DNA of 64,000 nt from an uncultured Ruthenibacterium sp. (GTDB lineage Bacteria > Bacillota > Clostridia > Oscillospirales > Ruminococcaceae): assembly GCA_944386555.1 (NCBI GenBank), contig CALXBN010000018.1, forward strand, positions 62,001 through 126,000, read 5' to 3'. The notes beneath the pieces were generated by a model, which did no database searches, was not told where the DNA came from, and saw only the letters and a program-made list of their open reading frames with translations. Positions 1-64,000 of this stretch are shown here, piece after piece (the first letter of the stretch is position 1; each line of letters starts with the position of its first letter). Position numbers and translations under genes: made by a program.

Positions 1-575
1 GCTGTAAATTGCCGGTTTTCCCGCAGCAAAGACTGGCGGATGCGCTCGGCCAGATAGGTTTCAAGGTCTCCGCATCCGGGGCAGTAATCCTGCAAAGCCC
101 GGCAGAACGCTTCCTGAGCAAAGGCGCGCCGCTCATCCAAAGGTGTGCTTTTGGCCTGCTGTGCCACGGCGTTGTCCACCAAATGGCCGTATAGGGTCAG
201 GGCCTGCTGCGGATCATATTGGCGCTGGCGGGTCCCTTTGACCCGGTACCGGCGCAGGAATACCCGCCCCAGATAATAGCCGGTCTGCTCGTCTTTGGTC
301 AGCAGGAAGGAGACGGGCAGGCGCAGGCCGGAGGCAACAAGCTGTACCGACAGTGCCTGTGCGGACAGCATGCCGCATTGGGGCAGGTCGATACCAAAAC
401 CGTGGCCGTCAGCGATGGCCAGTGTGCGGGTGCGCGTATCGTAGCCGATTTGCACATAAGCCGGCAGCGCAGCGCGCAGGATCTTGCCCAGGCGCAGCTT
501 GCCGTCCCGCCCAACCGAGGCGCGCAGCGCCCGGCGATGATCTTCTTTTTCAAACCATTGAAAATTGTACTTCAT
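1..575 (-). CDS. Partial protein with a sigma-factor (SigI-like) region 2 segment
   Basis: The minus-strand frame opens at ATG 573-575 and runs off the left edge, giving about 191 codons. It begins MKYNFQWFEKEDHRRALRAS. The first 130 residues are not recognised. From about residue 148 the segment DERRAFAQEAFCRALQDY, followed by CPGCGDLETYLAERIRQ, has the spacing of sigma-70 region 2 (AF..A...Y.P....F..Y....IR...L) and most resembles SigI-type factors. No SD stands out before the ATG. A terminator for the upstream gene lies just ahead, so it probably has its own promoter. The sigma-factor reading rests on one short motif and the C-terminus is unseen. It could instead be a diverged sigma-fold domain in a protein of other function. 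Confidence 0.55.
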   Translation of the reverse strand, partial: MKYNFQWFEKEDHRRALRASVGRDGKLRLGKILRAALPAYVQIGYDTRTRTLAIADGHGFGIDLPQCGMLSAQALSVQLVASGLRLPVSFLLTKDEQTGYYLGRVFLRRYRVKGTRQRQYDPQQALTLYGHLVDNAVAQQAKSTPLDERRAFAQEAFCRALQDYCPGCGDLETYLAERIRQSLLRENRQFT

Positions 576-601
576 GGGCTGTTCACCACTCTAATACGGA
601 A

Positions 602-626
602 CAAAAAGGCCGGCGAATGCCGAACC
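602..626 (-). terminator. Rho-independent terminator of the 670-1569 gene
   Basis: On the minus strand GGTTCGGC, ATTC loop, GCCGGCC forms a stem with one bulged T, followed by TTTTTG. It sits about 45 bases after the stop of the upstream minus-strand gene and before the start of the partial protein. Confidence 0.6.
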
Positions 627-669
627 AAGCAAAGTAAACATAAAAGGGGGCGATGCACGGCACAGGAGA

Positions 670-1569
670 TTACTGCATTTGCTGCAATTTTTCCAGCAGC
701 GACAGCTGGCTTTGGCATACTTCTTCTGCCAGCTGCAGGCGCTCCCGCAGGGCGGCCAGCTGCGTCAGGCTTTGCCGCAGGCGTACAGGATCCGCACTGC
801 AGATACAGCTTTCAGCCAGGCGCAGCAACGGCCGGCCGCATTCTTCCAGCAAATTTTCTGCAGGCCCGGCCTCCGCGGCGCAAAAGGCGGTTTCGGTATC
901 CGGGCGGGGAGCTTGCGTTTTCCGCGCGCCTGCAGCAGGGATGACGGCAGCCCGTTCTGCTGGCGGCTGCGCCGGTGCGGCCGCCTTTTGCCAGCGCACC
1001 CGGTAAAAATACTGCCTTTTCCCCGTACTGTCAAAAAGGATGGATTCGGTTTCATCTGTGGCCAAAAGCTCCAGCTCGCCGCGCTGCTGGCTGTCGATAA
1101 GCCTGTTGACAATCCTCACAAACGTCGGGGTGCTGTCTGCAGGCAGCGCAAAGGCGCCGTCGGGATGAGAAAGGAAACCGTTCTGCTGCAAACACTGTGA
1201 CAGCAGCGGATACAGCGCACTGTATTTGGCGCCGCGCCGGCTGCCGCACTCCGAGATATGCAGGGCATTGATCCGAGGAAGATATTGAATGTAACAGATC
1301 CGGTTGATGCCATCGACCGTTTTGGCCAGCGGCGAGAAAATGTGGGCGTTTTTAAATCCCTGCGGTGTTTTGTTCAAGAAAAATTTGCCTCGGATGGCGC
1401 TGAGCTGTTTTGTCAATGCGGCCGGGATCGAAACGGAATTGGTGATTTGCCGGGTAATGTCACTGCTTTTGTCCGGGAGGGGAGCAGTGCCTTGGTAAAC
1501 TACACGCCGCTGTGGTGAAAGTTGATCCGGCGCATCGGCTCCCGTATGGGAAAAACAGACCTGCGCCAT
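670..1569 (-). CDS. Hypothetical protein, 299 aa
   Basis: I do not recognise this protein. It is translated in the same direction as the XRE gene upstream. Its ATG lies 3 bases after that gene's stop, and its SD (GGAGGACTG) overlaps the end of that gene, so the two are translationally linked. There is no signal peptide or membrane segment. Residues 60-190 look like a folded domain. A Pro/Ala-rich linker (about 195-235) leads to a C-terminal helical Gln/Leu/Glu-rich stretch that could be a coiled coil. A good terminator follows. Pairing with a small XRE regulator suggests a regulatory or auxiliary DNA-related role, but that is only inference. The coding frame is supported by SD, linkage and terminator rather than by homology. 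Confidence 0.6.
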   Translation of the reverse strand: MAQVCFSHTGADAPDQLSPQRRVVYQGTAPLPDKSSDITRQITNSVSIPAALTKQLSAIRGKFFLNKTPQGFKNAHIFSPLAKTVDGINRICYIQYLPRINALHISECGSRRGAKYSALYPLLSQCLQQNGFLSHPDGAFALPADSTPTFVRIVNRLIDSQQRGELELLATDETESILFDSTGKRQYFYRVRWQKAAAPAQPPAERAAVIPAAGARKTQAPRPDTETAFCAAEAGPAENLLEECGRPLLRLAESCICSADPVRLRQSLTQLAALRERLQLAEEVCQSQLSLLEKLQQMQ

Positions 1570-1572
1570 CTT

Positions 1573-1767
1573 TCAGTCCTCCGTGGTATAAAACTGATGG
1601 CTGCTGGCTTCGAACAGTTTTTCCATTTTGTGCAGCACATCCACTTGCGGATGCGTGATGCCTTTTTCATACCGTTGCAGCGTACGTGTGCTGATCTCCA
1701 GAAACAGGGCCGCCTGCTTTTGCGACAGCCCCTGCGCCAGACGATAGTACTTGATTCGATTTGTCAT
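1573..1767 (-). CDS. Small XRE-family helix-turn-helix regulator, 64 aa
   Basis: A single Cro/C1-type HTH makes up the whole protein. MTNRIKYYRLAQGLSQKQAA is the classic start of an XRE domain, followed by the recognition-helix region ISTRTLQRYEKGITHP. It has AAGGAGG 8 bases before ATG. Proteins of this size bind DNA as dimers and usually control their own operon. The promoter at 1814-1842 lies about 45 bases upstream, and the next gene starts 3 bases after its stop. There is no effector domain. The target is unknown but autoregulation is likely. Confidence 0.85.
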   Translation of the reverse strand: MTNRIKYYRLAQGLSQKQAALFLEISTRTLQRYEKGITHPQVDVLHKMEKLFEASSHQFYTTED

Positions 1768-1813
1768 AAAAAAACCTCCTTATTTAGACTGGGTCACCAG
1801 CCTTTATGCCTTG

Positions 1814-1842
1814 ATTATACACTGCCGCATCGCACTTGAAAA
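1814..1842 (-). promoter_or_regulatory. Sigma-A promoter for the XRE gene pair
   Basis: On the minus strand, -35 TTTTCA (1837-1842), 17-bp spacer, -10 TATAAT (1814-1819). The -10 is perfect and the -35 matches 4 of 6 bases. Confidence 0.6.
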
Positions 1843-1949
1843 GAGACAATAATGTCGTACTTTTCCTTATTGGCGCACAAACAGGTGAATACAGGGCCCG
1901 AAAAGGCCGGACAACGTGTACTGCGCCGTAAAAGAATGGCCGCCAAGCC

Positions 1950-1978
1950 TTGACTTTCACTGGTGCGTATGATATAAA
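1950..1978 (+). promoter_or_regulatory. Sigma-A promoter of the ileS T-box leader
   Basis: TTGACT (1950-1955), 17-bp spacer, TATAAA (1973-1978). Transcription would start just before stem I of the T-box. Confidence 0.7.
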
Positions 1979-1984
1979 ATAGAG

Positions 1985-2227
1985 AAAGAAAGGCCATGAC
2001 GGAGACAGTATGCCTCAGGTGAAAGAAGCAGCGAGCGGGAGAGGGTGAAAGCCCCGCACCGGTAGCCAGAGGCGGAAAATCACTCCCGAGCCGCAGCCCG
2101 AACTTTTCCAGTAGGCGCTGCCGGCCTCCCGCCGTTACCGGGAGCGTGCATGTTGGTGCACTGCGCAAGGGTGGTAAAACGAAAGCATACGCCTTCGTCC
2201 CGGCTGCGGGGCGGGGCGTTTTTATTT
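1985..2227 (+). promoter_or_regulatory. T-box leader, isoleucine (AUC) specifier
   Basis: This is a tRNA-sensing transcription attenuator upstream of ileS. Visible parts are the loop-E strand AGTA (about 2007-2010), the stem I distal AG bulge and loop (GCAGCGAGCGGG then GGTGAAAGCCCC), and the opposite loop-E strand GAA followed by the specifier ATC at 2079-2081, an Ile codon. The T-box proper is AAGGGTGGTAAAACG (2167-2181), pairing with TTCGTCCC (2194-2201). Uncharged tRNA-Ile should stabilise the antiterminator. The 7-nt bulge reads UGGUAAA instead of the usual UGGNACC. Helices A1 (GGG:CCC) and A2 (ACGAAAGC with GCCTTCGT) are intact. Confidence 0.92.
2190..2227 (+). terminator. Attenuator terminator of the Ile T-box
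   Basis: CGTCCCG, GCTG loop, CGGGGCG, extended by outer CGCC/GGGCG pairing and followed by TTTTTATTTTTTT. It competes with the antiterminator for the CGTCCC strand. Confidence 0.85.
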
Positions 2228-2244
2228 TTTTGAGGAGGATTGCC

Positions 2245-5200
2245 ATGTATCAAAAAGTTTCTCCCAATCTCAATTTCACCGAGCGTGAAAAAGAGGTGCT
2301 GGCTTTCTGGAAAGAGAACCGCATTTTTGAAAAAAGCATTGAAGATCGCAAGGATGACCCAACCTATATGTTTTACGACGGCCCGCCCACGGCCAACGGA
2401 AAACCCCATATCGGCCATGTGGAGACGCGCGCCATCAAGGACTTGATCCCCCGTTACCGCACTATGAAGGGCTACAAAGTGCCCCGCAAGGCCGGCTGGG
2501 ACACCCATGGCCTGCCGGTAGAGCTGGAAGTGGAGAAAAAGCTGGGCCTGGACGGCAAAGAACAGATCGAGAAATACGGCCTGGAACCTTTCATCGAACA
2601 GTGCAAGGAGAGCGTGTGGAAGTACAAGCACATGTGGGAAGACTTCTCTGACACTGTGGGCTTTTGGGCGGATATGGAACATCCGTATGTCACGTATGAC
2701 AACAGCTTCATTGAGTCCGAGTGGTGGGCGCTCAAACAGATCTGGGACAAAGGCCTGCTGTACAAAGGCTTTAAGATCGTGCCTTACTGCCCGCGCTGCG
2801 GTACGCCGCTGTCCAGCCATGAGGTGGCCCAGGGGTATAAGGATGTGAAAGAGCGCTCGGCCATTGCCAAGTTTAAGGTCAAAGGCGAGGACGCTTTCAT
2901 CTTGGCCTGGACGACCACGCCCTGGACGCTGCCCTCTAATGTGGCGCTGTGCGTACACCCGGATTATGACTATGTGCAGGTGCGTATGAATGAGGACGGC
3001 GCTGTGTACTACCTGGCCCAGGCCCTGGCGGATACCGTGCTGGGCGAGGGCGCTTACACGGTGCTGGCGCATTACAAAGGAGCTGAATTGGAATACAAGG
3101 AATACGAGCCTTTGTTCGATTTCGTGCACCCCAAAGAAAGATGCTGGTATGTGACCTGTGACACCTATGTGACGCTGACCGACGGCACCGGTGTGGTGCA
3201 TATTGCGCCGGCCTTCGGTGAGGATGACTCCAACGTAGGGCGCAGATACGGCTTGCCGTTTGTGCAGCTGGTGGACGCCAAGGGCTGTATGACCCGGGAA
3301 ACCAAATGGGCGGGCATGTTCTGCAAAACGGCCGACAAAGAAGTGCTGAAAGATCTGGAGGGCCGCGGGCAGCTGTTCAGCGCCCCGGTGTTCGAACACA
3401 GCTATCCGCACTGCTGGCGCTGCGGCACGCCGCTGATCTATTATGCACGGGACAGCTGGTTCATCAAAATGACAGCCGTCAGAGAGGAATTGATCCGCAA
3501 CAACAACACCGTCAACTGGATCCCGGAGTCCATTGGCAAGGGGCGCTTCGGCGATTGGCTGGAGAATGTGCAGGATTGGGGAATCAGCCGCAACCGCTAC
3601 TGGGGTACGCCGCTGAATATCTGGGAATGTGAATGCGGCCACCAGCACGCGGTAGGCAGCATTGAAGAACTGAAAAGCATGTCCTCCAATTGCCCCGACG
3701 ATATCGAATTGCATCGCCCGTACATCGACGCGGTTACCCTCCGCTGCCCCCACTGCGGTGCAGAGATGCACCGCGTGCCGGAAGTGATCGACTGCTGGTT
3801 CGATTCCGGCTCCATGCCTTTTGCACAGTATCATTATCCGTTTGAGAACCGGGAGCTGTTCAAAAGCCAATTCCCGGCGGATTTCATTTCTGAAGCGGTG
3901 GACCAGACCCGCGGCTGGTTCTATTCTCTGATGGCTATTTCCACACTGCTGTTCGGCAAGGCCCCCTTCAAAAATGTTATCGTCATGGGCTTGGTGCAGG
4001 ATGAAAACGGCCAGAAGATGTCCAAATCCAAAGGCAATGCGGTAGATCCCTTCGAGGCGCTGGCCACCTATGGTGCCGATGCGATCCGCTGGTATTTTTA
4101 TACCGCCTGTGCACCGTGGCTGCCCAAGCGCTTCTCGGGCAAGGCTGTGCAGGAGGGCCAGCGCAAGTTCCTGGGTACCTTGTGGAATACCTATGCATTC
4201 TTCGTGTTGTACGCCAATATCGATCAGTTTGATCCTACCCGTTATGCAATGGACCCAGGCAGCCTGTCGGTGATGGATCGGTGGGTGCTCAGCAAGCTGA
4301 ACACCATGGTGCAGACGGTAGACAAAGAACTGAATGGCTACGCCATCCCCGAGGCAGCTCGGGCACTGCAGGAATTCGTGGACGACCTGTCCAACTGGTA
4401 TGTGCGCCGCAGCCGCGAACGCTTCTGGGCCAAGGGCATGGAGCAGGACAAAATCAATGCGTATATGACGCTGTATACCGCATTGGTCACAACCGCTAAG
4501 GCCGCTGCGCCCATGATCCCGTTTATGGCGGAAAGCATCTACCAGAATTTGGTGCGCAGTGTTGACGGCAGCGCACCGGAGAGCGTACACCTGTGTTCCT
4601 TCCCGCAAGCCGATATGCACATGATCGACGCAAATCTGGAACGGGACATGGATCTGGTGCTGAAAATTGTAGTGCTGGGCCGTTCGGCCCGCAACGGGGC
4701 AAACCGGAAAAATCGTCAGCCTCTGGCTGAAATGTATGTAAAAGCCGGCGAGGTGCTGAGCGACTACTACCGTGCAATCATTGAAGATGAGCTGAATGTA
4801 AAACGGGTCACCTTTACCGATGATATGTCGCAGTTTACCAACTACACCTTCAAGCCCCAGCTGAAAACCCTGGGCCCCAAATACGGCAAGCAGCTGAACG
4901 AGATTCGCACCCGGCTGGCAGAGCTGAACGGCAGTACTGCAAAGAGAGAACTGGACGCGACCGGTGTGCTGAAGCTGACTTTGAGCACCGGCGAGATTGC
5001 TCTGGCACCGGAAGATCTGCTGATCGACATGACACGCAGTGAACGCTGGTACAGTGTGGAAGACGGTGATGTGACGGTGGCCATTGACACCGAACTGACG
5101 CCGCAGTTGATCGAAGAGGGCTTTGTGCGGGAAATTGTCAGCAAGCTGCAGACCATGCGCAAAGAAGCAGACTTTAATGTGGAAGATCACATTGCCGTTT

Positions 5201-5385
5201 ATGCAGACGGAAACGAGGCCGTCACCGCCATTATGGCTCGCCACCGGGATGCCATTGCCGGCGATGTGCTGGCGGATGAGATGACACTGGGCAGCCTGGA
5301 CGGATATACCAAGGAGTGGGACGTCAACGGCCAAATGGTCACATTGGGCGTAAAGCGTGTAAACAAGGGTTCCATCGGCGGGTAA
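2245..5385 (+). CDS. ileS: Isoleucyl-tRNA synthetase
   Basis: Charges tRNA-Ile in the cytoplasm and edits misactivated valine. The protein has 1046 residues. HIGH is intact at residues 55-58 (KPHIGH) and KMSKS at 591-595 (GQKMSKSKGN). CP1 editing-domain motifs such as TTPWTLPSNVAL and the anticodon-binding half (VDDLSNWYVRRSRERFW) are visible. The length and the N-terminus (LNFTEREKEVLAFW) suggest the long eukaryote-like type-2 IleRS rather than the ~920-aa type with a C-terminal zinc finger; type-2 enzymes are often mupirocin-tolerant, which is inference here. ATG 2245 is chosen because GAGGAGG lies 7 bases upstream and directly follows the T-box terminator; in-frame codons upstream lie inside the riboswitch. 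Control is by the Ile T-box. Confidence 0.98.
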   Translation: MYQKVSPNLNFTEREKEVLAFWKENRIFEKSIEDRKDDPTYMFYDGPPTANGKPHIGHVETRAIKDLIPRYRTMKGYKVPRKAGWDTHGLPVELEVEKKLGLDGKEQIEKYGLEPFIEQCKESVWKYKHMWEDFSDTVGFWADMEHPYVTYDNSFIESEWWALKQIWDKGLLYKGFKIVPYCPRCGTPLSSHEVAQGYKDVKERSAIAKFKVKGEDAFILAWTTTPWTLPSNVALCVHPDYDYVQVRMNEDGAVYYLAQALADTVLGEGAYTVLAHYKGAELEYKEYEPLFDFVHPKERCWYVTCDTYVTLTDGTGVVHIAPAFGEDDSNVGRRYGLPFVQLVDAKGCMTRETKWAGMFCKTADKEVLKDLEGRGQLFSAPVFEHSYPHCWRCGTPLIYYARDSWFIKMTAVREELIRNNNTVNWIPESIGKGRFGDWLENVQDWGISRNRYWGTPLNIWECECGHQHAVGSIEELKSMSSNCPDDIELHRPYIDAVTLRCPHCGAEMHRVPEVIDCWFDSGSMPFAQYHYPFENRELFKSQFPADFISEAVDQTRGWFYSLMAISTLLFGKAPFKNVIVMGLVQDENGQKMSKSKGNAVDPFEALATYGADAIRWYFYTACAPWLPKRFSGKAVQEGQRKFLGTLWNTYAFFVLYANIDQFDPTRYAMDPGSLSVMDRWVLSKLNTMVQTVDKELNGYAIPEAARALQEFVDDLSNWYVRRSRERFWAKGMEQDKINAYMTLYTALVTTAKAAAPMIPFMAESIYQNLVRSVDGSAPESVHLCSFPQADMHMIDANLERDMDLVLKIVVLGRSARNGANRKNRQPLAEMYVKAGEVLSDYYRAIIEDELNVKRVTFTDDMSQFTNYTFKPQLKTLGPKYGKQLNEIRTRLAELNGSTAKRELDATGVLKLTLSTGEIALAPEDLLIDMTRSERWYSVEDGDVTVAIDTELTPQLIEEGFVREIVSKLQTMRKEADFNVEDHIAVYADGNEAVTAIMARHRDAIAGDVLADEMTLGSLDGYTKEWDVNGQMVTLGVKRVNKGSIGG

Positions 5386-5437
5386 GCAGCCTGCAACAGC
5401 CGCCTTTTTGGCTGTGCACCACATGCGGAAAGACGTA

Positions 5438-5469
5438 CAAAAAGCCGCGGCGCAGGCCGCGGCTTTTTT
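5438..5469 (+). terminator. ileS terminator
   Basis: AAAAAGCCGCGG, CGCAGG loop, CCGCGGCTTTTTT. A-rich and T-rich flanks make it potentially bidirectional. Confidence 0.9.
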
Positions 5470-5501
5470 GCTGCGGCCACGCAAAATTTGCCGCGTGCAT
5501 A

Positions 5502-5530
5502 TTGTCAGCGGAAGAAAAGCGCAGTATAAT
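5502..5530 (+). promoter_or_regulatory. Sigma-A promoter for the aminotransferase
   Basis: TTGTCA (5502-5507), 17-bp spacer, perfect TATAAT (5525-5530), about 75 bases before the start codon. Confidence 0.8.
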
Positions 5531-5604
5531 ATATTTTATGCGATTGCGCGGGATCAGGCGTATACGCAGAGGGAAAGTAAAAATGAAAAAGAGAGGGGAT
5601 CCGT

Positions 5605-6885
5605 ATGGCAGATTATTTGGCAATGACCGTGCCGCAGCTGCAGGATGAACGAAAGAAGTTGACTGACGCGTATCAGATGTTTGCGGACAGGGGGCTGGCG
5701 CTGGATATGTCCCGGGGCAAACCTTCACCCGAACAGCTGGATCTTTCCATGGGCCTGTTTGAGATCCGTCAGTTTATCGGTGAAAACGGTGTGGACGCCC
5801 GCAACTACGGCAATTTGGAGGGGATGCCGGAAGCACGGCGCTTTTTTTCCGGCATTCTGGGGGTAAGCCCGGATGAGGTCCTTGTCGGCGGTAATTCCAG
5901 CCTGCATATGATGTATTCCATGGTGGAGCTGGCCAGCCGCCGCGGCTTTCCGGATGGGAGCGCACCCTGGGTCCGGCCGGAGCATAAGCCCAAATTCCTG
6001 TGCCCTTCACCCGGATATGACCGCCATTTTTTCATCACGGAGTATTTCGGCTATGAAATGCTGACCGTGCCGATGCTGCCCACCGGGCCGGATATGGACC
6101 TGGTGGAGCAGCTGGCAAAAGATCCGGATGTAAAAGGGATCTGGTGCGTGCCCAAGTACTCCAATCCCGACGGTTACAGCTACAGCGATGATACCGTGCG
6201 CCGTCTGGCGCAAATGGAAACTGGCGCGCCGGATTTCCGTATCTTCTGGGACAATGCCTATGCGGTTCATCATATCAGTGATACGCCGGATGAGGTGCTG
6301 AATATCATGGATTTGTGCCGCGAAGCCGGATATGAGAACCGGCCGCTGCTGTTCTGTTCACTGAGCAAAGTAACCTTTTCCGGCGCTTCTGTGGCTGCAA
6401 TGGCCGCCAGCAAAGCCAATTTGACGTATATCCTGTCCAACCTGGCGGCGGCAACCATCGGCTTTGACAAAGTCAATCAGCTGCGCCACGTATTGTTCCT
6501 GAAAGATATGGAGGGTCTGCAGGCTCATATGTGCCGTCAGCGCGCTTTGATTGAGCCCAAGTTTCAAATCGTATGGGAACTGTTTGAGCAGGAACTGGCG
6601 CCGTGCGGGAACATTGCCCGTTGGACCCACCCAAACGGCGGTTATTTCATCAGCCTGTACACCATGGACGGGTGCGCCAAGCGTACGGTGGAGCTGTGTG
6701 CCAAAGCCGGCGTGAAGCTGACTGCAGCCGGTGCCGCCTTCCCGTACGGCAAAGATCCCCATGACAGCAATATCCGTATTGCGCCAACCTATCCGCCGCT
6801 GGAAGAGCTGCGCACCGCAGCCCAGCTGCTGTGTGTCGCTTTACGCTTGGCCACTGTTGAAAAATTGCTGGAAAAGCATGCATAA
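5605..6885 (+). CDS. PLP-dependent aminotransferase, aspartate aminotransferase class Ic-like
   Basis: 426-residue fold-type I transaminase. DMSRGKPSPEQLDLS near residues 34-48 and the YGNLEGMPEARR motif mark the family often named aspartate aminotransferase type Ic or Aminotran_MocR-like. The PLP Schiff-base lysine is K255 in CSLSKVTFSG. The cofactor-ring Asp sits in FWDNAYAVHH, and CVPKYSNPDGYSYSD is the usual Asn-Pro loop. It probably interconverts aspartate and oxaloacetate with 2-oxoglutarate/glutamate, but substrate choice within the family is not proven by sequence. It is monocistronic, with its own promoter at 5502 and a strong terminator at 6901. The SD GAGAGGGG lies about 8 bases before ATG. 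Confidence 0.88.
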   Translation: MADYLAMTVPQLQDERKKLTDAYQMFADRGLALDMSRGKPSPEQLDLSMGLFEIRQFIGENGVDARNYGNLEGMPEARRFFSGILGVSPDEVLVGGNSSLHMMYSMVELASRRGFPDGSAPWVRPEHKPKFLCPSPGYDRHFFITEYFGYEMLTVPMLPTGPDMDLVEQLAKDPDVKGIWCVPKYSNPDGYSYSDDTVRRLAQMETGAPDFRIFWDNAYAVHHISDTPDEVLNIMDLCREAGYENRPLLFCSLSKVTFSGASVAAMAASKANLTYILSNLAAATIGFDKVNQLRHVLFLKDMEGLQAHMCRQRALIEPKFQIVWELFEQELAPCGNIARWTHPNGGYFISLYTMDGCAKRTVELCAKAGVKLTAAGAAFPYGKDPHDSNIRIAPTYPPLEELRTAAQLLCVALRLATVEKLLEKHA

Positions 6886-6900
6886 CGGATGGCTCTTGCC

Positions 6901-6933
6901 AATGCGCACCCGCTTGTGGGTGCGCATTTTTTG
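6901..6933 (+). terminator. Aminotransferase terminator
   Basis: AATGCGCACCC, GCTTGT loop, GGGTGCGCATTTTTTG: an 11-bp perfect stem with a T-run. Confidence 0.92.
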
Positions 6934-6951
6934 TTTCTGCCCGAATTTGGC

Positions 6952-6980
6952 TTGCATTTCCGGGCGATTTATGGTTTAAT
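6952..6980 (+). promoter_or_regulatory. Sigma-A promoter for 7013-8297
   Basis: TTGCAT (6952-6957), 17-bp spacer, TTTAAT (6975-6980), 32 bases before the next start codon. Confidence 0.65.
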
Positions 6981-7012
6981 ACATTCAGTAATCTATTACA
7001 AGGGGGAGAAAC

Positions 7013-7792
7013 ATGCGCTTGGGCATATCTACCGCCTGCTTTTATCCGGAGCAAACCGATCAGGCGCTGCTGCGGCTGCAGCAGGCCGATGTGCCTCTGG
7101 TGGAAATCTTTCTCAATACGTTCAGCGAGCTGGGGGATGCGTTTGTATCGCGGCTGCAGAGCCAGCTTGCACAATATGGGACAAACGTTTCTCAGCTTCA
7201 TCCCTTTTCTTCGGCAATGGAGACCTTTTTCTTTGCCACCGATTATGGTCCGCGTTATGAGGACGGGCTGGCGCTGTACCGGCACTATTTTTCCGTGTGC
7301 CGGCGTCTGGGCGCTTCCCGGCTGGTGCTGCACGGGCAGGCTGTTCATTCCGCTTACCCGTTCGAACTGTATTGCAGCCATTACAGCCGCCTGCGCCGGG
7401 AAGGGCGTCTGTACGGCATAGAGGTGCTGCAGGAAAATGTTGTGCGCTGCAAGACAGGCTACCCTGAGCAGGTGCGGCAAATGCGCGCATATACGGGCGA
7501 TGACGTTGGGTTCGTGCTGGACACAAAGCAGCTGCGCCGTGCCGGCGTGCCGCTGCCTGAAATGCTTCAGGCCATGGGTGACAAGATCCGCCATATTCAT
7601 ATCAGTGATGCCGGCACAAAAGGGGACTGTTTGCCGCCGGGAGACGGAACCGAGGATTTTGCGCCGCTGGTGCAACATTTGGCGCAGATCCGATTTTCCG
7701 GCGACTGCATCATCGAATTGTACCGGGACGGCTTTGGCGATATTCATGATTTGCTGCGGGGCCTGGCCTGCTTGAAGGCCCTGTTTGCATAA
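7013..7792 (+). CDS. Sugar phosphate isomerase/epimerase-like TIM barrel
   Basis: 259-residue member of the AP-endonuclease 2/xylose-isomerase-like TIM-barrel superfamily. Expected metal-site positions are present: H in QLHPFSS, H in VLHGQAV, E in VLQENVV, D in GFVLDTKQ, H in HIHISD and the terminal E in CIIELYRDG. These ligands fit a divalent-metal hydrolase or isomerase. The substrate cannot be told from sequence: sugar isomerases, inosose dehydratase-like enzymes and endonuclease IV share the fold. SD AAGGGGGAG precedes ATG. nrdR follows after 43 bases with no terminator between them, so they probably share a transcript. Confidence 0.8.
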   Translation: MRLGISTACFYPEQTDQALLRLQQADVPLVEIFLNTFSELGDAFVSRLQSQLAQYGTNVSQLHPFSSAMETFFFATDYGPRYEDGLALYRHYFSVCRRLGASRLVLHGQAVHSAYPFELYCSHYSRLRREGRLYGIEVLQENVVRCKTGYPEQVRQMRAYTGDDVGFVLDTKQLRRAGVPLPEMLQAMGDKIRHIHISDAGTKGDCLPPGDGTEDFAPLVQHLAQIRFSGDCIIELYRDGFGDIHDLLRGLACLKALFA

Positions 7793-7835
7793 AATACAGG
7801 AACAGTGAAGGAATTAGCAAAGGGGAGCTTGATGT

Positions 7836-8297
7836 ATGAAATGTCCGTATTGCGGGGAAACAGAATCCAAAGTGATTGATTCGCGGCCGGCCGACGACGG
7901 AGAACGGATCCGCCGCCGTCGGGAGTGCCTGGGCTGCGGCAAACGGTTTACTACGTATGAAATCGTTGAGACCGTCCCGCTCATGGTGATCAAAAAAGAC
8001 AAATCTCGGGAGGCGTTCAACCGGCAGAAACTGCTGAATGGTCTGCTGCGGGCCTGTGAGAAGAGGCCTGTGTCTTTCCAGCAGCTGGAGCAGGCGGTGG
8101 ACAATATCGAGCAAACGCTGCTGAACTCTTACGAAAGAGAAGTTTCCAGCATGTATATCGGTGAACTGGCCATGGCGCAGCTGCAGAAGATCGACGATGT
8201 GGCCTATGTGCGGTTTGCATCTGTTTACCGTCAGTTCAGCGATATCAACACATTTATGGACGAACTGAAACATCTGCTTCAAACCAGAGAGACCTGA
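7836..8297 (+). CDS. nrdR: Transcriptional repressor NrdR
   Basis: 153 residues, the usual size. An N-terminal zinc ribbon (CPYC at residues 3-6, CLGC about 31-34) binds NrdR boxes. The ATP-cone domain ([20 protein letters not shown] onward) senses ATP/dATP. The family represses ribonucleotide reductase genes when dATP is high. No nrd gene lies in this window, so it acts in trans. SD AGGGGAGC lies about 8 bases before ATG. Confidence 0.97.
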
Positions 8298-8305
8298 GCA
8301 AACGC

Positions 8306-8342
8306 AAAGCACCGCCCATCATCGATGAGGGCGGTGCTTTTT
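8306..8342 (+). terminator. nrdR terminator
   Basis: AAAGCACCGCCC, ATCATCGAT loop, GGGCGGTGCTTTTT. It lies between nrdR and the convergent DUF4363 gene and may partly serve both strands. Confidence 0.9.
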
Positions 8343-8353
8343 ATGCTGCAGGT

Positions 8354-8725
8354 TTAAAACAGTGTGCAATACATATGTTCCAACAGCCGCAGCTGTCGAA
8401 TGGTTTTATCCGCTTCACTGCAAAGGTCATACAGGCTTTCCCGGTTGGCATATGCGGACAGCCCGTGCAGGCTGACGGAGATCTCCGCTACGGCTTCACG
8501 GCGCATGAACATCTCCAGTCCGTGGGCGCATTTGTCAAAGTCCTCCGCCGTTTCCAGGGCCTTTTGGCCTGCCTTTTTATAGTCGCCGGATCGGGCACAG
8601 GCGGCCAGATCCTCCAGCTGCAGGATCGTCCGTTCGGTGGCGCGGTGTACCCAAATATGGCCGGCCAGCGACAATGCAATCACTGCCGCCATGATGACCC
8701 AGGCGGCGCGCACGCGGGCTTTCAT
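8354..8725 (-). CDS. DUF4363-like membrane-anchored protein, 123 aa
   Basis: Short protein with one N-terminal membrane segment (AAWVIMAAVIALSLAGHIWV) and a helical extracytoplasmic domain rich in Leu/Ala/Glu. It matches the character of DUF4363 proteins, which often sit next to DUF421 genes in Clostridia. The start at 8725 is chosen because its ATG overlaps the DUF421 stop as ATGA, showing translational coupling; longer in-frame starts would run into that gene. It was probably made together with the DUF421 protein as a membrane pair. The biochemical function is unknown. Confidence 0.72.
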   Translation of the reverse strand: MKARVRAAWVIMAAVIALSLAGHIWVHRATERTILQLEDLAACARSGDYKKAGQKALETAEDFDKCAHGLEMFMRREAVAEISVSLHGLSAYANRESLYDLCSEADKTIRQLRLLEHMYCTLF

Positions 8726-9399
8726 GCCCGCTCCTTTCGGATCAGGGTCAGCTTTTTCTTCTTGTTGCACAGCAACAGGTAAATCTCTGTGACAGGACAT
8801 CCCATCCTTTTGCAGCAGGCGGCCAGCCAATGTTCATTTACGCCGCAGCGCCGCAGGTGATCATGAATGATGTGCCCGTTGACCACGACAGGCAGTGACG
8901 GCGGCTCCGAGGCGGAAGCGGGCAGCTTCAAGTCCCCGTTGGTTGGGGTTTCTGCCGCAAATTTCTTTTTGACGCTGACAGAACCGTTGGTCTCCACGAC
9001 GGCCAACTCAACATCCGACAGTTCAAAAATATCCTTGCTGCGAAGCGCTTCCAGCAGATCATCCGCCGTAAAACGCAAATCCCGCATCTGCGCCTGATCC
9101 AGTTTCCCGTTCTGCACAATGATCCGCGGCGAACCGGAGAGGATTTGCTCGGCGCGTCGGCTTTTCATGCACAGGGCCGACAGCAGGATCTCCAGCGATA
9201 CAATGACGAATACCGGCACCAGGCTGGAGAGGATTGGCATCTCCGGCGATTCAATGGAGATGGAGGCCAGGTTGGAGATCAAGATTGTAGAAACCAGCTC
9301 CGATGGCTGCAGCTCACCCAGCTGCTTTTTGCCCATCAGGCGCATGGCCAGGATGATCAGGAAATAAACGATGAATGTGCGCAGCAGCAGCAACGCCAT
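8722..9399 (-). CDS. DUF421 (YetF-family) membrane protein
   Basis: 225 residues. Three hydrophobic N-terminal segments (LLLRTFIVYFLIILAMRLMG; ELVSTILISNLASISI; LVPVFVIVSLEILLSALCM) precede two soluble YetF modules, with typical sentences GSPRIIVQNGKLDQAQMRDL and DDLLEALRSKDIF. DUF421 proteins of Bacillus (YetF relatives, 2Duf of spoVA-2mob) are spore inner-membrane proteins linked to spore resistance; that is family knowledge, not proof here. ATG 9399 is chosen for GGGGGAGG ahead of it. It is divergent from gerA with an 85-bp intergenic region holding a dyad, and coupled to DUF4363. Confidence 0.85.
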   Translation of the reverse strand: MALLLLRTFIVYFLIILAMRLMGKKQLGELQPSELVSTILISNLASISIESPEMPILSSLVPVFVIVSLEILLSALCMKSRRAEQILSGSPRIIVQNGKLDQAQMRDLRFTADDLLEALRSKDIFELSDVELAVVETNGSVSVKKKFAAETPTNGDLKLPASASEPPSLPVVVNGHIIHDHLRRCGVNEHWLAACCKRMGCPVTEIYLLLCNKKKKLTLIRKERA

Positions 9400-9431
9400 A
9401 GCGCCTCCCCCTTTCATGGGGAATATGCCCC

Positions 9432-9450
9432 GTTTGAATGAATTTCAAAC
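9432..9450. repeat. Inverted repeat in the DUF421/gerA intergenic region
   Basis: GTTTGAA, TGAAT, TTCAAAC: a perfect 7-bp dyad with a 5-bp spacer. It covers the -35 of the sigma-G promoter and lies between two divergent operons, so it could be an operator for a sporulation regulator. Confidence 0.5.
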
Positions 9451-9464
9451 ATCCCGCCATACTA
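9435..9464 (+). promoter_or_regulatory. Sigma-G (forespore) promoter of the gerA operon
   Basis: -35 TGAATG (9435-9440), 17-bp spacer, -10 CATACTA (9458-9464). The -10 is an exact match to the known sigma-G consensus and the -35 matches 5 of 6. It lies 20 bases before the gerA start, fitting forespore expression of germinant receptors. Confidence 0.75.
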
Positions 9465-9484
9465 ACGGTAAGGAGGGAATGCAT

Positions 9485-10960
9485 ATGCAACAGCCCCTGA
9501 CCGCCAGCCTGGCGAAAAACAAAGCCGCATTGCGAACCATGTTCGGCGAAACAATCGACTTATACACCAAAGAGATCCGGCTGTTCGGGTTTCCATGCTG
9601 CATCTGCCTGTTTGAGGGGCTTTCCAGCATTGAACGGCTGTGGATCATGATGCTGGATATTCTCTCCAGACCGCCCGAATCGCAGCCGCCCGCCAGCCCG
9701 CAGGCGCTGTTTGATTTTGTACTGTACCGCACCGCCATTCCGCTGGAGGCCAATACGGTGGAAGACCTGGACGGTGTGCGCAGGCAGATCACCGCCGGTG
9801 CCTGCGTGATTTTGGTGGACGGCGTATCGAAGGCTCTGGTGATTTCCAGCCAGAGCATGCAGTTCCGCTCGGTATCCGAACCCAGCGGAGAGGGGAATAT
9901 CCGCGGCTCCCGCGAAGGGTTTATTGAGCTTCTGCGGGTCAACATCAGCCTGGTGCGCCGGCTGGTGCGCAGCGGGAACCTGACGGTAGAGACTTTGACA
10001 GTAGGCCGGCGTACCCTGACGGAGGCCGCGCTGCTGTATGACCGGGAGCGGGTATCCGGCCGCCTGCTGGATACTGTACGCGGCCGCCTGCAGCGCGCCA
10101 GTCTGCCTTTTGTGTTCGACAGCGGCTATCTGGCCGGCTTTGTACAAAAAAGCCGGTTTTCATTTTTTCAGTCGGTGGGTTATACCGAGCGGCCGGATAC
10201 CGCGGCAGCCAAACTGTGCGAAGGAAAATTGATCCTGCTGGTGAACGGGAGCCCGTTTGCCATGATACTGCCGTATTTTTTCACCGAAAACTTTCAAAGT
10301 ATGGACGATTATGCGGAAAAAGCTTATTTTGCCACACTGATCCGCCTGTTTCGCTATGCTTCATTTTTGCTGGCCGTGCTTTTGCCGGGAGTTTTTGTCT
10401 CGGTGGCGAACTTTACGCCGGAGCTGCTGCCGCCCCAGCTGATGTACAAAGTTGCTTCGGCGGAACAGGCTACGCCGCTGCCGCTGTTTATGGAGGCGCT
10501 GCTGGTCAATTTTTTGCTGGAGATCATTCGGGAAGCCGGCCTGCGCCTTCCCAGGCCTATCGGGCACGCTGTAAGCCTGGTGGCAGCGCTGATCATTGGC
10601 GATGCGGCTGTAAGCGCCGGCCTGCTGGGCACACCGCTGGTAATCGTTTCCGCCTTGACGGCTCTGTGTACTTTTGTCGTTCCCAATTTGTATGAACCGG
10701 TCATCGTTCTTCGCATCCTGTTTATCCTTGCCGGCGGCATCCTGGGGCCGGTGGGCGTTGCCGTTCTCTTCTTCTGCATGGTATTGGGCATGTGTGAAAT
10801 GAATGCTTTCGGTATTCCGTATATGGCGCCGGCCGCTACCCAAGCCAAAGCTTTTCTGCGCGACGGCCTGCTGCGCAGCGGATGGCAGACACTGGCAAAG
10901 GCGGACTTTACCGTGGGAGATTTGCAGCAAAAAGTCCCGGAACAGGAGGGGAACCCATGA
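9485..10960 (+). CDS. gerA: Spore germination protein GerA-family A subunit
   Basis: 491-residue A subunit of a germinant receptor in the spore inner membrane. A long cytoplasmic N-terminal region (to about 240) is followed by a hydrophobic half with four to five membrane segments (ASFLLAVLLPGVFVSVANF; AVSLVAALIIGDAAVSAGLL; TPLVIVSALTALCTFVVPNL; ILFILAGGILGPVGVAVLFF). The family motif PLPLFMEALLVNFLLEIIREAGLRLP is seen around 360-385. Of two close ATGs, 9485 is preferred because AAGGAGGG lies 7 bases upstream. The stop overlaps gerB (ATGA). The germinant is unknown. Confidence 0.95.
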   Translation: MQQPLTASLAKNKAALRTMFGETIDLYTKEIRLFGFPCCICLFEGLSSIERLWIMMLDILSRPPESQPPASPQALFDFVLYRTAIPLEANTVEDLDGVRRQITAGACVILVDGVSKALVISSQSMQFRSVSEPSGEGNIRGSREGFIELLRVNISLVRRLVRSGNLTVETLTVGRRTLTEAALLYDRERVSGRLLDTVRGRLQRASLPFVFDSGYLAGFVQKSRFSFFQSVGYTERPDTAAAKLCEGKLILLVNGSPFAMILPYFFTENFQSMDDYAEKAYFATLIRLFRYASFLLAVLLPGVFVSVANFTPELLPPQLMYKVASAEQATPLPLFMEALLVNFLLEIIREAGLRLPRPIGHAVSLVAALIIGDAAVSAGLLGTPLVIVSALTALCTFVVPNLYEPVIVLRILFILAGGILGPVGVAVLFFCMVLGMCEMNAFGIPYMAPAATQAKAFLRDGLLRSGWQTLAKADFTVGDLQQKVPEQEGNP

Positions 10961-12033
10961 ATGCGCTGCAAGAACATTTTTCGGCAAAGGGATTGGGGCG
11001 GGTATTCCTGCTGTCCCTTCTGGCAGATCTTGTGATCCGGCCTTTTGGACAGGGCCGTGCAAGTACCGCACAGCAGATGATACCGGCAGCATTGCTCACC
11101 ACTGCGGTGACCCTGGCGCTGACGGCACCGCTGCTGTCCATGGCCCGGCAGGCTGTGCTGAATCCCGCAGAGGGCGGTGTGCCGGGTGTGCAGAAATTGC
11201 TTCGCTGTGGTTTGCTGGGCCTGCTGACTGTGTTATTTGCGATGGGCGGCGGAGAAGGGATTGTGCGGGCCGGAGGATTCCTGCGCTATGTAAGTTCAGA
11301 CCCTCTTGCGGACGGGGTTGTGTATGTGCTGCTTCTGGCGGCCTGCGCTTATGCCATGTGGTGCGGCCCGCAGGCACAGGCCCGTGCTGCCGGTCCGCTG
11401 CTGTGCCTGTTTTTTGCCTCGGCTGCGCTGGTGATCATTTCCAACGCCGGAGCCATGCGCGCCGAAAACCTGCCGGCGCAGCCGTTTGACGGCGCTGCCG
11501 TGGCGGAAACGGCGTTGAATGGGTTCCGTTTTCCCGCGGAATTGGCGCTTTTTTTCTTTTTTGCACCGCCTGCAGAGGGGAATCTGCTGCGGCATTACCG
11601 GCAGTCGCTCTGGGGGCTGTGCTTTGTCTATATTGCGCTGACATTGACAGCCGGGTTGGTGCTGGGCAGCCAGATGCAGGCGCAGTCGCAGCCGGTTCAC
11701 ACATTGGCGAGGCTGGGTCATCTGTCGGTCTTCCGCCGTCTGGACGCGCTGCACGACGGCGTTTGGACACTGGCGGCGCTGGCAAAGGCAGCGGCTTTTG
11801 CCTCCGGCCTGCGCCAGGCAGCGGGACTTCTGCTGCCGCAGCGCCGGCGGCGCTGGGCAGGCGGATGTGCCTTGGCGGCACTGGCTGCAGGCACCTGCGC
11901 ATGTGCCTCTCTGCCATACGCCGCCGCAGAGGGAATTTTGACCGTATTGACGGCACTGGCCATGGGGGCGATGGGGATGCTGGGGGCACTGTACACGAAA
12001 GGAGGGGCGGGCCATGGGTGTCAGACGGCGTAA
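10957..12033 (+). CDS. gerB: Spore germination protein GerA-family B subunit (permease-like)
   Basis: 358 residues, very hydrophobic with about ten membrane helices, as in the APC-superfamily GerAB subunits that bind the germinant. The start ATG 10957 overlaps the gerA stop (ATGA), with AGGAGGGG upstream. The sequence is Ala/Leu-rich and diverged from Bacillus GerAB, so the call leans on size, topology and gene order A-B-C. The last 20 bases overlap gerC. Confidence 0.88.
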   Translation: MNALQEHFSAKGLGRVFLLSLLADLVIRPFGQGRASTAQQMIPAALLTTAVTLALTAPLLSMARQAVLNPAEGGVPGVQKLLRCGLLGLLTVLFAMGGGEGIVRAGGFLRYVSSDPLADGVVYVLLLAACAYAMWCGPQAQARAAGPLLCLFFASAALVIISNAGAMRAENLPAQPFDGAAVAETALNGFRFPAELALFFFFAPPAEGNLLRHYRQSLWGLCFVYIALTLTAGLVLGSQMQAQSQPVHTLARLGHLSVFRRLDALHDGVWTLAALAKAAAFASGLRQAAGLLLPQRRRRWAGGCALAALAAGTCACASLPYAAAEGILTVLTALAMGAMGMLGALYTKGGAGHGCQTA

Positions 12034-13090
12034 CCGCGCATGGCTGGCAGCCGGGCTGATGATGTTTATCCTGTCGTCCTGCGGCGGCATCAGCATGGGG
12101 GACCGGGCCATCGTTAAAGCTGTGTACCTCAACGAAGAAGAAGGCCGTATCCAGGCGGCGCTGGCCGTGTTTCAATGCGGCCCCAGCGCCGATACGGCGG
12201 CCGTGGCCGAGCAGGCGAGAATCTATACCGGGGAGGGCGAAACGGTAGATGAAGCGCTGTATTGTGCTGAACGTGCGCAGAACAAACGCCCCTTTTACGC
12301 GCAGAACGAACTGCTGCTGCTGGGGCCGGGCACCGTGCGCAAGGACATTTCGCCGTACTTGCGCTTCTTTGAACAGGAAAATGCTGCGCGTCCCAATATG
12401 GCTGTATTCCTGACCACGCTCTCTCTGGATGCGTTCTACGCCTGTGAGGATCGTATGAGCCAGGTGGTGGGCGGCGCGCAGCGTATTGCCGACGGGAAAA
12501 CCCAGGATGCCGGCGCCTATCGAACCATTACTGAAGCAGCCCCCGGCAGCGGACAGGCGCACGGCTGGCTGCCCGTATTATCTTTCAGCCCGTTGCAGAA
12601 CGGCTTTATTGGCGTGCGCAGCCTGGTGCTGCTGCGTGATGGAAAGGCGGACGGCCTTCTGCAGGATGAAATGATGCAGATGGCGCTGGTACTGGCGGGC
12701 AAAACCCGGCGGATTACGCTTGCCGGCGAACTGGGCGGAGAGGGCTTTACCATGATTACCCAGCCGCTGCGGATGGTAAAAACAGTCGGCGAGAGTGCAC
12801 AGCAAATGAGCTTGAAGCTGACCGGCGCCGTTGAGGAGCTGACGGTCGGTGGGCGGGCGTCTTCGGATGAACAGATGAGAAGCCGGCTGGAACCGCTGAA
12901 CCGCTATTTGCAGGAACTGCTGCAGGATCTGATGGCCGATACCTTTGGCCGGGGCAATGATGCTTTTGGCCTGTCCTGGTGGATGCGGGCGCAAAATGCC
13001 GCTGCCGTGGAACAGCTGGCGCAGCAGGGCCTGCTATACGATGCAGGGCGCATAACCGTACAGGTTTCGTTGTATGCATTGCAGCAGTAG
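12014..13090 (+). CDS. gerC: Spore germination lipoprotein GerA-family C subunit
   Basis: 358-residue Ger(x)C lipoprotein. The signal peptide ends in a lipobox ILSSC with Cys23 as the lipidation site. The following GDRAIVKAVYLNEEEGRIQ corresponds to the first Ger(x)C domain. The C-terminal domain carries the family pattern ending VEQLAQQGLLYDAGRITVQVSLYAL. It completes the A-B-C receptor and overlaps gerB by 20 bases. A shared hairpin at 13107 ends the operon. Confidence 0.93.
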   Translation: MGVRRRNRAWLAAGLMMFILSSCGGISMGDRAIVKAVYLNEEEGRIQAALAVFQCGPSADTAAVAEQARIYTGEGETVDEALYCAERAQNKRPFYAQNELLLLGPGTVRKDISPYLRFFEQENAARPNMAVFLTTLSLDAFYACEDRMSQVVGGAQRIADGKTQDAGAYRTITEAAPGSGQAHGWLPVLSFSPLQNGFIGVRSLVLLRDGKADGLLQDEMMQMALVLAGKTRRITLAGELGGEGFTMITQPLRMVKTVGESAQQMSLKLTGAVEELTVGGRASSDEQMRSRLEPLNRYLQELLQDLMADTFGRGNDAFGLSWWMRAQNAAAVEQLAQQGLLYDAGRITVQVSLYALQQ

Positions 13091-13106
13091 ACGAAGCGGG
13101 AACGCC

Positions 13107-13137
13107 AAAAAAGAGGCCCGGGGATTCCCGGGCCTTT
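13107..13137. terminator. Shared terminator between gerC and the GT4 gene
   Basis: AAAAAAGAGGCCCGGG, GATT, CCCGGGCCTTT. The T-run is six long on the minus strand and only three on the plus strand, so it best serves the minus-strand glycosyltransferase. Confidence 0.75.
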
Positions 13138-13151
13138 GGCCTGCGCAGCAT

Positions 13152-14339
13152 TCAGCGGCGTTTGCTGTGCGGATATTCTGCTATGGCGCGCTCATATACA
13201 TTCAGGACGGCATCTGCAAACTCCTTTTTGCCGTACCGCTGCGAGTAAGCTGTCACGCGCTGGCGGCGCTGTGCACGTTGCTGGCTATCCATAGCCATTT
13301 CCTCGCGCAGAAGCCGGCCGAACTCTTCGGCGGTTTCAAAGGTATCGCCGTTTTCGCCGGAGCTGATTTGATTTTTGTTGAACACATCCAGCCGCTGTAC
13401 AACGTACAGGCCGCTGGCGGTGGCTTCCAGCATGGAAATGGAATTCATCTCCGATAAGGACGCGGTGGTGAACAGGTCGCAGGCATGATAATAAGGCGGA
13501 ATGGCACCGTGTTCCACACGTCCCAGCAATTTGACCTGGCGCTCCAGCCCCAAAGTGTGCACCCGGTGCTGCAGCGATTCTTTTTCCGGGCCGTCGCCGA
13601 TGATGAACAGTTTATACCGTTCGTCGCCGCCCACTTCCCGGGCCAGCATATCCAGCAGTACATCAATGGATTTTTCTTTGCCCAAACGGCCGACAAAGCA
13701 CATCGACACATCACCCGGGCGGATTCCCAAAGAGGTGCGCAGCTCCGCCACGGCCGCGGGGTCAACGTTCTCCGGCAAGAAGTCAGAAAGGTCCACAGTA
13801 TTGGGAATCACGTTGATATGGCGCTCCACCCCGCAGCGGCGCAGATATTCTACAACCTTTACAGACGGCCCGATCACTTCGGTGGCGCGCTGGGCCACTT
13901 TGCGGATATAGAAATGGGCAGCCGGCTTGACAACTTTCTGCCCGGCTTTGTGCGGCGCAATGTAGAACAGGTAGTCATCGTACATGGTGTGCAGGGTGTA
14001 TACCATCGGCTTGTTCAGCTTTTTCGCACACAGCTGGCCGAAAATGCCGATGCTGAACTCCGTTTGAATGTGGATGATATCCGGAGCAAACTGGCGCACG
14101 ATTTCATACCGTTCCCGATTCACCGGGCTGGTGAGCCCCGCGCCGTAAATCCGTTTGAGCAGGATCGAAGGGCAGTACAGCACGCCGTCTTTCAGGGTGT
14201 GCTGCTTGTGGCGGGGACTGGCCGTGACAATCAGCACCTGGTGGCCGCGTTCTTCCAGGCATTCACGCAGGGTTTGAATATGGGTGACGACGCCGCTGAT
14301 GTAGGGGAAATAGGTTTCAGTGAAAATCGCGATGCGCAT
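13152..14339 (-). CDS. Glycosyltransferase family 4
   Basis: 395-residue GT-B fold enzyme. The N-terminus MRIAIFTETYFPYISGVVTH is typical of GT4 enzymes that build glycolipids (diacylglycerol glucosyltransferase/PimB-like). The C-terminal nucleotide-sugar domain shows FVGRLGKEKSIDVLL and FTTASLSEMNSISMLEATASG, in which the usual E-x7-E motif reads E...E. It lacks membrane helices and probably acts at the inner face of the membrane, using a UDP- or GDP-sugar. The acceptor is unknown; membrane glycolipid is the likeliest. SD AAAGGAGG lies before ATG 14339. A TATACT at 14402-14407 on the minus strand may be its -10, but no good -35 is seen. Confidence 0.87.
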   Translation of the reverse strand: MRIAIFTETYFPYISGVVTHIQTLRECLEERGHQVLIVTASPRHKQHTLKDGVLYCPSILLKRIYGAGLTSPVNRERYEIVRQFAPDIIHIQTEFSIGIFGQLCAKKLNKPMVYTLHTMYDDYLFYIAPHKAGQKVVKPAAHFYIRKVAQRATEVIGPSVKVVEYLRRCGVERHINVIPNTVDLSDFLPENVDPAAVAELRTSLGIRPGDVSMCFVGRLGKEKSIDVLLDMLAREVGGDERYKLFIIGDGPEKESLQHRVHTLGLERQVKLLGRVEHGAIPPYYHACDLFTTASLSEMNSISMLEATASGLYVVQRLDVFNKNQISSGENGDTFETAEEFGRLLREEMAMDSQQRAQRRQRVTAYSQRYGKKEFADAVLNVYERAIAEYPHSKRR

Positions 14340-14488
14340 ACTTACGTCCTCCTTTATGAACGCCGGAACGGGCCGGCGTACAAAGCTCCGGGATTGAGCT
14401 TAGTATACCAAATTCACGGCAAAAAAGAAAGTGTCCCATGGGTAAAACAAATTGTCGGCTGTCCTTACCCCTGGTGCCTCAAAGATAA

Positions 14489-14517
14489 TTGCCATCCGGC
14501 TACGTTTATATTATAAT
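14489..14517 (+). promoter_or_regulatory. Sigma-A promoter of the hprK operon
   Basis: TTGCCA (14489-14494), 17-bp spacer, TATAAT (14512-14517). The rest of the 14340-14582 gap shows no further structure I can support. Confidence 0.82.
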
Positions 14518-14582
14518 ATATTCTAACATAGATCACTGCAGTATTCCGCAGCTTGCCCCGGCAAGAGAAAGGACGTGTTCCC

Positions 14583-15518
14583 ATGTCGCAATTCAGCGTT
14601 ACTCTGGATAAAATCGTCAAAGAGATCGGCCTGGAGGTACTGTATACGCCGGCCGAACTGAAAAGCATCCCAATTTACACCGCGGAAGTAAATCGCCCGG
14701 GGCTGCTGCTTTCCGGGTATGAATCTTATTTCGACCCCACCCGGATCCAGCTGCTGGGCAATATGGAAAAGGGCTATTTGGGAACGATGGCCGAACCCGT
14801 GCGCCAGGAGGCGCTGCATCGGCTGCTGGCCAAGTGCCCGCCGGCCATTATCATCACCCATGGGGCCGAGCCGTATGAGGAGACCCGCCAGTATGCTGCA
14901 GAGTTCAAGGTGCCGCTGCTGCGCTCCACGGCCAGCACGTCCGGTACGATGGGCCGGCTGATCTCTTATCTGTCCACCGAACTGGCGCCCCGCATCACGC
15001 GGCATGGCGTACTGGTGGAAGTGTACGGTGAAGGGATCCTGATTTTGGGCGAAAGCGGCGTTGGGAAAAGTGAAACGGCGGTGGAGCTGGTCAAACGCGG
15101 CCACCGGCTGATTGCCGATGACGCCGTGGAACTGCGCCGCGTTTCCGACCGGACATTGGTGGGCACCAGCCCGGAAAATATCCGCTATTTTATGGAGCTG
15201 CGCGGCGTCGGCTTTATCAATGTTGCTCGCCTGTTTGGCTCTGGTGCGGTAAAGCTGTCCGAAAAAGTTGATCTGGTTGTAAAGCTGGAACCCTGGGACA
15301 AAACCAAGAATTACAGCCGCACCGGCCTGGAAACGGAGACCACCGATATTCTGGGCCTGAAAATCCCCAGTACAACCATCCCCGTAACCCCCGGGCGCAA
15401 TCTGTCGGTCATACTGGAAGCGGCCGCCATCAACAACCGTCAAAAGAAAATGGGATACAATGCCGCGAAAGATCTGTTGGAACGGCTGGGCCTGGAAGAC
15501 GACGTGTCCGGCCGTTGA
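14583..15518 (+). CDS. hprK: HPr kinase/phosphorylase
   Basis: Phosphorylates and dephosphorylates HPr at Ser46, the hub of carbon catabolite control in Firmicutes. It has 311 residues. The P-loop GESGVGKS is at 156-163. The catalytic Asp region IADDAVELRR follows, and the family signature is seen in ELRGVGFINVARLFG and the C-terminal TPGRNLSVILEAAAINNR. ATG 14583 (MSQFSVTLDK) matches usual HprK starts, and AAAGGA precedes it. It heads a long run of same-strand genes through dnaE. Confidence 0.98.
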   Translation: MSQFSVTLDKIVKEIGLEVLYTPAELKSIPIYTAEVNRPGLLLSGYESYFDPTRIQLLGNMEKGYLGTMAEPVRQEALHRLLAKCPPAIIITHGAEPYEETRQYAAEFKVPLLRSTASTSGTMGRLISYLSTELAPRITRHGVLVEVYGEGILILGESGVGKSETAVELVKRGHRLIADDAVELRRVSDRTLVGTSPENIRYFMELRGVGFINVARLFGSGAVKLSEKVDLVVKLEPWDKTKNYSRTGLETETTDILGLKIPSTTIPVTPGRNLSVILEAAAINNRQKKMGYNAAKDLLERLGLEDDVSGR

Positions 15519-15557
15519 CAGGACATACAGGGATTGATCTGTTTGGGAGGGATTGAG

Positions 15558-16520
15558 ATGAAACGGTATACCATTGGCATTGACTTGGGCGGTACCAACA
15601 TTGCCGCCGGCCTGGTGGACGAGGACAACCGCATTTTGGACACCATCTCCCGCAAAACCAATCTGCCCCGTCCGGAAGCAGAAGTGGAGCAGGAGATTGC
15701 CGCCATCTGCATCGAATTGGCTGCACGCAGCCGGCTGGATCTGGCGCAGGACATCGCCTGGATCGGCATTGGCACACCGGGCAGCGTCAACTCCGGTACG
15801 GGCGTTGTCGAGTTCAATGCCAATTTCGGCTATCACAACTGGCACTTGTCGGAGCATATGGCCCGGCTGCTGCCCTGCCGCATTTATATTGAGAATGACG
15901 CCAATGCTGCTGCCTACGGAGAATTCATCGCCGGCGGTGCCAAAGGCGCCAAGTGTGCGGTGGTGATTACTTTGGGAACCGGCATAGGCAGCGGCATCAT
16001 CATCGACGGCAAAATCTTCTCAGGATTCAACTCTGCCGGCGCGGAAATCGGCCACACGGTTATTGAGATCGACGGGCGGCCCTGTATGTGCGGCCGGCGG
16101 GGCTGCTGGGAAAAATATGCCTCGGCCCGCAGCCTGACGGAAGATACGCGCCGGGCGATGCAGGCCCATCCGCTGAACATGATGTGGGACCTGGCGGACG
16201 GAGATTTGAAGCGCGTCAACGCTAAAACGGCGTTTGATGCCATGCGTGCAGGCGATGAATTGGGAACGCATCTGGTGGAGAATTATGTCCATTACGTAGC
16301 CTGCGGACTCATCAATGTCATCAATATTTTTCAGCCGGAGATCATCTGCATCGGCGGCGGTGTGTCTCGGGAGGGGGATACGCTGCTGCAGCCTGTCCAG
16401 CGGCTGGTAGATGCCGAAGACTATGCCCGCACGGGCGACAGCCGCACCAAGATTGTAGCGGCAACGCTGCGCAATGACGCGGGCATCATCGGCGCGGCCA
16501 ACCTGGGGCGGCAATCTTGA
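15558..16520 (+). CDS. ROK-family kinase, probable glucokinase
   Basis: 320 residues. The N-terminal ATP-phosphate motif is DLGGTN (9-14). The sugar-binding/catalytic region END is seen in YIENDANAAAYGEF, and the ROK zinc motif CMCGRRGCWE starts at Cys176. Glucose to glucose-6-phosphate is the most common activity for this branch. Placement between hprK and murB, with pfkA further on, fits sugar metabolism. ATG 15558 is chosen for GGGAGGG upstream. Other hexoses (N-acetylmannosamine, fructose) cannot be excluded. Confidence 0.88.
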   Translation: MKRYTIGIDLGGTNIAAGLVDEDNRILDTISRKTNLPRPEAEVEQEIAAICIELAARSRLDLAQDIAWIGIGTPGSVNSGTGVVEFNANFGYHNWHLSEHMARLLPCRIYIENDANAAAYGEFIAGGAKGAKCAVVITLGTGIGSGIIIDGKIFSGFNSAGAEIGHTVIEIDGRPCMCGRRGCWEKYASARSLTEDTRRAMQAHPLNMMWDLADGDLKRVNAKTAFDAMRAGDELGTHLVENYVHYVACGLINVINIFQPEIICIGGGVSREGDTLLQPVQRLVDAEDYARTGDSRTKIVAATLRNDAGIIGAANLGRQS

Positions 16521-16541
16521 TTCCGAAGGGAAAGACTGGTT

Positions 16542-17444
16542 ATGGATTGGGATACACTGGCAAAAGTATATACCGCAAATGGCATCCCGGCGCTCCGCGG
16601 CCAGGCATTGGCGCCGTATACCACATTTAAGATCGGCGGGCCGGCAGCCCTTTTCTGCCGCCCGGAAACCAATGCTCAGCTGGCAGCCGCATTGCGCTTG
16701 GCAAAAGGGGCCGGCGCACGGGTTTATCTGCTGGGCAAAGGCTCCAATGTGCTGTTTGCCGACGAAGGATTTGACGGGGTGGTCATCCAGATCGGCCCTT
16801 CTATGGGCGGGGTCGAAATACATGGCAGTACGATATGTGCCGGGGCCGGCGAACCGCTGTCCCAGGTGTGCCTGGCGGCAGCCGAAGCCGGCTTGACGGG
16901 GCTGGAGTTTGCCTATGGGATCCCGGGCAGCGTGGGGGGCGCCGTATATATGAATGCAGGCGCCTATGGCGGCGAAATGAAGGATGTGCTGGAGGATGTG
17001 ACGTTCCTGGATGACAGGGGCGGAGAACACACCCTGCCGGCAGGGGAGCTGTGCCTTTCCTACCGCACCTCAATTTTCACCAGCCGGCCCTGGTGCATCC
17101 TGTGCGCCAAGCTGCGTTTATCGCACGGGGACCGGCAGGCTGTCCGCGCGCGCATGGACGAACTGGCGCATCGACGGGCAGAAAAGCAGCCGCTGGACCT
17201 GCCCAGTGCCGGCAGCACCTTCAAACGGCCGGCCGGAGCTTTTGCCGGGGCACTGATCGATCAATGCGGGCTGCGGGGCTATCAGGTGGGCGGTGCCGCC
17301 ATCAGCGAAAAGCACTGCGGCTTTGTGGTCAATCTGGGCGGCGCCACCTGTGCCGATGTGCTGGCACTGACCGATCATGTGCAGGCAGTTGTGCGCCAGA
17401 AAACGGGATATGACCTGGAGCGCGAGGTTCGGGTTGTCCGCTGA
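16542..17444 (+). CDS. murB: UDP-N-acetylenolpyruvoylglucosamine reductase
   Basis: FAD enzyme making UDP-MurNAc from enolpyruvyl-UDP-GlcNAc with NADPH, the second step of peptidoglycan precursor synthesis. It has 300 residues. FAD-binding segments are TFKIGGPAALFCRP, LGKGSNVLFADEGFDGVVI and GIPGSVGGAVYMNAGAYGGEM. The catalytic serine lies in PSAGSTFKRP. It sits 21 bases after the ROK kinase and 21 before rapZ, in the familiar clostridial order murB-rapZ-whiA. Confidence 0.97.
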   Translation: MDWDTLAKVYTANGIPALRGQALAPYTTFKIGGPAALFCRPETNAQLAAALRLAKGAGARVYLLGKGSNVLFADEGFDGVVIQIGPSMGGVEIHGSTICAGAGEPLSQVCLAAAEAGLTGLEFAYGIPGSVGGAVYMNAGAYGGEMKDVLEDVTFLDDRGGEHTLPAGELCLSYRTSIFTSRPWCILCAKLRLSHGDRQAVRARMDELAHRRAEKQPLDLPSAGSTFKRPAGAFAGALIDQCGLRGYQVGGAAISEKHCGFVVNLGGATCADVLALTDHVQAVVRQKTGYDLEREVRVVR

Positions 17445-17465
17445 AAGCGGGGGAGGAATGGGAAA

Positions 17466-18335
17466 TTGGAGCAGCCGCAGGTTCTGATCGTAACAGGGCT
17501 GTCCGGTGCGGGCAAGTCGCTGGCGGTGAACGCATTGGAGGACATCGGTTATTTTTGTATGGACAACATTCCCGCAGCACTGCTGGGCAAGCTGATGGCG
17601 CTGGCCATCCAGGGCGGCGGCATCCGCCAGCGTATGGCCGTCGTGCTGGACAGCCGCGGCGGAAAATCTGCGCGGGAGATCCTGGATGCTTTGGACGAAC
17701 TGAAAAAGATGGGAGTGTTTTATAAGATCCTGTTTCTGGACGCCGCCGATGAGGTGCTGCAGCGCCGGTACCAGGAGACCCGCCGCCGCCATCCGCTCAG
17801 CATTGCCACGGGTATCCCGCTGGACCAGGCTTTCCATTTGGAGCGGGAGATCCTCAAACCTCTGTATACATCTGCCAATTACAGAGTTGACACCTCCCTG
17901 CTTTCAACAGCACAGCTCAAAGACCGCATAGTAGGCCTGTTTACCGAGCGTTCTTCCGATGCTATGGCGCTGACGATCCTGTCTTTTGGATTCAAGTATG
18001 GCCAGCCCCAGGAAGCGGATATCTTATTTGATGTGCGCTGTCTGCCCAATCCGTTTTATGTTCCGGAACTGAAATATAAAACCGGGCTGGAGCGGGAAGT
18101 GGCCGACTATGTGATGCGTTTTGAGGAGTCGCAGGAACTGTTTCGGCGCCTGAGATCTCTGCTGGTGTATGCCTTGCCGCTGTATGTGCGGGAAGGGAAA
18201 AGCCAGCTGACCATTGCGATCGGCTGCACCGGGGGAAAACACCGTTCCATCACCTTTGCAGAGCGCTTGGCCGCCGTCCTTACGAAAGAAGGGTATCGGC
18301 CGCTGGTAGAGCACCGGGATGTGCACCGGCACTGA
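17466..18335 (+). CDS. rapZ: RapZ/YvcJ nucleotide-binding protein
   Basis: 289-residue P-loop protein (GLSGAGKS at 11-18). The C-terminal half has the RapZ signature DVRCLPNPFYVPELKYKTG and a GCTGGKHRS loop. In enterobacteria RapZ is an adaptor for GlmS sRNA turnover; in Firmicutes YvcJ hydrolyses nucleotides and affects competence, with no sRNA role shown. The start is TTG 17466 after GGGGGAGGAATGGGAAA. whiA follows directly; the yvcK/mgfK gene commonly between them is absent. Confidence 0.96.
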   Translation: MEQPQVLIVTGLSGAGKSLAVNALEDIGYFCMDNIPAALLGKLMALAIQGGGIRQRMAVVLDSRGGKSAREILDALDELKKMGVFYKILFLDAADEVLQRRYQETRRRHPLSIATGIPLDQAFHLEREILKPLYTSANYRVDTSLLSTAQLKDRIVGLFTERSSDAMALTILSFGFKYGQPQEADILFDVRCLPNPFYVPELKYKTGLEREVADYVMRFEESQELFRRLRSLLVYALPLYVREGKSQLTIAIGCTGGKHRSITFAERLAAVLTKEGYRPLVEHRDVHRH

Positions 18336-18359
18336 ATATTCGCTGCAGGAGGCATGGCG

Positions 18360-19277
18360 ATGAGTTTTGCACAGGATACCAAAAAGGAAATACTCGCCCG
18401 TGTGCTGTCCAAGGATTGCTGTGCCGTGGCGGCAGCTTACGGCATTGCCTGTTTCGGCAAATATTTCGACGCCCGGGGTGTTGTGCTGCACACCGAGCAA
18501 AGCGCCGTGGCCCAATATGCCAAACGCTTGTATGCACGTTTGGGCATTGAAGGCAAAGTGTATGTAAAAGGCAAAGAGGAAAGCCGCATTTATGAGTTTG
18601 CTGTCAAAGAGCCGGCCCAGGTGGAGAAGATGCTGGCTTTGTTCGGTCACGACGGCGGTGAAACGGCTCTGCGCATCAACAGCCGGAATTTCCAGTGCAG
18701 TCACTGTGTCAACAGCTTTACCGCAGCAGCGTTCCTGTGCTGCGGGACTATGACCAATCCGGAAAAAGAGTATAACCTGGAATTTTTGCTGAGCCGTTAC
18801 AATTTGTCCCAGGATTTTGCCGCGTTGCTCACGGGCCAGGGCTTTTCCCCCAAGTACATTTTGCGCAAAGGATCCCACGTGATTTATTATAAAGCCAGCG
18901 AACAGATTGAAGACATGCTCACCTTTATGGGAGCGCAAAATGCCGCGCTGGGAATTATGCAGCTGAAAGTGATGAAGGATTTCCGAAACAAGGCAAACCG
19001 CATCACCAACTGCGAGACAGCCAATATCGACAAGGCTGTGGCGGCCAGCGGTGTTACGCTGCAGGCCATCGCACAGCTGCGCAGGCAGGGCGCATGGGAC
19101 GCTTTGCCGGAGAGCCTGCGGCAGGCGGCGCTGCTGCGGGAGGAGCATCCGGATCTTTCACTGAAAGAGCTGGCGCTTCTATTTGATCCTCCGCTGAGCA
19201 AATCCGGCCTTTCGCACCGCATGAAAAAGCTGGAACAGCTGGCACACACATTATCGAAGAGGGCAGAACATGGCTGA
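18360..19277 (+). CDS. whiA: WhiA-family DNA-binding protein
   Basis: 305 residues. An N-terminal degenerate LAGLIDADG homing-endonuclease fold (MSFAQDTKKEILARVLS onward) is joined to a C-terminal helix-turn-helix (HPDLSLKELALLFDPPLSKSGLSHRMKKL). WhiA influences cell division and chromosome segregation in Bacillus and sporulation in Streptomyces. ATG 18360 is preferred over 18354 because AGGAGG is only one base from the earlier ATG, and homologues begin MSF. The end overlaps dnaE by 8 bases. Confidence 0.96.
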   Translation: MSFAQDTKKEILARVLSKDCCAVAAAYGIACFGKYFDARGVVLHTEQSAVAQYAKRLYARLGIEGKVYVKGKEESRIYEFAVKEPAQVEKMLALFGHDGGETALRINSRNFQCSHCVNSFTAAAFLCCGTMTNPEKEYNLEFLLSRYNLSQDFAALLTGQGFSPKYILRKGSHVIYYKASEQIEDMLTFMGAQNAALGIMQLKVMKDFRNKANRITNCETANIDKAVAASGVTLQAIAQLRRQGAWDALPESLRQAALLREEHPDLSLKELALLFDPPLSKSGLSHRMKKLEQLAHTLSKRAEHG

Positions 19278-22200
19278 TCGGCAATTTACTCATTTACATC
19301 TGCATACGGAATACAGCCTGCTAGACGGCGCATGCCGGATCGGGCAGCTGATGGAACATGTAAAAAGTCTCGGCCAGACGGCCGTTGCCATTACAGACCA
19401 CGGTGTAATGTACGGCTGCGTGGATTTTTACAAAGCCGCCAAGAAAGCCGGCATCAAGCCGATCATCGGCTGCGAGGTGTATGTTGCAAACCGCACACGG
19501 TTCGACAAAGTCAGCCGGATCGACGGCAATTACCATTTGGTGCTGCTGTGCAAAAATGAGCAGGGTTACAAAAACCTGATCAAAATGGTTTCCAAAGGTT
19601 TTACTGAAGGTTTTTACAACAAGCCCCGTATCGATCATGACCTTCTGGAGCAGTATCATGAGGGCCTTGTGTGCCTTTCCGCGTGCCTGGCCGGAGAGAT
19701 CCCCCAGGCGCTGCTGGGCGGAGATTATGAACGTGCTGTGGAAACCGCCAAATACTATGAAGATCTGTTCGGCAAGGGCAATTACTATCTTGAAATTCAG
19801 GATCACGGCCTGGAAGAGCAGCAGCGCGTGCTGCCGCTGCTGGTGAAGCTTTCCCGGGAAACCGGCATCCCGTTGGTGGCCACCAACGATTCGCATTATT
19901 TGACACGAGACGATGCCCGAATGCAGCGCACGTTGATCTGTATCCAAACCAACAAAACCATTCATGACGATGACGTGCTGGAATTCGGCACCGACGAATT
20001 TTATGTAAAAAGTACAGACGAGATGTATGCCTTGTTTTCGGCCTGGCCGGAAGCCTGCGAAAATACCAATAAAATCGCAGAAATGTGCAGCTTCGATTTT
20101 GAGTTTGGCGTCACCAAGCTGCCTTATTTTGAAGCGCCTGACGGTATGGGCAACAAGGACTATTTTGTGAAACTGTGCCGGGAAGGCCTGCAGCGGCGCT
20201 ATCCCGGCCATGTAACGCCGGAACTGCAGGAGCGGCTGGATTACGAGATCGGCGTGATCGACCGCATGGGATACGTCAATTACTATTTGATCGTATTTGA
20301 TTTCATCAATTATGCCAAAAGCCAGGGGATCCCTGTCGGGCCCGGCCGCGGCAGCGGCGCCGGCAGCCTGGCTGCTTACTGCGTAGGCATTACCAATATT
20401 GACCCTATTAAGTATAACCTCCTGTTTGAGCGCTTTCTGAATCCGGAACGCGTTTCCATGCCGGATTTTGACGTGGACTTTTGTTACGAGCGACGTCAGG
20501 AAGTGATCGACTACGTGATCCGCAAATACGGCGCCGATCATGTGGCGCAGATTGTCACCTTTGGCACGATGGCTGCCCGTTTGGCCATCCGGGACGTGGG
20601 CCGTGTGCTGGACATGCCTTATCAAACGGTGGATGCCATTGCCAAACTGGTGCCGATGGAGCCGAAAATGACACTGGAAAAGGCCATGCGGGCTTCCAAT
20701 GATCTGCGCGGGCGCTATCAGAATGATCCGCAGGTCCATGAGCTTTTGGACATGGCGATGAAAATCGAAGGCATGCCGCGCCACGCTTCCACACATGCCG
20801 CCGGTGTGGTGATCACCCGGGAACCTGCAGACGAATATGTCCCGCTGGCAACCAACGACGGCAACCCGGTGACGCAGTTCAATATGACGACCATTGAGGA
20901 ACTGGGCCTGCTGAAAATGGACTTCCTGGGGCTTCGCACATTGACGGTAATTGATGATGCACAGAAAATGGTGCAAAAAGAGCAGCCGGATTTCTCCATT
21001 GAGGCGATCCCGTATGATGACTCTGCCGTATATGAGATGCTGTGCGCCGGTGAAACCGAAGGGGTGTTCCAGCTGGAGTCTGCCGGTATGACACAAACCT
21101 TCGTAGGCCTGCAGGGAAAGAATCTGGAGGATATCATCGCCATTATCTCTTTGTACCGCCCGGGCCCCATGGAGTCCATTCCCACCTATATTGCCAACCG
21201 CCATCATCCGGACAATGTCCGTTATAAAACGCCGCAGCTGGAACATATCTTAAACGTGACCAACGGCTGTATTGTCTATCAGGAACAGGTGATGCAGATC
21301 TGCCGCGATTTGGCGGGCTTTTCACTGGGACAGGCGGATCTGGTGCGGCGTGCCATGTCGAAAAAGAAGCATGACGTGATGGAGCGGGAACGCCAGCATT
21401 TTGTCCATGGCTGCACGGAGCCCGGAAAGGAATGTCCCGGCTGCGTTGCCAACGGAATCCCGGAAGATGTGGCCAACGCCATTTATGATGAAATGCTCAG
21501 TTTTGCCTCCTACGCATTCAATAAGGCCCATGCCGCGGCGTATGCCGTGGTGGCATATCAAACAGCTTATCTGAAGCGCCATTATCCGCGGCAGTTTATG
21601 GCGGCCCTGATGACCAGTGTGCTGGGCAATACAGGCAAGATCATTGAATATTCCAACGAATGCCACCGCATGGGAATCAAAGTACTGCCGCCGGATGTTA
21701 ACGCCAGTGAAATGGGATTTTCCGTAGAGGGCGATGCGATCCGTTTTGGCTTGCTGGCGCTGAAAAACGTGGGGCGCAACCTGATCGCCACCGTCATTAC
21801 CGACCGCAGGCAGAATGGCCCCTTCCGCGGCCTGTATGATTTCTGCAAGCGGATGCTGGGGACGGAAATCAACCGCCGTGCGGTGGAAAGCATGATTAAG
21901 GCCGGTGCATTCGACTCTGTGGAAGCCAAGCGCCGGGCCATGATGGACGCCTTGGAGGGCATTCTGAAAAGCGTGGAGAACGATGCCCGACGCAACCTTG
22001 CCGGACAGATGGACCTGTTCGGCAATCTGGACGCCGGCGCGCCGCAGGCTTCTACTTATCAGATCCCCGATTGTGAGGAATATCCTTACGATATTCTGCT
22101 GCAGCAGGAAAAAGAGGTCAGCGGGCTGTACCTGTCAGGACATCCGCTGGACCATTACCGGCTGCAGATCGAACAGATGGGCGGTTGGCGCATTTCCCAG

Positions 22201-22746
22201 CTGACCGGGGAAGATGCGCATCGGTATGATGGACGGGAGGGTACCTTGGTGTGTGCAGTCTCCCATATCAAAACCATCAACACAAAATCCGGGGGTACCA
22301 TGGCATTCATCACGGTGGAGGACCTGACCGGTACCATGGAGGTGCTGGCCTTCCCAAAGGTACTGCTGGCCAGTGCTGATGCCGTGCACGACAACGCAGT
22401 GGTGGTGATCCGCGGCCGCATCTCGTATAAGGAAGAAGAGGGCTGTAAGCTGCTGGCGGACTCCATTGAAGACATCGAGCATTTGTCTGCCGGGGCCGGT
22501 GCGCAGAATGGCAACAAAAAGGCAAAAAGCGGCCTGTGGCTGAAACTTCCGTCCATGCAAAGCAAGGCTTTTGAGGAAGTGGAGAATTTGTTGTCCATTT
22601 TTGAAGGGCAGTTCCCTGTTTACATGTATTTTGAGGACACCAAACAGCGTATGCGCGCCCCCAGACGGATGTGGTGTATACAAAGTGACCTGCTGGTAAG
22701 CGAACTGGAGCTGATCGTGGGAAAAGGAAACGTAAAAGTGCAATAA
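19270..22746 (+). CDS. dnaE: DNA polymerase III alpha subunit (DnaE)
   Basis: 1158-residue replicative polymerase of the DnaE type. The N-terminal PHP domain starts HLHLHTEYSLLDGACR. The polymerase palm carries PDFDVDFCYERR with catalytic Asp residues, near GPGRGSGAGSLAAYCVG. The C-terminal third has helix-hairpin-helix elements (INRRAVESMIKAGAFDS) and an OB-fold (TMAFITVEDLTGTMEVLAF). Firmicutes also use PolC for leading-strand synthesis; it is not in this window. It overlaps whiA. A cluster with pfkA is common in clostridia. No intein or frameshift is seen. Confidence 0.98.
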   Translation: MADRQFTHLHLHTEYSLLDGACRIGQLMEHVKSLGQTAVAITDHGVMYGCVDFYKAAKKAGIKPIIGCEVYVANRTRFDKVSRIDGNYHLVLLCKNEQGYKNLIKMVSKGFTEGFYNKPRIDHDLLEQYHEGLVCLSACLAGEIPQALLGGDYERAVETAKYYEDLFGKGNYYLEIQDHGLEEQQRVLPLLVKLSRETGIPLVATNDSHYLTRDDARMQRTLICIQTNKTIHDDDVLEFGTDEFYVKSTDEMYALFSAWPEACENTNKIAEMCSFDFEFGVTKLPYFEAPDGMGNKDYFVKLCREGLQRRYPGHVTPELQERLDYEIGVIDRMGYVNYYLIVFDFINYAKSQGIPVGPGRGSGAGSLAAYCVGITNIDPIKYNLLFERFLNPERVSMPDFDVDFCYERRQEVIDYVIRKYGADHVAQIVTFGTMAARLAIRDVGRVLDMPYQTVDAIAKLVPMEPKMTLEKAMRASNDLRGRYQNDPQVHELLDMAMKIEGMPRHASTHAAGVVITREPADEYVPLATNDGNPVTQFNMTTIEELGLLKMDFLGLRTLTVIDDAQKMVQKEQPDFSIEAIPYDDSAVYEMLCAGETEGVFQLESAGMTQTFVGLQGKNLEDIIAIISLYRPGPMESIPTYIANRHHPDNVRYKTPQLEHILNVTNGCIVYQEQVMQICRDLAGFSLGQADLVRRAMSKKKHDVMERERQHFVHGCTEPGKECPGCVANGIPEDVANAIYDEMLSFASYAFNKAHAAAYAVVAYQTAYLKRHYPRQFMAALMTSVLGNTGKIIEYSNECHRMGIKVLPPDVNASEMGFSVEGDAIRFGLLALKNVGRNLIATVITDRRQNGPFRGLYDFCKRMLGTEINRRAVESMIKAGAFDSVEAKRRAMMDALEGILKSVENDARRNLAGQMDLFGNLDAGAPQASTYQIPDCEEYPYDILLQQEKEVSGLYLSGHPLDHYRLQIEQMGGWRISQLTGEDAHRYDGREGTLVCAVSHIKTINTKSGGTMAFITVEDLTGTMEVLAFPKVLLASADAVHDNAVVVIRGRISYKEEEGCKLLADSIEDIEHLSAGAGAQNGNKKAKSGLWLKLPSMQSKAFEEVENLLSIFEGQFPVYMYFEDTKQRMRAPRRMWCIQSDLLVSELELIVGKGNVKVQ

Positions 22747-22762
22747 ATTTCCGCGAAACACC

Positions 22763-22791
22763 TTGCAATCTATGCAACAAATCTTTATAAT
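22763..22791 (+). promoter_or_regulatory. Sigma-A promoter of pfkA
   Basis: TTGCAA (22763-22768), 17-bp spacer, TATAAT (22786-22791), beginning 17 bases after the dnaE stop. Confidence 0.82.
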
Positions 22792-22835
22792 GACTGTAGA
22801 AGCGCATACTTTTCCACCACAAGGAGGAATTTGGG

Positions 22836-23813
22836 ATGACGGAACATGAGATCAAAACCATCGGCGTACTGACCAGCGGCGGCGATGCCCCGGGCATGAA
22901 TGCGGCCATCCGTTCGGTGGTTCGTTCGGCGATCACGCGCGGGTTCGCCGTGAAGGGCGTCCGCCATGGTTATAACGGCCTGATCACCGGCGACATTGTA
23001 GACATGAACCTGCGCAGTGTTTCGGAGATCATCCATAGGGGAGGCACCATTCTGTATACTGCCCGCTGCCTGGAGTTCAAAACCTTGGAAGGGCAGAAAA
23101 AAGCGGCTGATGCCTGCCGTGAGCACGGTATTGACGCACTGGTGGTCATCGGCGGTGACGGTTCCTTCCGCGGCGCGAAAGATTTGGCCGCGCAGGGGAT
23201 TCCCTGTATCGGCATTCCCGGCACCATTGACAACGACATTGCCTGCAGCGACTATACCATCGGATATGATACGGCTATGAATACCGCAGTAGAAATGATC
23301 GACAAACTGCGGGATACTACCCAGAGCCACGACCGCTGCAGTGTGGTGGAAGTGATGGGCCGCAATGCCGGATATATCGCCATCAACACAGGCATTGCTG
23401 TGGGTGCCCTGGTGACGCTGATTCCGGAAGTGCCCTATGATCTGGACCGCGATGTGATCTCCCGGATGAAAAAGACGCAAAAGACCGGCAAACGCCATTT
23501 TATTATCCTGATTGCCGAAGGTGTTGGCCACGCGGGCGACTTGGCCAACGAGATCCAGGCCCGCACAGGCATTGATTCCCGCGCCACCGTACTGGGCCAT
23601 GTGCAGCGCGGCGGTTCGCCCACCCTGCGGGACCGTGTTACCGCCAGCCGCATGGGTTATCATGCAGTGGAGCTGATCTCCAAAGGGATCTATAACCGCG
23701 TAGTTGCCACCCGTGCCGAGAGCATTGTAGATTACGACATTTCCGTGGCGTTGTCCATGTACAAAACCATCGATACCAGCCTTCTGGATATTGCCTCGGC
23801 TATTTCGATTTGA
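22836..23813 (+). CDS. pfkA: ATP-dependent 6-phosphofructokinase
   Basis: Commits fructose-6-phosphate to glycolysis. It has 325 residues, close to the bacterial PfkA length. The ATP site GVLTSGGDAPGMNAAIR has the Gly characteristic of ATP rather than PPi enzymes, and IGGDGSFRGA is conserved. The catalytic IPGTIDNDI carries TID. MGRNAGYIA and HVQRGGSPT complete the active and effector sites. It has its own promoter. SD AAGGAGG lies before ATG. Confidence 0.98.
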   Translation: MTEHEIKTIGVLTSGGDAPGMNAAIRSVVRSAITRGFAVKGVRHGYNGLITGDIVDMNLRSVSEIIHRGGTILYTARCLEFKTLEGQKKAADACREHGIDALVVIGGDGSFRGAKDLAAQGIPCIGIPGTIDNDIACSDYTIGYDTAMNTAVEMIDKLRDTTQSHDRCSVVEVMGRNAGYIAINTGIAVGALVTLIPEVPYDLDRDVISRMKKTQKTGKRHFIILIAEGVGHAGDLANEIQARTGIDSRATVLGHVQRGGSPTLRDRVTASRMGYHAVELISKGIYNRVVATRAESIVDYDISVALSMYKTIDTSLLDIASAISI

Positions 23814-23862
23814 ATGTGCGCCGGTATCTTACCGGCTCAATGTATGACGAATCTGCATACCG

Positions 23863-23885
23863 GCGGCAGCGCGTTGCGCTGCCGC
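23863..23885 (+). terminator. Hairpin after pfkA, probable weak terminator
   Basis: GCGGCAGCGC, GTT, GCGCTGCCGC: a 10-bp perfect stem followed by TTCC rather than a T-run. A second small hairpin CCGGTA/TACCGG lies at 23821-23835. Confidence 0.5.
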
Positions 23886-23940
23886 TTCCTGCATTTTGCC
23901 GCATCCGTTTGGTATGACTGGCAGCGAAGGAGGAAACCAT

Positions 23941-24465
23941 ATGACGGCAGCACAGCGCAGACAGGCCATACAAAAGCTTTTGGAACAGGCCGAACGCCCT
24001 TTGAGCGCTTCATTCCTGGCAGCACGCATGGGTGTCAGCAGACAGATCGTGGTGGGAGATGTCGCCCTGCTTCGCGCCGGCGGGGCAGTGATCCTGGCAA
24101 CGCCGCGGGGCTATATGATGGACCGCCGGGCCCCGGAACATCCGCTGATTGTGGCCTGCCGCCATGACAGCGGCCGTCTGCGGGAGGAACTGTACACTGT
24201 AGTAGATGCCGGCTGCGCCGTGCTAGACGTAGTAGTGGAACATCCGGTATATGGCCAGCTGTCCGGCCAGCTGCAGGTGTTCAGCCGGGCTGACGCCGAC
24301 GATTTCTGCACTGCACTGAAAGAAGGCGGGGCAGAGCCGCTGTCCCGCCTGACCGATGGCATCCATCTGCACACTATTTCCTGCCCCAGCGGTCGGCATC
24401 GGCGGCAGGTATTGGATGCACTGCGCCTGAAAGGCTTCTTGTACGGGGACCCACCGGAAAAATGA
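23941..24465 (+). CDS. niaR: Niacin-responsive repressor NiaR
   Basis: 174 residues. An N-terminal HTH_11 winged helix (RRQAIQKLLEQAERPLSASF, with LAARMGVSRQIVVGDVALLR) precedes a 3H domain with the metal/niacin-binding histidines, seen in EHPLIVACRH, VVEHPVYGQ and GIHLHTISC. In Firmicutes NiaR (YrxA) represses NAD synthesis and niacin uptake genes when niacin is plentiful. It is followed by a niacin transporter gene with a matching operator. ATG 23941 is chosen for GAAGGAGGAAACC upstream. Confidence 0.93.
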   Translation: MTAAQRRQAIQKLLEQAERPLSASFLAARMGVSRQIVVGDVALLRAGGAVILATPRGYMMDRRAPEHPLIVACRHDSGRLREELYTVVDAGCAVLDVVVEHPVYGQLSGQLQVFSRADADDFCTALKEGGAEPLSRLTDGIHLHTISCPSGRHRRQVLDALRLKGFLYGDPPEK

Positions 24466-24488
24466 TGCCTTTTGGCGGCTGTAGTGTG

Positions 24489-24517
24489 TTGACAATCTCT
24501 CTCGATTTGTGTAAAAT
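24489..24517 (+). promoter_or_regulatory. Sigma-A promoter of niaX
   Basis: Perfect -35 TTGACA (24489-24494), 17-bp spacer, TAAAAT (24512-24517). A strong promoter suited to repression by a factor bound just downstream. Confidence 0.85.
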
Positions 24518-24536
24518 ATGTCAAGACACATGTCAA
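24518..24536 (+). promoter_or_regulatory. Probable NiaR operator
   Basis: Immediately after the -10 lies TGTC-AA-GACA (24519-24528), with ATGTCAA repeated 12 bp later (24518 and 24530). TGTC/GACA half-sites resemble known NiaR operators of Firmicutes. Its place over the transcription start would block initiation. Confidence 0.65.
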
Positions 24537-24572
24537 TATATAGTTGCCGACTATCCGAGAGGGGTCATCAGA

Positions 24573-25145
24573 ATGAAACAAGATCGCATCCGTAAATTGT
24601 GTGTTGCAGCGCTGCTGTGTGCCGTCGGCATTTTAGTGCCTGTTATTTCTCCTGTCAAAATTACTGTTGGGCCAATGTCTTTTACCTTGGCCAGCCATGT
24701 CGCGGTATTTATGGCGATGTTTATCAGCCCGGCCGTGGCGCTTTCTGTGGAGCTTGGCACCACGGTAGGCTTTATCCTGGCCGGTTTTGCACCGGTGGTC
24801 TGGCTGCGGGCTGCCGCACAGGTGTTTTTCGTCCTGCCCGGTGCGCTGTGGCTGGCTGCCGCGCCCGGCCTGATGCAGAAACCTGCCGGGCGCACATTCT
24901 TCGGGTTGGTATGTGCAATTATTCACGGCGTAGCCGAAGCATTGGTGATGCTGGTATTCTGGTTCGGCGGCATGTATCATGACGCCGGCTATTCCATGAA
25001 TTTCCTGATTTGGGGGCTTGTGTGCGGAGGGACTATCCTGCACAGTATGCTGGATTATTTCCTGTCGCTGCTGATTTGGGTGCCGGTCGGCCGCATGACG
25101 ACCCTGCCGGCAGTCTATCGCCCGCAGTTCAGACAGCACGGCTGA
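24573..25145 (+). CDS. niaX: Niacin ECF transporter substrate-binding (S) component
   Basis: 190-residue integral membrane protein with five to six helices (LCVAALLCAVGILVPVISPV; HVAVFMAMFISPAVALSVEL; AAQVFFVLPGALWLAAAPGL; FGLVCAIIHGVAEALVMLVF; TILHSMLDYFLSLLIWVPVG). Size, topology and linkage to niaR with an operator identify it as NiaX, the S component that captures niacin and works with the shared EcfA/A'/T energy module, which must be encoded elsewhere. The identification is by context and topology rather than a single diagnostic motif. Confidence 0.82.
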   Translation: MKQDRIRKLCVAALLCAVGILVPVISPVKITVGPMSFTLASHVAVFMAMFISPAVALSVELGTTVGFILAGFAPVVWLRAAAQVFFVLPGALWLAAAPGLMQKPAGRTFFGLVCAIIHGVAEALVMLVFWFGGMYHDAGYSMNFLIWGLVCGGTILHSMLDYFLSLLIWVPVGRMTTLPAVYRPQFRQHG

Positions 25146-25209
25146 CCGTATGGACTCCTTTCCAACAGCGTTTGCCGTAGTATCCGCTCCCGATGCAATG
25201 CCATCGCAG

Positions 25210-25240
25210 AACGCCGCGGGCTGTACCGCGGCGTCTTTTT
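25210..25240 (+). terminator. niaX terminator
   Basis: GAACGCCGCGG, GCTGTA loop, CCGCGGCGTCTTTTT. It ends the niaX transcript 65 bases after the stop. An outer CCATCGC/GCGATGG pairing at 25201 and 25251 encloses it. Confidence 0.88.
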
Positions 25241-25284
25241 GTGCCTTTTCGGCGATGGAATGGGCACAGAATGCCCGTTTCCGG

Positions 25285-25292
25285 CATAGAAT
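25285..25292 (+). promoter_or_regulatory. Possible sigma-E-like -10 of yunB
   Basis: CATAGAAT differs by one base from the mother-cell sigma-E -10 CATACAAT and lies 47 bases before yunB. No convincing -35 is seen 14-15 bp upstream, so this is tentative. Confidence 0.3.
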
Positions 25293-25339
25293 AAAGGAGA
25301 AGAAAACCCGCGCAGCGGTGGGAACAGGGGTGCAGGGCG

Positions 25340-25999
25340 ATGGGAAAGTATAGGCCGGTGCGCCAACAGGGTGTGCGCAAAAAAAGCAGGCGCCGCTGGC
25401 GCCTGCTGGCGGCGTTGTCTGTGGCGCTGATGCTGTTGGTCACCGTCGATCAGCAGCTGCGCCCGGTGATCGTCACCATGGCGCAGTATCAATGCCAACA
25501 GATTTCACTGCGGGCAATCAACGACGCCGTGAGCCAGGAGCTGGCTTCCGACAGCGCCGCCAGCGAACAGCTGGTTCGGGCTGAAAAGGGAGAGGACGGC
25601 AGCGTGCAGGCCATTGTGATGGATGCTGACCGTGTCAACGCCCTGAAAACCCGGCTGACCGCAGCGGTCTCACAGCGGCTGCTGTCTTTGCCGGATCAGG
25701 AGATCTCCGTTCCGCTGGGTACCTTGCTTGGCTGGCAGATTTTGGCCGGGCGCGGGCCGGACATCCGGCTGAATGTGGTGCCGGCCTCATATGTGTACAG
25801 TGAGTTGAAAGATGAGCTGACCAGCGCCGGTATCAATCAGACCGAGCACAAGCTTTTTATTGATTTTACCGTGGAAATGAGTGCGATTCTGCCGGGCTAT
25901 TCTACCGAAGTGACGGTCACAGATGAAGTTTGCATCTCGCAGACAATGATCATTGGCAGTGTGCCGCAGATGTATGCCGCGCGCGGCGGGCAGGTATAG
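25340..25999 (+). CDS. yunB: Sporulation protein YunB
   Basis: 219 residues. One N-terminal membrane anchor (LLAALSVALMLLVTVDQQL) follows a basic start. The rest is an extracytoplasmic YunB domain, recognised by ISLRAINDAVSQEL, the VPLGTLLGWQILAGRGPDI segment and the closing MSAILPGYSTEVTVTDEVCI. YunB is a mother-cell protein needed for proper spore formation in Bacillus; its biochemical role is unknown. It is placed ahead of ligA with a hairpin between. Confidence 0.9.
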   Translation: MGKYRPVRQQGVRKKSRRRWRLLAALSVALMLLVTVDQQLRPVIVTMAQYQCQQISLRAINDAVSQELASDSAASEQLVRAEKGEDGSVQAIVMDADRVNALKTRLTAAVSQRLLSLPDQEISVPLGTLLGWQILAGRGPDIRLNVVPASYVYSELKDELTSAGINQTEHKLFIDFTVEMSAILPGYSTEVTVTDEVCISQTMIIGSVPQMYAARGGQV

Positions 26000-26003
26000 G
26001 GGC

Positions 26004-26043
26004 AAAAAATCCGGGCGTGCCAGTAGGCAAACGCCCGGATTTA
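26004..26043 (+). terminator. Hairpin between yunB and ligA
   Basis: ATCCGGGCGT (26009-26018) pairs with ACGCCCGGAT (26031-26040). The T-run is only TTTA, so partial read-through into ligA is plausible; an A-run on the other side could act in reverse. Confidence 0.65.
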
Positions 26044-26057
26044 TGCTATACTAATAA

Positions 26058-28097
<2,040 letters not shown>

Positions 28098-28109
28098 GGA
28101 GGAACCTGA

Positions 28110-28379
28110 ATGGAATTTGATGTCAAGCACATTGCCAAATTGGCCATGCTGCAGTTCACAGCTGAAGAGGCGGCTGCCTTCGAAAAGGAATTTGCCCAAA
28201 TCGTAAAAATGGTGGAAAACCTGCCGGAGATGGAATCGGCCGTCACACTGCTGGAACCGGAAAATCAGATGGAACTGCGGGAAGACGCCGTGATCCCTTC
28301 CTATCCCCGGGAAGAGATCCTGCAGAATGTACCCCATGCCGTGGCCGGCTGCATTGTCGTGCCCAAAACCGTTGATTGA
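28110..28379 (+). CDS. gatC: Asp/Glu-tRNA amidotransferase subunit C
   Basis: 89-residue small subunit that wraps around and stabilises GatA/GatB. The start pattern VKHIAKLAMLQFTAEEAAAF and the helix FAQIVKMVENLPEME are typical. It is 12 bases after ligA with GGAGG before ATG. Confidence 0.95.
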   Translation: MEFDVKHIAKLAMLQFTAEEAAAFEKEFAQIVKMVENLPEMESAVTLLEPENQMELREDAVIPSYPREEILQNVPHAVAGCIVVPKTVD

Positions 28380-28394
28380 GGGAGGCTGTACCAT

Positions 28395-29843
28395 ATGAAT
28401 CTGTATGAAAAATCGGCGGCAGAGCTCTCCCGCATGGTGCGGGCAAAGGAAGTCTCTGCTACAGAAATCACCAAGGATGCCTTGGCGCGCATTGAGGCAG
28501 TAGACCTGAAGGTGGATGCCTTTCTGACAGTAGAAGCCGAAAAAGCGCTAGATCGGGCTGCCTGGGTGGATGAGCAGGTGGCCGCCGGAAAAGACCTTGG
28601 CCCGCTGGCCGGTGTGCCTGTGGCTGTAAAGGATAACATCTGCACCAAAGGCACGAAAACCACCTGTGCTTCCAAAATGCTGGGCAATTTCATCCCGCCT
28701 TACAATGCTACAGTGGTGGACAAGCTGCTGGCCGCCGGCGCGGTGATCCCCGGCAAAGTCAATTTGGACGAATTTGCCATGGGCGGTTCTTGTGAAAATT
28801 CTGCTTTTAAAGCCACCAAAAACCCATGGGATCTTACCCGTGTGCCCGGCGGTTCTTCCGGCGGAAGTGCCGCAGCCGTCGCTGCCTGCGAAGTGCCCCT
28901 GGCTTTGGGGTCGGATACCGGCGGTTCCATCCGCTGCCCCGCCGGCCTGTGCGGTATTGTGGGGCTGAAGCCCACTTACGGCGCCGTGTCCCGTTTTGGC
29001 CTGGTGGCCTTTGCCTCGTCACTGGATCAGATCGGCCCCATGGCCCGCACGGTAGATGATGCCGCGCTGCTGTTCCGTGTGATCTGCGGCCAGGATACCG
29101 CCCACGATGCCACCAGCAAGCCTTTCAATTTTGCCGGGATGGGCCCGGATATCCGCGGTGTGCGGGTGGGCCTTCCCAAGGAATACTTCGGCACTGGCGT
29201 TTCCGAGGAAGTAAAGGCCGGCGTACTGAAAGCTGTGGATGACCTGAAGGCTCTGGGCGCCCAGGTGATTGAAATCTCGCTTCCCTCCACCCGGTATGCC
29301 CTCAGCGCTTACTACATCATTTCCTCCGCCGAGGCTTCATCCAACCTGGCCCGGTATGACGGCGTCAAGTATGGCTATTCCGGCCGGCGGGACGGCAGTT
29401 TGAATGATCTGTATCTGTCCACCCGCAGTGAAGGATTCGGCCGGGAAGTCAAGCGCCGCATCATGCTGGGCACCTACGTGCTGTCCAGTGGATATTATGA
29501 CGCCTATTACAAACGCGCCAAAATGCTGCAGCGTGCCATTGCGGCCGAATTTGACGAGGCATTCAGCCAATGCGATGTCATCGCCACGCCTACTTCCCCC
29601 TCTACAGCCTTCAAACTGGGTGAGAAGGTAAACGATCCGCTGGCTATGTATGCCACAGATATCTGCACCACCACGGCCAACATCGCAGGCCTGCCCGGTA
29701 TCAGTGTGCCCTGCGGTTTTGACAGCCAGGGCCTGCCCATCGGCCTGCAGCTGCTGGGGCCCAAATGGAGCGAGGCACGGCTGCTGACGGTGGCCAAATG
29801 CTATGAGACGGCCAAGGGCGGCTTCGCGGTAAAGGAGATGTGA
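28395..29843 (+). CDS. gatA: Asp/Glu-tRNA amidotransferase subunit A
   Basis: 482-residue amidase that releases ammonia from glutamine. The Ser-cisSer-Lys triad is visible: Lys in [11 protein letters not shown], the Gly/Ser-rich loop [14 protein letters not shown], and the catalytic Ser in [13 protein letters not shown]. With GatB and GatC it converts Glu-tRNA(Gln) and Asp-tRNA(Asn) to the amide forms. GGGAGG lies upstream. Its stop is 3 bases before gatB. Confidence 0.98.
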
Positions 29844-29845
29844 GC

Positions 29846-31297
29846 ATGAGCAAGTTGAGCGAAAAGTACGAAGTAATCGTAGGGCTGGAGATCCACGCGG
29901 AACTGTGCACGGAGACAAAGATTTTCTGTGGCTGCAAAAATGAATTTGGTGCCGAAGTGAACACCTTGTGCTGTCCGGTGTGTATGGGTATGCCCGGCAC
30001 ACTGCCTGTACTGAACCGACAGGTGGTCGATTATGCCATTAAAATGGGCCACGCGCTGGGGTGCAGAATCAACCGCATCTCCAAGATGGATCGTAAGAAT
30101 TATTTTTACCCGGACTTGCCCAAGGCCTATCAAATCAGCCAATTCGATATCCCGCTGTGCGAACACGGCTCACTGGATATTCTGATGAACGGGCAGGTCA
30201 AGCGTGTGGGCATCACCCGCATCCACATTGAAGAAGATGCGGGCAAGCTGATTCACGACGATGCGTTTGAAGGTTCCCTGGTGGATTATAACCGCTGCGG
30301 CGTACCGCTGATCGAGATCGTCTCGGAACCGGACCTTCGCAGCGCCGAGGAAGCCAAAGTATATATGGAAACGATCACCGGCATTTTGCTGTATCTGGGG
30401 ATTTCCGATGCTAAAATGCAGGAGGGCTGTGTGCGCGCTGACGTAAATGTGTCCGTCCGTCCCCGAGGGCAAAAAGAATTCGGCACCCGTACCGAGATGA
30501 AAAATGTCAACAGCTTTGGTGCTGTGTACCGTGCGATTCAGTACGAGGCCAACCGCCAGATGGAAGTGCTGGAGGCCGGCGGAAGCATCGAGCAGGAGAC
30601 CCGCCGCTGGGATGATGCCAAAGGTGTGAACATTGTGCTGCGCACCAAAGAAGACGCCCAGGACTACCGCTATTTCCCCGAGCCCGATCTGCTGACTTTT
30701 GAGGTGAGCGAGGAACGCGTGCAGCAACTGAAGGCGGAAGTGCCTGAGCTGCCGGTGGCCAAAGCCCTGCGCTACGTGCAGCAGTTCGGCCTCAATCAGG
30801 ACGACGCACAGCTGCTGGCTTCCAGTAAGGCGCGCAGCGCTTTCTTTGATGCCAGCGTGGCACTGAACAAGTGCGACAAGAAAGCAATCTCCAACTGGAT
30901 GATCGGAGACATCGCCAAGATCCTCAACGAGCGCCGCATCGAGATCACTGACACCGCCCTGACGCCTGAAAAACTGACGGATATGATCGTACTGATCGAA
31001 CAGGGAACCATCTCCAACACTGCCGCCAAAACGGTACTGGATGAGATTATCGTCCACGATGTGACCCCGGCTGATGTCGTCAAAGAAAAGGGGCTGGCCC
31101 AGGTGAGCGATGAGAGCGCCCTGGCAGCCATTGCCGATCAGGTACTGGCCGCCAACACAAAAGCAGTGGCCGATTACAAAGGCGGAAAGACCAATGTGCT
31201 GGGATTCCTGGTAGGCCAATGTATGAAAGCCAGCAAAGGGCAGGGCAATCCGGCCAAGCTGCGGGAACTGCTGTCTTCCAAAATTGCACAGTTGTAA
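29846..31297 (+). CDS. gatB: Asp/Glu-tRNA amidotransferase subunit B
   Basis: 483-residue kinase-transamidase subunit. The cradle domain has the opening VIVGLEIHAELCTETKIFCGC with zinc-site cysteines, CCPVCMGMPGTLP and GVPLIEIVSEPD. A helical GatB/YqeY tail (residues about 330-480) binds tRNA. ATG 29846 is preferred over the in-frame GTG 29840 because AAAGGAG lies 8 bases before it. The operon ends in a strong hairpin. Confidence 0.98.
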   Translation: MSKLSEKYEVIVGLEIHAELCTETKIFCGCKNEFGAEVNTLCCPVCMGMPGTLPVLNRQVVDYAIKMGHALGCRINRISKMDRKNYFYPDLPKAYQISQFDIPLCEHGSLDILMNGQVKRVGITRIHIEEDAGKLIHDDAFEGSLVDYNRCGVPLIEIVSEPDLRSAEEAKVYMETITGILLYLGISDAKMQEGCVRADVNVSVRPRGQKEFGTRTEMKNVNSFGAVYRAIQYEANRQMEVLEAGGSIEQETRRWDDAKGVNIVLRTKEDAQDYRYFPEPDLLTFEVSEERVQQLKAEVPELPVAKALRYVQQFGLNQDDAQLLASSKARSAFFDASVALNKCDKKAISNWMIGDIAKILNERRIEITDTALTPEKLTDMIVLIEQGTISNTAAKTVLDEIIVHDVTPADVVKEKGLAQVSDESALAAIADQVLAANTKAVADYKGGKTNVLGFLVGQCMKASKGQGNPAKLRELLSSKIAQL

Positions 31298-31312
31298 AGC
31301 CATATTTGCATA

Positions 31313-31366
31313 TGCAGCAAAAGCCCCGCGCCTCTAAGGGAAACAGAGGCGCGGGGCTTTTGCTGC
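31313..31366. terminator. gatB terminator (symmetric)
   Basis: GCAGCAAAAGCCCCGCGCCTCT, split by AAGGGAAAC, pairs with AGAGGCGCGGGGCTTTTGCTGC. It is nearly symmetric, with T-runs usable in either direction. Confidence 0.9.
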
Positions 31367-31418
31367 ATACATTTTCATGAACTGCAGGATTTGTGAGCGA
31401 AATCAACAATTATTGTGT

Positions 31419-31437
31419 GATAGTAGATTAAACTATC
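31419..31437. repeat. Inverted repeat upstream of the amino-acid ABC operon
   Basis: GATAGT, 7-bp spacer, ACTATC, in an AT-rich stretch about 30 bp upstream of the promoter. It could be a regulator site; no regulator is identified. The rest of 31370-31539 holds only the promoter. Confidence 0.35.
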
Positions 31438-31466
31438 GGTAAAGTGACGAAATTTTAATTTAGTGC

Positions 31467-31495
31467 TTTACTATGATATCATAATGCAGTATAAT
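31467..31495 (+). promoter_or_regulatory. Sigma-A promoter of the amino-acid ABC operon
   Basis: TTTACT (31467-31472), 17-bp spacer, TATAAT (31490-31495), 45 bases before the binding-protein gene. Confidence 0.75.
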
Positions 31496-31539
31496 GGCAC
31501 CATCGCAAATGTACGCGGATTTAGAAAGAGGGGTTTTCC

Positions 31540-32427
31540 ATGAAAAAGAAGTTGTTTGCCGCTTTGGCGGCTGTGTCTGTAGTTCTCACAACCCTGGCCG
31601 GCTGCAGTTCCGGCGCATCTTCTTCCGGCGCCGCAGTTTCGTCTACGGCCGCGGCATCTGTTTCACAGCCCGCCGGCACGTCGGAAAGCGAGAGCACCGG
31701 TTACACGACATCCCTGGCAGACATTCAGGAAAAGGGAAGCCTGATCATTGGCCTGGACGATACATTTGCCCCCATGGGATTTCGGGATGAAAACAATGAA
31801 CTGGTAGGTTTTGATATCGACCTGGCCCGCGCGGTATGTGAAGTTTTGGGCGTGGAAGCAGAGTTTCAGCCCATTGACTGGGATTCCAAGGAAATGGCGC
31901 TGGCTGCAGGAACCATCGACTGCGTGTGGAACGGTATGTCCATCACGCCGGAACGTGAAGAAGGCATGGCTTTGTCACAGGCGTATCTGAACAACAAGAT
32001 CATTGTGATGACTGCTCCGGGTGTCACTGTGGAAAGCAAAGAAGATCTGGCCAACTACAACATTGGAATTCAGGCGGGCAGCGCCGCACTGGAAGCTGTG
32101 CAGTCAGACGAAGTTTATGCTTCGATCCAGGGGAATCTGACGGAATACCCCACTTACGATGAAGTGATTTTGGATGTGCAGGCCGGCCGGCTGGACTGCA
32201 TGATCATTGACGAAGTATACGGCAATTATAAAAATGCACAGCTGGACAATATTTTCGGGATCGCTGATTTTGATTTTGGCGACGATCTGTATGCCATTGG
32301 TTTCCGCAAGGCGGACACCGAGCTGCGGGATGCGGTAAACGAAGCGATCAACGCTTTGATTGAAGACGGCACCGCCGCTCAAATCAGTACAGATTGGTTC
32401 GGCGCAGATATCGTGGTGCGTCCGTAA
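31540..32427 (+). CDS. Amino-acid ABC transporter substrate-binding lipoprotein
   Basis: 295 residues. The lipoprotein signal peptide ends LAGC with Cys22, followed by a Ser/Ala/Gly linker of about 35 residues. The family-3 solute-binding fold starts GSLIIGLDDTFAPMGFRDEN and continues with FDIDLARAVCEVLG and the hinge region. Such proteins bind polar amino acids, and the linked HisM-type permease and GlnQ-type ATPase agree. The exact ligand is unclear. A hairpin after the stop may raise its level relative to the permease. Confidence 0.93.
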   Translation: MKKKLFAALAAVSVVLTTLAGCSSGASSSGAAVSSTAAASVSQPAGTSESESTGYTTSLADIQEKGSLIIGLDDTFAPMGFRDENNELVGFDIDLARAVCEVLGVEAEFQPIDWDSKEMALAAGTIDCVWNGMSITPEREEGMALSQAYLNNKIIVMTAPGVTVESKEDLANYNIGIQAGSAALEAVQSDEVYASIQGNLTEYPTYDEVILDVQAGRLDCMIIDEVYGNYKNAQLDNIFGIADFDFGDDLYAIGFRKADTELRDAVNEAINALIEDGTAAQISTDWFGADIVVRP

Positions 32428-32437
32428 CGGCAAACTC

Positions 32438-32473
32438 AAACGCGGGCAGAGCGCCTTTCTGCCCGCGTTTTCA
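32438..32473 (+). terminator. Intercistronic hairpin between binding protein and permease
   Basis: AAACGCGGGCAGA, GCGCCTTT loop, CTGCCCGCGTTTTC. Such leaky terminators or 3' stabilisers commonly make the binding protein more abundant than the membrane parts. Confidence 0.75.
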
Positions 32474-32502
32474 TGCGAATTTAACCAAAGGAGTTTGAAC
32501 GT

Positions 32503-33198
32503 ATGGATTTTGCCTATATCCAAACCCTGCTGCCCTCGTTGCTGAGCGGCACGGTCAACACGTTGAAGATCTTCTTCCTTACACTGATCTTGTCGCTGCC
32601 GTTGGGCCTGCCTTTTGCATTGGGCGCTATCAGCCGGGTATGGCCGCTGCGCTTTTTGTCAAAGATTTACATCTGGGTGTTCCGCGGCACACCGCTGATG
32701 CTGCAGCTGTTTTTTGTCTATTACGGCCTGCCCATTCTGGCTCAAAACTGGGGCGAACAGTGGGCCGAGCTGTTTCGCTGGCAGAATACGACGGCAGCCA
32801 TTGTCACATTTACACTGAATTATGCCGCCTATTTTGCCGAGATCTACCGCGCAGGGATTCAGTCCATTGACCGTGGACAGCATGAAGCAGCCAAAACGCT
32901 GGGCTTTTCCCGCTGGCAGACCATGCGCCTGATCATCCTGCCGCAGACCATTGCACGGGTGATTCCACCGGTGAGCAATGAAGTGATCACGCTGGTGAAG
33001 GATACGGCGCTGGTGACGGCCATCGGTGTAGGCGAGCTGCTGAAAGCGGCCAAAGATGCCAACAACCGGGATGTAGACCCCACCGCGTTTTTTCTTGCCG
33101 CCCTCATCTATTTGTGCCTGACCTTTGTGCTGACCCTGGTCTCCCAGTGGTGTGAACAGCGTTTTTCACGGCACGAACAGCCGATCCAGGAGGGATGA
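32503..33198 (+). CDS. Amino-acid ABC transporter permease
   Basis: 231-residue HisM/GlnP-type permease with about five membrane helices (TLKIFFLTLILSLPLGLPFA; FRGTPLMLQLFFVYYGLPIL; ATIVTFTLNYAAYFAEIYRAG region). The EAA loop EAAKTLGFSRWQTMRLIILPQ contacts the ATPase. A single permease gene suggests a homodimer. SD AAAGGAG lies upstream; it is 3 bases from the ATPase gene. Confidence 0.95.
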   Translation: MDFAYIQTLLPSLLSGTVNTLKIFFLTLILSLPLGLPFALGAISRVWPLRFLSKIYIWVFRGTPLMLQLFFVYYGLPILAQNWGEQWAELFRWQNTTAAIVTFTLNYAAYFAEIYRAGIQSIDRGQHEAAKTLGFSRWQTMRLIILPQTIARVIPPVSNEVITLVKDTALVTAIGVGELLKAAKDANNRDVDPTAFFLAALIYLCLTFVLTLVSQWCEQRFSRHEQPIQEG

Positions 33199-33201
33199 AC
33201 C

Positions 33202-33960
33202 ATGGTGATTCTGAAAATTGAGCATGTCAGCAAACGGTTCGGCAATTTGGATGCTCTGCGCGATGTATCGCTGGAAGTGGAGCAGGGGGAAGCTGTTGCC
33301 ATCATCGGGTCTTCCGGCAGCGGAAAGTCTACTCTGCTGCGATGCGTCAATAATCTGGAACGGGTGGGAAGCGGCAAGATCACCATTGACGGAGATGTGC
33401 TGGTAGACACAGCCGGCGGCGTGGCCCAGTATCCGCCTGAAAAAGAAATACGCCGCATCTGCACCAAGACGGGTATAGTATTTCAGCATTTTAATCTGTT
33501 TCCGCATCTTACGTGCCTGGAGAATATCATGATCGCTCCGGTGCAGGTTCTGCGGCGCAGCAAGGAAAATGTGCGCAGGGAGGCGTTGGACCTGCTGGAC
33601 GTTGTGGGCCTTTCCAGCAAGGCGCAAAGTTATCCGGCCCAACTTTCTGGCGGACAGAAACAGCGGGTGGCCATTGCCCGCGCCTTGGCGATGCACCCGC
33701 AGATTATGCTGTTCGATGAACCCACCAGTGCGCTTGACCCCGAAACCACCAATGAGGTGATTGCCACCATTCAAAAATTGGTGGCGCAGAAAACCACGAT
33801 GCTTATCGTCACCCACGATATGCGGTTTGCCCGGGAAAGTGCCACCCGTGTCCTATTTATGGATGAAGGACGGATCCTGGAGGAGAACACGCCGCAGCAG
33901 TTGTTTGAGCATCCCCAGAACCCTCGCCTGCAGGCTTTTTTGCAATCGGTGCGTTCGTAA
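33202..33960 (+). CDS. Amino-acid ABC transporter ATP-binding protein
   Basis: 252 residues of the GlnQ/ArtP type. Walker [10 protein letters not shown] is near residue 36, the Q-loop is [12 protein letters not shown], the ABC signature [15 protein letters not shown], and Walker [13 protein letters not shown], with switch His in THDMRFAR. It powers uptake with the two upstream genes. The C-terminus is complete. No clear terminator is seen in 33961-34081; only a weak CCCC/GGGG stem near 34005-34024. Confidence 0.96.
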
Positions 33961-34081
33961 TAGATGTACAAAGGCGCTGACAAGCACAAACCGAAAGAAA
34001 AACCGCCCCGATTCACGTGGGGTTTTGATTGGGCTGCGGATGGCGGATATTGAATCACCGGCGCGGATACATGATGTACAG

Positions 34082-35377
34082 TCAATCCCACTGGATAAAG
34101 GCTTCGTCGATGTTTTCTTCGATCACCTGGCGGATATAATCATAGCTGAACTGCGGAGAATTGGCCCGGCAGCCGTGGGCGGCGGCCAGCTCCGGGGTGT
34201 AATCCCGGTAAAGATATTCCCGGATATTCTTATATCCGGCATCGTAATGCGTAACCGCCGGCACCGCCTTTACATCGCCGACCAAGACAGATACGGTGCC
34301 GTCCGGCTGAGTGGTTTTGGTGATGGCAAAGGTGAAAATGTAGGAGATCATGTTGTCGGCGTAGGCCTGGGTGGAGACGAAATTTCCCAGGGAATAGGCT
34401 ACCGGCACGGTACGGCCGTCGGCAGCCGTCAAAAGTTCGATGCCCTGCACAACATGGGGGTGGGTGCCGATGATCACATCTGCACCCCAATCAGCTGCCT
34501 TCTGAGCCAAGGTGCGCTGGGCATCGCTGACAGTATGGCTGCCCTCTACGCCCCAGTGGAACCCCACCACTACCGCATCGGCCTGCTGGCTGGCCAGCTG
34601 GATCTGCTGCTGGATCACATCTTCCTCGCTGGTGAGAATGACATTGGCCTGTGCCCCATCCGGCAGGGGAATGCCATTGGTGGAATCGGTGTAGGCCAGA
34701 TAGGCAATGGTGACACCGTTGACCGTGTGCATGGGGATTCGGCTGTAATCCTCCGGCCCTGCCCACAGCCCGGTAGTAACCACGTCATCGGGCATGGTGT
34801 TCCAAAAGCGCAGGGTGGCTTCAATCCCCTGGGCATATTGATCGTAAGCGTGGTTGTTGGACATGGCGATCACCCGCATCCCCAAATCGTAAATAGCCTG
34901 GCCGCAGGCAGCCGGCGTACAGAACTGGGGGTAGGAAGAAGGGGCGATCTCGTCAGTGATCAACGTTTCCTGATTGATCCAGTTCACGTCGAATCCGGCG
35001 TAAAAATTGGCCATGTTTTCATACAGCGGCCCGAAATCATAACTGCCGTCCCCGGTGCGGCTGCGGGCTTCCAGATAAATACCGTTGTGAATCAGATTGT
35101 CTCCGGTGGCGGAAAAGCGGACGGTCTCCACCGTGGGCTGCGGCTCCGGTTCCGGTGCGCTGACGCTGGCGGCAGCCGGCAGGCTTTGGACGGATGGCGC
35201 AGACAAGGAGGTGCTTGCCCGGGCAGAAAGCCAATGCACCCCGACTGCAGCCAAACAGCCGGCCGCCACAGCAAGGGCTGCGCACAGGCCGGCGATACGC
35301 AGCCGCGCGCGGCGGCGCTTTTTTGTCCGTAGCCTGCGCTGGGATTCGCTCTCGTGGGGACGGTTTTCAGAATTCAC
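34082..35377 (-). CDS. CapA-family (poly-gamma-glutamate synthesis-like) metallophosphatase
   Basis: 431 residues. A basic cytoplasmic N-terminus and one membrane anchor (RIAGLCAALAVAAGCLAAVG) precede an extracytoplasmic CapA domain. Metal-site motifs are FSATGDNLIHNGIY, INQETLI, MSNNHAYDQY, VVGFHWGVE and IGTHPHVVQG, the usual order of the PGA_cap fold. CapA relatives export or make poly-glutamate capsule or act as surface phosphatases. No capBC genes are here, so capsule synthesis is unlikely. The start overlaps the dapB stop (ATGA), making it the last gene of the asd-dapA-dapB operon. Confidence 0.88.
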   Translation of the reverse strand: MNSENRPHESESQRRLRTKKRRRARLRIAGLCAALAVAAGCLAAVGVHWLSARASTSLSAPSVQSLPAAASVSAPEPEPQPTVETVRFSATGDNLIHNGIYLEARSRTGDGSYDFGPLYENMANFYAGFDVNWINQETLITDEIAPSSYPQFCTPAACGQAIYDLGMRVIAMSNNHAYDQYAQGIEATLRFWNTMPDDVVTTGLWAGPEDYSRIPMHTVNGVTIAYLAYTDSTNGIPLPDGAQANVILTSEEDVIQQQIQLASQQADAVVVGFHWGVEGSHTVSDAQRTLAQKAADWGADVIIGTHPHVVQGIELLTAADGRTVPVAYSLGNFVSTQAYADNMISYIFTFAITKTTQPDGTVSVLVGDVKAVPAVTHYDAGYKNIREYLYRDYTPELAAAHGCRANSPQFSYDYIRQVIEENIDEAFIQWD

Positions 35378-36135
35378 GGGATCAGCTCCTCCATGGTGTA
35401 ATACCCGGCCGGACGCCCGGCCAAAAATGCGGCGGCTTCCAGAGCACCGAATGCAAACAGCTGTCGGCTGTCGGCACTGTGGGTCAGCGACAGCGTCTCA
35501 TACGGGCCGGCCAGCAGGACGGTGTGGGTACCTGTGATGGAGCCCGCACGGATTGCGTGGATTCCCACCTCGCTGCGGGTGCGCCGGCCGTCACCCGGCC
35601 CGCGGCCAAATACCCGCGGCCGGCGTTCGCCTGCGGCATCCACGGCATCTGCCAGCAGCAAAGCCGTGCCGCTGGGCGCGTCCTTCTTGGCACTGTGGTG
35701 TGCCTCCAGGATTTCGATATCATAACCGGGCAACGCGGCTGCAGCCTGGCGCACCAGGTGCGCCAGCAGCCAAACGCCCGGCGCACAGTTGGCGCTTTGA
35801 AACACGGGGATCTGTGCGGCGGCTTGGCGGATTTGCGCTTGCTGAGATGCGGTATAGCCTGTGGCACATAGAACACAGCCAGCGCCGCAGCCGGTGCACC
35901 AGGACAGGATTTCATCCAGCGCCTGGGGCGCTGAAAAGTCGACCACCACATCAGCCGGCTCTTTTATAGATTTGATTCCGGCGCACACCGAGATGCCTGC
36001 CATGCAGCCTGCGATGCGGTCTGCGCCGCGCAGGCTGGAAAAACGATGGTCCTGTGCCGCCAGCCGGCACACGGTGCCGCCCATGCGGCCCAGTGCACCC
36101 GTGACAACAAGGCGAATATTTTGACGGTTTCGCAC
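35374..36135 (-). CDS. dapB: 4-hydroxy-tetrahydrodipicolinate reductase
   Basis: 253 residues. The Rossmann motif GALGRMG sits near the N-terminus, and DFSAPQALDEIL, CATGYT and EAHHSAKKDAPSGTAL carry substrate and catalytic His/Lys residues. It reduces the DapA product on the way to diaminopimelate and lysine, which also feeds spore dipicolinate synthesis. The start is GTG 36135 after AAAGGAGG; upstream ATG codons in frame lie before this SD. It shares ATGA with capA. Confidence 0.95.
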   Translation of the reverse strand: MRNRQNIRLVVTGALGRMGGTVCRLAAQDHRFSSLRGADRIAGCMAGISVCAGIKSIKEPADVVVDFSAPQALDEILSWCTGCGAGCVLCATGYTASQQAQIRQAAAQIPVFQSANCAPGVWLLAHLVRQAAAALPGYDIEILEAHHSAKKDAPSGTALLLADAVDAAGERRPRVFGRGPGDGRRTRSEVGIHAIRAGSITGTHTVLLAGPYETLSLTHSADSRQLFAFGALEAAAFLAGRPAGYYTMEELIP

Positions 36136-36154
36136 AAGATTCGCCCTCCTTTCC

Positions 36155-36183
36155 AGTATAACACAACCGCCCGCCAAAGCCAA
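36155..36183 (-). promoter_or_regulatory. Candidate internal promoter for dapB-capA
   Basis: On the minus strand TTGGCT (36178-36183), 17-bp spacer, TATACT (36155-36160), close to the dapB start. It lies inside the dapA-dapB gap. Confidence 0.5.
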
Positions 36184-36207
36184 TCGGCAATGGACAAGCG
36201 GTTGTGT
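36161..36207. repeat. Inverted repeat in the dapA-dapB gap
   Basis: ACACAACCGC (36161-36170) and GCGGTTGTGT (36198-36207), 27-bp spacer. One arm falls in the spacer of the internal promoter candidate, so it could be an operator or an RNA stem. Confidence 0.45.
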
Positions 36208-36220
36208 GGAGAATCCGGCC

Positions 36221-37150
36221 TTATGATGCGCCCGCAGCGTGCGCCGCAGGGCCATCCGCCCGAGACAGCAGCCCGTGCATTTCCAGTACAGCGCGCAGAC
36301 GGGCAGTTTCTTTGGCGGCCAGCGGCGCCAGCGGCAGACGGCAGGGCCCTGCTGCCAGCCCCATCATATTCAGGGCAGCTTTCACCGGTGCAGGGTTTAC
36401 ATCACAGAACAATGCGTTGATCACTTCCAGCCAGTTCAGCTGCATTTGACGGCTTTGCTCTACACGGCCGTCCAGATACAGCCGGCACATGCGGTGCACG
36501 GCTGCCGGAGCCAGATTGGCCAAAACGCTGATCACGCCTTTGCCGCCCAGGGACAGCAGTGGAACGATCTGATCGTCGTTTCCGGAATATAATGTAAGGC
36601 TGTCACTGCAAAGCGCTGCAGTGCGGGCAATGGACGCCAGATCACCGCTGGCTTCTTTTGCCGCCACGATCAGCGGTTCCCGCGACAGGATCGCATAAGT
36701 TTCCGGATGAATGGTCACACCGGTGCGGCTGGGCACATTATACAGAATGGCCGGCAGGCGTGCCTCGTTTACAATCGCAGTAAAATGGCGAATCAACCCG
36801 TCCTGGCTGGTTTTATTGTAGTACGGAGTCACCAGCAGCAAGGCATCGGCCCCCAGGGCTTTGGCTTGGCGGGACATAACGATGGCATGACGGGTGTCAT
36901 TGGAACCCGTACCGGCAATCACCGGGATACGGCGGCGCACCGTTTCCACCGCCGTGCGGATGATGGCCAGATGTTCCTGATCGGTCAGAGTCGAAGCCTC
37001 GCCGGTGGTGCCGCATACGCACACGGCGTCGCTGCCTTGCTCAATTTGCACTTCCAGAAGATGTTTCAATGCCGTAAAATTCACACGACCGTCGGCGTGC
37101 ATCGGCGTGACCAGCGCCGCGCACGAGCCTGTGAAAATCAGTTTCTTCAC
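36221..37150 (-). CDS. dapA: 4-hydroxy-tetrahydrodipicolinate synthase
   Basis: 309-residue TIM-barrel aldolase condensing pyruvate with aspartate semialdehyde. CGTTGEASTLT, PYYNKTSQDG, the YNVPSRTG stretch and Schiff-base lysine region VAAKEASGD are intact. The C-terminus is about 15 residues longer than usual (Ala-rich). It follows asd by 21 bases. Confidence 0.97.
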   Translation of the reverse strand: MKKLIFTGSCAALVTPMHADGRVNFTALKHLLEVQIEQGSDAVCVCGTTGEASTLTDQEHLAIIRTAVETVRRRIPVIAGTGSNDTRHAIVMSRQAKALGADALLLVTPYYNKTSQDGLIRHFTAIVNEARLPAILYNVPSRTGVTIHPETYAILSREPLIVAAKEASGDLASIARTAALCSDSLTLYSGNDDQIVPLLSLGGKGVISVLANLAPAAVHRMCRLYLDGRVEQSRQMQLNWLEVINALFCDVNPAPVKAALNMMGLAAGPCRLPLAPLAAKETARLRAVLEMHGLLSRADGPAAHAAGAS

Positions 37151-37171
37151 GGCAGAACACGCGCCTTTCTG

Positions 37172-38254
37172 TCAGTCAAAATAGCCTTTCGCCGCCAACA
37201 GCTCTGCCAGCAGTACGCCGCCGCCGGCTGCGCCGCGCAGGGTATTGTGGGAGAGGCAGACAAATTTGTAATCGTATTGGGTGTCCGGACGCAGCCGCCC
37301 GATGCACACAGCCATGCCGTGCTCGGTATCCCGATCCAGTTTTGTCTGGGGGCGGTCCGGCTGCTCGAAGTAGTGCAGAAACTGCTTTGGAGCGCTGGGC
37401 AAGCCCAATTGCTGAGCCGGGCCTGAAAAAGCGGCCCACTGTTCCTTGATCTGCTGGGCCGTAGGCTTGCGGGCAAAACGCACAAATACGGCGGCCATAT
37501 GGCCGTCACTGCAGGCTACCCGCAGACACTGGGCTGTGATGGAAGGGTGTCTGGCCGGCACAATGACGCCGTTTTCCACTTGGCCCCACAGCTTCAGAGG
37601 TTCCTGCTCGCTTTTTTCCTCCTCACCGCTGATAAAGGGAATGACATTATCGGACATCTCCGGCCAAGTGGCGAAGGTTTTGCCGGCGCCGGAGATTGCC
37701 TGGTAGGTGCACACCAGGCATTCGGTGACGCCGAATGGCTCCATCAGCGGATGCAGGGCTGGAACATAGCTTTGCAGCGAGCAGTTGGATTTTACCGCAA
37801 TGAAGCCGCGTTTGGTGCCCAGGCGTTTGCGCTGGAAGGGAATAACCGCCAGATGCTGGGCGTTGATCTCCGGTACCACCATGGGCACATCCGGCACAGC
37901 GCGATTGGCGCTGTTGTTGGAAACCACCGGACATTCCGCCTTGGCGTATGCTTCTTCCAGCGCTTTGGTGGATGCTTTATCCATATCTACTGCACAGAAC
38001 ACAAAATCCACCTGGGAAGCCACTTCTTCCACATGAGAGGCATCCAAAACCACCAGGCCTTTCGCTTCCTGCGGCATGGGGCCAGGCATGGCCCAACGGC
38101 TGCCCACGGCTTCTTCATAGGTCTTTCCCGCCGAGCGCGGTGAAGCAGCCACCGCTGTCAGCTGAAACCAGGGATGTCCTTCCAGCAAACTGACAAACCG
38201 CTGGCCTACCATGCCGGTTGCGCCCACCACGCCTACTTTGTACTGTTTCATCAT
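37172..38254 (-). CDS. asd: Aspartate-semialdehyde dehydrogenase
   Basis: 360 residues. The NADP-binding start GVVGATGMVGQRF, the catalytic Cys in AVKSNCSLQSYVP, and the active-site TYQAISGAGKT are clear. Length and motifs match the archaeal/fungal-like Asd branch found in many clostridia. It produces the branch intermediate for lysine and threonine. ATG 38254 has AAAGGA 8 bases upstream. It is first gene of the minus-strand operon with a long structured leader. Confidence 0.97.
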   Translation of the reverse strand: MMKQYKVGVVGATGMVGQRFVSLLEGHPWFQLTAVAASPRSAGKTYEEAVGSRWAMPGPMPQEAKGLVVLDASHVEEVASQVDFVFCAVDMDKASTKALEEAYAKAECPVVSNNSANRAVPDVPMVVPEINAQHLAVIPFQRKRLGTKRGFIAVKSNCSLQSYVPALHPLMEPFGVTECLVCTYQAISGAGKTFATWPEMSDNVIPFISGEEEKSEQEPLKLWGQVENGVIVPARHPSITAQCLRVACSDGHMAAVFVRFARKPTAQQIKEQWAAFSGPAQQLGLPSAPKQFLHYFEQPDRPQTKLDRDTEHGMAVCIGRLRPDTQYDYKFVCLSHNTLRGAAGGGVLLAELLAAKGYFD

Positions 38255-38291
38255 TCATCCGTCCTTTCTCTGCCTGGCCCATTGTATGGTT

Positions 38292-38323
38292 TGCGGGCTG
38301 TTTTGGTGAAAAGTGCGCCCGCA
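38292..38323 (-). promoter_or_regulatory. Structured element in the asd leader
   Basis: In the asd transcript, a GTGC-GGGC-GCAC hairpin and a longer pairing TGCGGGC with GCCCGCA are mutually exclusive, so a switch or pseudoknot is conceivable. No known lysine riboswitch features are present. Confidence 0.35.
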
Positions 38324-38339
38324 CTGCCCTGAAAAGCCC

Positions 38340-38368
38340 TTGAAATGCGCCATTCTTTGCAATATAAT
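38340..38368 (+). promoter_or_regulatory. Sigma-A promoter of queA-tgt
   Basis: TTGAAA (38340-38345), 17-bp spacer, TATAAT (38363-38368), giving a leader of about 110 bases. Confidence 0.75.
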
Positions 38369-38379
38369 AATAAAGTTAT

Positions 38380-38415
38380 GTACCCCTGCCGACAGGCGGG
38401 CCCGCCGGCAGGTAC
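38380..38415. repeat. Large inverted repeat shared by asd and queA leaders
   Basis: GTACCCCTGCCG ... CGGCAGGTAC with an inner GGCGGG/CCCGCC stem. It would fold in both transcripts because it lies between the two outward start sites. Confidence 0.6.
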
Positions 38416-38432
38416 TTTACCAGAGTAAAATT

Positions 38433-38461
38433 ACTATACCATGGCGGGATAGGGATGTCAA
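38433..38461 (-). promoter_or_regulatory. Sigma-A promoter of asd-dapA-dapB-capA
   Basis: On the minus strand perfect TTGACA (38456-38461), 17-bp spacer, TATAGT (38433-38438). Transcription would start near 38426, about 170 bases before asd. Confidence 0.8.
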
Positions 38462-38484
38462 CTAATGACGAAGGAATGTGAACC

Positions 38485-39516
38485 ATGCTGAAACGTGACT
38501 TCTATTTTGATCTGCCCAAGGAACTGATTGCGCAGGAGCCGTGCACTCCTCGGGATGCGGCGCGGCTGCTTTGCCTGGGAAGACAGGACGGCAGCATCCG
38601 GCACAAGGTATTTCGGGATCTGCCGGAATTGCTGACGCCGGGGGACCTGCTGGTTGTCAACAACTCCAAGGTACTGCCGGCCCGGCTGATCGGGCACAAA
38701 AACGGTACGGGTGCCGCGTGTGAGCTGCTGCTGCTGCGGCAGGTGCGCGGCGATGTGTGGGAATGTCTGGCACGTCCGGGAAAACGGCTGCACCAGGGAA
38801 ACCAAGTGGTATTCGGGGATGGCTCTCTTACGGGTACGATTCTGGAGACAAAGTCGGACGGAAACAAACATGTCTCTTTTCAATTTACCGGCGCCAAAAC
38901 CCTGTATGAAAAGCTGGATGCGTTCGGGAAAATGCCGCTGCCGCCGTATATTCAAAAACAGCTGGAGGATCAAAGCCAGTACCAGACTGTGTATGCCAAA
39001 GAGCTGGGCAGCGCCGCTGCGCCTACGGCGGGGCTGCATTTTACACCGGAGCTGATGGACACGCTGCGCGCCCGCGGCATCCAGTTTGCCGAGATCACCC
39101 TGCATGTGGGTCTGGGGACATTCCGCCCGGTCAAGGAAGAGGACATCACAGATCACAAGATGCACAGCGAGTGGTATTGCATCGATGAAGCCACCGCCAG
39201 GAAGATCAACGACACCAAGGCAGCGGGTTATCGGGTGATTGCCGTGGGCACTACCAGCTGCCGCACCCTGGAAGCAGCAGCTGCAACCTATGGCGACATC
39301 CGCCCCTGCAGCGGCGACACAGATATTTTTATCTATCCCGGCTATGAATACAAGGCGATTGACGGGCTGATCACCAATTTTCACCTGCCGGAGTCCACAC
39401 TGATCATGCTGGTTTCCGCGTTCTGCGGCTATGAAAACACCATGCACGCATACAAAGTTGCTGTGGAGCAGCGTTATCGCTTTTTCAGTTTCGGCGACGC
39501 CATGCTGATCATATAA
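38485..39516 (+). CDS. queA: S-adenosylmethionine:tRNA ribosyltransferase-isomerase
   Basis: 343 residues. Adds the cyclopentenediol ring precursor from SAM to 7-aminomethyl-7-deazaguanine in tRNA. Family segments FDLPKELIAQEP, VVNNSKVLPARL, AAPTAGLHFTPEL, HVGLGTFRPV and TNFHLPESTL are all present. It is 22 bases ahead of tgt, the usual order. Confidence 0.97.
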   Translation: MLKRDFYFDLPKELIAQEPCTPRDAARLLCLGRQDGSIRHKVFRDLPELLTPGDLLVVNNSKVLPARLIGHKNGTGAACELLLLRQVRGDVWECLARPGKRLHQGNQVVFGDGSLTGTILETKSDGNKHVSFQFTGAKTLYEKLDAFGKMPLPPYIQKQLEDQSQYQTVYAKELGSAAAPTAGLHFTPELMDTLRARGIQFAEITLHVGLGTFRPVKEEDITDHKMHSEWYCIDEATARKINDTKAAGYRVIAVGTTSCRTLEAAAATYGDIRPCSGDTDIFIYPGYEYKAIDGLITNFHLPESTLIMLVSAFCGYENTMHAYKVAVEQRYRFFSFGDAMLII

Positions 39517-39538
39517 TCTACACAGAGAGGACGTTCCC

Positions 39539-40669
39539 ATGTATCGACTGATCAAAACCGAGGGCAATGCCCGCCGGGGCGAGTTTGTGACCGTGCACGG
39601 CACCGTACAGACACCCGCCTTTATGAATGTAGCTACGGCCGGCGCCATCAAAGGCGGATTGTCCGCCTTTGATCTGAAAGAGAACCACTGCCAGGTTATG
39701 CTGTGCAACACTTACCATCTGCACCTGCGCCCCGGGGATGCAGTAGTGGCCCGGCTGGGCGGGCTGCACAAATTTACCCGCTGGGATGGCCCCATCCTCA
39801 CCGACAGCGGCGGCTTTCAGGTGTTCAGCCTGTCCAAGCTGCGCAGGATCACTGAGGAAGGCGTCACTTTTGCTTCCCATCTGGACGGCAGGCGGATTTT
39901 TATGGGGCCGGAACAAAGTATGCAGATCCAGGCCAACCTGGGGTCCACCATTGCCATGGCTTTTGATGAATGTATGCAGAATCCGGCGGAATACGGATAT
40001 GCCAAAGACTCCTGCGCACGCACCGTGCGCTGGCTTGCCCGCTGCAAAACGGAACTTGCCCGGCTGAAACGGGAAGGTGAGGCCGTAAACCCGGATCAGC
40101 TGCTGTTCGGCATCAACCAGGGCTGCTGTTACGATGATCTGCGGGTGGAACATATGAAGCAGATTGCGGAAATGGATCTGGATGGCTATGCCATCGGAGG
40201 GCTGGCGGTGGGGGAACCGGCCAGCGAAATGTACCGGGTGATCACTTTGGTGGAGGAATATATGCCCAAAGATAAGATCCGCTACCTGATGGGGGTGGGA
40301 ACACCGGGCAATATCCTGGAAGCCATTCGGCGCGGCGTAGATCTGTTTGACTGTGTGATGCCCAGCCGGAACGCCCGGCACGGCCATCTGTTTACATGGA
40401 AGGGCATTGTGAACATCAAAAACGCCAAATATGAGTTGGATGAAAGCCCTGTGGATGAAGCCTGTGATTGTGCGAGCTGCCGGCATTTCTCCAAGGCTTA
40501 TCTGCGCCATCTGTTTAAGGCAGATGAGATGCTGGGCATGCGCTTGGCGGTGATGCATAATCTGCATTTTTACAATACACTGCTGGCCCGGGCACGGCAG
40601 GCGCTGGATGAAGGACGCTTCGAGGCATTTTACCGTCAATATGTGGATCTGCTGGACACACGCATCTGA
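39539..40669 (+). CDS. tgt: tRNA-guanine transglycosylase
   Basis: 376 residues. Exchanges guanine 34 for preQ1 in GUN-anticodon tRNAs. The TIM barrel has ILTDSGGFQVFSL with the general base Asp, GGLAVGEP, the nucleophile region VDLFDCVMPSRNARHG, and zinc ligands in ACDCASCRHFSKAYLRHL. With queA it makes epoxyqueuosine. GAGAGG lies before ATG. Confidence 0.97.
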   Translation: MYRLIKTEGNARRGEFVTVHGTVQTPAFMNVATAGAIKGGLSAFDLKENHCQVMLCNTYHLHLRPGDAVVARLGGLHKFTRWDGPILTDSGGFQVFSLSKLRRITEEGVTFASHLDGRRIFMGPEQSMQIQANLGSTIAMAFDECMQNPAEYGYAKDSCARTVRWLARCKTELARLKREGEAVNPDQLLFGINQGCCYDDLRVEHMKQIAEMDLDGYAIGGLAVGEPASEMYRVITLVEEYMPKDKIRYLMGVGTPGNILEAIRRGVDLFDCVMPSRNARHGHLFTWKGIVNIKNAKYELDESPVDEACDCASCRHFSKAYLRHLFKADEMLGMRLAVMHNLHFYNTLLARARQALDEGRFEAFYRQYVDLLDTRI

Positions 40670-40715
40670 GCAGGGCAGATCCTGTGAAAATGTCCCGGAC
40701 TGTGCACAAAAGGGT

Positions 40716-40744
40716 TGCAAGTTGCACGCATTTTCGCTATAATT
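40716..40744 (+). promoter_or_regulatory. Sigma-A promoter of yajC
   Basis: TTGCAA (40716-40721), 17-bp spacer, TATAAT (40739-40744), 35 bases before the ATG. Confidence 0.82.
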
Positions 40745-40778
40745 GTAACAACGTCTGATTTGAGGAGGAACTTTTTTC

Positions 40779-41114
40779 ATGGATAGCAATACCGCAAGTT
40801 TGTTGACTACATTTATCCCCATTGTCATTCTGGTGGCTGTCATGTATTTCCTGATGATTCGCCCCCAGAACAAAAAGGAAAAGCAGGCGCAGGAAATGCG
40901 CAATTCCATTGAGGTGGGCGACGCCGTGGTGACCATTGGCGGTCTGGTTGGCCGCGTAGCCAGCATCAAGGAAGATACTTTTATGCTGGAAACCGGTTCC
41001 GAGCGCGTCAAGATCCGCATGAAGCGCTGGGCCATCCAGAGTGTGGAAAAATTGAACCTGGACGGTCCGTCCAACACGGCAGATGCCAAAAAGGACGAAA
41101 AGAAAGAAAAGTAA
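40779..41114 (+). CDS. yajC: Preprotein translocase subunit YajC
   Basis: 111 residues. One N-terminal membrane helix (FIPIVILVAVMYFLMIRPQ) is followed by a KEKQAQEMRNSIEVGDAVVT motif and a small soluble domain. YajC is an accessory of SecDF. It follows tgt, as in many bacteria, but has its own promoter. The Lys-rich tail is unstructured. SD GAGGAGG lies upstream. Confidence 0.95.
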   Translation: MDSNTASLLTTFIPIVILVAVMYFLMIRPQNKKEKQAQEMRNSIEVGDAVVTIGGLVGRVASIKEDTFMLETGSERVKIRMKRWAIQSVEKLNLDGPSNTADAKKDEKKEK

Positions 41115-41134
41115 GCAGCTTCCAAGCATAAACG

Positions 41135-41180
41135 AACACCCCTGCGCATAGGTTTGTACCAAATGCGCGGGGGTGTTTTT
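41135..41180 (+). terminator. yajC terminator overlapping the next start
   Basis: AACACCCCTGCGCAT, AGGTTTGTACCAA loop, ATGCGCGGGGGTGTTTTT. The T-run ends directly at the next gene's ATG, and its 3' arm GGGGGTG doubles as that gene's SD. Confidence 0.85.
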
Positions 41181-41621
41181 ATGCAGCAAATTACATTGAG
41201 GAAACAAAAAGCAGCCATAAGAACGCGGCAGAGAGAAACATGGGCACTGCTGCGGGAAATTGCCGTTGCCTGTTTATGCTGTGCCGCCCTGCTGGGCGGC
41301 CTGCTGGCAGGACTTGCGGCGCTGGCATGCCGTGTGGATCTTCCGCTGCACTTGATGGCTCCGCTTGCAACCGGGGCCGCCTGTCTGGCCGTAATGCCCT
41401 CCGCACTGCTTTTGGCCTGGCTGCGCGGGCAAAACGGTATGCTGTCAGGGCTCTTGTTTGCACTTGGCTGCTTTCTGCTATTGTGGCTCATCGCAATCCT
41501 GCAGGGGCAGGTACCGCTGACAAAGCTGGCTGTTCTCAAAGCACTGGCAATGTTGTGCGCCGGTGCAATGGGAGGTTATTTGGGTATAAGCCTGCGGGAG
41601 AAGAAGAATAAATTAATTTAA
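41181..41621 (+). CDS. TIGR04086-like small membrane protein
   Basis: 146 residues with four predicted membrane helices (LLREIAVACLCCAALLGGLL; LMAPLATGAACLAVMPSALL; SGLLFALGCFLLLWLIAIL; LKALAMLCAGAMGGYLGISL). Helix pattern, size and position after yajC fit the TIGR04086 family of unknown function. ATG 41181 is chosen because the GGGGGTG SD is nearest; an in-frame ATG at 41163 has no SD. Translation of readthrough transcripts only is possible. Confidence 0.75.
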   Translation: MQQITLRKQKAAIRTRQRETWALLREIAVACLCCAALLGGLLAGLAALACRVDLPLHLMAPLATGAACLAVMPSALLLAWLRGQNGMLSGLLFALGCFLLLWLIAILQGQVPLTKLAVLKALAMLCAGAMGGYLGISLREKKNKLI

Positions 41622-41771
41622 ATTGCTGTGTTTCGCAAAATATTACTATAAAGCTCACATGCTTTACAGATATTTTGGCCCCGCATTATCACATTCGATC
41701 CGTAAAGCGAATTGGCATTACAGATAATATCACAGAAAAAGCGAAGAGCAACGACGAAAAGGAGAGGTAAA
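41622..41771. other. AT-rich intergenic region
   Basis: 150 bases without a gene. TTGCTG, 18-bp spacer, TATAAA (41647-41652) is a weak promoter candidate. No sigma-E or sigma-G promoter is convincing. Confidence 0.3.
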
Positions 41772-42443
41772 ATGAAGGGGATTGTGCTGCATCGGCCGCG
41801 CTTTTGGGCGCGCAGCCGAACCTGGCATCCCGGAAAAGAAGTGCGGGAGCATCCGTGGACAGAAGCCGTCCCGCTGCTGGTGATCTTAACCGGTGTGACA
41901 TTGGGCGGCGCTTTGGCTGCCTGGGGCGTCAGCCGCGAGGATCCTTTTTTCCTCTCCTTTGCGCAGGCTGTCCTGGTTCAGTACGGAGCGGGGGAAGGGG
42001 CAGTTTTCAGGGGAAGCTTTTTACCATCCATAGGCATAACGGTGTTGATTGCACTGTGCGGAAGCAGTTGCGCCGGAGCCCCCTTGGCCGGCGGGATTTT
42101 GCTGCTGCGCGGCATTGCCGCCGGATGTGTCACTGCGGGGTTATATGGTGTTTTTGGGCTTCAGGGGCTGGCGGCAGGTCTGGTGCTGCGTTTTGTCCCA
42201 ACAATGCTGCAGTTTTGGGCTCTGACAGGAATGACGAACAGCGCGCTGAGCTGCTCCCGCGCGCTGTTTCTGGAGCAAGTGATGCATCGTTCCTGTGTAC
42301 CGCCGTCTGCTGTCAAACTGCAGCAGTTGGGACGGCGCCTGACGATTTCCGGACTTTGGATGCTGGCGGCGGCCGCTCTGGAAACCCTGCTGGCAGCAGT
42401 ATTTGCCCCGGTATGCCTTTCGCTGACAAGCCTTCAGCTGTGA
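41772..42443 (+). CDS. SpoIIM-like membrane protein
   Basis: 223 residues with four to five membrane segments (AVPLLVILTGVTLGGALAAW; LPSIGITVLIALCGSSCAGA; AAGCVTAGLYGVFGLQGLAA; ISGLWMLAAAALETLLAAVF). Topology resembles stage II sporulation protein M, which with SpoIID and SpoIIP drives engulfment. It lies next to a xerC/D-type gene, as spoIIM does in Bacillus, though here convergent. Sequence identity is too diffuse to be sure. ATG 41772 has AAAGGAGAGG upstream. Only 12 bases separate it from the recombinase stop, with no terminator seen. Confidence 0.65.
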   Translation: MKGIVLHRPRFWARSRTWHPGKEVREHPWTEAVPLLVILTGVTLGGALAAWGVSREDPFFLSFAQAVLVQYGAGEGAVFRGSFLPSIGITVLIALCGSSCAGAPLAGGILLLRGIAAGCVTAGLYGVFGLQGLAAGLVLRFVPTMLQFWALTGMTNSALSCSRALFLEQVMHRSCVPPSAVKLQQLGRRLTISGLWMLAAAALETLLAAVFAPVCLSLTSLQL

Positions 42444-42455
42444 ATCTTTCTCTGT

Positions 42456-43538
42456 TCATTCAGTCGTATCGTCTTTGCCCTCCGGGGTATCCGCCGGAGA
42501 TACCTGACGCGGGTCATCTGCCGCAGGGCGCTCAAAATCCATCTGCGCAAAAGGGGAACTGTCTGCCGCCTGGCGCAGCTGTGCGGATCCCAGATGGGTA
42601 TAAATTTCTGTTGTAGAGACATTGGCATGGCCCAGAATCTCTTTCAGCGCCAGCATGTCCACGCCGCCCTCCTGATACATCAAGGTGGCAGCTGTATGGC
42701 GCAGTTTATGGGCAGAATAACCGCGGCCGGCCAAGCCGGCGCTGCGCAGGCACTGTTCTACGATTTGCTGTACCCGCCTGGCAGACAAGCGCCTGCCGGT
42801 TTTCCGGGAGACGAACAGCGCCTGGCGGTCCTGCAGATTGGGCATCTTACGGCGCTCGGCCAGCAGTCTGTCCAGTGCAGACAGACACGCCCGATTCAGG
42901 TAGACAAGCCGTTCTTTGTTGCCTTTGCCGACAATGCGGATGGTGCAATCCTCACGAATATCGGTGACATTGATATTCACCAGTTCCGACAGACGCATAC
43001 CGCAGTTGAGGAACAGGGTGATGATGCAGTAGTCACGCTCATAAAAATCTGATTGAACATTTTTCAGCAGCGCTGTGCCTTCGGGCAGGGTAAGGTATTT
43101 GGGCAGGGCCTTTTTCAGTGCCGGCGCATCCACATCATCCGCCGGATTAACTTCCAGAAGCTTCATTTTGCTGCACAAATACTTGAAAAAGCCTTTGATG
43201 CTGGACAGTTTCCGTGCCCGGGCGGCGGGCGCGTTGCTGCGGGTAAGTGTAACATAATGAAGATACTCATAGATTTCGCTGGTGGTCACATCGCGAATAA
43301 AGGGCAGCTCCAGTTCCCGCACATCGATCGCTTCCAGCGGTGTATCGGCAGGCACCAGGCCGCGATGCAGTTTCAGAAAACGAAAAAAATTGCGCAGGTC
43401 GATGTAATAGGCGTTGACGGTACGCGGCGAAAGGCCGCGGATGGTTTCGCTGTCATACAAAAAGCGCACCACCAGCGGCGGGCAGTCTTTGTAGTCACCG
43501 TGTTGTTTGGGATGGCGCGAATCAATGTAGGTGCTCAT
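42456..43538 (-). CDS. Xer-type tyrosine recombinase
   Basis: 360 residues. The core-binding domain (SAM-like, about 20-125) precedes the catalytic domain with R182 (GMRLSELV), K205 (GKGNKERLV), H277 and R280 (HKLRH), H304 and nucleophile Y313 (STTEIYTH). XerC/D resolve chromosome dimers at dif. It is longer than typical XerC/D (~300), with about 25 extra N-terminal residues and a 40-residue acidic tail, closer in size to single-enzyme XerS. No phage or transposon genes are nearby. The dif-like palindrome at 43627 lies about 90 bp upstream. Confidence 0.88.
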   Translation of the reverse strand: MSTYIDSRHPKQHGDYKDCPPLVVRFLYDSETIRGLSPRTVNAYYIDLRNFFRFLKLHRGLVPADTPLEAIDVRELELPFIRDVTTSEIYEYLHYVTLTRSNAPAARARKLSSIKGFFKYLCSKMKLLEVNPADDVDAPALKKALPKYLTLPEGTALLKNVQSDFYERDYCIITLFLNCGMRLSELVNINVTDIREDCTIRIVGKGNKERLVYLNRACLSALDRLLAERRKMPNLQDRQALFVSRKTGRRLSARRVQQIVEQCLRSAGLAGRGYSAHKLRHTAATLMYQEGGVDMLALKEILGHANVSTTEIYTHLGSAQLRQAADSSPFAQMDFERPAADDPRQVSPADTPEGKDDTTE

Positions 43539-43626
43539 GGATAACCCTCGCTATGTTTTTTCATTACTGTAGTACCGGAATTTTTATCAAAGTTATCAGT
43601 AGGGATGCGAATTGCGGAAATATATA

Positions 43627-43654
43627 ATTTCGCTAAATATAAATTTAGCGAAAT
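43627..43654. repeat. Perfect 28-bp palindrome, dif-like or operator
   Basis: ATTTCGCTAAA, TATAAA, TTTAGCGAAAT: 11-bp arms around a 6-bp centre, the architecture of dif sites. The arms are perfectly inverted. It lies upstream of a Xer-family gene. The flanking 43539-43685 region is AT-rich. Confidence 0.5.
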
Positions 43655-43685
43655 ACAGGTGAGAAGAAACCGCCTTTCTGCGGCA

Positions 43686-43964
43686 TTACATCCGAAACGG
43701 CATCACAACGCCTACGATACGGCCGACAAGATAAACGATTGCCATTTGAACGATGAAACAAAGAATCAGCAGCACGACTGACAGACTGCTGTTCTGCGTT
43801 TTCTCAAACACTTTTTGGCGGTAACGGGCCATGATCCATATTTCCGATGCGAAGAACAGAATGAACAGCGGATGGCTTTGAAATGCCAGGGCCATATTGG
43901 AGAGCGCATAGCTAATCACCACACAATTGACGGATTCGATCAAAATCTCAAACCATTTTGCCAT
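43686..43964 (-). CDS. Small membrane protein, hypothetical (92 aa)
   Basis: 92 residues with three hydrophobic segments (ILIESVNCVVISYALSNMAL; HPLFILFFASEIWIMARY; SLSVVLLILCFIVQMAIVYL) and AAAGGAG before ATG. It ends 31 bases upstream of the palindrome. No family is recognised. A weak CCGC/GCGG hairpin follows its stop. Confidence 0.65.
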   Translation of the reverse strand: MAKWFEILIESVNCVVISYALSNMALAFQSHPLFILFFASEIWIMARYRQKVFEKTQNSSLSVVLLILCFIVQMAIVYLVGRIVGVVMPFRM

Positions 43965-44060
43965 TGCAGTGTCTCCTTTCCAGATGGAACCATACCTGCT
44001 GTTCTTTTCTGCGCATCCCTTCCCTCCCGCGCTCCTTTGATTGTTAAAAAAATCACAAAA

Positions 44061-45449
44061 TCACAGCAGTCCTACAGCCTGCCGCACATAGGTTACGCCT
44101 ATCAGTTCCAGTTCCGGAAAATCATTGGGATTGATCTGTTTCAAACTGTGTTTGGGAACCACCGCACGGGCAAAGCCCATGCGCTGAGCTTCCCGCAGGC
44201 GCAGCTCCAGGTTGATGACGCTGCGCACTTCCCCGCCCAAGCCCACTTCGCCGATGGCAATCATGTCGTCGGGTACTGGACGGTCCAGCATGCTGGATAC
44301 GATGGCCATGCACACCGCCAGATCGCAGGCGGTCTCATCCAGATCCAGCCCTCCCACAATGTTGATGTACACATCCAAATTGCCCAAAAAATAGCCCGCA
44401 CGTTTCTCCAGTACGGCATTCAGAAGGTTCATGCGGTTGAAATCAAAGCCGGAGGCCGCCCGCCTGGGCGTGCCGAAAGCCGTTTTGCTCACCAATGCCT
44501 GGATCTCCGACAAAATGGGCCGGGTTCCCTCCATGGTGCAGGCTACGCAATTGCCGGATACACCGATGGGACGGCCTTCCAGCAGCAGCTGGGAAGGATT
44601 CTCGATCACTTTCAGGCCCTTGCCTGTCATGTCGAACATGCCGATCTCATTGGTAGAGCCATACCGGTTTTTGGCGGCCCGCAGTACGCGGTATGGCAGC
44701 ATTTTGTCCCCCTCAAAATACAGCACCGTATCCACAATGTGTTCCATCACCTTGGGGCCGGCGATCGCGCCGTCCTTATTCACGTGGCCCACGATGAACG
44801 TGGGGATCTCGTGGGTTTTGGCCACAGTGAGAAGGCGTGCAGTACACTCCTTCACTTGACTGACACTGCCTGCAGAGGAAGAAATATCTGCGCAATGCAT
44901 CGTTTGGATGGAATCAATCACCACCAGGCCGGGTTTGTCGGCCTCGATCAGATCACAGATGGAACCGATGTCCGTTTCGGCAGCCAGGGAGATATTCTCC
45001 TGGGGCACCGCCAGGCGCATGGCCCGCAGCTTAATCTGCCGGGTAGACTCCTCGCCGGTGATGTACAGCACATCTACCTTGCTGCTGATAGCGCCGCACA
45101 GCTGCAGCAGCAGCGTGGATTTGCCTGCGCCGGGCTCGCCGCCCAGCAGCACCACACTGCCCAGCACGATTCCTCCGCCCAACACCCGATCCAGTTCACT
45201 AATACCGGTGATGATGCGGCTGCGCTCTTCTGTGGCACTGATGTCCGCCAGTTTACGGGCAACCAGGCCGCCAGACCCGGCGGCGCGGGATGCGGACGCC
45301 CCCAGTCCGGCGGGCTTTTTTTCCTCCCGCACCACATCTTCCACCATGGTGTTCCAGGCCCCGCAGGACGGGCACTTGCCCATCCAGCGGGGGGACGTTT
45401 CGCCGCAGCTGGTACAAACGTAAATCGTTTTGAATTTTTCTTTTGGCAT
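44061..45449 (-). CDS. radA: DNA repair protein RadA (Sms)
   Basis: 462 residues. An N-terminal zinc finger (Cys12, 15, 26, 29), a RecA-like ATPase with Walker A GEPGAGKST, the RadA motif KNRYG (usually KNRFG), and a C-terminal Lon-protease-like domain. It helps recombination and branch migration. ATG 45449 is chosen for GAGAGGA upstream and homologous start MPKEK. The acetyltransferase gene ends 11 bases ahead, suggesting co-transcription. Confidence 0.97.
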   Translation of the reverse strand: MPKEKFKTIYVCTSCGETSPRWMGKCPSCGAWNTMVEDVVREEKKPAGLGASASRAAGSGGLVARKLADISATEERSRIITGISELDRVLGGGIVLGSVVLLGGEPGAGKSTLLLQLCGAISSKVDVLYITGEESTRQIKLRAMRLAVPQENISLAAETDIGSICDLIEADKPGLVVIDSIQTMHCADISSSAGSVSQVKECTARLLTVAKTHEIPTFIVGHVNKDGAIAGPKVMEHIVDTVLYFEGDKMLPYRVLRAAKNRYGSTNEIGMFDMTGKGLKVIENPSQLLLEGRPIGVSGNCVACTMEGTRPILSEIQALVSKTAFGTPRRAASGFDFNRMNLLNAVLEKRAGYFLGNLDVYINIVGGLDLDETACDLAVCMAIVSSMLDRPVPDDMIAIGEVGLGGEVRSVINLELRLREAQRMGFARAVVPKHSLKQINPNDFPELELIGVTYVRQAVGLL

Positions 45450-45460
45450 GGCCGATCCTC

Positions 45461-45988
45461 TCATTTCTTCGGCTGCGCGCAAGTGAAATCCGTTGGCGTC
45501 AGATCATAGCGCACAGATGTATGCAGGATACCCTGCGGGTCCTTGAATGCGTCAGGCAGCACAGCCGTGCGGCGGAAACCCAGGCGCTCGTACACATGTT
45601 GGGCGCGGTGGTTTTCCCAGTCGGTCGTCACAATGATCCTTTCGTGCCCCTGCGAGAACAGCCATCCGCACAGCATAGATAAATAGCGCGGGCCCAAGCC
45701 CTGATTCTGTGCTTCTACGCAAATCTTGATGCCGATTTCCGCTGTTCGGCTATCTCCGCGCATACATACCATTTCACCCACCGGTTTATGGTTTTGCTCC
45801 AGAATAAACCTCTGCCGCTGGCTATGCGGATCAGTGCGCAGGTCCTGCGCAATCTGTTCTGCCGTTTGCCCCGTTCCGTTGGGAAACCCGGCGTGTGCCA
45901 TCAGGCGGCCGTCATTCCACCAAGCGGCCAGCAATGGCGCGTCCGCAGCGGCCGCCTGACGAATGCATAATTCTTTTTCTACGAGCAT
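45461..45988 (-). CDS. GNAT-family acetyltransferase
   Basis: 175 residues. The N-terminal LCIRQAAAADAPLLAAWW and the acetyl-CoA-binding VEAQNQGLGPRYLSMLC followed by NHRAQHVYERLGF are typical RimJ/RimL-like GNAT features. The acceptor is unknown. GGAGAGG precedes ATG. It leads the minus-strand radA unit. Confidence 0.87.
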   Translation of the reverse strand: MLVEKELCIRQAAAADAPLLAAWWNDGRLMAHAGFPNGTGQTAEQIAQDLRTDPHSQRQRFILEQNHKPVGEMVCMRGDSRTAEIGIKICVEAQNQGLGPRYLSMLCGWLFSQGHERIIVTTDWENHRAQHVYERLGFRRTAVLPDAFKDPQGILHTSVRYDLTPTDFTCAQPKK

Positions 45989-46085
45989 GTTGGTTATCCT
46001 CTCCTGATGCGCTTTTATTAAAGTTATTTTAACACATCCTCCTGCACAATACCAGCTGCTGCCCAGCCAAAATCCAAATCAGAAC

Positions 46086-46114
46086 TTTACAAAACGGAGA
46101 ACATCTTCTATAAT
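46086..46114 (+). promoter_or_regulatory. Sigma-A promoter of ilvA
   Basis: TTTACA (46086-46091), 17-bp spacer, TATAAT (46109-46114). The leader holds a GGCAGGCC/GGCCTGCC hairpin at 46152-46173. Confidence 0.82.
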
Positions 46115-46194
46115 TGACGCAATATCATTCATCGCCGCTCAGCCGCCGCCAGGCAGGCCCTATGCGGCCTGCCGGAACTCAGGAGGGATCGTCC

Positions 46195-47394
46195 TTGCTC
46201 ACACTGGATAAAATCTACCACGCCGCCTACATTCTGCGGGACGTCGCCCGCCGCACCGATTTGATTGCCGCACCCCGGCTGGCGAGCCCGGGCCAGCTGT
46301 ACTTAAAGACTGAGAACCTGCAGCTGACGGGCAGCTTCAAGCTGCGGGGCGCCTACTACAAAATCAGCCAGCTGACCGAGGAAGAGCGCGCCAGGGGAGT
46401 TATTGCCTGCTCGGCGGGCAACCATGCCCAGGGCGTGGCCCTTGCGGCCACCCGTATGGGCATTGAAAGCGTGGTGTGCATGCCCGACGGCGCCCCCATC
46501 ATGAAGGTGGAGAGCACCAAACGTCTGGGCGCCCGGGTGGAACTGGTGAAGGGAACCTACGACGACGCCCACGACCGGGCGGTGGAGCTGCAGCGGGAAA
46601 CCGGCATGACTTTTATCCACCCCTATGACGATGAGCTGGTAATGGCCGGCCAGGGCACCATCGGCCTGGAGATATTGGACCAGCTGCCGGACGCAGAGGT
46701 AATTATTGTGCCGGTGGGCGGCGGCGGCCTGCTGGCCGGTGTGGCCATGGCCGTTAAGAACCTGCGGCCGGACATCAAACTGTACGGCGTACAGGCCGCC
46801 GGCGCCGCCAGTATGTTCAATGCTTTTCGGGATCATACTTACGAAACGCTGGACCGCGTAGATACATTTGCCGACGGCATCGCCGTGAAGACCCCCGGCG
46901 AACAGACCTTCGCCCTGATCCAGCAATATGTAGACGGCATCGTCACCGTCAGTGAAGATGAAATTGCTGCAGCAATCCTGTCTTTAATGGAGAACCAGAA
47001 GCTGGTGGCCGAAGGAGCCGGCGCCACGCCGGTGGCCGCAGCCATGTTCGGCAAACTGCCCATTGAAGGGAAAAAGGCAGTGTGCCTGATCTCCGGGGGC
47101 AACATCGACGTAAACATCCTCTCCCGGGTGATTACCCGGGGCCTGGTGATGAGCGGGCGCAAATGCAACCTGACCATCGCCCTGGAGGACAAGCCTGGCC
47201 AGCTGACCCGCGTCAGCGAGATCATCTCCGGCTGTGGGGCCAATGTGGTCAGCGTCCAGTACGATCTGGGCGACACCAACATGGCTATCACCAGCTGTTT
47301 CTTGAAGCTGGGGCTTGAGACCCGGGACACCGCACAGATTGAGGAGATCAAAGAAAAGCTGCGGGCTGAGGGCTTTCAGCCGGTGGGTGGCTGA
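46195..47394 (+). CDS. ilvA: Threonine ammonia-lyase
   Basis: Deaminates threonine to 2-oxobutyrate, the first step to isoleucine. It has 399 residues. The PLP lysine lies in LTGSFKLRGAYYK, the glycine-rich phosphate loop is VPVGGGGLLAG, and one ACT-like domain (LEDKPGQLTRVSEIISG onward) follows. The one-ACT medium form matches TdcB/TIGR01127-type enzymes. The start is TTG 46195, 7 bases after AGGAGGG; upstream ATG codons have no SD. It has no T-box, unlike ilvB. Confidence 0.95.
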   Translation: MLTLDKIYHAAYILRDVARRTDLIAAPRLASPGQLYLKTENLQLTGSFKLRGAYYKISQLTEEERARGVIACSAGNHAQGVALAATRMGIESVVCMPDGAPIMKVESTKRLGARVELVKGTYDDAHDRAVELQRETGMTFIHPYDDELVMAGQGTIGLEILDQLPDAEVIIVPVGGGGLLAGVAMAVKNLRPDIKLYGVQAAGAASMFNAFRDHTYETLDRVDTFADGIAVKTPGEQTFALIQQYVDGIVTVSEDEIAAAILSLMENQKLVAEGAGATPVAAAMFGKLPIEGKKAVCLISGGNIDVNILSRVITRGLVMSGRKCNLTIALEDKPGQLTRVSEIISGCGANVVSVQYDLGDTNMAITSCFLKLGLETRDTAQIEEIKEKLRAEGFQPVGG

Positions 47395-47424
47395 AGACGG
47401 CCCACCGCCTCCACCCAAAATACC

Positions 47425-47463
47425 AAAAGGCTCCCGCCGGCAACCAGCCCGGCGGGAGCCTTT
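47425..47463. terminator. Terminator between ilvA and the DUF815 gene
   Basis: AAAAGGCTCCCGCCGG, CAACCAGC, CCGGCGGGAGCCTTT: a 12-plus bp stem between convergent genes; it can serve both strands. Confidence 0.88.
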
Positions 47464-47492
47464 GCGCTTTTTGCAGCAGGCAGCGCCCTCTG

Positions 47493-48725
47493 TCACCCCT
47501 CCACGCCGGCGGCCACCAGCTCCACAAACTGCTTGGCCACCCGGGGGCTGCGCCCGCCGGCGCGCAGGGCAAAGGCACCGGCCTGCACCAGCAGCCGGTC
47601 GGCAGGCATCTCTACGCCGTATTGCCGGGCCAATTCCTGCACAATGCGGTCAAACAGGGCTTTGTCCGGCCGCTGGAAGGTCACCGTCAGGCCGAATCGG
47701 GCGGACAGGCTCATCAGTTCCTGGCGGGTATCCGCCTCGTGCAGGTCGTCGCCGGTGCGGTCGCTCATGCGCTCCTTTACCAGGTGCCGCCGGTTGGATG
47801 TGGCGTAAACGGCCACATTCTGGCTGCGTCCGCCCACGCTGCCCTCCAAGATGGCCTTCAGGGCGGCGAAGTTGTCGTCGTTGGCGGCAAAGCTCAAGTC
47901 GTCGATGAAAAGAATGAACTTCAGCGGGTTCTGGGCCAGCTCGTCCATCAGGGCGGGCAGCTGATACAGTTGGTTTTTCTTCACTTCGATCAGCCGCAGC
48001 CCCTGGCCGGCGTATTCATTGGCGATAGCCTTCACCGTGCTGGACTTCCCTGTCCCTGCGTCGCCGTATAGCAGCACATTGGCCGCCGGCTTGCCGGCCA
48101 GCAGCGCCTGGGTATTCTCCAGCACTTTCCGGCGTTCGCGCTCGTAGCCGGGCATCTGATCCAGCCGCTGGTTGTCCGGGCAGCGCACAGGCACCAGCGC
48201 CCCATTTTCCAATGTGAACGCCCGGTAATGGGCAAACAGGCCGTAACCGGTGCGGCTGATCTGTGCGCACCGCTGCCGATAGGCTGCAGCATAGTCCAGA
48301 GTGCTTACCTTCCAGGGTGCCGGCAGAAGCGCCGTCAGATGGTCCGCGTTCGGCAGTGTTGACAGAAGGGACGGCATTGTCAGTGCACCGGCCTGCTGCA
48401 GCAAGGAGAGTTCCCGCACCAGGCATGCCTGGGCCACTTCACCGGCGCCCCCGGCGGCGGCCTTTCTGATCCACAGGTTATCGTCTTCCAGGACCAAATC
48501 CAGCAATACCGCAGACCAGTCATCTCCCTTCTGCAGCAGGGAGAATTCAAAAGCGCCAAGCGCTTCGGCCAACGGTACAGGGGACTCTTTGTACTGCACA
48601 ATCGTCTGCAATACCGTGCGGAAGCGGGCTAAAAGAGCCTTATCCAGCAAATTGCGGAAGATGACCAGTCCGCCAAGCTGTGCGTACAGATCCCGCACGC
48701 CCGTCAATGTCAGTTGCATTGCCAT
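47493..48725 (-). CDS. DUF815-family ATPase
   Basis: 410 residues. A helical N-terminal region precedes an AAA+-like ATPase with Walker A GDAGTGKS (221-228), Walker B FILFIDDLSF and the sensor region YATSNRRHLV. DUF815 proteins are widespread ATPases of unknown function. ATG 48725 (MAMQLTLTG) is chosen for GGGGAGTGG upstream. It is monocistronic, with its own promoter at 48788. Confidence 0.9.
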   Translation of the reverse strand: MAMQLTLTGVRDLYAQLGGLVIFRNLLDKALLARFRTVLQTIVQYKESPVPLAEALGAFEFSLLQKGDDWSAVLLDLVLEDDNLWIRKAAAGGAGEVAQACLVRELSLLQQAGALTMPSLLSTLPNADHLTALLPAPWKVSTLDYAAAYRQRCAQISRTGYGLFAHYRAFTLENGALVPVRCPDNQRLDQMPGYERERRKVLENTQALLAGKPAANVLLYGDAGTGKSSTVKAIANEYAGQGLRLIEVKKNQLYQLPALMDELAQNPLKFILFIDDLSFAANDDNFAALKAILEGSVGGRSQNVAVYATSNRRHLVKERMSDRTGDDLHEADTRQELMSLSARFGLTVTFQRPDKALFDRIVQELARQYGVEMPADRLLVQAGAFALRAGGRSPRVAKQFVELVAAGVEG

Positions 48726-48787
48726 ATTCACCACTCCCCGGCTTCCCATCCGGCCCGGCTTTCCAGCCGGCCAATGTGATTTTTTCC

Positions 48788-48816
48788 AGTATACACGTTC
48801 CCCCGCGGGAATGCAA
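48788..48816 (-). promoter_or_regulatory. Sigma-A promoter of the DUF815 gene
   Basis: On the minus strand TTGCAT (48811-48816), 17-bp spacer, TATACT (48788-48793), back to back with the ilvB promoter. Confidence 0.75.
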
Positions 48817-48849
48817 GGGCGGGAAATTTACTTTTTTGTCCAAAAACAG

Positions 48850-48878
48850 TTGACAGATTGGCTTTTTTAAGATAAAAT
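48850..48878 (+). promoter_or_regulatory. Sigma-A promoter of the ilvB T-box leader
   Basis: Perfect TTGACA (48850-48855), 17-bp spacer, TAAAAT (48873-48878). Confidence 0.85.
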
Positions 48879-48899
48879 CATGAACAAATATTCTATAAC

Positions 48900-49174
48900 T
48901 GCATGGATGGGAACAAGTAGCGTACGGTTGCGGCTCACAGAGAACTGCCGGTTGGTGCAAGGCAGCGGGCGGTCCGAATGCGTGAACTCCTCCCGGAGCA
49001 GGCCCGGTGAACGCACTGTGCCAGTAGTTGGGCCCGGCCGCACCCGTTATTGTGCAGGAGTTTGTGCCCGACCGGGCACAGACGCCGTCGAGTGGGCATT
49101 TTGCCAATAAGAGTGGTACCGCAGAGCGCTGTTGCAGCCTTTGTCTCTTCTTCAGGGACAAAGGCTGCTTTTTT
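48900..49174 (+). promoter_or_regulatory. T-box leader, leucine (CUC) specifier
   Basis: Stem I starts with GATGGGAACAAGTAGCG (loop-E AGTA). The distal loop is AGAGAACTGCCGG with GGTGCAAGGCAG. The 3' loop-E GAA is followed by CTC at 48987-48989, a Leu codon. The T-box AAGAGTGGTACCGC (49109-49122) has the canonical UGGUACC bulge. Low charged tRNA-Leu would open the ilv operon. Confidence 0.93.
49134..49174 (+). terminator. Attenuator terminator of the Leu T-box
   Basis: GCAGCCTTTGTC, TCTTCTTCAGG loop, GACAAAGGCTGCTTTTTTC. It competes with the antiterminator strand GTCTCTT. Confidence 0.9.
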
Positions 49175-49242
49175 CTAAGCAGATCGGCGGTATGCTGCCT
49201 CTAAACAGGTGTGTTTGGCGTGAAAAGAAAGGAGCGAAAACG

Positions 49243-50904
49243 ATGCGCTTGACCGGATCACAGATTTTTGTCGAAGTTCTTATCGAGCAGGGCGTGGATA
49301 TCTTGTTCGGTTATCCCGGCGGAGCCGTGCTGAACTTGTACGACGAACTGTATAAAAGTTCCGACCGGATCCAGACGGTGCTGACTGCCCACGAACAGGG
49401 CGCTTCCCATGCGGCGGACGGCTATGCCCGCGCTACGGGGCGCACCGGCGTGGTGCTGGCCACCAGCGGCCCCGGTGCCACCAATTTGGTAACAGGCATT
49501 GCCACAGCTTATATGGACAGTGTGCCCATGGTAGCTTTTACCGGCAATGTAGCTACCAGTTTGATTGGCCGGGACAGTTTCCAGGAAGCCTATATCGAAG
49601 GCATTACCCTGCCCATCACCAAACACAATTATACGGTGCGCCGGGTGGAGGACCTGGCCGATACCATGCGCAGCGCGTTCCGCATCGCGCAGAGCGGGCG
49701 CAAAGGCCCGGTACTGGTGGATATTCCCAAAGATGTGACAGCCAACAGCTGTGAATTTACTCCGAAAGAGCCGGAGCTGATTCGCACGGTGACGCAGGTG
49801 AACGACGCACTGGCCCGCCAGGCAGCGGCGATGATCAATGAGGCGCAGCGCCCGCTGGTGTGCTTTGGCGGCGGTGTCCGCAGCGCGGCTGGCTGCCAGC
49901 CTCTGCGGGCACTGCTGGAAAAAGCGGATATCCCCGCGACGCACACGCTGATGGCTGCCGGCGTGCTGGATTACGGAGATCCGCGCAATTTGGGCATGTT
50001 GGGCATGCACGGCTGCTTTACGGCAAACAAGGCGATGGCCGAAGCCGATTTGGTCCTAGCGATCGGCACCCGTTTTTCCGACCGCGTCGCACTCAATCCG
50101 GAAACGTTTACCAGCGCCAAAGTGATCCAGATCGACATTGATCCCAGCGAGATGGGCAAAAATATCGCGTTGGATTTGAGCATTACCGGAGATGCCTCGT
50201 ATGTGCTGCAAGCAATCCTGCCCTATGTGGAGCCTGCACTGCATAAGGACTGGATGGCACAAATCGTCGCATGGCGGAAGATGGATTATCGTCCGATTGA
50301 CAGTGATCGGGTTCTGCGCCCTCACCAGCTCATTGACGAGCTGTGCCGCCAGGCCGGCCCGGAGGCCGTATATGTGACGGACGTGGGCCAGCATCAGCTG
50401 TGGGCAGCTCAATACCTGCACCACACCAAAAGCCGCGGATTTCTGACCAGCGGCGGCCTGGGCACCATGGGCTTTGGCTACGGCGCCGCCATCGGCGCCC
50501 AGATGGCCCTGGGGCGCCGGCAGCGTGTGATCATGCTCACCGGCGACGGCTCATTCCACATGAACCTCAACGAGGGCTGCACTGCCGTCAGCTATCAATT
50601 GCCCATCATCACGGTGATCTTCAACAACCAGGTGCTGGGTATGGTGCGTCAGTGGCAGACCAGCTTTTACGGCAAGCGCTATTCCAGCACCGATCCCCAC
50701 CGCAAGACGGATTTTGTCAAGGTGGCCGAGGGTTTCGGCGCCAAGGGATATCGGGCCGCTACCCTGGAGGAATTCCGCACTGCGCTGGCTGACGCCCTGC
50801 AGCAGGAGGGTCCCAGCTGGATCGACTGCCGCATCGATAAGGACGAACGGGTGCTGCCCATGATCCCCGGCGGCGGCGATATTCGGGATATTATAATGGA
50901 GTGA
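49243..50904 (+). CDS. ilvB: Acetolactate synthase large subunit
   Basis: 553-residue thiamine-diphosphate enzyme, first common step to valine, leucine and isoleucine. It shows the ThDP glutamate region TAHEQGASHAADGYARATG, FAD domain and the ThDP/Mg motif GDGSFHMNLNEGCT with NNQVLGMVRQW. ATG 49243 has AAAGGAG upstream; upstream in-frame codons lie in the attenuator. It starts a four-gene operon under the Leu T-box. Confidence 0.97.
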   Translation: MRLTGSQIFVEVLIEQGVDILFGYPGGAVLNLYDELYKSSDRIQTVLTAHEQGASHAADGYARATGRTGVVLATSGPGATNLVTGIATAYMDSVPMVAFTGNVATSLIGRDSFQEAYIEGITLPITKHNYTVRRVEDLADTMRSAFRIAQSGRKGPVLVDIPKDVTANSCEFTPKEPELIRTVTQVNDALARQAAAMINEAQRPLVCFGGGVRSAAGCQPLRALLEKADIPATHTLMAAGVLDYGDPRNLGMLGMHGCFTANKAMAEADLVLAIGTRFSDRVALNPETFTSAKVIQIDIDPSEMGKNIALDLSITGDASYVLQAILPYVEPALHKDWMAQIVAWRKMDYRPIDSDRVLRPHQLIDELCRQAGPEAVYVTDVGQHQLWAAQYLHHTKSRGFLTSGGLGTMGFGYGAAIGAQMALGRRQRVIMLTGDGSFHMNLNEGCTAVSYQLPIITVIFNNQVLGMVRQWQTSFYGKRYSSTDPHRKTDFVKVAEGFGAKGYRAATLEEFRTALADALQQEGPSWIDCRIDKDERVLPMIPGGGDIRDIIME

Positions 50905-50916
50905 GGAGGGAGTGCC

Positions 50917-52592
<1,676 letters not shown>

Positions 52593-52605
52593 AGAGGTGA
52601 GCAGT

Positions 52606-54264
52606 TTGCGCAGCGATAACGTAAAAAAAGGGCCTGAGCGCGCACCCAACCGCAGTTTGTTCTATGCCTTGGGCTATACCCCTGAGGAGCTGGAACGCCC
52701 TTTGATCGGCGTTGTGAGCGCCTACAGTGAGATTGTGCCCGGCCATATGGACCTGGACAAGCTTTCGGAAGCGGTGAAAGCAGGTGTGCGCATGGCCGGC
52801 GGTACGCCCATTCTGATCCCGGCGATTGGCGTGTGCGACGGCATTGCCATGGGCCACATCGGCATGAAGTATTCCCTGGCAAGCCGGGAACTGATCTGCG
52901 ACAGTGTAGAGACCATGTGCATGGCCCACCAGCTGGATGGCCTAGTACTGGTGCCCAACTGCGATAAAATCGTGCCGGGCATGCTGATGGCCGCCGTTCG
53001 CCTGGATGTGCCGGCGATTGTGTGTTCCGGTGGGCCCATGTTGGCCGGCCGCTACCAGGGGCAGGAAGTCAGCCTGTCCAAAATGTTCGAGGCCGTAGGT
53101 GCTTATAAAGCGGGTCTGATCGACGATGACCAGTTGGAGGAGTGCACCTGCAACTGCTGTCCCGGCTGCGGATCCTGTTCGGGTATGTACACCGCCAACA
53201 GTATGAACTGCCTGTGTGAAGCCATCGGCATTGCGCTGCCGGGCAACGGCACCATACCCGCCGTATATGCCAAACGGCTGCAGCTGGCCAAACGCTCCGG
53301 TATGGCCATTATGGATCTGGTGCACCGGGGTATTACCGCGCGGCAAATCGTCAACGCGCGCTCGATCCGCAATGCACTGACCTGCGACATGGCCCTGGGC
53401 TGCTCCACCAACACGGTTCTGCACCTGTTGGCTGTAGCTCATGAGGCCGGCGTCCCCATCGACCTGGCTTTGTTCAATGAGATCAGCGCCCAAACGCCCA
53501 ATCTGTGCCATTTGGCCCCGGCCGGCCCCACGCATATGCCGGACTTGTATGAAGCAGGCGGAATTCCGGCCGTTCAGGCCGAATTGGCCAAAAAGGGCCT
53601 GCTGGATCTGGATGTGCCGACGGTTACGGGCAAAACCCTGGGCGAGAATATTGCCGGCGCCCGCATCCTGAACGAAGATGCCATCCGCCCCATCGACCGC
53701 CCCTACAGCGAAAACGGCGGTTTGCAGATTTTGTGGGGGAATATTGCTCCCGATGGCTGTGTGGTCAAACGCAGTGCCGTGGCTCCGGAAATGCAGCGGC
53801 ACACCGGCCCGGCGCGGGTGTTCAATTGCGAAGAAGATGCCATTGAGGCAATTTACAACGGGTGCATCCATCCGGGGGACGTGGTGGTGATTCGCTATGA
53901 AGGGCCCAAAGGCGGCCCGGGTATGCGGGAGATGCTGAATCCGACCAGTGCGCTGGCGGGTATGCAGCTGGACACTACCGTAGCACTCATCACCGACGGG
54001 CGATTTTCCGGCGCTTCCCGCGGCGCTGCCATCGGCCATGTCAGCCCGGAGGCCGCCGCCGGCGGATCCATCGGCCTGATAGAGGAAGGAGACCAGATTG
54101 CCATTGACATTCCAGGCGCCACTGTTACGCTGTTGGTCGATGAAGCGGAACTGGCCCACCGCAAAGCTGCCTATACGGCTCCGCCGCCCAACGTGAAAAC
54201 CGGCTGGCTGGCGCGTTATGCCAGGCAGGTGGCCAGTGCAAATTTAGGCGCGGTACTGCAGTAA
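52606..54264 (+). CDS. ilvD: Dihydroxy-acid dehydratase
   Basis: 552-residue Fe-S dehydratase making the 2-keto acids of valine and isoleucine. Cluster cysteines are in [12 protein letters not shown] and [14 protein letters not shown], and the active-site lysine/serine regions include GRFSGASRG. The start is TTG 52606, giving [17 protein letters not shown] as in clostridial homologues with AGAGGTG 6 bases upstream; an in-frame GTG at 52597 lies inside that SD. The operon ends at the 54305 hairpin. Confidence 0.96.
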
Positions 54265-54304
54265 GCTTCTCATTAAGCTAAGCTTGTGGTTGTAAAGTTA
54301 ACAC

Positions 54305-54342
54305 AAAGGAGCGCGCAGGCCATCAGGCCCGCGCGCTCCTTT
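54305..54342. terminator. Terminator between ilvD and tyrS
   Basis: AAAGGAGCGCGC, AGGCCATCAGGCCC, GCGCGCTCCTTT, between convergent genes. The T-run is short on the plus strand. Confidence 0.8.
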
Positions 54343-54381
54343 ACGGTTGCTTTGATTTGGCTTTGAACAAGGCCATACAGA

Positions 54382-55602
54382 TCAAAGGCTGATCTTGTGA
54401 TAGACCTTTTTGCCTTTTTTGACGACAATCCCTTTCTCCAGGGCCGCTGCATCCACAGCAGCGGTGGGGTCGGTTACCTTTTCTCCGTCGATGGAAATGC
54501 CGCCCTGCTGTACCAGGCGCCGGCCCTCCCCTTTGCTGGCAGCCAAGCCGGCAGCCACCAGCAGGTCCAGTACACCCGCCTGACCATTCTGCACCAGAGC
54601 CGGATCAAGGATGGTGGCGGGCATATTGGCATCGTCCGCTCCGCCGCCGAACAGCGCACGGGCCGCATTCTGTGCCTTTTGGGCTTCCGCTTCACCGTGC
54701 ACCAGGCTTGTCAGCTCATAGGCCAGGATCTCTTTTGCCCGGTTCAGCTCGCTGCCTTCCCAATGGGCCATTTCATCAATCTGCTCCAGCGGCAGGAAGG
54801 TGAGCATACGGATGCACTTGATCACATCGGCGTCATCCACATTGCGCCAATACTGGTAAAAATCGTAAGGACTGGTTTTGTTGGGGTCCAGCCACACGGC
54901 GTTGCCGGCAGTTTTCCCCATCTTGTTGCCCTGAGAGTCTGTCAGCAGCGTAATAGTCAGGCAGTGGGAATCCTTGCCCAGCTTGCGGCGGATCAGCTCG
55001 GTACCGCCCAGCATATTGCTCCACTGGTCGTTGCCGCCGCACTGCATATTGCAGCCATAGTGCTGGAACATGTGATAGAAGTCGTAACTCTGCATGATCA
55101 TATAGTTGAATTCCAGGAAGGAAAGCCCCTTCTCCATGCGCTGCTTATAGCATTCCGCCCGCAGCATATTGTTCACAGAGAAGCAGGCGCCCACTTCACG
55201 CAGCAGCTGTACATAGTTCAGATCCAGCAGCCAGTCGGCATTGTTCAGCATCAGCGCCTTGCCGTCGCCAAAATCAATAAACCGTTCCATCTGCCGCTTG
55301 AAACAGGCTGCGTTGTGGTCGATGTCCTCTTTGGTCAGCATTTTCCGCATGTCGGTGCGGCCCGATGGGTCACCGATCATGGTAGTGCCGCCGCCGATCA
55401 GTGCGATGGGCTTGTTGCCGGCGGCCTGCAGGCGTTTCATCAGCGTCAGGGCCATGAAGTGGCCGGCTGTCAGGCTGTCGGCCGTGCAGTCGAACCCGAT
55501 GTAGAACGTGGCCTTTCCGTTGTTGATCCAGTCCCGCACCGTGCCCTCGTCGGTCACCTGGGCCACCAGGCCGCGGGCAACCAGTTCGTCATACAGTTCC
55601 AT
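54382..55602 (-). CDS. tyrS: Tyrosyl-tRNA synthetase
   Basis: 406 residues. Rossmann catalytic domain, anticodon-binding helices and a C-terminal S4 domain (GRRLVQQGGISIDGEKVTD). GGNDQWSNMLGGTELIRRKLG and KMGKT (KMSKS equivalent) are intact. The HIGH motif, normally HxGH at 45-48, reads TAGH with Thr45; T40 is kept. The family normally uses His45 in activation, so this is notable. It is under the Tyr T-box. SD GGAGAAAAAAT precedes ATG. Confidence 0.96.
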   Translation of the reverse strand: MELYDELVARGLVAQVTDEGTVRDWINNGKATFYIGFDCTADSLTAGHFMALTLMKRLQAAGNKPIALIGGGTTMIGDPSGRTDMRKMLTKEDIDHNAACFKRQMERFIDFGDGKALMLNNADWLLDLNYVQLLREVGACFSVNNMLRAECYKQRMEKGLSFLEFNYMIMQSYDFYHMFQHYGCNMQCGGNDQWSNMLGGTELIRRKLGKDSHCLTITLLTDSQGNKMGKTAGNAVWLDPNKTSPYDFYQYWRNVDDADVIKCIRMLTFLPLEQIDEMAHWEGSELNRAKEILAYELTSLVHGEAEAQKAQNAARALFGGGADDANMPATILDPALVQNGQAGVLDLLVAAGLAASKGEGRRLVQQGGISIDGEKVTDPTAAVDAAALEKGIVVKKGKKVYHKISL

Positions 55603-55633
55603 ATTTTTTCTCCTTTACTCGCGGCAAAGGGTA

Positions 55634-55667
55634 CAAAAAGCCCCCTGCCAAATTCTTGGCAGAGGGC
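55634..55667 (-). terminator. Attenuator terminator of the Tyr T-box
   Basis: On the minus strand GCCCTCTGCCAA, GAA, TTGGCAGGGGGC, TTTTT. It is immediately upstream of tyrS. Confidence 0.9.
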
Positions 55668-55895
55668 GAACAATCGCGGTACCACCTCTGTTTACCGCGC
55701 CCTCACAGGCGCGGCCTCTGCGTGTCCAACAACACGTCCTGCGCGCTACCGGGCGCACCCGTCCGCACCTACTGGGCTGCAGCCGTTCAGCGGGCCGCTC
55801 CGGGATGTATTCGCCGCGCATCCTGCTCCCCTTTTCACCGGCCAGGGGTTCTCTCTGCCAGGTGCAGCGCGGGTACTGGTTCCCTTCATCGCGTT
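55634..55895 (-). promoter_or_regulatory. T-box leader, tyrosine (UAC) specifier
   Basis: On the minus strand: ATGAAGGGAACCAGTACCCG (loop-E AGTA), distal AGAGAGAACCCC with GGTGAAAAGGGG, then GAA followed by TAC (55807-55809), a Tyr codon. The T-box CAGAGGTGGTACCGCG lies at 55675-55690 with canonical bulge. It regulates tyrS by tRNA-Tyr charging. Confidence 0.94.
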
Positions 55896-55901
55896 GGTAC
55901 G

Positions 55902-55930
55902 AGTATACACGTTCCGCAGCCAAATGTCAA
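55902..55930 (-). promoter_or_regulatory. Sigma-A promoter of the tyrS T-box
   Basis: On the minus strand perfect TTGACA (55925-55930), 17-bp spacer, TATACT (55902-55907). It starts 5 bases after the recN stop. Confidence 0.88.
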
Positions 55931-55934
55931 GCAT

Positions 55935-57611
55935 TTACTGCGCCGGCCCTTTTCCAAGGGCCAGCATCTCCCGGGCATTGGCCAGGCTCAGCTCTGTCAC
56001 TTTGTCACCGCTGATCATCCGCGCCAGTTCCCGCTCCCGCCCGGTTTCATCCAGGCTGACGATGTAGGTGAACGTGCGCCCATTTTCTACCTGTTTTTGA
56101 ATCAGCAAATGTTCATCGGCCAGAGCGGCAATCTGTGCTGTGTGGGTGATGCAGATTACCTGCCGGCCCCGGGCGGTCTGCTTCAGCTTTTCACCGATGC
56201 GCGCTGCGGCCAGGCCGGATACGCCGGTATCGATCTCGTCATAAATCACCGTGGCCAGATCATCCTTATCGGCCAGGGCGCTTTTTACCGCCAGCATAAT
56301 ACGGGACAGCTCGCCCCCCGAGGCAATCTTCGCCAGGGGTTTCGGTTCTTCGCCGGGGTTTGTGGAAATGTAAAACTCCACGCTGTCCTGCCCCATGGAG
56401 GCCAGCGGCCCGCGCCTGTGCTGCAGGGTAAAGCGGATACCCGGCATATTCAAAAAGCGCAGAGCTTCAGTGATCTGCTTTTCAAAGCGCGCAAAGGCAT
56501 CCAGCCGGGTCTGTGTCAGCGCTTCTGCCAGCTTTTTGGCCTGGGTATACAGCTCCGTCTGCCGGGCATACAATTCGCTCAGCCGCTCCTCGCCGGACTG
56601 AATGCTTTCCAGCTCGGCACGGGCCTTGTCTAGATAGGCCAGCATCGCGGGGATGTCGTCGCCGTATTTCTGGCGCAGCTTGTAAATCAGGTCCAGCCGT
56701 TCTTCCACGGCGTCCAGTTCACGCTGATCAAACTCGTACCCATCCAATTTGTCGGCAATATTGCTGCTCAGGTCCCGAGCGGTATAATACAGTTCGCCCA
56801 ACTGCTCGGCAAGCGGCGCCAGCTCCTGGGCAAAGGGGCTGACGGAATCCAAGGCTGCGGTGGCATCCCCCAGCAGCTCGCATGCACCCCGCATAGCATC
56901 ATCCTGGCCATCCAGCGCCGCATAGGCGGCACTCAGCTGTTCGGTGATACGCTGGGCGTGCAGGATACGGCTGCGCCGCTCATTCAGCTCATCCTCTTCA
57001 CCCGCGCGCAGCTGGGCCATTTCCAGTTCTTCAATCTGAAAACGCAGCAGCTCGGTGCGGCGCGCTTTTTCATCTTCATCCAGGTTCAGCGCATCCAGCT
57101 GTTTTTTTACCGCGCACAGCTGCCGATACACTTTATAATAGGCCTGATGCTGAACGCGATTCTGCGCATAAGCGTCCAAAACGCCCAAGTGGGTAGCTGG
57201 AGACATCAGGCTCTGATTGTCATGCTGACCGTGGATGGCGATCAGGCCGGTACAGATATCCCGCACCACAGCCGCTGTAGCGGGCATGCCGTTGATACGG
57301 CACACGCTCTTGCCGTCGGCGCTGATCTCCCGGTACAGCAGCAGCTCATCTCCGGCTTCGTAACCGGCGCGCTCCAGCCGCTCCCTGGTGGCATCGCTCA
57401 GGTCACGGAAGGCAGCCCAGATCTTTGCTTTGGGCGTCTGGCTGCGCACCAGTTCCCGGGAGGCACGGCTGCCCAGGATGGCGTTGATGGAATCGATCAG
57501 GATGGACTTGCCCGCACCCGTTTCACCGGACAGTACATTCAGCCCAGGCCGGAACACCGCAGTGGCCTTTTCGATCACAGCCACATTTTCAATTGTGATC
57601 TCACACAGCAT
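55935..57611 (-). CDS. recN: DNA repair protein RecN
   Basis: 558-residue SMC-like ATPase for double-strand-break repair. Walker A GETGAGKS (29-36), two long helical coiled-coil arms (about 150-380, e.g. QLRAGEEDELNERRSRILHAQ), ABC signature region ASGGELSRIMLA and Walker B TVIYDEIDTGVSG. It follows argR by 37 bases in the usual argR-recN order. Confidence 0.97.
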   Translation of the reverse strand: MLCEITIENVAVIEKATAVFRPGLNVLSGETGAGKSILIDSINAILGSRASRELVRSQTPKAKIWAAFRDLSDATRERLERAGYEAGDELLLYREISADGKSVCRINGMPATAAVVRDICTGLIAIHGQHDNQSLMSPATHLGVLDAYAQNRVQHQAYYKVYRQLCAVKKQLDALNLDEDEKARRTELLRFQIEELEMAQLRAGEEDELNERRSRILHAQRITEQLSAAYAALDGQDDAMRGACELLGDATAALDSVSPFAQELAPLAEQLGELYYTARDLSSNIADKLDGYEFDQRELDAVEERLDLIYKLRQKYGDDIPAMLAYLDKARAELESIQSGEERLSELYARQTELYTQAKKLAEALTQTRLDAFARFEKQITEALRFLNMPGIRFTLQHRRGPLASMGQDSVEFYISTNPGEEPKPLAKIASGGELSRIMLAVKSALADKDDLATVIYDEIDTGVSGLAAARIGEKLKQTARGRQVICITHTAQIAALADEHLLIQKQVENGRTFTYIVSLDETGRERELARMISGDKVTELSLANAREMLALGKGPAQ

Positions 57612-57648
57612 GATAATCCCCCCGTTCTACTCGCCGCCGGGCCGTCCG

Positions 57649-58107
57649 TCAGCGGGCAAGGTAAGTCTGCAGCTGTTGGGTCAGGCGCTGGGCGGCATTC
57701 TCAGTGCGCATCAGAACCAGGAAGGTATCGTCGCCGGACAGTGTGCCCACCACTTCTTCCCAGGTCATGGCGTCGAACACTTCACAGGCCGCGTTGGCCA
57801 TGCCGCTATAACATTTTACCAGGACAAAGTGCCCGGCATAGTCTACCTTCAGCACCGATTCCCGGAAGATGGTCTCGAACCGGCTGGGGGTATGGGCACT
57901 TTTCCCCGCTCCGGTGGAGCGCACATAGCGATAGCTTCCGTCCCCGCCGGCCACCTTGATGATGCCCAGTTCCCGGATATCCCGGGACACCGTGGCTTGG
58001 GTGACAGCAAAGCCGGCCTGCTGCAGAGCTGCAATCAGTACCTCCTGCCGGCCGATGGCCTGCTGTTCGATCAATTCCAGGATCTTTGCCTGCCTGGCAT
58101 TTTTCAT
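57649..58107 (-). CDS. argR: Arginine repressor ArgR
   Basis: 152 residues. The N-terminal winged helix has RQAKILELIEQQAIGRQEVL and QATVSRDIRELGIIKV, and the C-terminal oligomerisation/arginine-binding part has GTLSGDDTFLVLMRTENAAQ. It represses or activates arginine genes when arginine is bound. It has no arginine genes adjacent. It is 2 bases after nadK. Confidence 0.96.
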   Translation of the reverse strand: MKNARQAKILELIEQQAIGRQEVLIAALQQAGFAVTQATVSRDIRELGIIKVAGGDGSYRYVRSTGAGKSAHTPSRFETIFRESVLKVDYAGHFVLVKCYSGMANAACEVFDAMTWEEVVGTLSGDDTFLVLMRTENAAQRLTQQLQTYLAR

Positions 58108-58109
58108 AC

Positions 58110-58961
58110 TTACCTTCCCTTCAATTTGGTATCAATGGCTTCAAACTGATCGGCCTCATTAAAGCAAACCAGCGAAATATACTGGTCAGCCAGCGCAATC
58201 TCAATGGTGTCCTGGCTGGAAATACTCTCTTCGCTGCGGCCATCGCAAGACATGCGCACACTGCCGTGAAATGGGGTTTCTGCCTTGACCCGCAGCCTCC
58301 GGTTGGCGGAAAATACCATCGGCGGCGTGTGCATGCTGTGGGCACACAGCGGCGTCATCACAATCCCGGCGATACGGGCATCCAAGATCGGCCCGCCGGC
58401 CGACAGGGAATATGCGGTGGAGCCGGTGGGTGTGGCAATGACCACGCCATCTCCCAGGTAGTGATTCACCAGGATATCGTCACAATAAATACGGATATCC
58501 GCCGTTTGCCCCAACGTCTGTTTGGAGATTACCACATCATTGAGGGCCGTTTGGCTGAACTGTTTGCTGCCGCTGACCTGGACCGTCAGGATCGCCCGGC
58601 GGTCCAGCGTATAATCGCCGCTGGCCAAGCGGCGCAGCTTATCCAGTTCATCCACTTCCACGGTGGCCAAAAACCCCATGCGCCCCAAGTTGACGCCCAA
58701 CAGCGGTTTGCCATAGGAAAGCCCTCTGCGGGCTGTGTGCAGGATGGTGCCGTCTCCGCCCACAGTTACTACGACATCACAGGCGCTGAAGGCTTCATCC
58801 TCCGCCAGAAAGCAGCAGCTCTCCGCCAGAGCCGGAAGGTCTGTACGCAGAGGCCGGGGCAGAATCACCCGGACACCGCTCTCCTGCAGTACGGCTGCTG
58901 CCGCGCAGGTAACTGCATAACCAATATCTTTGCGATGATTGGGAATCAGGAAAACCGTCAT
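58110..58961 (-). CDS. nadK: NAD kinase
   Basis: 283 residues. Phosphorylates NAD to NADP. GGDGT (68-72) and the VGVNLGRMGFLATVEVDEL region, with the NxE-rich GVVIATPTGSTAYSLSAGG motif, identify it. One base separates its start from the tlyA stop. Confidence 0.97.
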   Translation of the reverse strand: MTVFLIPNHRKDIGYAVTCAAAAVLQESGVRVILPRPLRTDLPALAESCCFLAEDEAFSACDVVVTVGGDGTILHTARRGLSYGKPLLGVNLGRMGFLATVEVDELDKLRRLASGDYTLDRRAILTVQVSGSKQFSQTALNDVVISKQTLGQTADIRIYCDDILVNHYLGDGVVIATPTGSTAYSLSAGGPILDARIAGIVMTPLCAHSMHTPPMVFSANRRLRVKAETPFHGSVRMSCDGRSEESISSQDTIEIALADQYISLVCFNEADQFEAIDTKLKGR

Positions 58962-58962
58962 A

Positions 58963-59778
58963 TCATTTCACCTGCAGCGCATCATGAGCGCTTGCCACCA
59001 GAGCCTCCACCTGCTGAACTTCCAGCACAGCAGGCAGTTCAGGCGGCGCGCACTTCTTCACGTACATCAAAAATTCAATGTTTCCCTCCGGCCCTTTTAC
59101 CGGGGAATAGTCAACGCCGGCCACAGAAAAGCCGTTGGCATTGGCATATCCGGCGGCTGCCGTCAGCACCTCATTATGAGTCGAGGCTTCCCGCACCACG
59201 CCCTTTTTCCCCACTTTTTCCCGGCCGGCTTCGAACTGAGGCTTCACCAGGCAAACACCTTGGGCATCAGGCGTTGTAATGGCCGCCGCCACCGGGAAAA
59301 TGTGTTTCAAAGAGATAAATGAAACATCCACGCTGAAAAACTCCACCGGTTCATCCAGCATATCCGGCGTCACATGCCGGATATTTGTGCGCTCCATATT
59401 GACGACACGCGCATCGTTTCGAAGCGTCCATGCCAGCTGGCCATATCCGACATCCACAGCATATACTTTGCGCGCGCCGTTCTGCAGCATGCAGTCGGTA
59501 AAACCGCCGGTGGATGCGCCGATATCCATGCACACTTTTCCCGCTGGGGTCAGCGGGAACACCTGCATGGCTTTTTCCAGCTTCAGGCCGCCCCGGCTTA
59601 CATAGCCGATATCATGGCCGCGCACCTCCACCCTGGCGTTTTCGTCAATCAGATTTCCGGGCTTATCGCTTTTTTCCTCATCTACAAATACAATCCCCGC
59701 CATGATCAAAGCCTTGGCTCTCTCTCGGCTTTGGGCCATGCCATGCTGGCACAGGTATTGGTCCAATCGTATTTTCAC
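58963..59778 (-). CDS. tlyA: TlyA-family rRNA methyltransferase
   Basis: 271 residues. The N-terminal S4 RNA-binding domain (RLDQYLCQHGMAQSRERAKA) precedes an FtsJ-like Rossmann methyltransferase (CMDIGASTGGFTDCMLQNGA with FSVDVSFISLKHIFP). TlyA 2'-O-methylates 16S/23S rRNA and affects capreomycin sensitivity; some homologues are called hemolysins. Its ATG overlaps the dxs stop (ATGA). Confidence 0.95.
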   Translation of the reverse strand: MKIRLDQYLCQHGMAQSRERAKALIMAGIVFVDEEKSDKPGNLIDENARVEVRGHDIGYVSRGGLKLEKAMQVFPLTPAGKVCMDIGASTGGFTDCMLQNGARKVYAVDVGYGQLAWTLRNDARVVNMERTNIRHVTPDMLDEPVEFFSVDVSFISLKHIFPVAAAITTPDAQGVCLVKPQFEAGREKVGKKGVVREASTHNEVLTAAAGYANANGFSVAGVDYSPVKGPEGNIEFLMYVKKCAPPELPAVLEVQQVEALVASAHDALQVK

Positions 59779-61646
59779 TTGCTTCCCTCTTTTGTTAACA
59801 GCGTCCGGGCCAAGCCTTCGGCATCCAAACCAAACAGCCGGCGCAGTTCATCGATGCTTGCATGGGTTGGGCCCTGGTTCGGCACGGCCAGGTGTGTATA
59901 TGTGCAGCGGGCACCGCGCTCCAGCAGCACAGAGGCCAGATGCTGGCCCGCGCCGCCGCCCCGGACGCCTTCTTCGGCAAAGACAACTTGACGGTATTCC
60001 TGCAGCGCTTCCGCCAGCCCCTCCGGCAGCGGATGGACCATCGTCAGCTTGTACACATCCACAGCGGTCCCTTGCCTTTCAGCCATCTGCGCAGCCTGCA
60101 GTGCAGGCAGTACTTCGGCGCCGTAGCTCACCAGGGCAACCTGTGCGTTCCGGCCAAAAGCATATCGGTCAAATGCACGGCCGGTACAGCCCAGGCGGGC
60201 AAGCTCCGGTTCTTCGCCGCCCCGCGGATAGCGCAGGGCGCGCGGCCCCTGGCAGCATACCAGCAATTTGCGCAGCCAATAAGACAACTCGGCAAAGTTG
60301 CTGACACTCACCACCTGCAGGCCATCAATCTGGCTGAGGAAAGCAACATCATAAATTCCCTGGTGTGTAACGCCGTCTCCCGGTACCAAACCTGCGCGGT
60401 CAATGGCCAGCAGCACATTGGCATCCTGCAGCATGACATCATGGATGATCTGGTCATAAGCACGCTGTAGGAAAGTAGAGTAAATTGCAACCACCGGCAG
60501 CATCCCGCCCCGCGCCAGTCCGGCAGAGAAGGTGACGGCATGCTGTTCCGCCATCCCCACGTCGAAAAAGCGCTCCTTGTGCTGCTTGTACATGTACTGC
60601 AGGCCGGTGCCGTATTTCATGGCGGCGGTTATCGCACAGATGCGCCTGTCCTGGTCGGCCAGTTCTGACAGCGTTTTGCCAAAGCAGGTAGAGAAAGACT
60701 CTTCCGGCGACATCTCCGGATTGGTCCGATGGTTCAGATCAAACGCAGATACTCCGTGAAACTCACCCGGATTTTCTTCCGCAGGGGCGTAGCCCTTGCC
60801 TTTCACAGTCAGCAGATGAACAAACAGCGGTGCAGCCTGCTCGGCCCGGTAGGCGGCAAATAAATCGCACATTTCGCCGATGTCGTGCCCGTCAATGGGG
60901 CCCACATATTGGAACCCCATCTCCTCAAACATGGTGGAATGGTACAGTGAGCGCCGGAAAGCGGACTTTACCGCCTGGATGCCGGATTTTACAGGCTGGC
61001 CCAGAACCGGCACCCGGTTCAGCACCGACTCTACGTCGCGCTTGGCCTTGAAGTAGTGCGGGCTGGTGCGCAGGCGGGTCAAATACTGCGCCATGGCGCC
61101 CACATTTTTGGAAATGGACATACGATTGTCGTTGAGAATAACGATCAGATTGTTCAAATCCCGGATGTTGTTCATTCCTTCATAGACCATGCCGCCGGTA
61201 AAAGCGCCGTCGCCTACAATGGCCAGCACCTTGCCGGGCTTGCCCAGCAGGCGTTTGGCCTGGGCCAGGCCAATGGCTGCCGAGATGGCCGTGCTGCCGT
61301 GGCCGGCAATAAAGATATCGTGTTCACTTTCCGCCGGGCTTGGAAAACCGGAGACGCCGCCCAACTGGCGCAATGCGGCAAAGCCGGCCTGACGGCCCGT
61401 CAGCAGTTTATGGGTATAACACTGATGGCCTACATCCCAAACGATCTGATCGCCGGGGGAGTCAAACACCCGGTGCAGCGCAATTGTCAGCTCTACCGTA
61501 CCCAAATTGGAGGCCAAGTGCCCGCCGGTTTTGGATACGCTTTTGATCAGGAACGCACGTACTTCGCTGGCCAACTCAGGCAGCTGGCTGCGGCGCAGCT
61601 TTTTCAGGTCCGCCGGCGAATGAATTTGCTCCAGATAGTTCCTCGT
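59775..61646 (-). CDS. dxs: 1-deoxy-D-xylulose-5-phosphate synthase
   Basis: First step of the MEP isoprenoid pathway, thiamine-diphosphate dependent. Full length is about 623 residues. GHVGHQCYTHK, the ThDP/Mg motif VGDGAFTGGM with NDNRMSISKN, and transketolase domains 2 and 3 are intact. The conserved N-terminus (NYLEQIHSPADLKKLRRSQL) is upstream of the first normal start (TTG at 61574). Before it AAAGGAGG lies 8 bases from an ACG at 61646; no ATG, GTG or TTG in frame lies between. An ACG start, or CTG further in, is inferred. Confidence 0.9.
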   Translation of the reverse strand, partial: TRNYLEQIHSPADLKKLRRSQLPELASEVRAFLIKSVSKTGGHLASNLGTVELTIALHRVFDSPGDQIVWDVGHQCYTHKLLTGRQAGFAALRQLGGVSGFPSPAESEHDIFIAGHGSTAISAAIGLAQAKRLLGKPGKVLAIVGDGAFTGGMVYEGMNNIRDLNNLIVILNDNRMSISKNVGAMAQYLTRLRTSPHYFKAKRDVESVLNRVPVLGQPVKSGIQAVKSAFRRSLYHSTMFEEMGFQYVGPIDGHDIGEMCDLFAAYRAEQAAPLFVHLLTVKGKGYAPAEENPGEFHGVSAFDLNHRTNPEMSPEESFSTCFGKTLSELADQDRRICAITAAMKYGTGLQYMYKQHKERFFDVGMAEQHAVTFSAGLARGGMLPVVAIYSTFLQRAYDQIIHDVMLQDANVLLAIDRAGLVPGDGVTHQGIYDVAFLSQIDGLQVVSVSNFAELSYWLRKLLVCCQGPRALRYPRGGEEPELARLGCTGRAFDRYAFGRNAQVALVSYGAEVLPALQAAQMAERQGTAVDVYKLTMVHPLPEGLAEALQEYRQVVFAEEGVRGGGAGQHLASVLLERGARCTYTHLAVPNQGPTHASIDELRRLFGLDAEGLARTLLTKEGSK

Positions 61647-61665
61647 GGGAAATACCTCCTTTACC

Positions 61666-62130
61666 TCAAGCCGGTACCGGGATCAAAACAGCAATCAAAA
61701 TCCCCAGCAGCGCACCGGACAGCACTTCCAGTGGGGTGTGGCCCACCTGTTCCTTCAGGCGTTTATAATCCTCTATCCACCGGCTGTTGTCTTCGGCCAG
61801 TTCGTACAGCATCCGGTTAAGCACTTTGGCCTGTTCCCCGGTTTCACGGCGCACACCCATTGCATCGTACATCACAATGGCCGCCATAATAAACGTAATG
61901 GCAAAGCCCGGAGAGTTGACCCCCATCATTTTCGCAGTTGCAAGAAATGTTGAACACACCAGCGCCGAATGGGCGCTGGGCATACCGCCCGCGCCCCACA
62001 GCCGTTCTGCGTCAAACTTTCCTGAAAGAGCAAAATTGATCAGCGTCTTGCACACCTGGGCCGTGGCCCAGCTGAGCAGCGCCACCGAGAGGATGTAATT
62101 GCCAAAACAGATTCGTTGCAGAAATTGCAT
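61666..62130 (-). CDS. Divergent PAP2-family membrane protein
   Basis: 154 residues. Membrane segments include NYILSVALLSWATAQVCKTL, ITFIMAAIVMYDAMGVRRET and LEVLSGALLGILIAVLIPVP. GGMPSAHSALVC and the C-terminal VGHTPLEVLSGAL match the DUF212 (divergent PAP2) family of membrane phosphatases, possibly acting on isoprenoid diphosphates. It lies between ispA and dxs. Confidence 0.9.
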   Translation of the reverse strand: MQFLQRICFGNYILSVALLSWATAQVCKTLINFALSGKFDAERLWGAGGMPSAHSALVCSTFLATAKMMGVNSPGFAITFIMAAIVMYDAMGVRRETGEQAKVLNRMLYELAEDNSRWIEDYKRLKEQVGHTPLEVLSGALLGILIAVLIPVPA

Positions 62131-62145
62131 AGTGTCAACCGCCCT

Positions 62146-63024
62146 TTATTTGCGCCGCGCCAGCAGCTTGTCCGCCAATTGCTTTAAGAATTCCGCCCGC
62201 GGGCCAAAATCGGCCAGGGCTTTCACCGCCCGAATATTGACCGTTTGCGCAAACTGACGGGCGCCATCCGCCCCCAGCAAGGTGAAAAACGTCGTCTTCC
62301 CGTTTTCCGCATCGCTGCCGGTCGGTTTGCCCAGTTCGGCCTCATCGGCGGTCGCATCCAAAATGTCATCTACAACCTGGAATACCAATCCCACATCAAA
62401 AGCGTATTGTGTCAGTGCGCGGCACTGCTCTTCCGATGCATCAGCTGCAATGGCCCCCAGCTGAACCGCTGCGTTGATCAGCATGCCGGTTTTGCAGCGA
62501 TGCACCTCGCGCAGCTGTTCCTCACCGGGATGATGGTTTTCATAATAAAGATCCAGCTCCTGCCCATAAACCATACCGCGGGTACCGGCAGCCTGTGCAA
62601 GACATGCCGCCGCCCGGGCATTGGCTCCACCAGGTGCCGGAGCCGTGGCAAGCGCTTCAAAAGCCGCGGTCAGCAAAGCATCTCCGGCCAGCAGTGCATT
62701 GGCCTCGCCGTACACTTTGTGGCAGCTGGGCTTGCCCCGGCGCATGTCGTCATTGTCCATACAGGGCAGATCATCATGGATCAGTGAATAGCAGTGCAGC
62801 ATCTCCACACCTGCGGCATACCGTTCCGCAGCGTTCAAACTGCCGCCCAGCATGTCACACACCGCCAAACACAGCACAGCCCGCACCCGTTTACCGCCGG
62901 AAAACAAGCTGTAGCGGGCGGCCTGCGCCACGCGGGAATCTGCATTCAGGCAATCATCCGCCGCAGTGCGGAGCGCCTGTTCGGCCCGGTTTAAATAAAG
63001 GCGGTACTGGCCGGTATAGTCCAT
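62146..63024 (-). CDS. ispA: Polyprenyl (farnesyl/geranyl) diphosphate synthase
   Basis: 292 residues. First Asp-rich motif DDLPCMDNDDMRRG, second DDILDATADEAELG, and the entry GGKRVRAVLCL. Makes farnesyl (C15) diphosphate for quinone, undecaprenyl and sterol-like carriers; chain length not proven. ATG 63024 is chosen for GGAGGAAC upstream. Earlier ATG at 63126 runs into xseB. Confidence 0.96.
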   Translation of the reverse strand: MDYTGQYRLYLNRAEQALRTAADDCLNADSRVAQAARYSLFSGGKRVRAVLCLAVCDMLGGSLNAAERYAAGVEMLHCYSLIHDDLPCMDNDDMRRGKPSCHKVYGEANALLAGDALLTAAFEALATAPAPGGANARAAACLAQAAGTRGMVYGQELDLYYENHHPGEEQLREVHRCKTGMLINAAVQLGAIAADASEEQCRALTQYAFDVGLVFQVVDDILDATADEAELGKPTGSDAENGKTTFFTLLGADGARQFAQTVNIRAVKALADFGPRAEFLKQLADKLLARRK

Positions 63025-63025
63025 A

Positions 63026-63250
63026 TCATTGTTCCTCCGTCCCTGCCGTACGGCGCGCGTCCAGTGCGGCATCGATCTCGTCGATCCGAATCTGCGCCTG
63101 TTTGAGCGTTTCATCACAGAAAGCAATCAGCTCTGCTGCCTGGGCATATAAGGTCAGGCTGTCTGAAAGCGGCGTTTTTTCATCAGATAATTTTTCCAGG
63201 ATCTCATCCAGCTGTGCAGCCGCCGCCTCAAAATCCATTTTCTTTTTCAT
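63026..63250 (-). CDS. xseB: Exodeoxyribonuclease VII small subunit
   Basis: 74 residues. The pattern DFEAAAAQLDEILEKLSDEK with SLTLYAQAAELIAFCDETL is the XseB helical fold. Its start overlaps the xseA stop (ATGA). It partners with XseA. Confidence 0.95.
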   Translation of the reverse strand: MKKKMDFEAAAAQLDEILEKLSDEKTPLSDSLTLYAQAAELIAFCDETLKQAQIRIDEIDAALDARRTAGTEEQ

Positions 63251-64000
63251 ACTGCAGACGTCCTTTTCAAATCAGCTTTTTCCACCTGGCACAGCAGCGA
63301 ACCATCCGCCAGCTCCACTTCCACCCGGTCACCTGGGCTGGCCGCCCTGCAGCTTCTCAATACACTGCCTTCACGGCGCACAATGGCATACCCCCGCGCC
63401 AGCACACCGTACGGATTCAGGGAATCAGCCAGGCGTGCGGCGTGCAGCAGCCTGTCCGCACAACGGCTGCTGCGCACTGCCATGGATGACCGCATGCGCT
63501 GCACAACTTCGGCCAATTCCTGTGCCAGCTGTACGGGCTGGCCTTTTGCCCGAGCCAGCACAGGGCTTTGGGCCAGCTGCTGATACCTATTATAGCATAA
63601 ATTCGCCCGGTTTTGAATTTGTTTGCGAATATTCTCAAATACCCTGCACACGGCGGCGTACTCCGCCGCCATATCCGGCATTACCAGTTCAGCCGCCGCA
63701 CTGGGGGTAGGCGCGCGCAGGTCCGCCACAAAATCCAGGATACAGAAGTCGATCTCATGGCCAATGGCCGACACGATCGGCGTGCGGCAGGCATAAGCCG
63801 CCCGGGCAATCTGTTCACTGTTGAAAACCCACAGATCCTCCCGGGAACCGCCGCCCCGGGCTACAATGATCACATCCACCCGGCCGCTGTTGTCCAGCGC
63901 CTGAATAGCCCGCACAATTTCCGGGGCGGCTTCCTGTCCTTGCACGTTAACCGGGCAGAGCAGGAAATGCGCCATGGGATAGCGCCGGCGCGTAACATTG
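63247..64000 (-). CDS. xseA: Exodeoxyribonuclease VII large subunit (partial)
   Basis: C-terminal part only; the gene continues beyond the right edge, so the OB-fold N-terminus is absent. Visible are the VDVIIVARGGGSREDLWVFN and VSAIGHEIDFCILDFVADLRAPTPSAAAEL motifs of the catalytic domain, and a long helical tail. With XseB it degrades single-stranded DNA. It starts the minus-strand run as far as seen. Confidence 0.96.
   Translation of the reverse strand, partial: NVTRRRYPMAHFLLCPVNVQGQEAAPEIVRAIQALDNSGRVDVIIVARGGGSREDLWVFNSEQIARAAYACRTPIVSAIGHEIDFCILDFVADLRAPTPSAAAELVMPDMAAEYAAVCRVFENIRKQIQNRANLCYNRYQQLAQSPVLARAKGQPVQLAQELAEVVQRMRSSMAVRSSRCADRLLHAARLADSLNPYGVLARGYAIVRREGSVLRSCRAASPGDRVEVELADGSLLCQVEKADLKRTSAV

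Follow-up and report, generated by a model that had tools for sequence, protein, structure and literature searches.

In streptococci and lactococci, one recombinase of ~356 aa, XerS, is encoded beside its site, difSL, which lies at the terminus, has dif-like inverted repeats and is used together with an FtsK-type translocase (PMC5357621). difSL has a length of 31 bp, and its two arms, which are imperfect and differ in length, surround a centre of 11 bp (PMC5357621). Similarly, Helicobacter and Campylobacter have one recombinase of 354-362 aa, XerH, whose site, difH, is near its gene and has imperfect arms of 11 and 10 bp (PMC5357621). The single recombinase of Legionellales, XerL, has a dif with uninterrupted long inverted repeats that was found via a mobile element integrating at the site, and in L. 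pneumophila dif and xerL are >400 kb apart (PMC9765430). By contrast, the canonical dif of B. subtilis and E. coli is a 28-bp site at the terminus with an 11-6-11 layout and unlike arms, and is served by the two recombinases XerC and XerD. Published predictions of dif in Firmicutes were seeded on the B. subtilis sequence (PMC3025954).

Here, we analysed a stretch of 64,000 nucleotides (G000:C18:62001-126000; hereafter, the window) from a draft genome of an uncultured Ruthenibacterium sp. We suggest that the 28-bp palindrome at 43627-43654 serves this Ruthenibacterium-like Oscillospirales bacterium as its chromosomal dif and that the adjacent gene codes for its recombinase, a reading to which we give a probability of roughly 0.93. 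Our searches of the literature, including searches for Faecalibacterium dif, XerS/difSL in Clostridium and inovirus/dif in Clostridia, returned no description of a dif/Xer system for this group of gut bacteria, and a literal search of papers for the arm sequence gave unrelated hits only.

The palindrome, the Xer protein and their chromosomal position

The palindrome (C18:105627-105654; plus strand) consists of the left arm ATTTCGCTAAA (43627-43637), the centre TATAAA (43638-43643) and the right arm TTTAGCGAAAT (43644-43654). It has the layout of a dif site, i.e. ~28 bp with two ~11-bp arms around a 6-bp centre, although, counted strictly, the inverted repeat is 12-4-12. A sequence-only reading had reported this 11-6-11 palindrome around TATAAA at exactly these positions, and its by-eye count of matches to Bacillus dif was also exact: using the dif sequences in PMC3025954, the 28-mer is identical to that of B. 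subtilis at 17/28 positions and to that of E. coli at 18/28. In the 2.23-Mb assembly (63 contigs, 93% complete), the 28-mer is unique, being the only match at ≤3 mismatches. Palindromy by itself was dropped as evidence because comparable repeats are common in the window and the contig: the window has three perfect 11-6-11 repeats, the 28-mer included, and the 192-kb contig has ~20 repeats with at least 10/11 symmetry, mostly G+C-rich and terminator-like. The feature that stands above chance is the conservation of the exact sequence, not the palindromy.

The neighbouring xer gene (42456-43538, minus strand) codes for a tyrosine recombinase of 360 aa, and its start codon is 88 bp from the palindrome, in agreement with the ~90 bp estimated earlier. 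The product matches Phage_integrase (PF00589) at 1.6e-34 and the XerC model at 1.5e-61, which is under the curated cut-off of that model. The scores against the XerC/XerD equivalog models are 208 (TIGR02224, cut-off 335) and 187 (TIGR02225, cut-off 330), and the protein reached none of the NCBIfam equivalog cut-offs. Its nearest named relatives are in Candidatus Ruthenibacterium, followed by Gemmiger and Fournierella. A tree that was built quickly and has some long branches places these Xer proteins together in a single clade (116 rows; SH-aLRT 99), separate from the canonical XerD proteins of Clostridia and from XerC and XerD of E. coli. The residues R182, K205, H277, R280, H304 and Y313 align with the catalytic residues of XerD and are invariant in 54 members of the clade. 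In its predicted structure (mean pLDDT 87), the protein most resembles archaeal XerA (Z 19-20), followed by XerH bound to difH (Z 17; structures 5jk0 and 5jjv). The FtsK gamma domain is present in 8/8 genomes tested. In one genome, two tandem xer genes of this clade are present (G043:C56:6816-9614), with the palindromic site on another contig. Between xer/dif and radA in the window lies an ORF of 92 aa (43686-43964, minus strand) with hydrophobic stretches and no match in Pfam or NCBIfam.

The position of the site on the chromosome is that expected of a dif. The cumulative GC skew, computed on the joined stretches of contig C18 (192,530 bases), climbs to the left of the site and drops to the right of it, and its maximum at 43666 (C18:105666), which we take as the switch point at the replication terminus, is 12 bp beyond the palindrome, with a plateau that extends ~10 kb further right, to about 116 kb. 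Because no DnaA_C match was found in the 63 contigs of the draft genome, the terminus of this genome rests on the skew. In the complete relatives G168 (one contig, 2,991,239 bases) and G016 (3,756,698 bases), the sampled skew is positive before the site and negative after it, with the sign change within ~15 kb. Measured from dnaA as a fraction of the circle, the site is at 0.47 in G168, 0.55 in G016 and 0.51 in G237, i.e. roughly opposite dnaA, and in G325, G370, G315, G371 and G321 the xer gene, or the site placed approximately beside it, is at 0.47-0.58. Thus, in eight Clostridia genomes with a positioned dnaA, the site or xer is at 0.47-0.58 of the circle (chance ~5e-7 if positions were uniform), with exact site positions in G168, G016 and G237 and the xer gene or an approximate site in the other five. 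The site is present in a single copy at the skew switch of our draft genome, and some relatives have extra copies.

Conservation and co-variation of the arms in Clostridia

Relatives of the window's Xer were found at 49 loci in a protein scan. Among the close relatives (Ruthenibacterium, Gemmiger, Fournierella and others), nearly all have both arms identical to those in the window while the centre varies, and the site is mostly ~50-300 bp, and up to ~800 bp, upstream of xer. At ≤3 mismatches, the arms were matched in 155/297 genomes of the family and a reversed control pattern in 4 of the genomes listed. An Xer gene is beside the site in 26 of the 30 pattern loci examined. Thus, as the earlier reading had predicted for a genuine dif, site and xer are kept together across relatives.

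Genomes of the family that lack the window's arm pattern often have another, equally perfect palindrome at the same place upstream of xer. These alternative mirrored arms include ATTTCGGAAAA in a genome of the same genus, ACTTCGTTAAA, AGTTCGCAAAA, ATTGCACCAAA, GTTTCACCAAA, ATTGCGTAAAA and others and, in other families of the class, ATTATACAAAA, TAGTCACAAAA, ACGTCGTGAAA and ATTACGCGAAA. Across class Clostridia, 72/115 distinct xer loci have a palindrome within 1.5 kb of xer (symmetry of at least 10/11 and an AAA-N6-TTT core), as compared to 0-1 when the flanks were dinucleotide-shuffled. The 27 arm pairs found in Clostridia are each symmetrical at 10/11 positions or more. The outer 8 bp of an arm agree with their mirror at 7.74/8 positions within a site and at 4.39 between sites; as the sites were selected by the palindrome test, this within-site symmetry is partly by construction and its independent part is the shuffle control. 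Co-varying arms are expected if one protein binds to both of them.

No palindrome of this kind is within 1.5 kb of xer at the remaining 43/115 loci, among them most loci of a rumen clade (L021-L050) and that of the complete genome G089, in which a search for an unlinked dif around the skew switch gave no convincing palindrome either. Several genomes have extra dif-like copies away from xer, and in the cases compared their centres differ from that of the xer-side copy. For instance, in three genomes of genus g45 (L140, L143, L081), a further dif-like palindrome is located downstream of one and the same radical-SAM gene, and its centre does not resemble that of the xer-side copy. Repeated dif-like sites with the fixed centre GCATAC/GTATGC are present in genera g67 and g2 (G217:C31:69737 and 70010, G181, G067, G291, G001); they are sometimes paired ~270 bp apart and possibly represent another mobile element. 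Two groups of candidates were not counted as dif: extra perfect matches in G262 (L136, L137), because they read as coding-like, related sequences, and a conserved palindrome of genus g70 (centre GTGTCC, L148), because it is far from xer.

Alternatively, the palindrome could be a true dif on which the neighbouring Xer acts together with a canonical XerD, in the manner of the two-recombinase systems of E. coli and B. subtilis. Outside the family, many genomes of Clostridia do have a canonical XerD of ~300 aa as well, and two recombinases may act together there. However, the five Phage_integrase hits of our genome (93% complete) are this Xer, two integrases of ~470-490 aa and two fragments, so that only one of the five is of Xer size and no second Xer-like gene is among them; and among 14 genomes of the family that were searched, tree-placed extra candidates fell in the canonical XerD clade for G041 only. 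Moreover, the arms are identical and co-vary, whereas those of B. subtilis and E. coli dif agree at only 6/11 positions. We consider a second recombinase at this site very unlikely, and this bacterium probably has Xer as its only dif recombinase.

Polarity of the site and elements that end in its centre

With the centre alone (consensus T N N A A A) used to orient the sites, the motif AGGGGAG was found at +3 to +9 on one flank. Among 69 loci, 57% have a match of at least 6/7 and 78% of at least 5/7, while matches of at least 6/7 are present in 3% on the opposite flank and in 3% of shuffles. In the window, the corresponding tail is AGGTGAG (43657-43663, plus strand), which matches the class consensus at 6/7 positions and is followed by AAA at 43667-43669; a right-flank tail followed by AAA is also seen at the sites of L009-L015, L070-L073 and others. 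Sites >60 bp from xer have a match of at least 6/7 in 24/40 cases, and at sites that point away from xer the tail is weaker (7/17 with 6/7 or more, 13/17 with 5 or more). Because the tail is also present at sites that are distant from xer or face away from it, it is not simply the ribosome-binding site of xer. This AGGGGAG-like tail, which is new here, would confer polarity on a symmetrical site.

Pooled over three genomes, AGGGGAG has a leading-strand bias of 69:15, among the strongest of its permutations, a bias that is confounded with Shine-Dalgarno-like sequences; it would fit a translocase-type motif but is no proof of one. The known KOPS/SRS motifs GAGAAGGG and GGGNAGGG were too few or too inconsistently skewed to identify such a motif. 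Of the two chromosomal landmarks that the sequence-only reading had proposed for comparison, the skew switch of the contig is at the site, and the KOPS/FtsK polarity gave no translocase motif. The known targets of the FtsK/SpoIIIE gamma domain are also short, G-rich motifs that are polarised along the replichores. We speculate that, throughout Clostridia, one recombinase resolves chromosome dimers on a perfectly symmetrical dif and that the one-sided AGGGGAG tail determines the order in which strands are exchanged by docking a factor, most attractively the FtsK/SpoIIIE gamma domain; taken as a whole, this idea is tentative and we hold it to be somewhat doubtful.

The site is also found in contigs of phages and other elements, and the exact arms are present in nine catalogued viral contigs. 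In L282 (1-7103), phage-like genes, among them one for a Zot-like ATPase (PF05707), are flanked by a hybrid site at position 114 and by an intact site at position 5945, the two sites being 5.83 kb apart. The intact site bears the tail AGGGGAGG and is followed by a host xer that is 75% identical to the one in the window. A direct repeat of 115 nt (26-140 and 5857-5971) is present in this contig, and its homology ends inside the centre of the palindrome. In L279 (1-7467; the same contig as L303), an intact site is located between the host xer and a rolling-circle Rep gene, and in L305 (1-6723) Zot-like and Rep_trans genes are beside xer and a palindrome with other arms (ACGGCACTAAA). L145 (G021) has a 779-bp insert beside dif (10012-10791), which codes for at most short coiled-coil-like ORFs and is bounded by repeats that begin inside the palindrome next to the centre. 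The elements in L282, L279, L305 and L145 look as though they use the host Xer to integrate, in the same way as elements at known dif sites. In the metagenomic contigs, the Clostridial dif appears to be a landing site for filamentous phages, i.e. inoviruses that exploit Xer. Filamentous-phage-like genes are likewise present in L302, L308 and L311, in which a Clostridial xer with a palindromic site is part of the contig or forms its end. Separately, four tailed-phage contigs (L280, L283, L284 and L286) have the same arms extended to AAAC...GTTT and lack the AGGGGAG tail; here, a small HTH (small-terminase-like) gene is on one side of the arms and a terminase-like gene on the other.

These observations bear on the main rival to dif named by the sequence-only reading, a self-regulating operator, i.e. 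a palindrome used by Xer or a repressor to control xer, with recombination secondary or absent. Perfect palindromes are typical of operators, 68/72 linked sites are upstream of xer, many at ≤60 bp from its start, and a weak promoter-like match overlaps the palindrome. Nevertheless, the intact site and xer are 10.8 kb apart in G008 and 30 kb apart in G210, although the two are neighbours in congeneric genomes, a GNAT gene (L002) or an asd-like gene (L207) can separate the two, the site is downstream of xer in L043, L205, L208 and L209, and an operator leaves the phage junctions in the palindrome centre unexplained. Based on these observations, a plain xer operator is very unlikely, and autoregulation may still occur alongside a dif function. 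A further reading, in which the upstream gene has the palindrome as an RNA hairpin, such as an intrinsic terminator of transcription, has a negligible chance of being correct, because, although a consensus scan lists the palindrome as terminator-like (minus strand, 12 pairs, tail TATATATTTC) and the predicted RNA hairpin has -12.8 kcal/mol, it has just 3 G-C pairs and no Rfam match, a T-rich tail follows only 8/72 sites in the sense of xer or 12/72 in antisense, the arms stay the same in many genera although their surroundings differ, and terminus position and phage junctions would go unexplained.

In our model for the locus as a chromosomal dif with its own recombinase, two copies of the single Xer would bind the two identical 11-bp arms of each dif. 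In the case of a chromosome dimer at the septum, an FtsK-type translocase, the gamma domain of which is present, would pair the two dif copies, and a Xer tetramer would then exchange strands across the asymmetrical 6-bp centre, converting the dimer into two monomers. As the arms are identical, polarity would have to come from the centre, and the AGGGGAG-like tail, located 3-9 bp beyond one arm, would probably contribute as well.

Comparison with described Xer/dif systems

The locus raises the question of how one enzyme on the identical arms of a perfectly symmetrical dif picks the first strands to cut, and the one-sided tail makes this question of strand order directly testable. In addition, the dozens of natural recombinase-site pairs with arms that change in step are a data set with which the DNA specificity of Xer enzymes could be read and re-engineered.

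With XerS/difSL, the locus shares a single recombinase of similar size with its gene beside the site (88 bp in the window; within 1.5 kb at 72/115 loci), as well as the terminus, dif-like inverted repeats and an FtsK-type translocase. The parallel to difSL beside xerS that the sequence-only reading had drawn therefore holds for the arrangement, but not for the recombinase, which scores 129.5 bits against the NCBIfam XerS model (NF003462) with its cut-off of 267; moreover, the site here is 28 bp long with a 6-bp centre, perfect arms and a one-sided G-rich tail. XerH/difH likewise has one recombinase with a site near its gene and a similar fold, while the sequence similarity to XerH is mainly over the catalytic domain (2.1e-18). 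As compared to XerL/dif, dif and xer are neighbours here, the single recombinase, uninterrupted inverted repeats and integrating elements being common to both systems; this comparison with XerL uses its published description. The canonical XerC/XerD dif is alike in length, layout, terminus position, 17-18 of 28 bases and the presence of FtsK gamma, and differs by its two recombinases and unlike arms, and the Xer here is in a separate clade (SH-aLRT 99 in the quick tree with its long branches). Finally, the elements described above resemble IMEX phages that integrate at dif, e.g. CTXphi (PMC5357621, PMC9765430), in having filamentous-phage-like genes (Zot-like, Rep_trans) by intact or hybrid dif copies, whereas here such putative integrators are from Clostridial relatives, in metagenomic contigs only. 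We file the locus as a single-recombinase Xer/dif module that is not XerS, XerH or XerL, the comparison with XerH resting on sequence similarity and fold and that with XerL on description. The predicted system combines linkage of site and recombinase gene, perfect symmetry of the arms and a one-sided tail.
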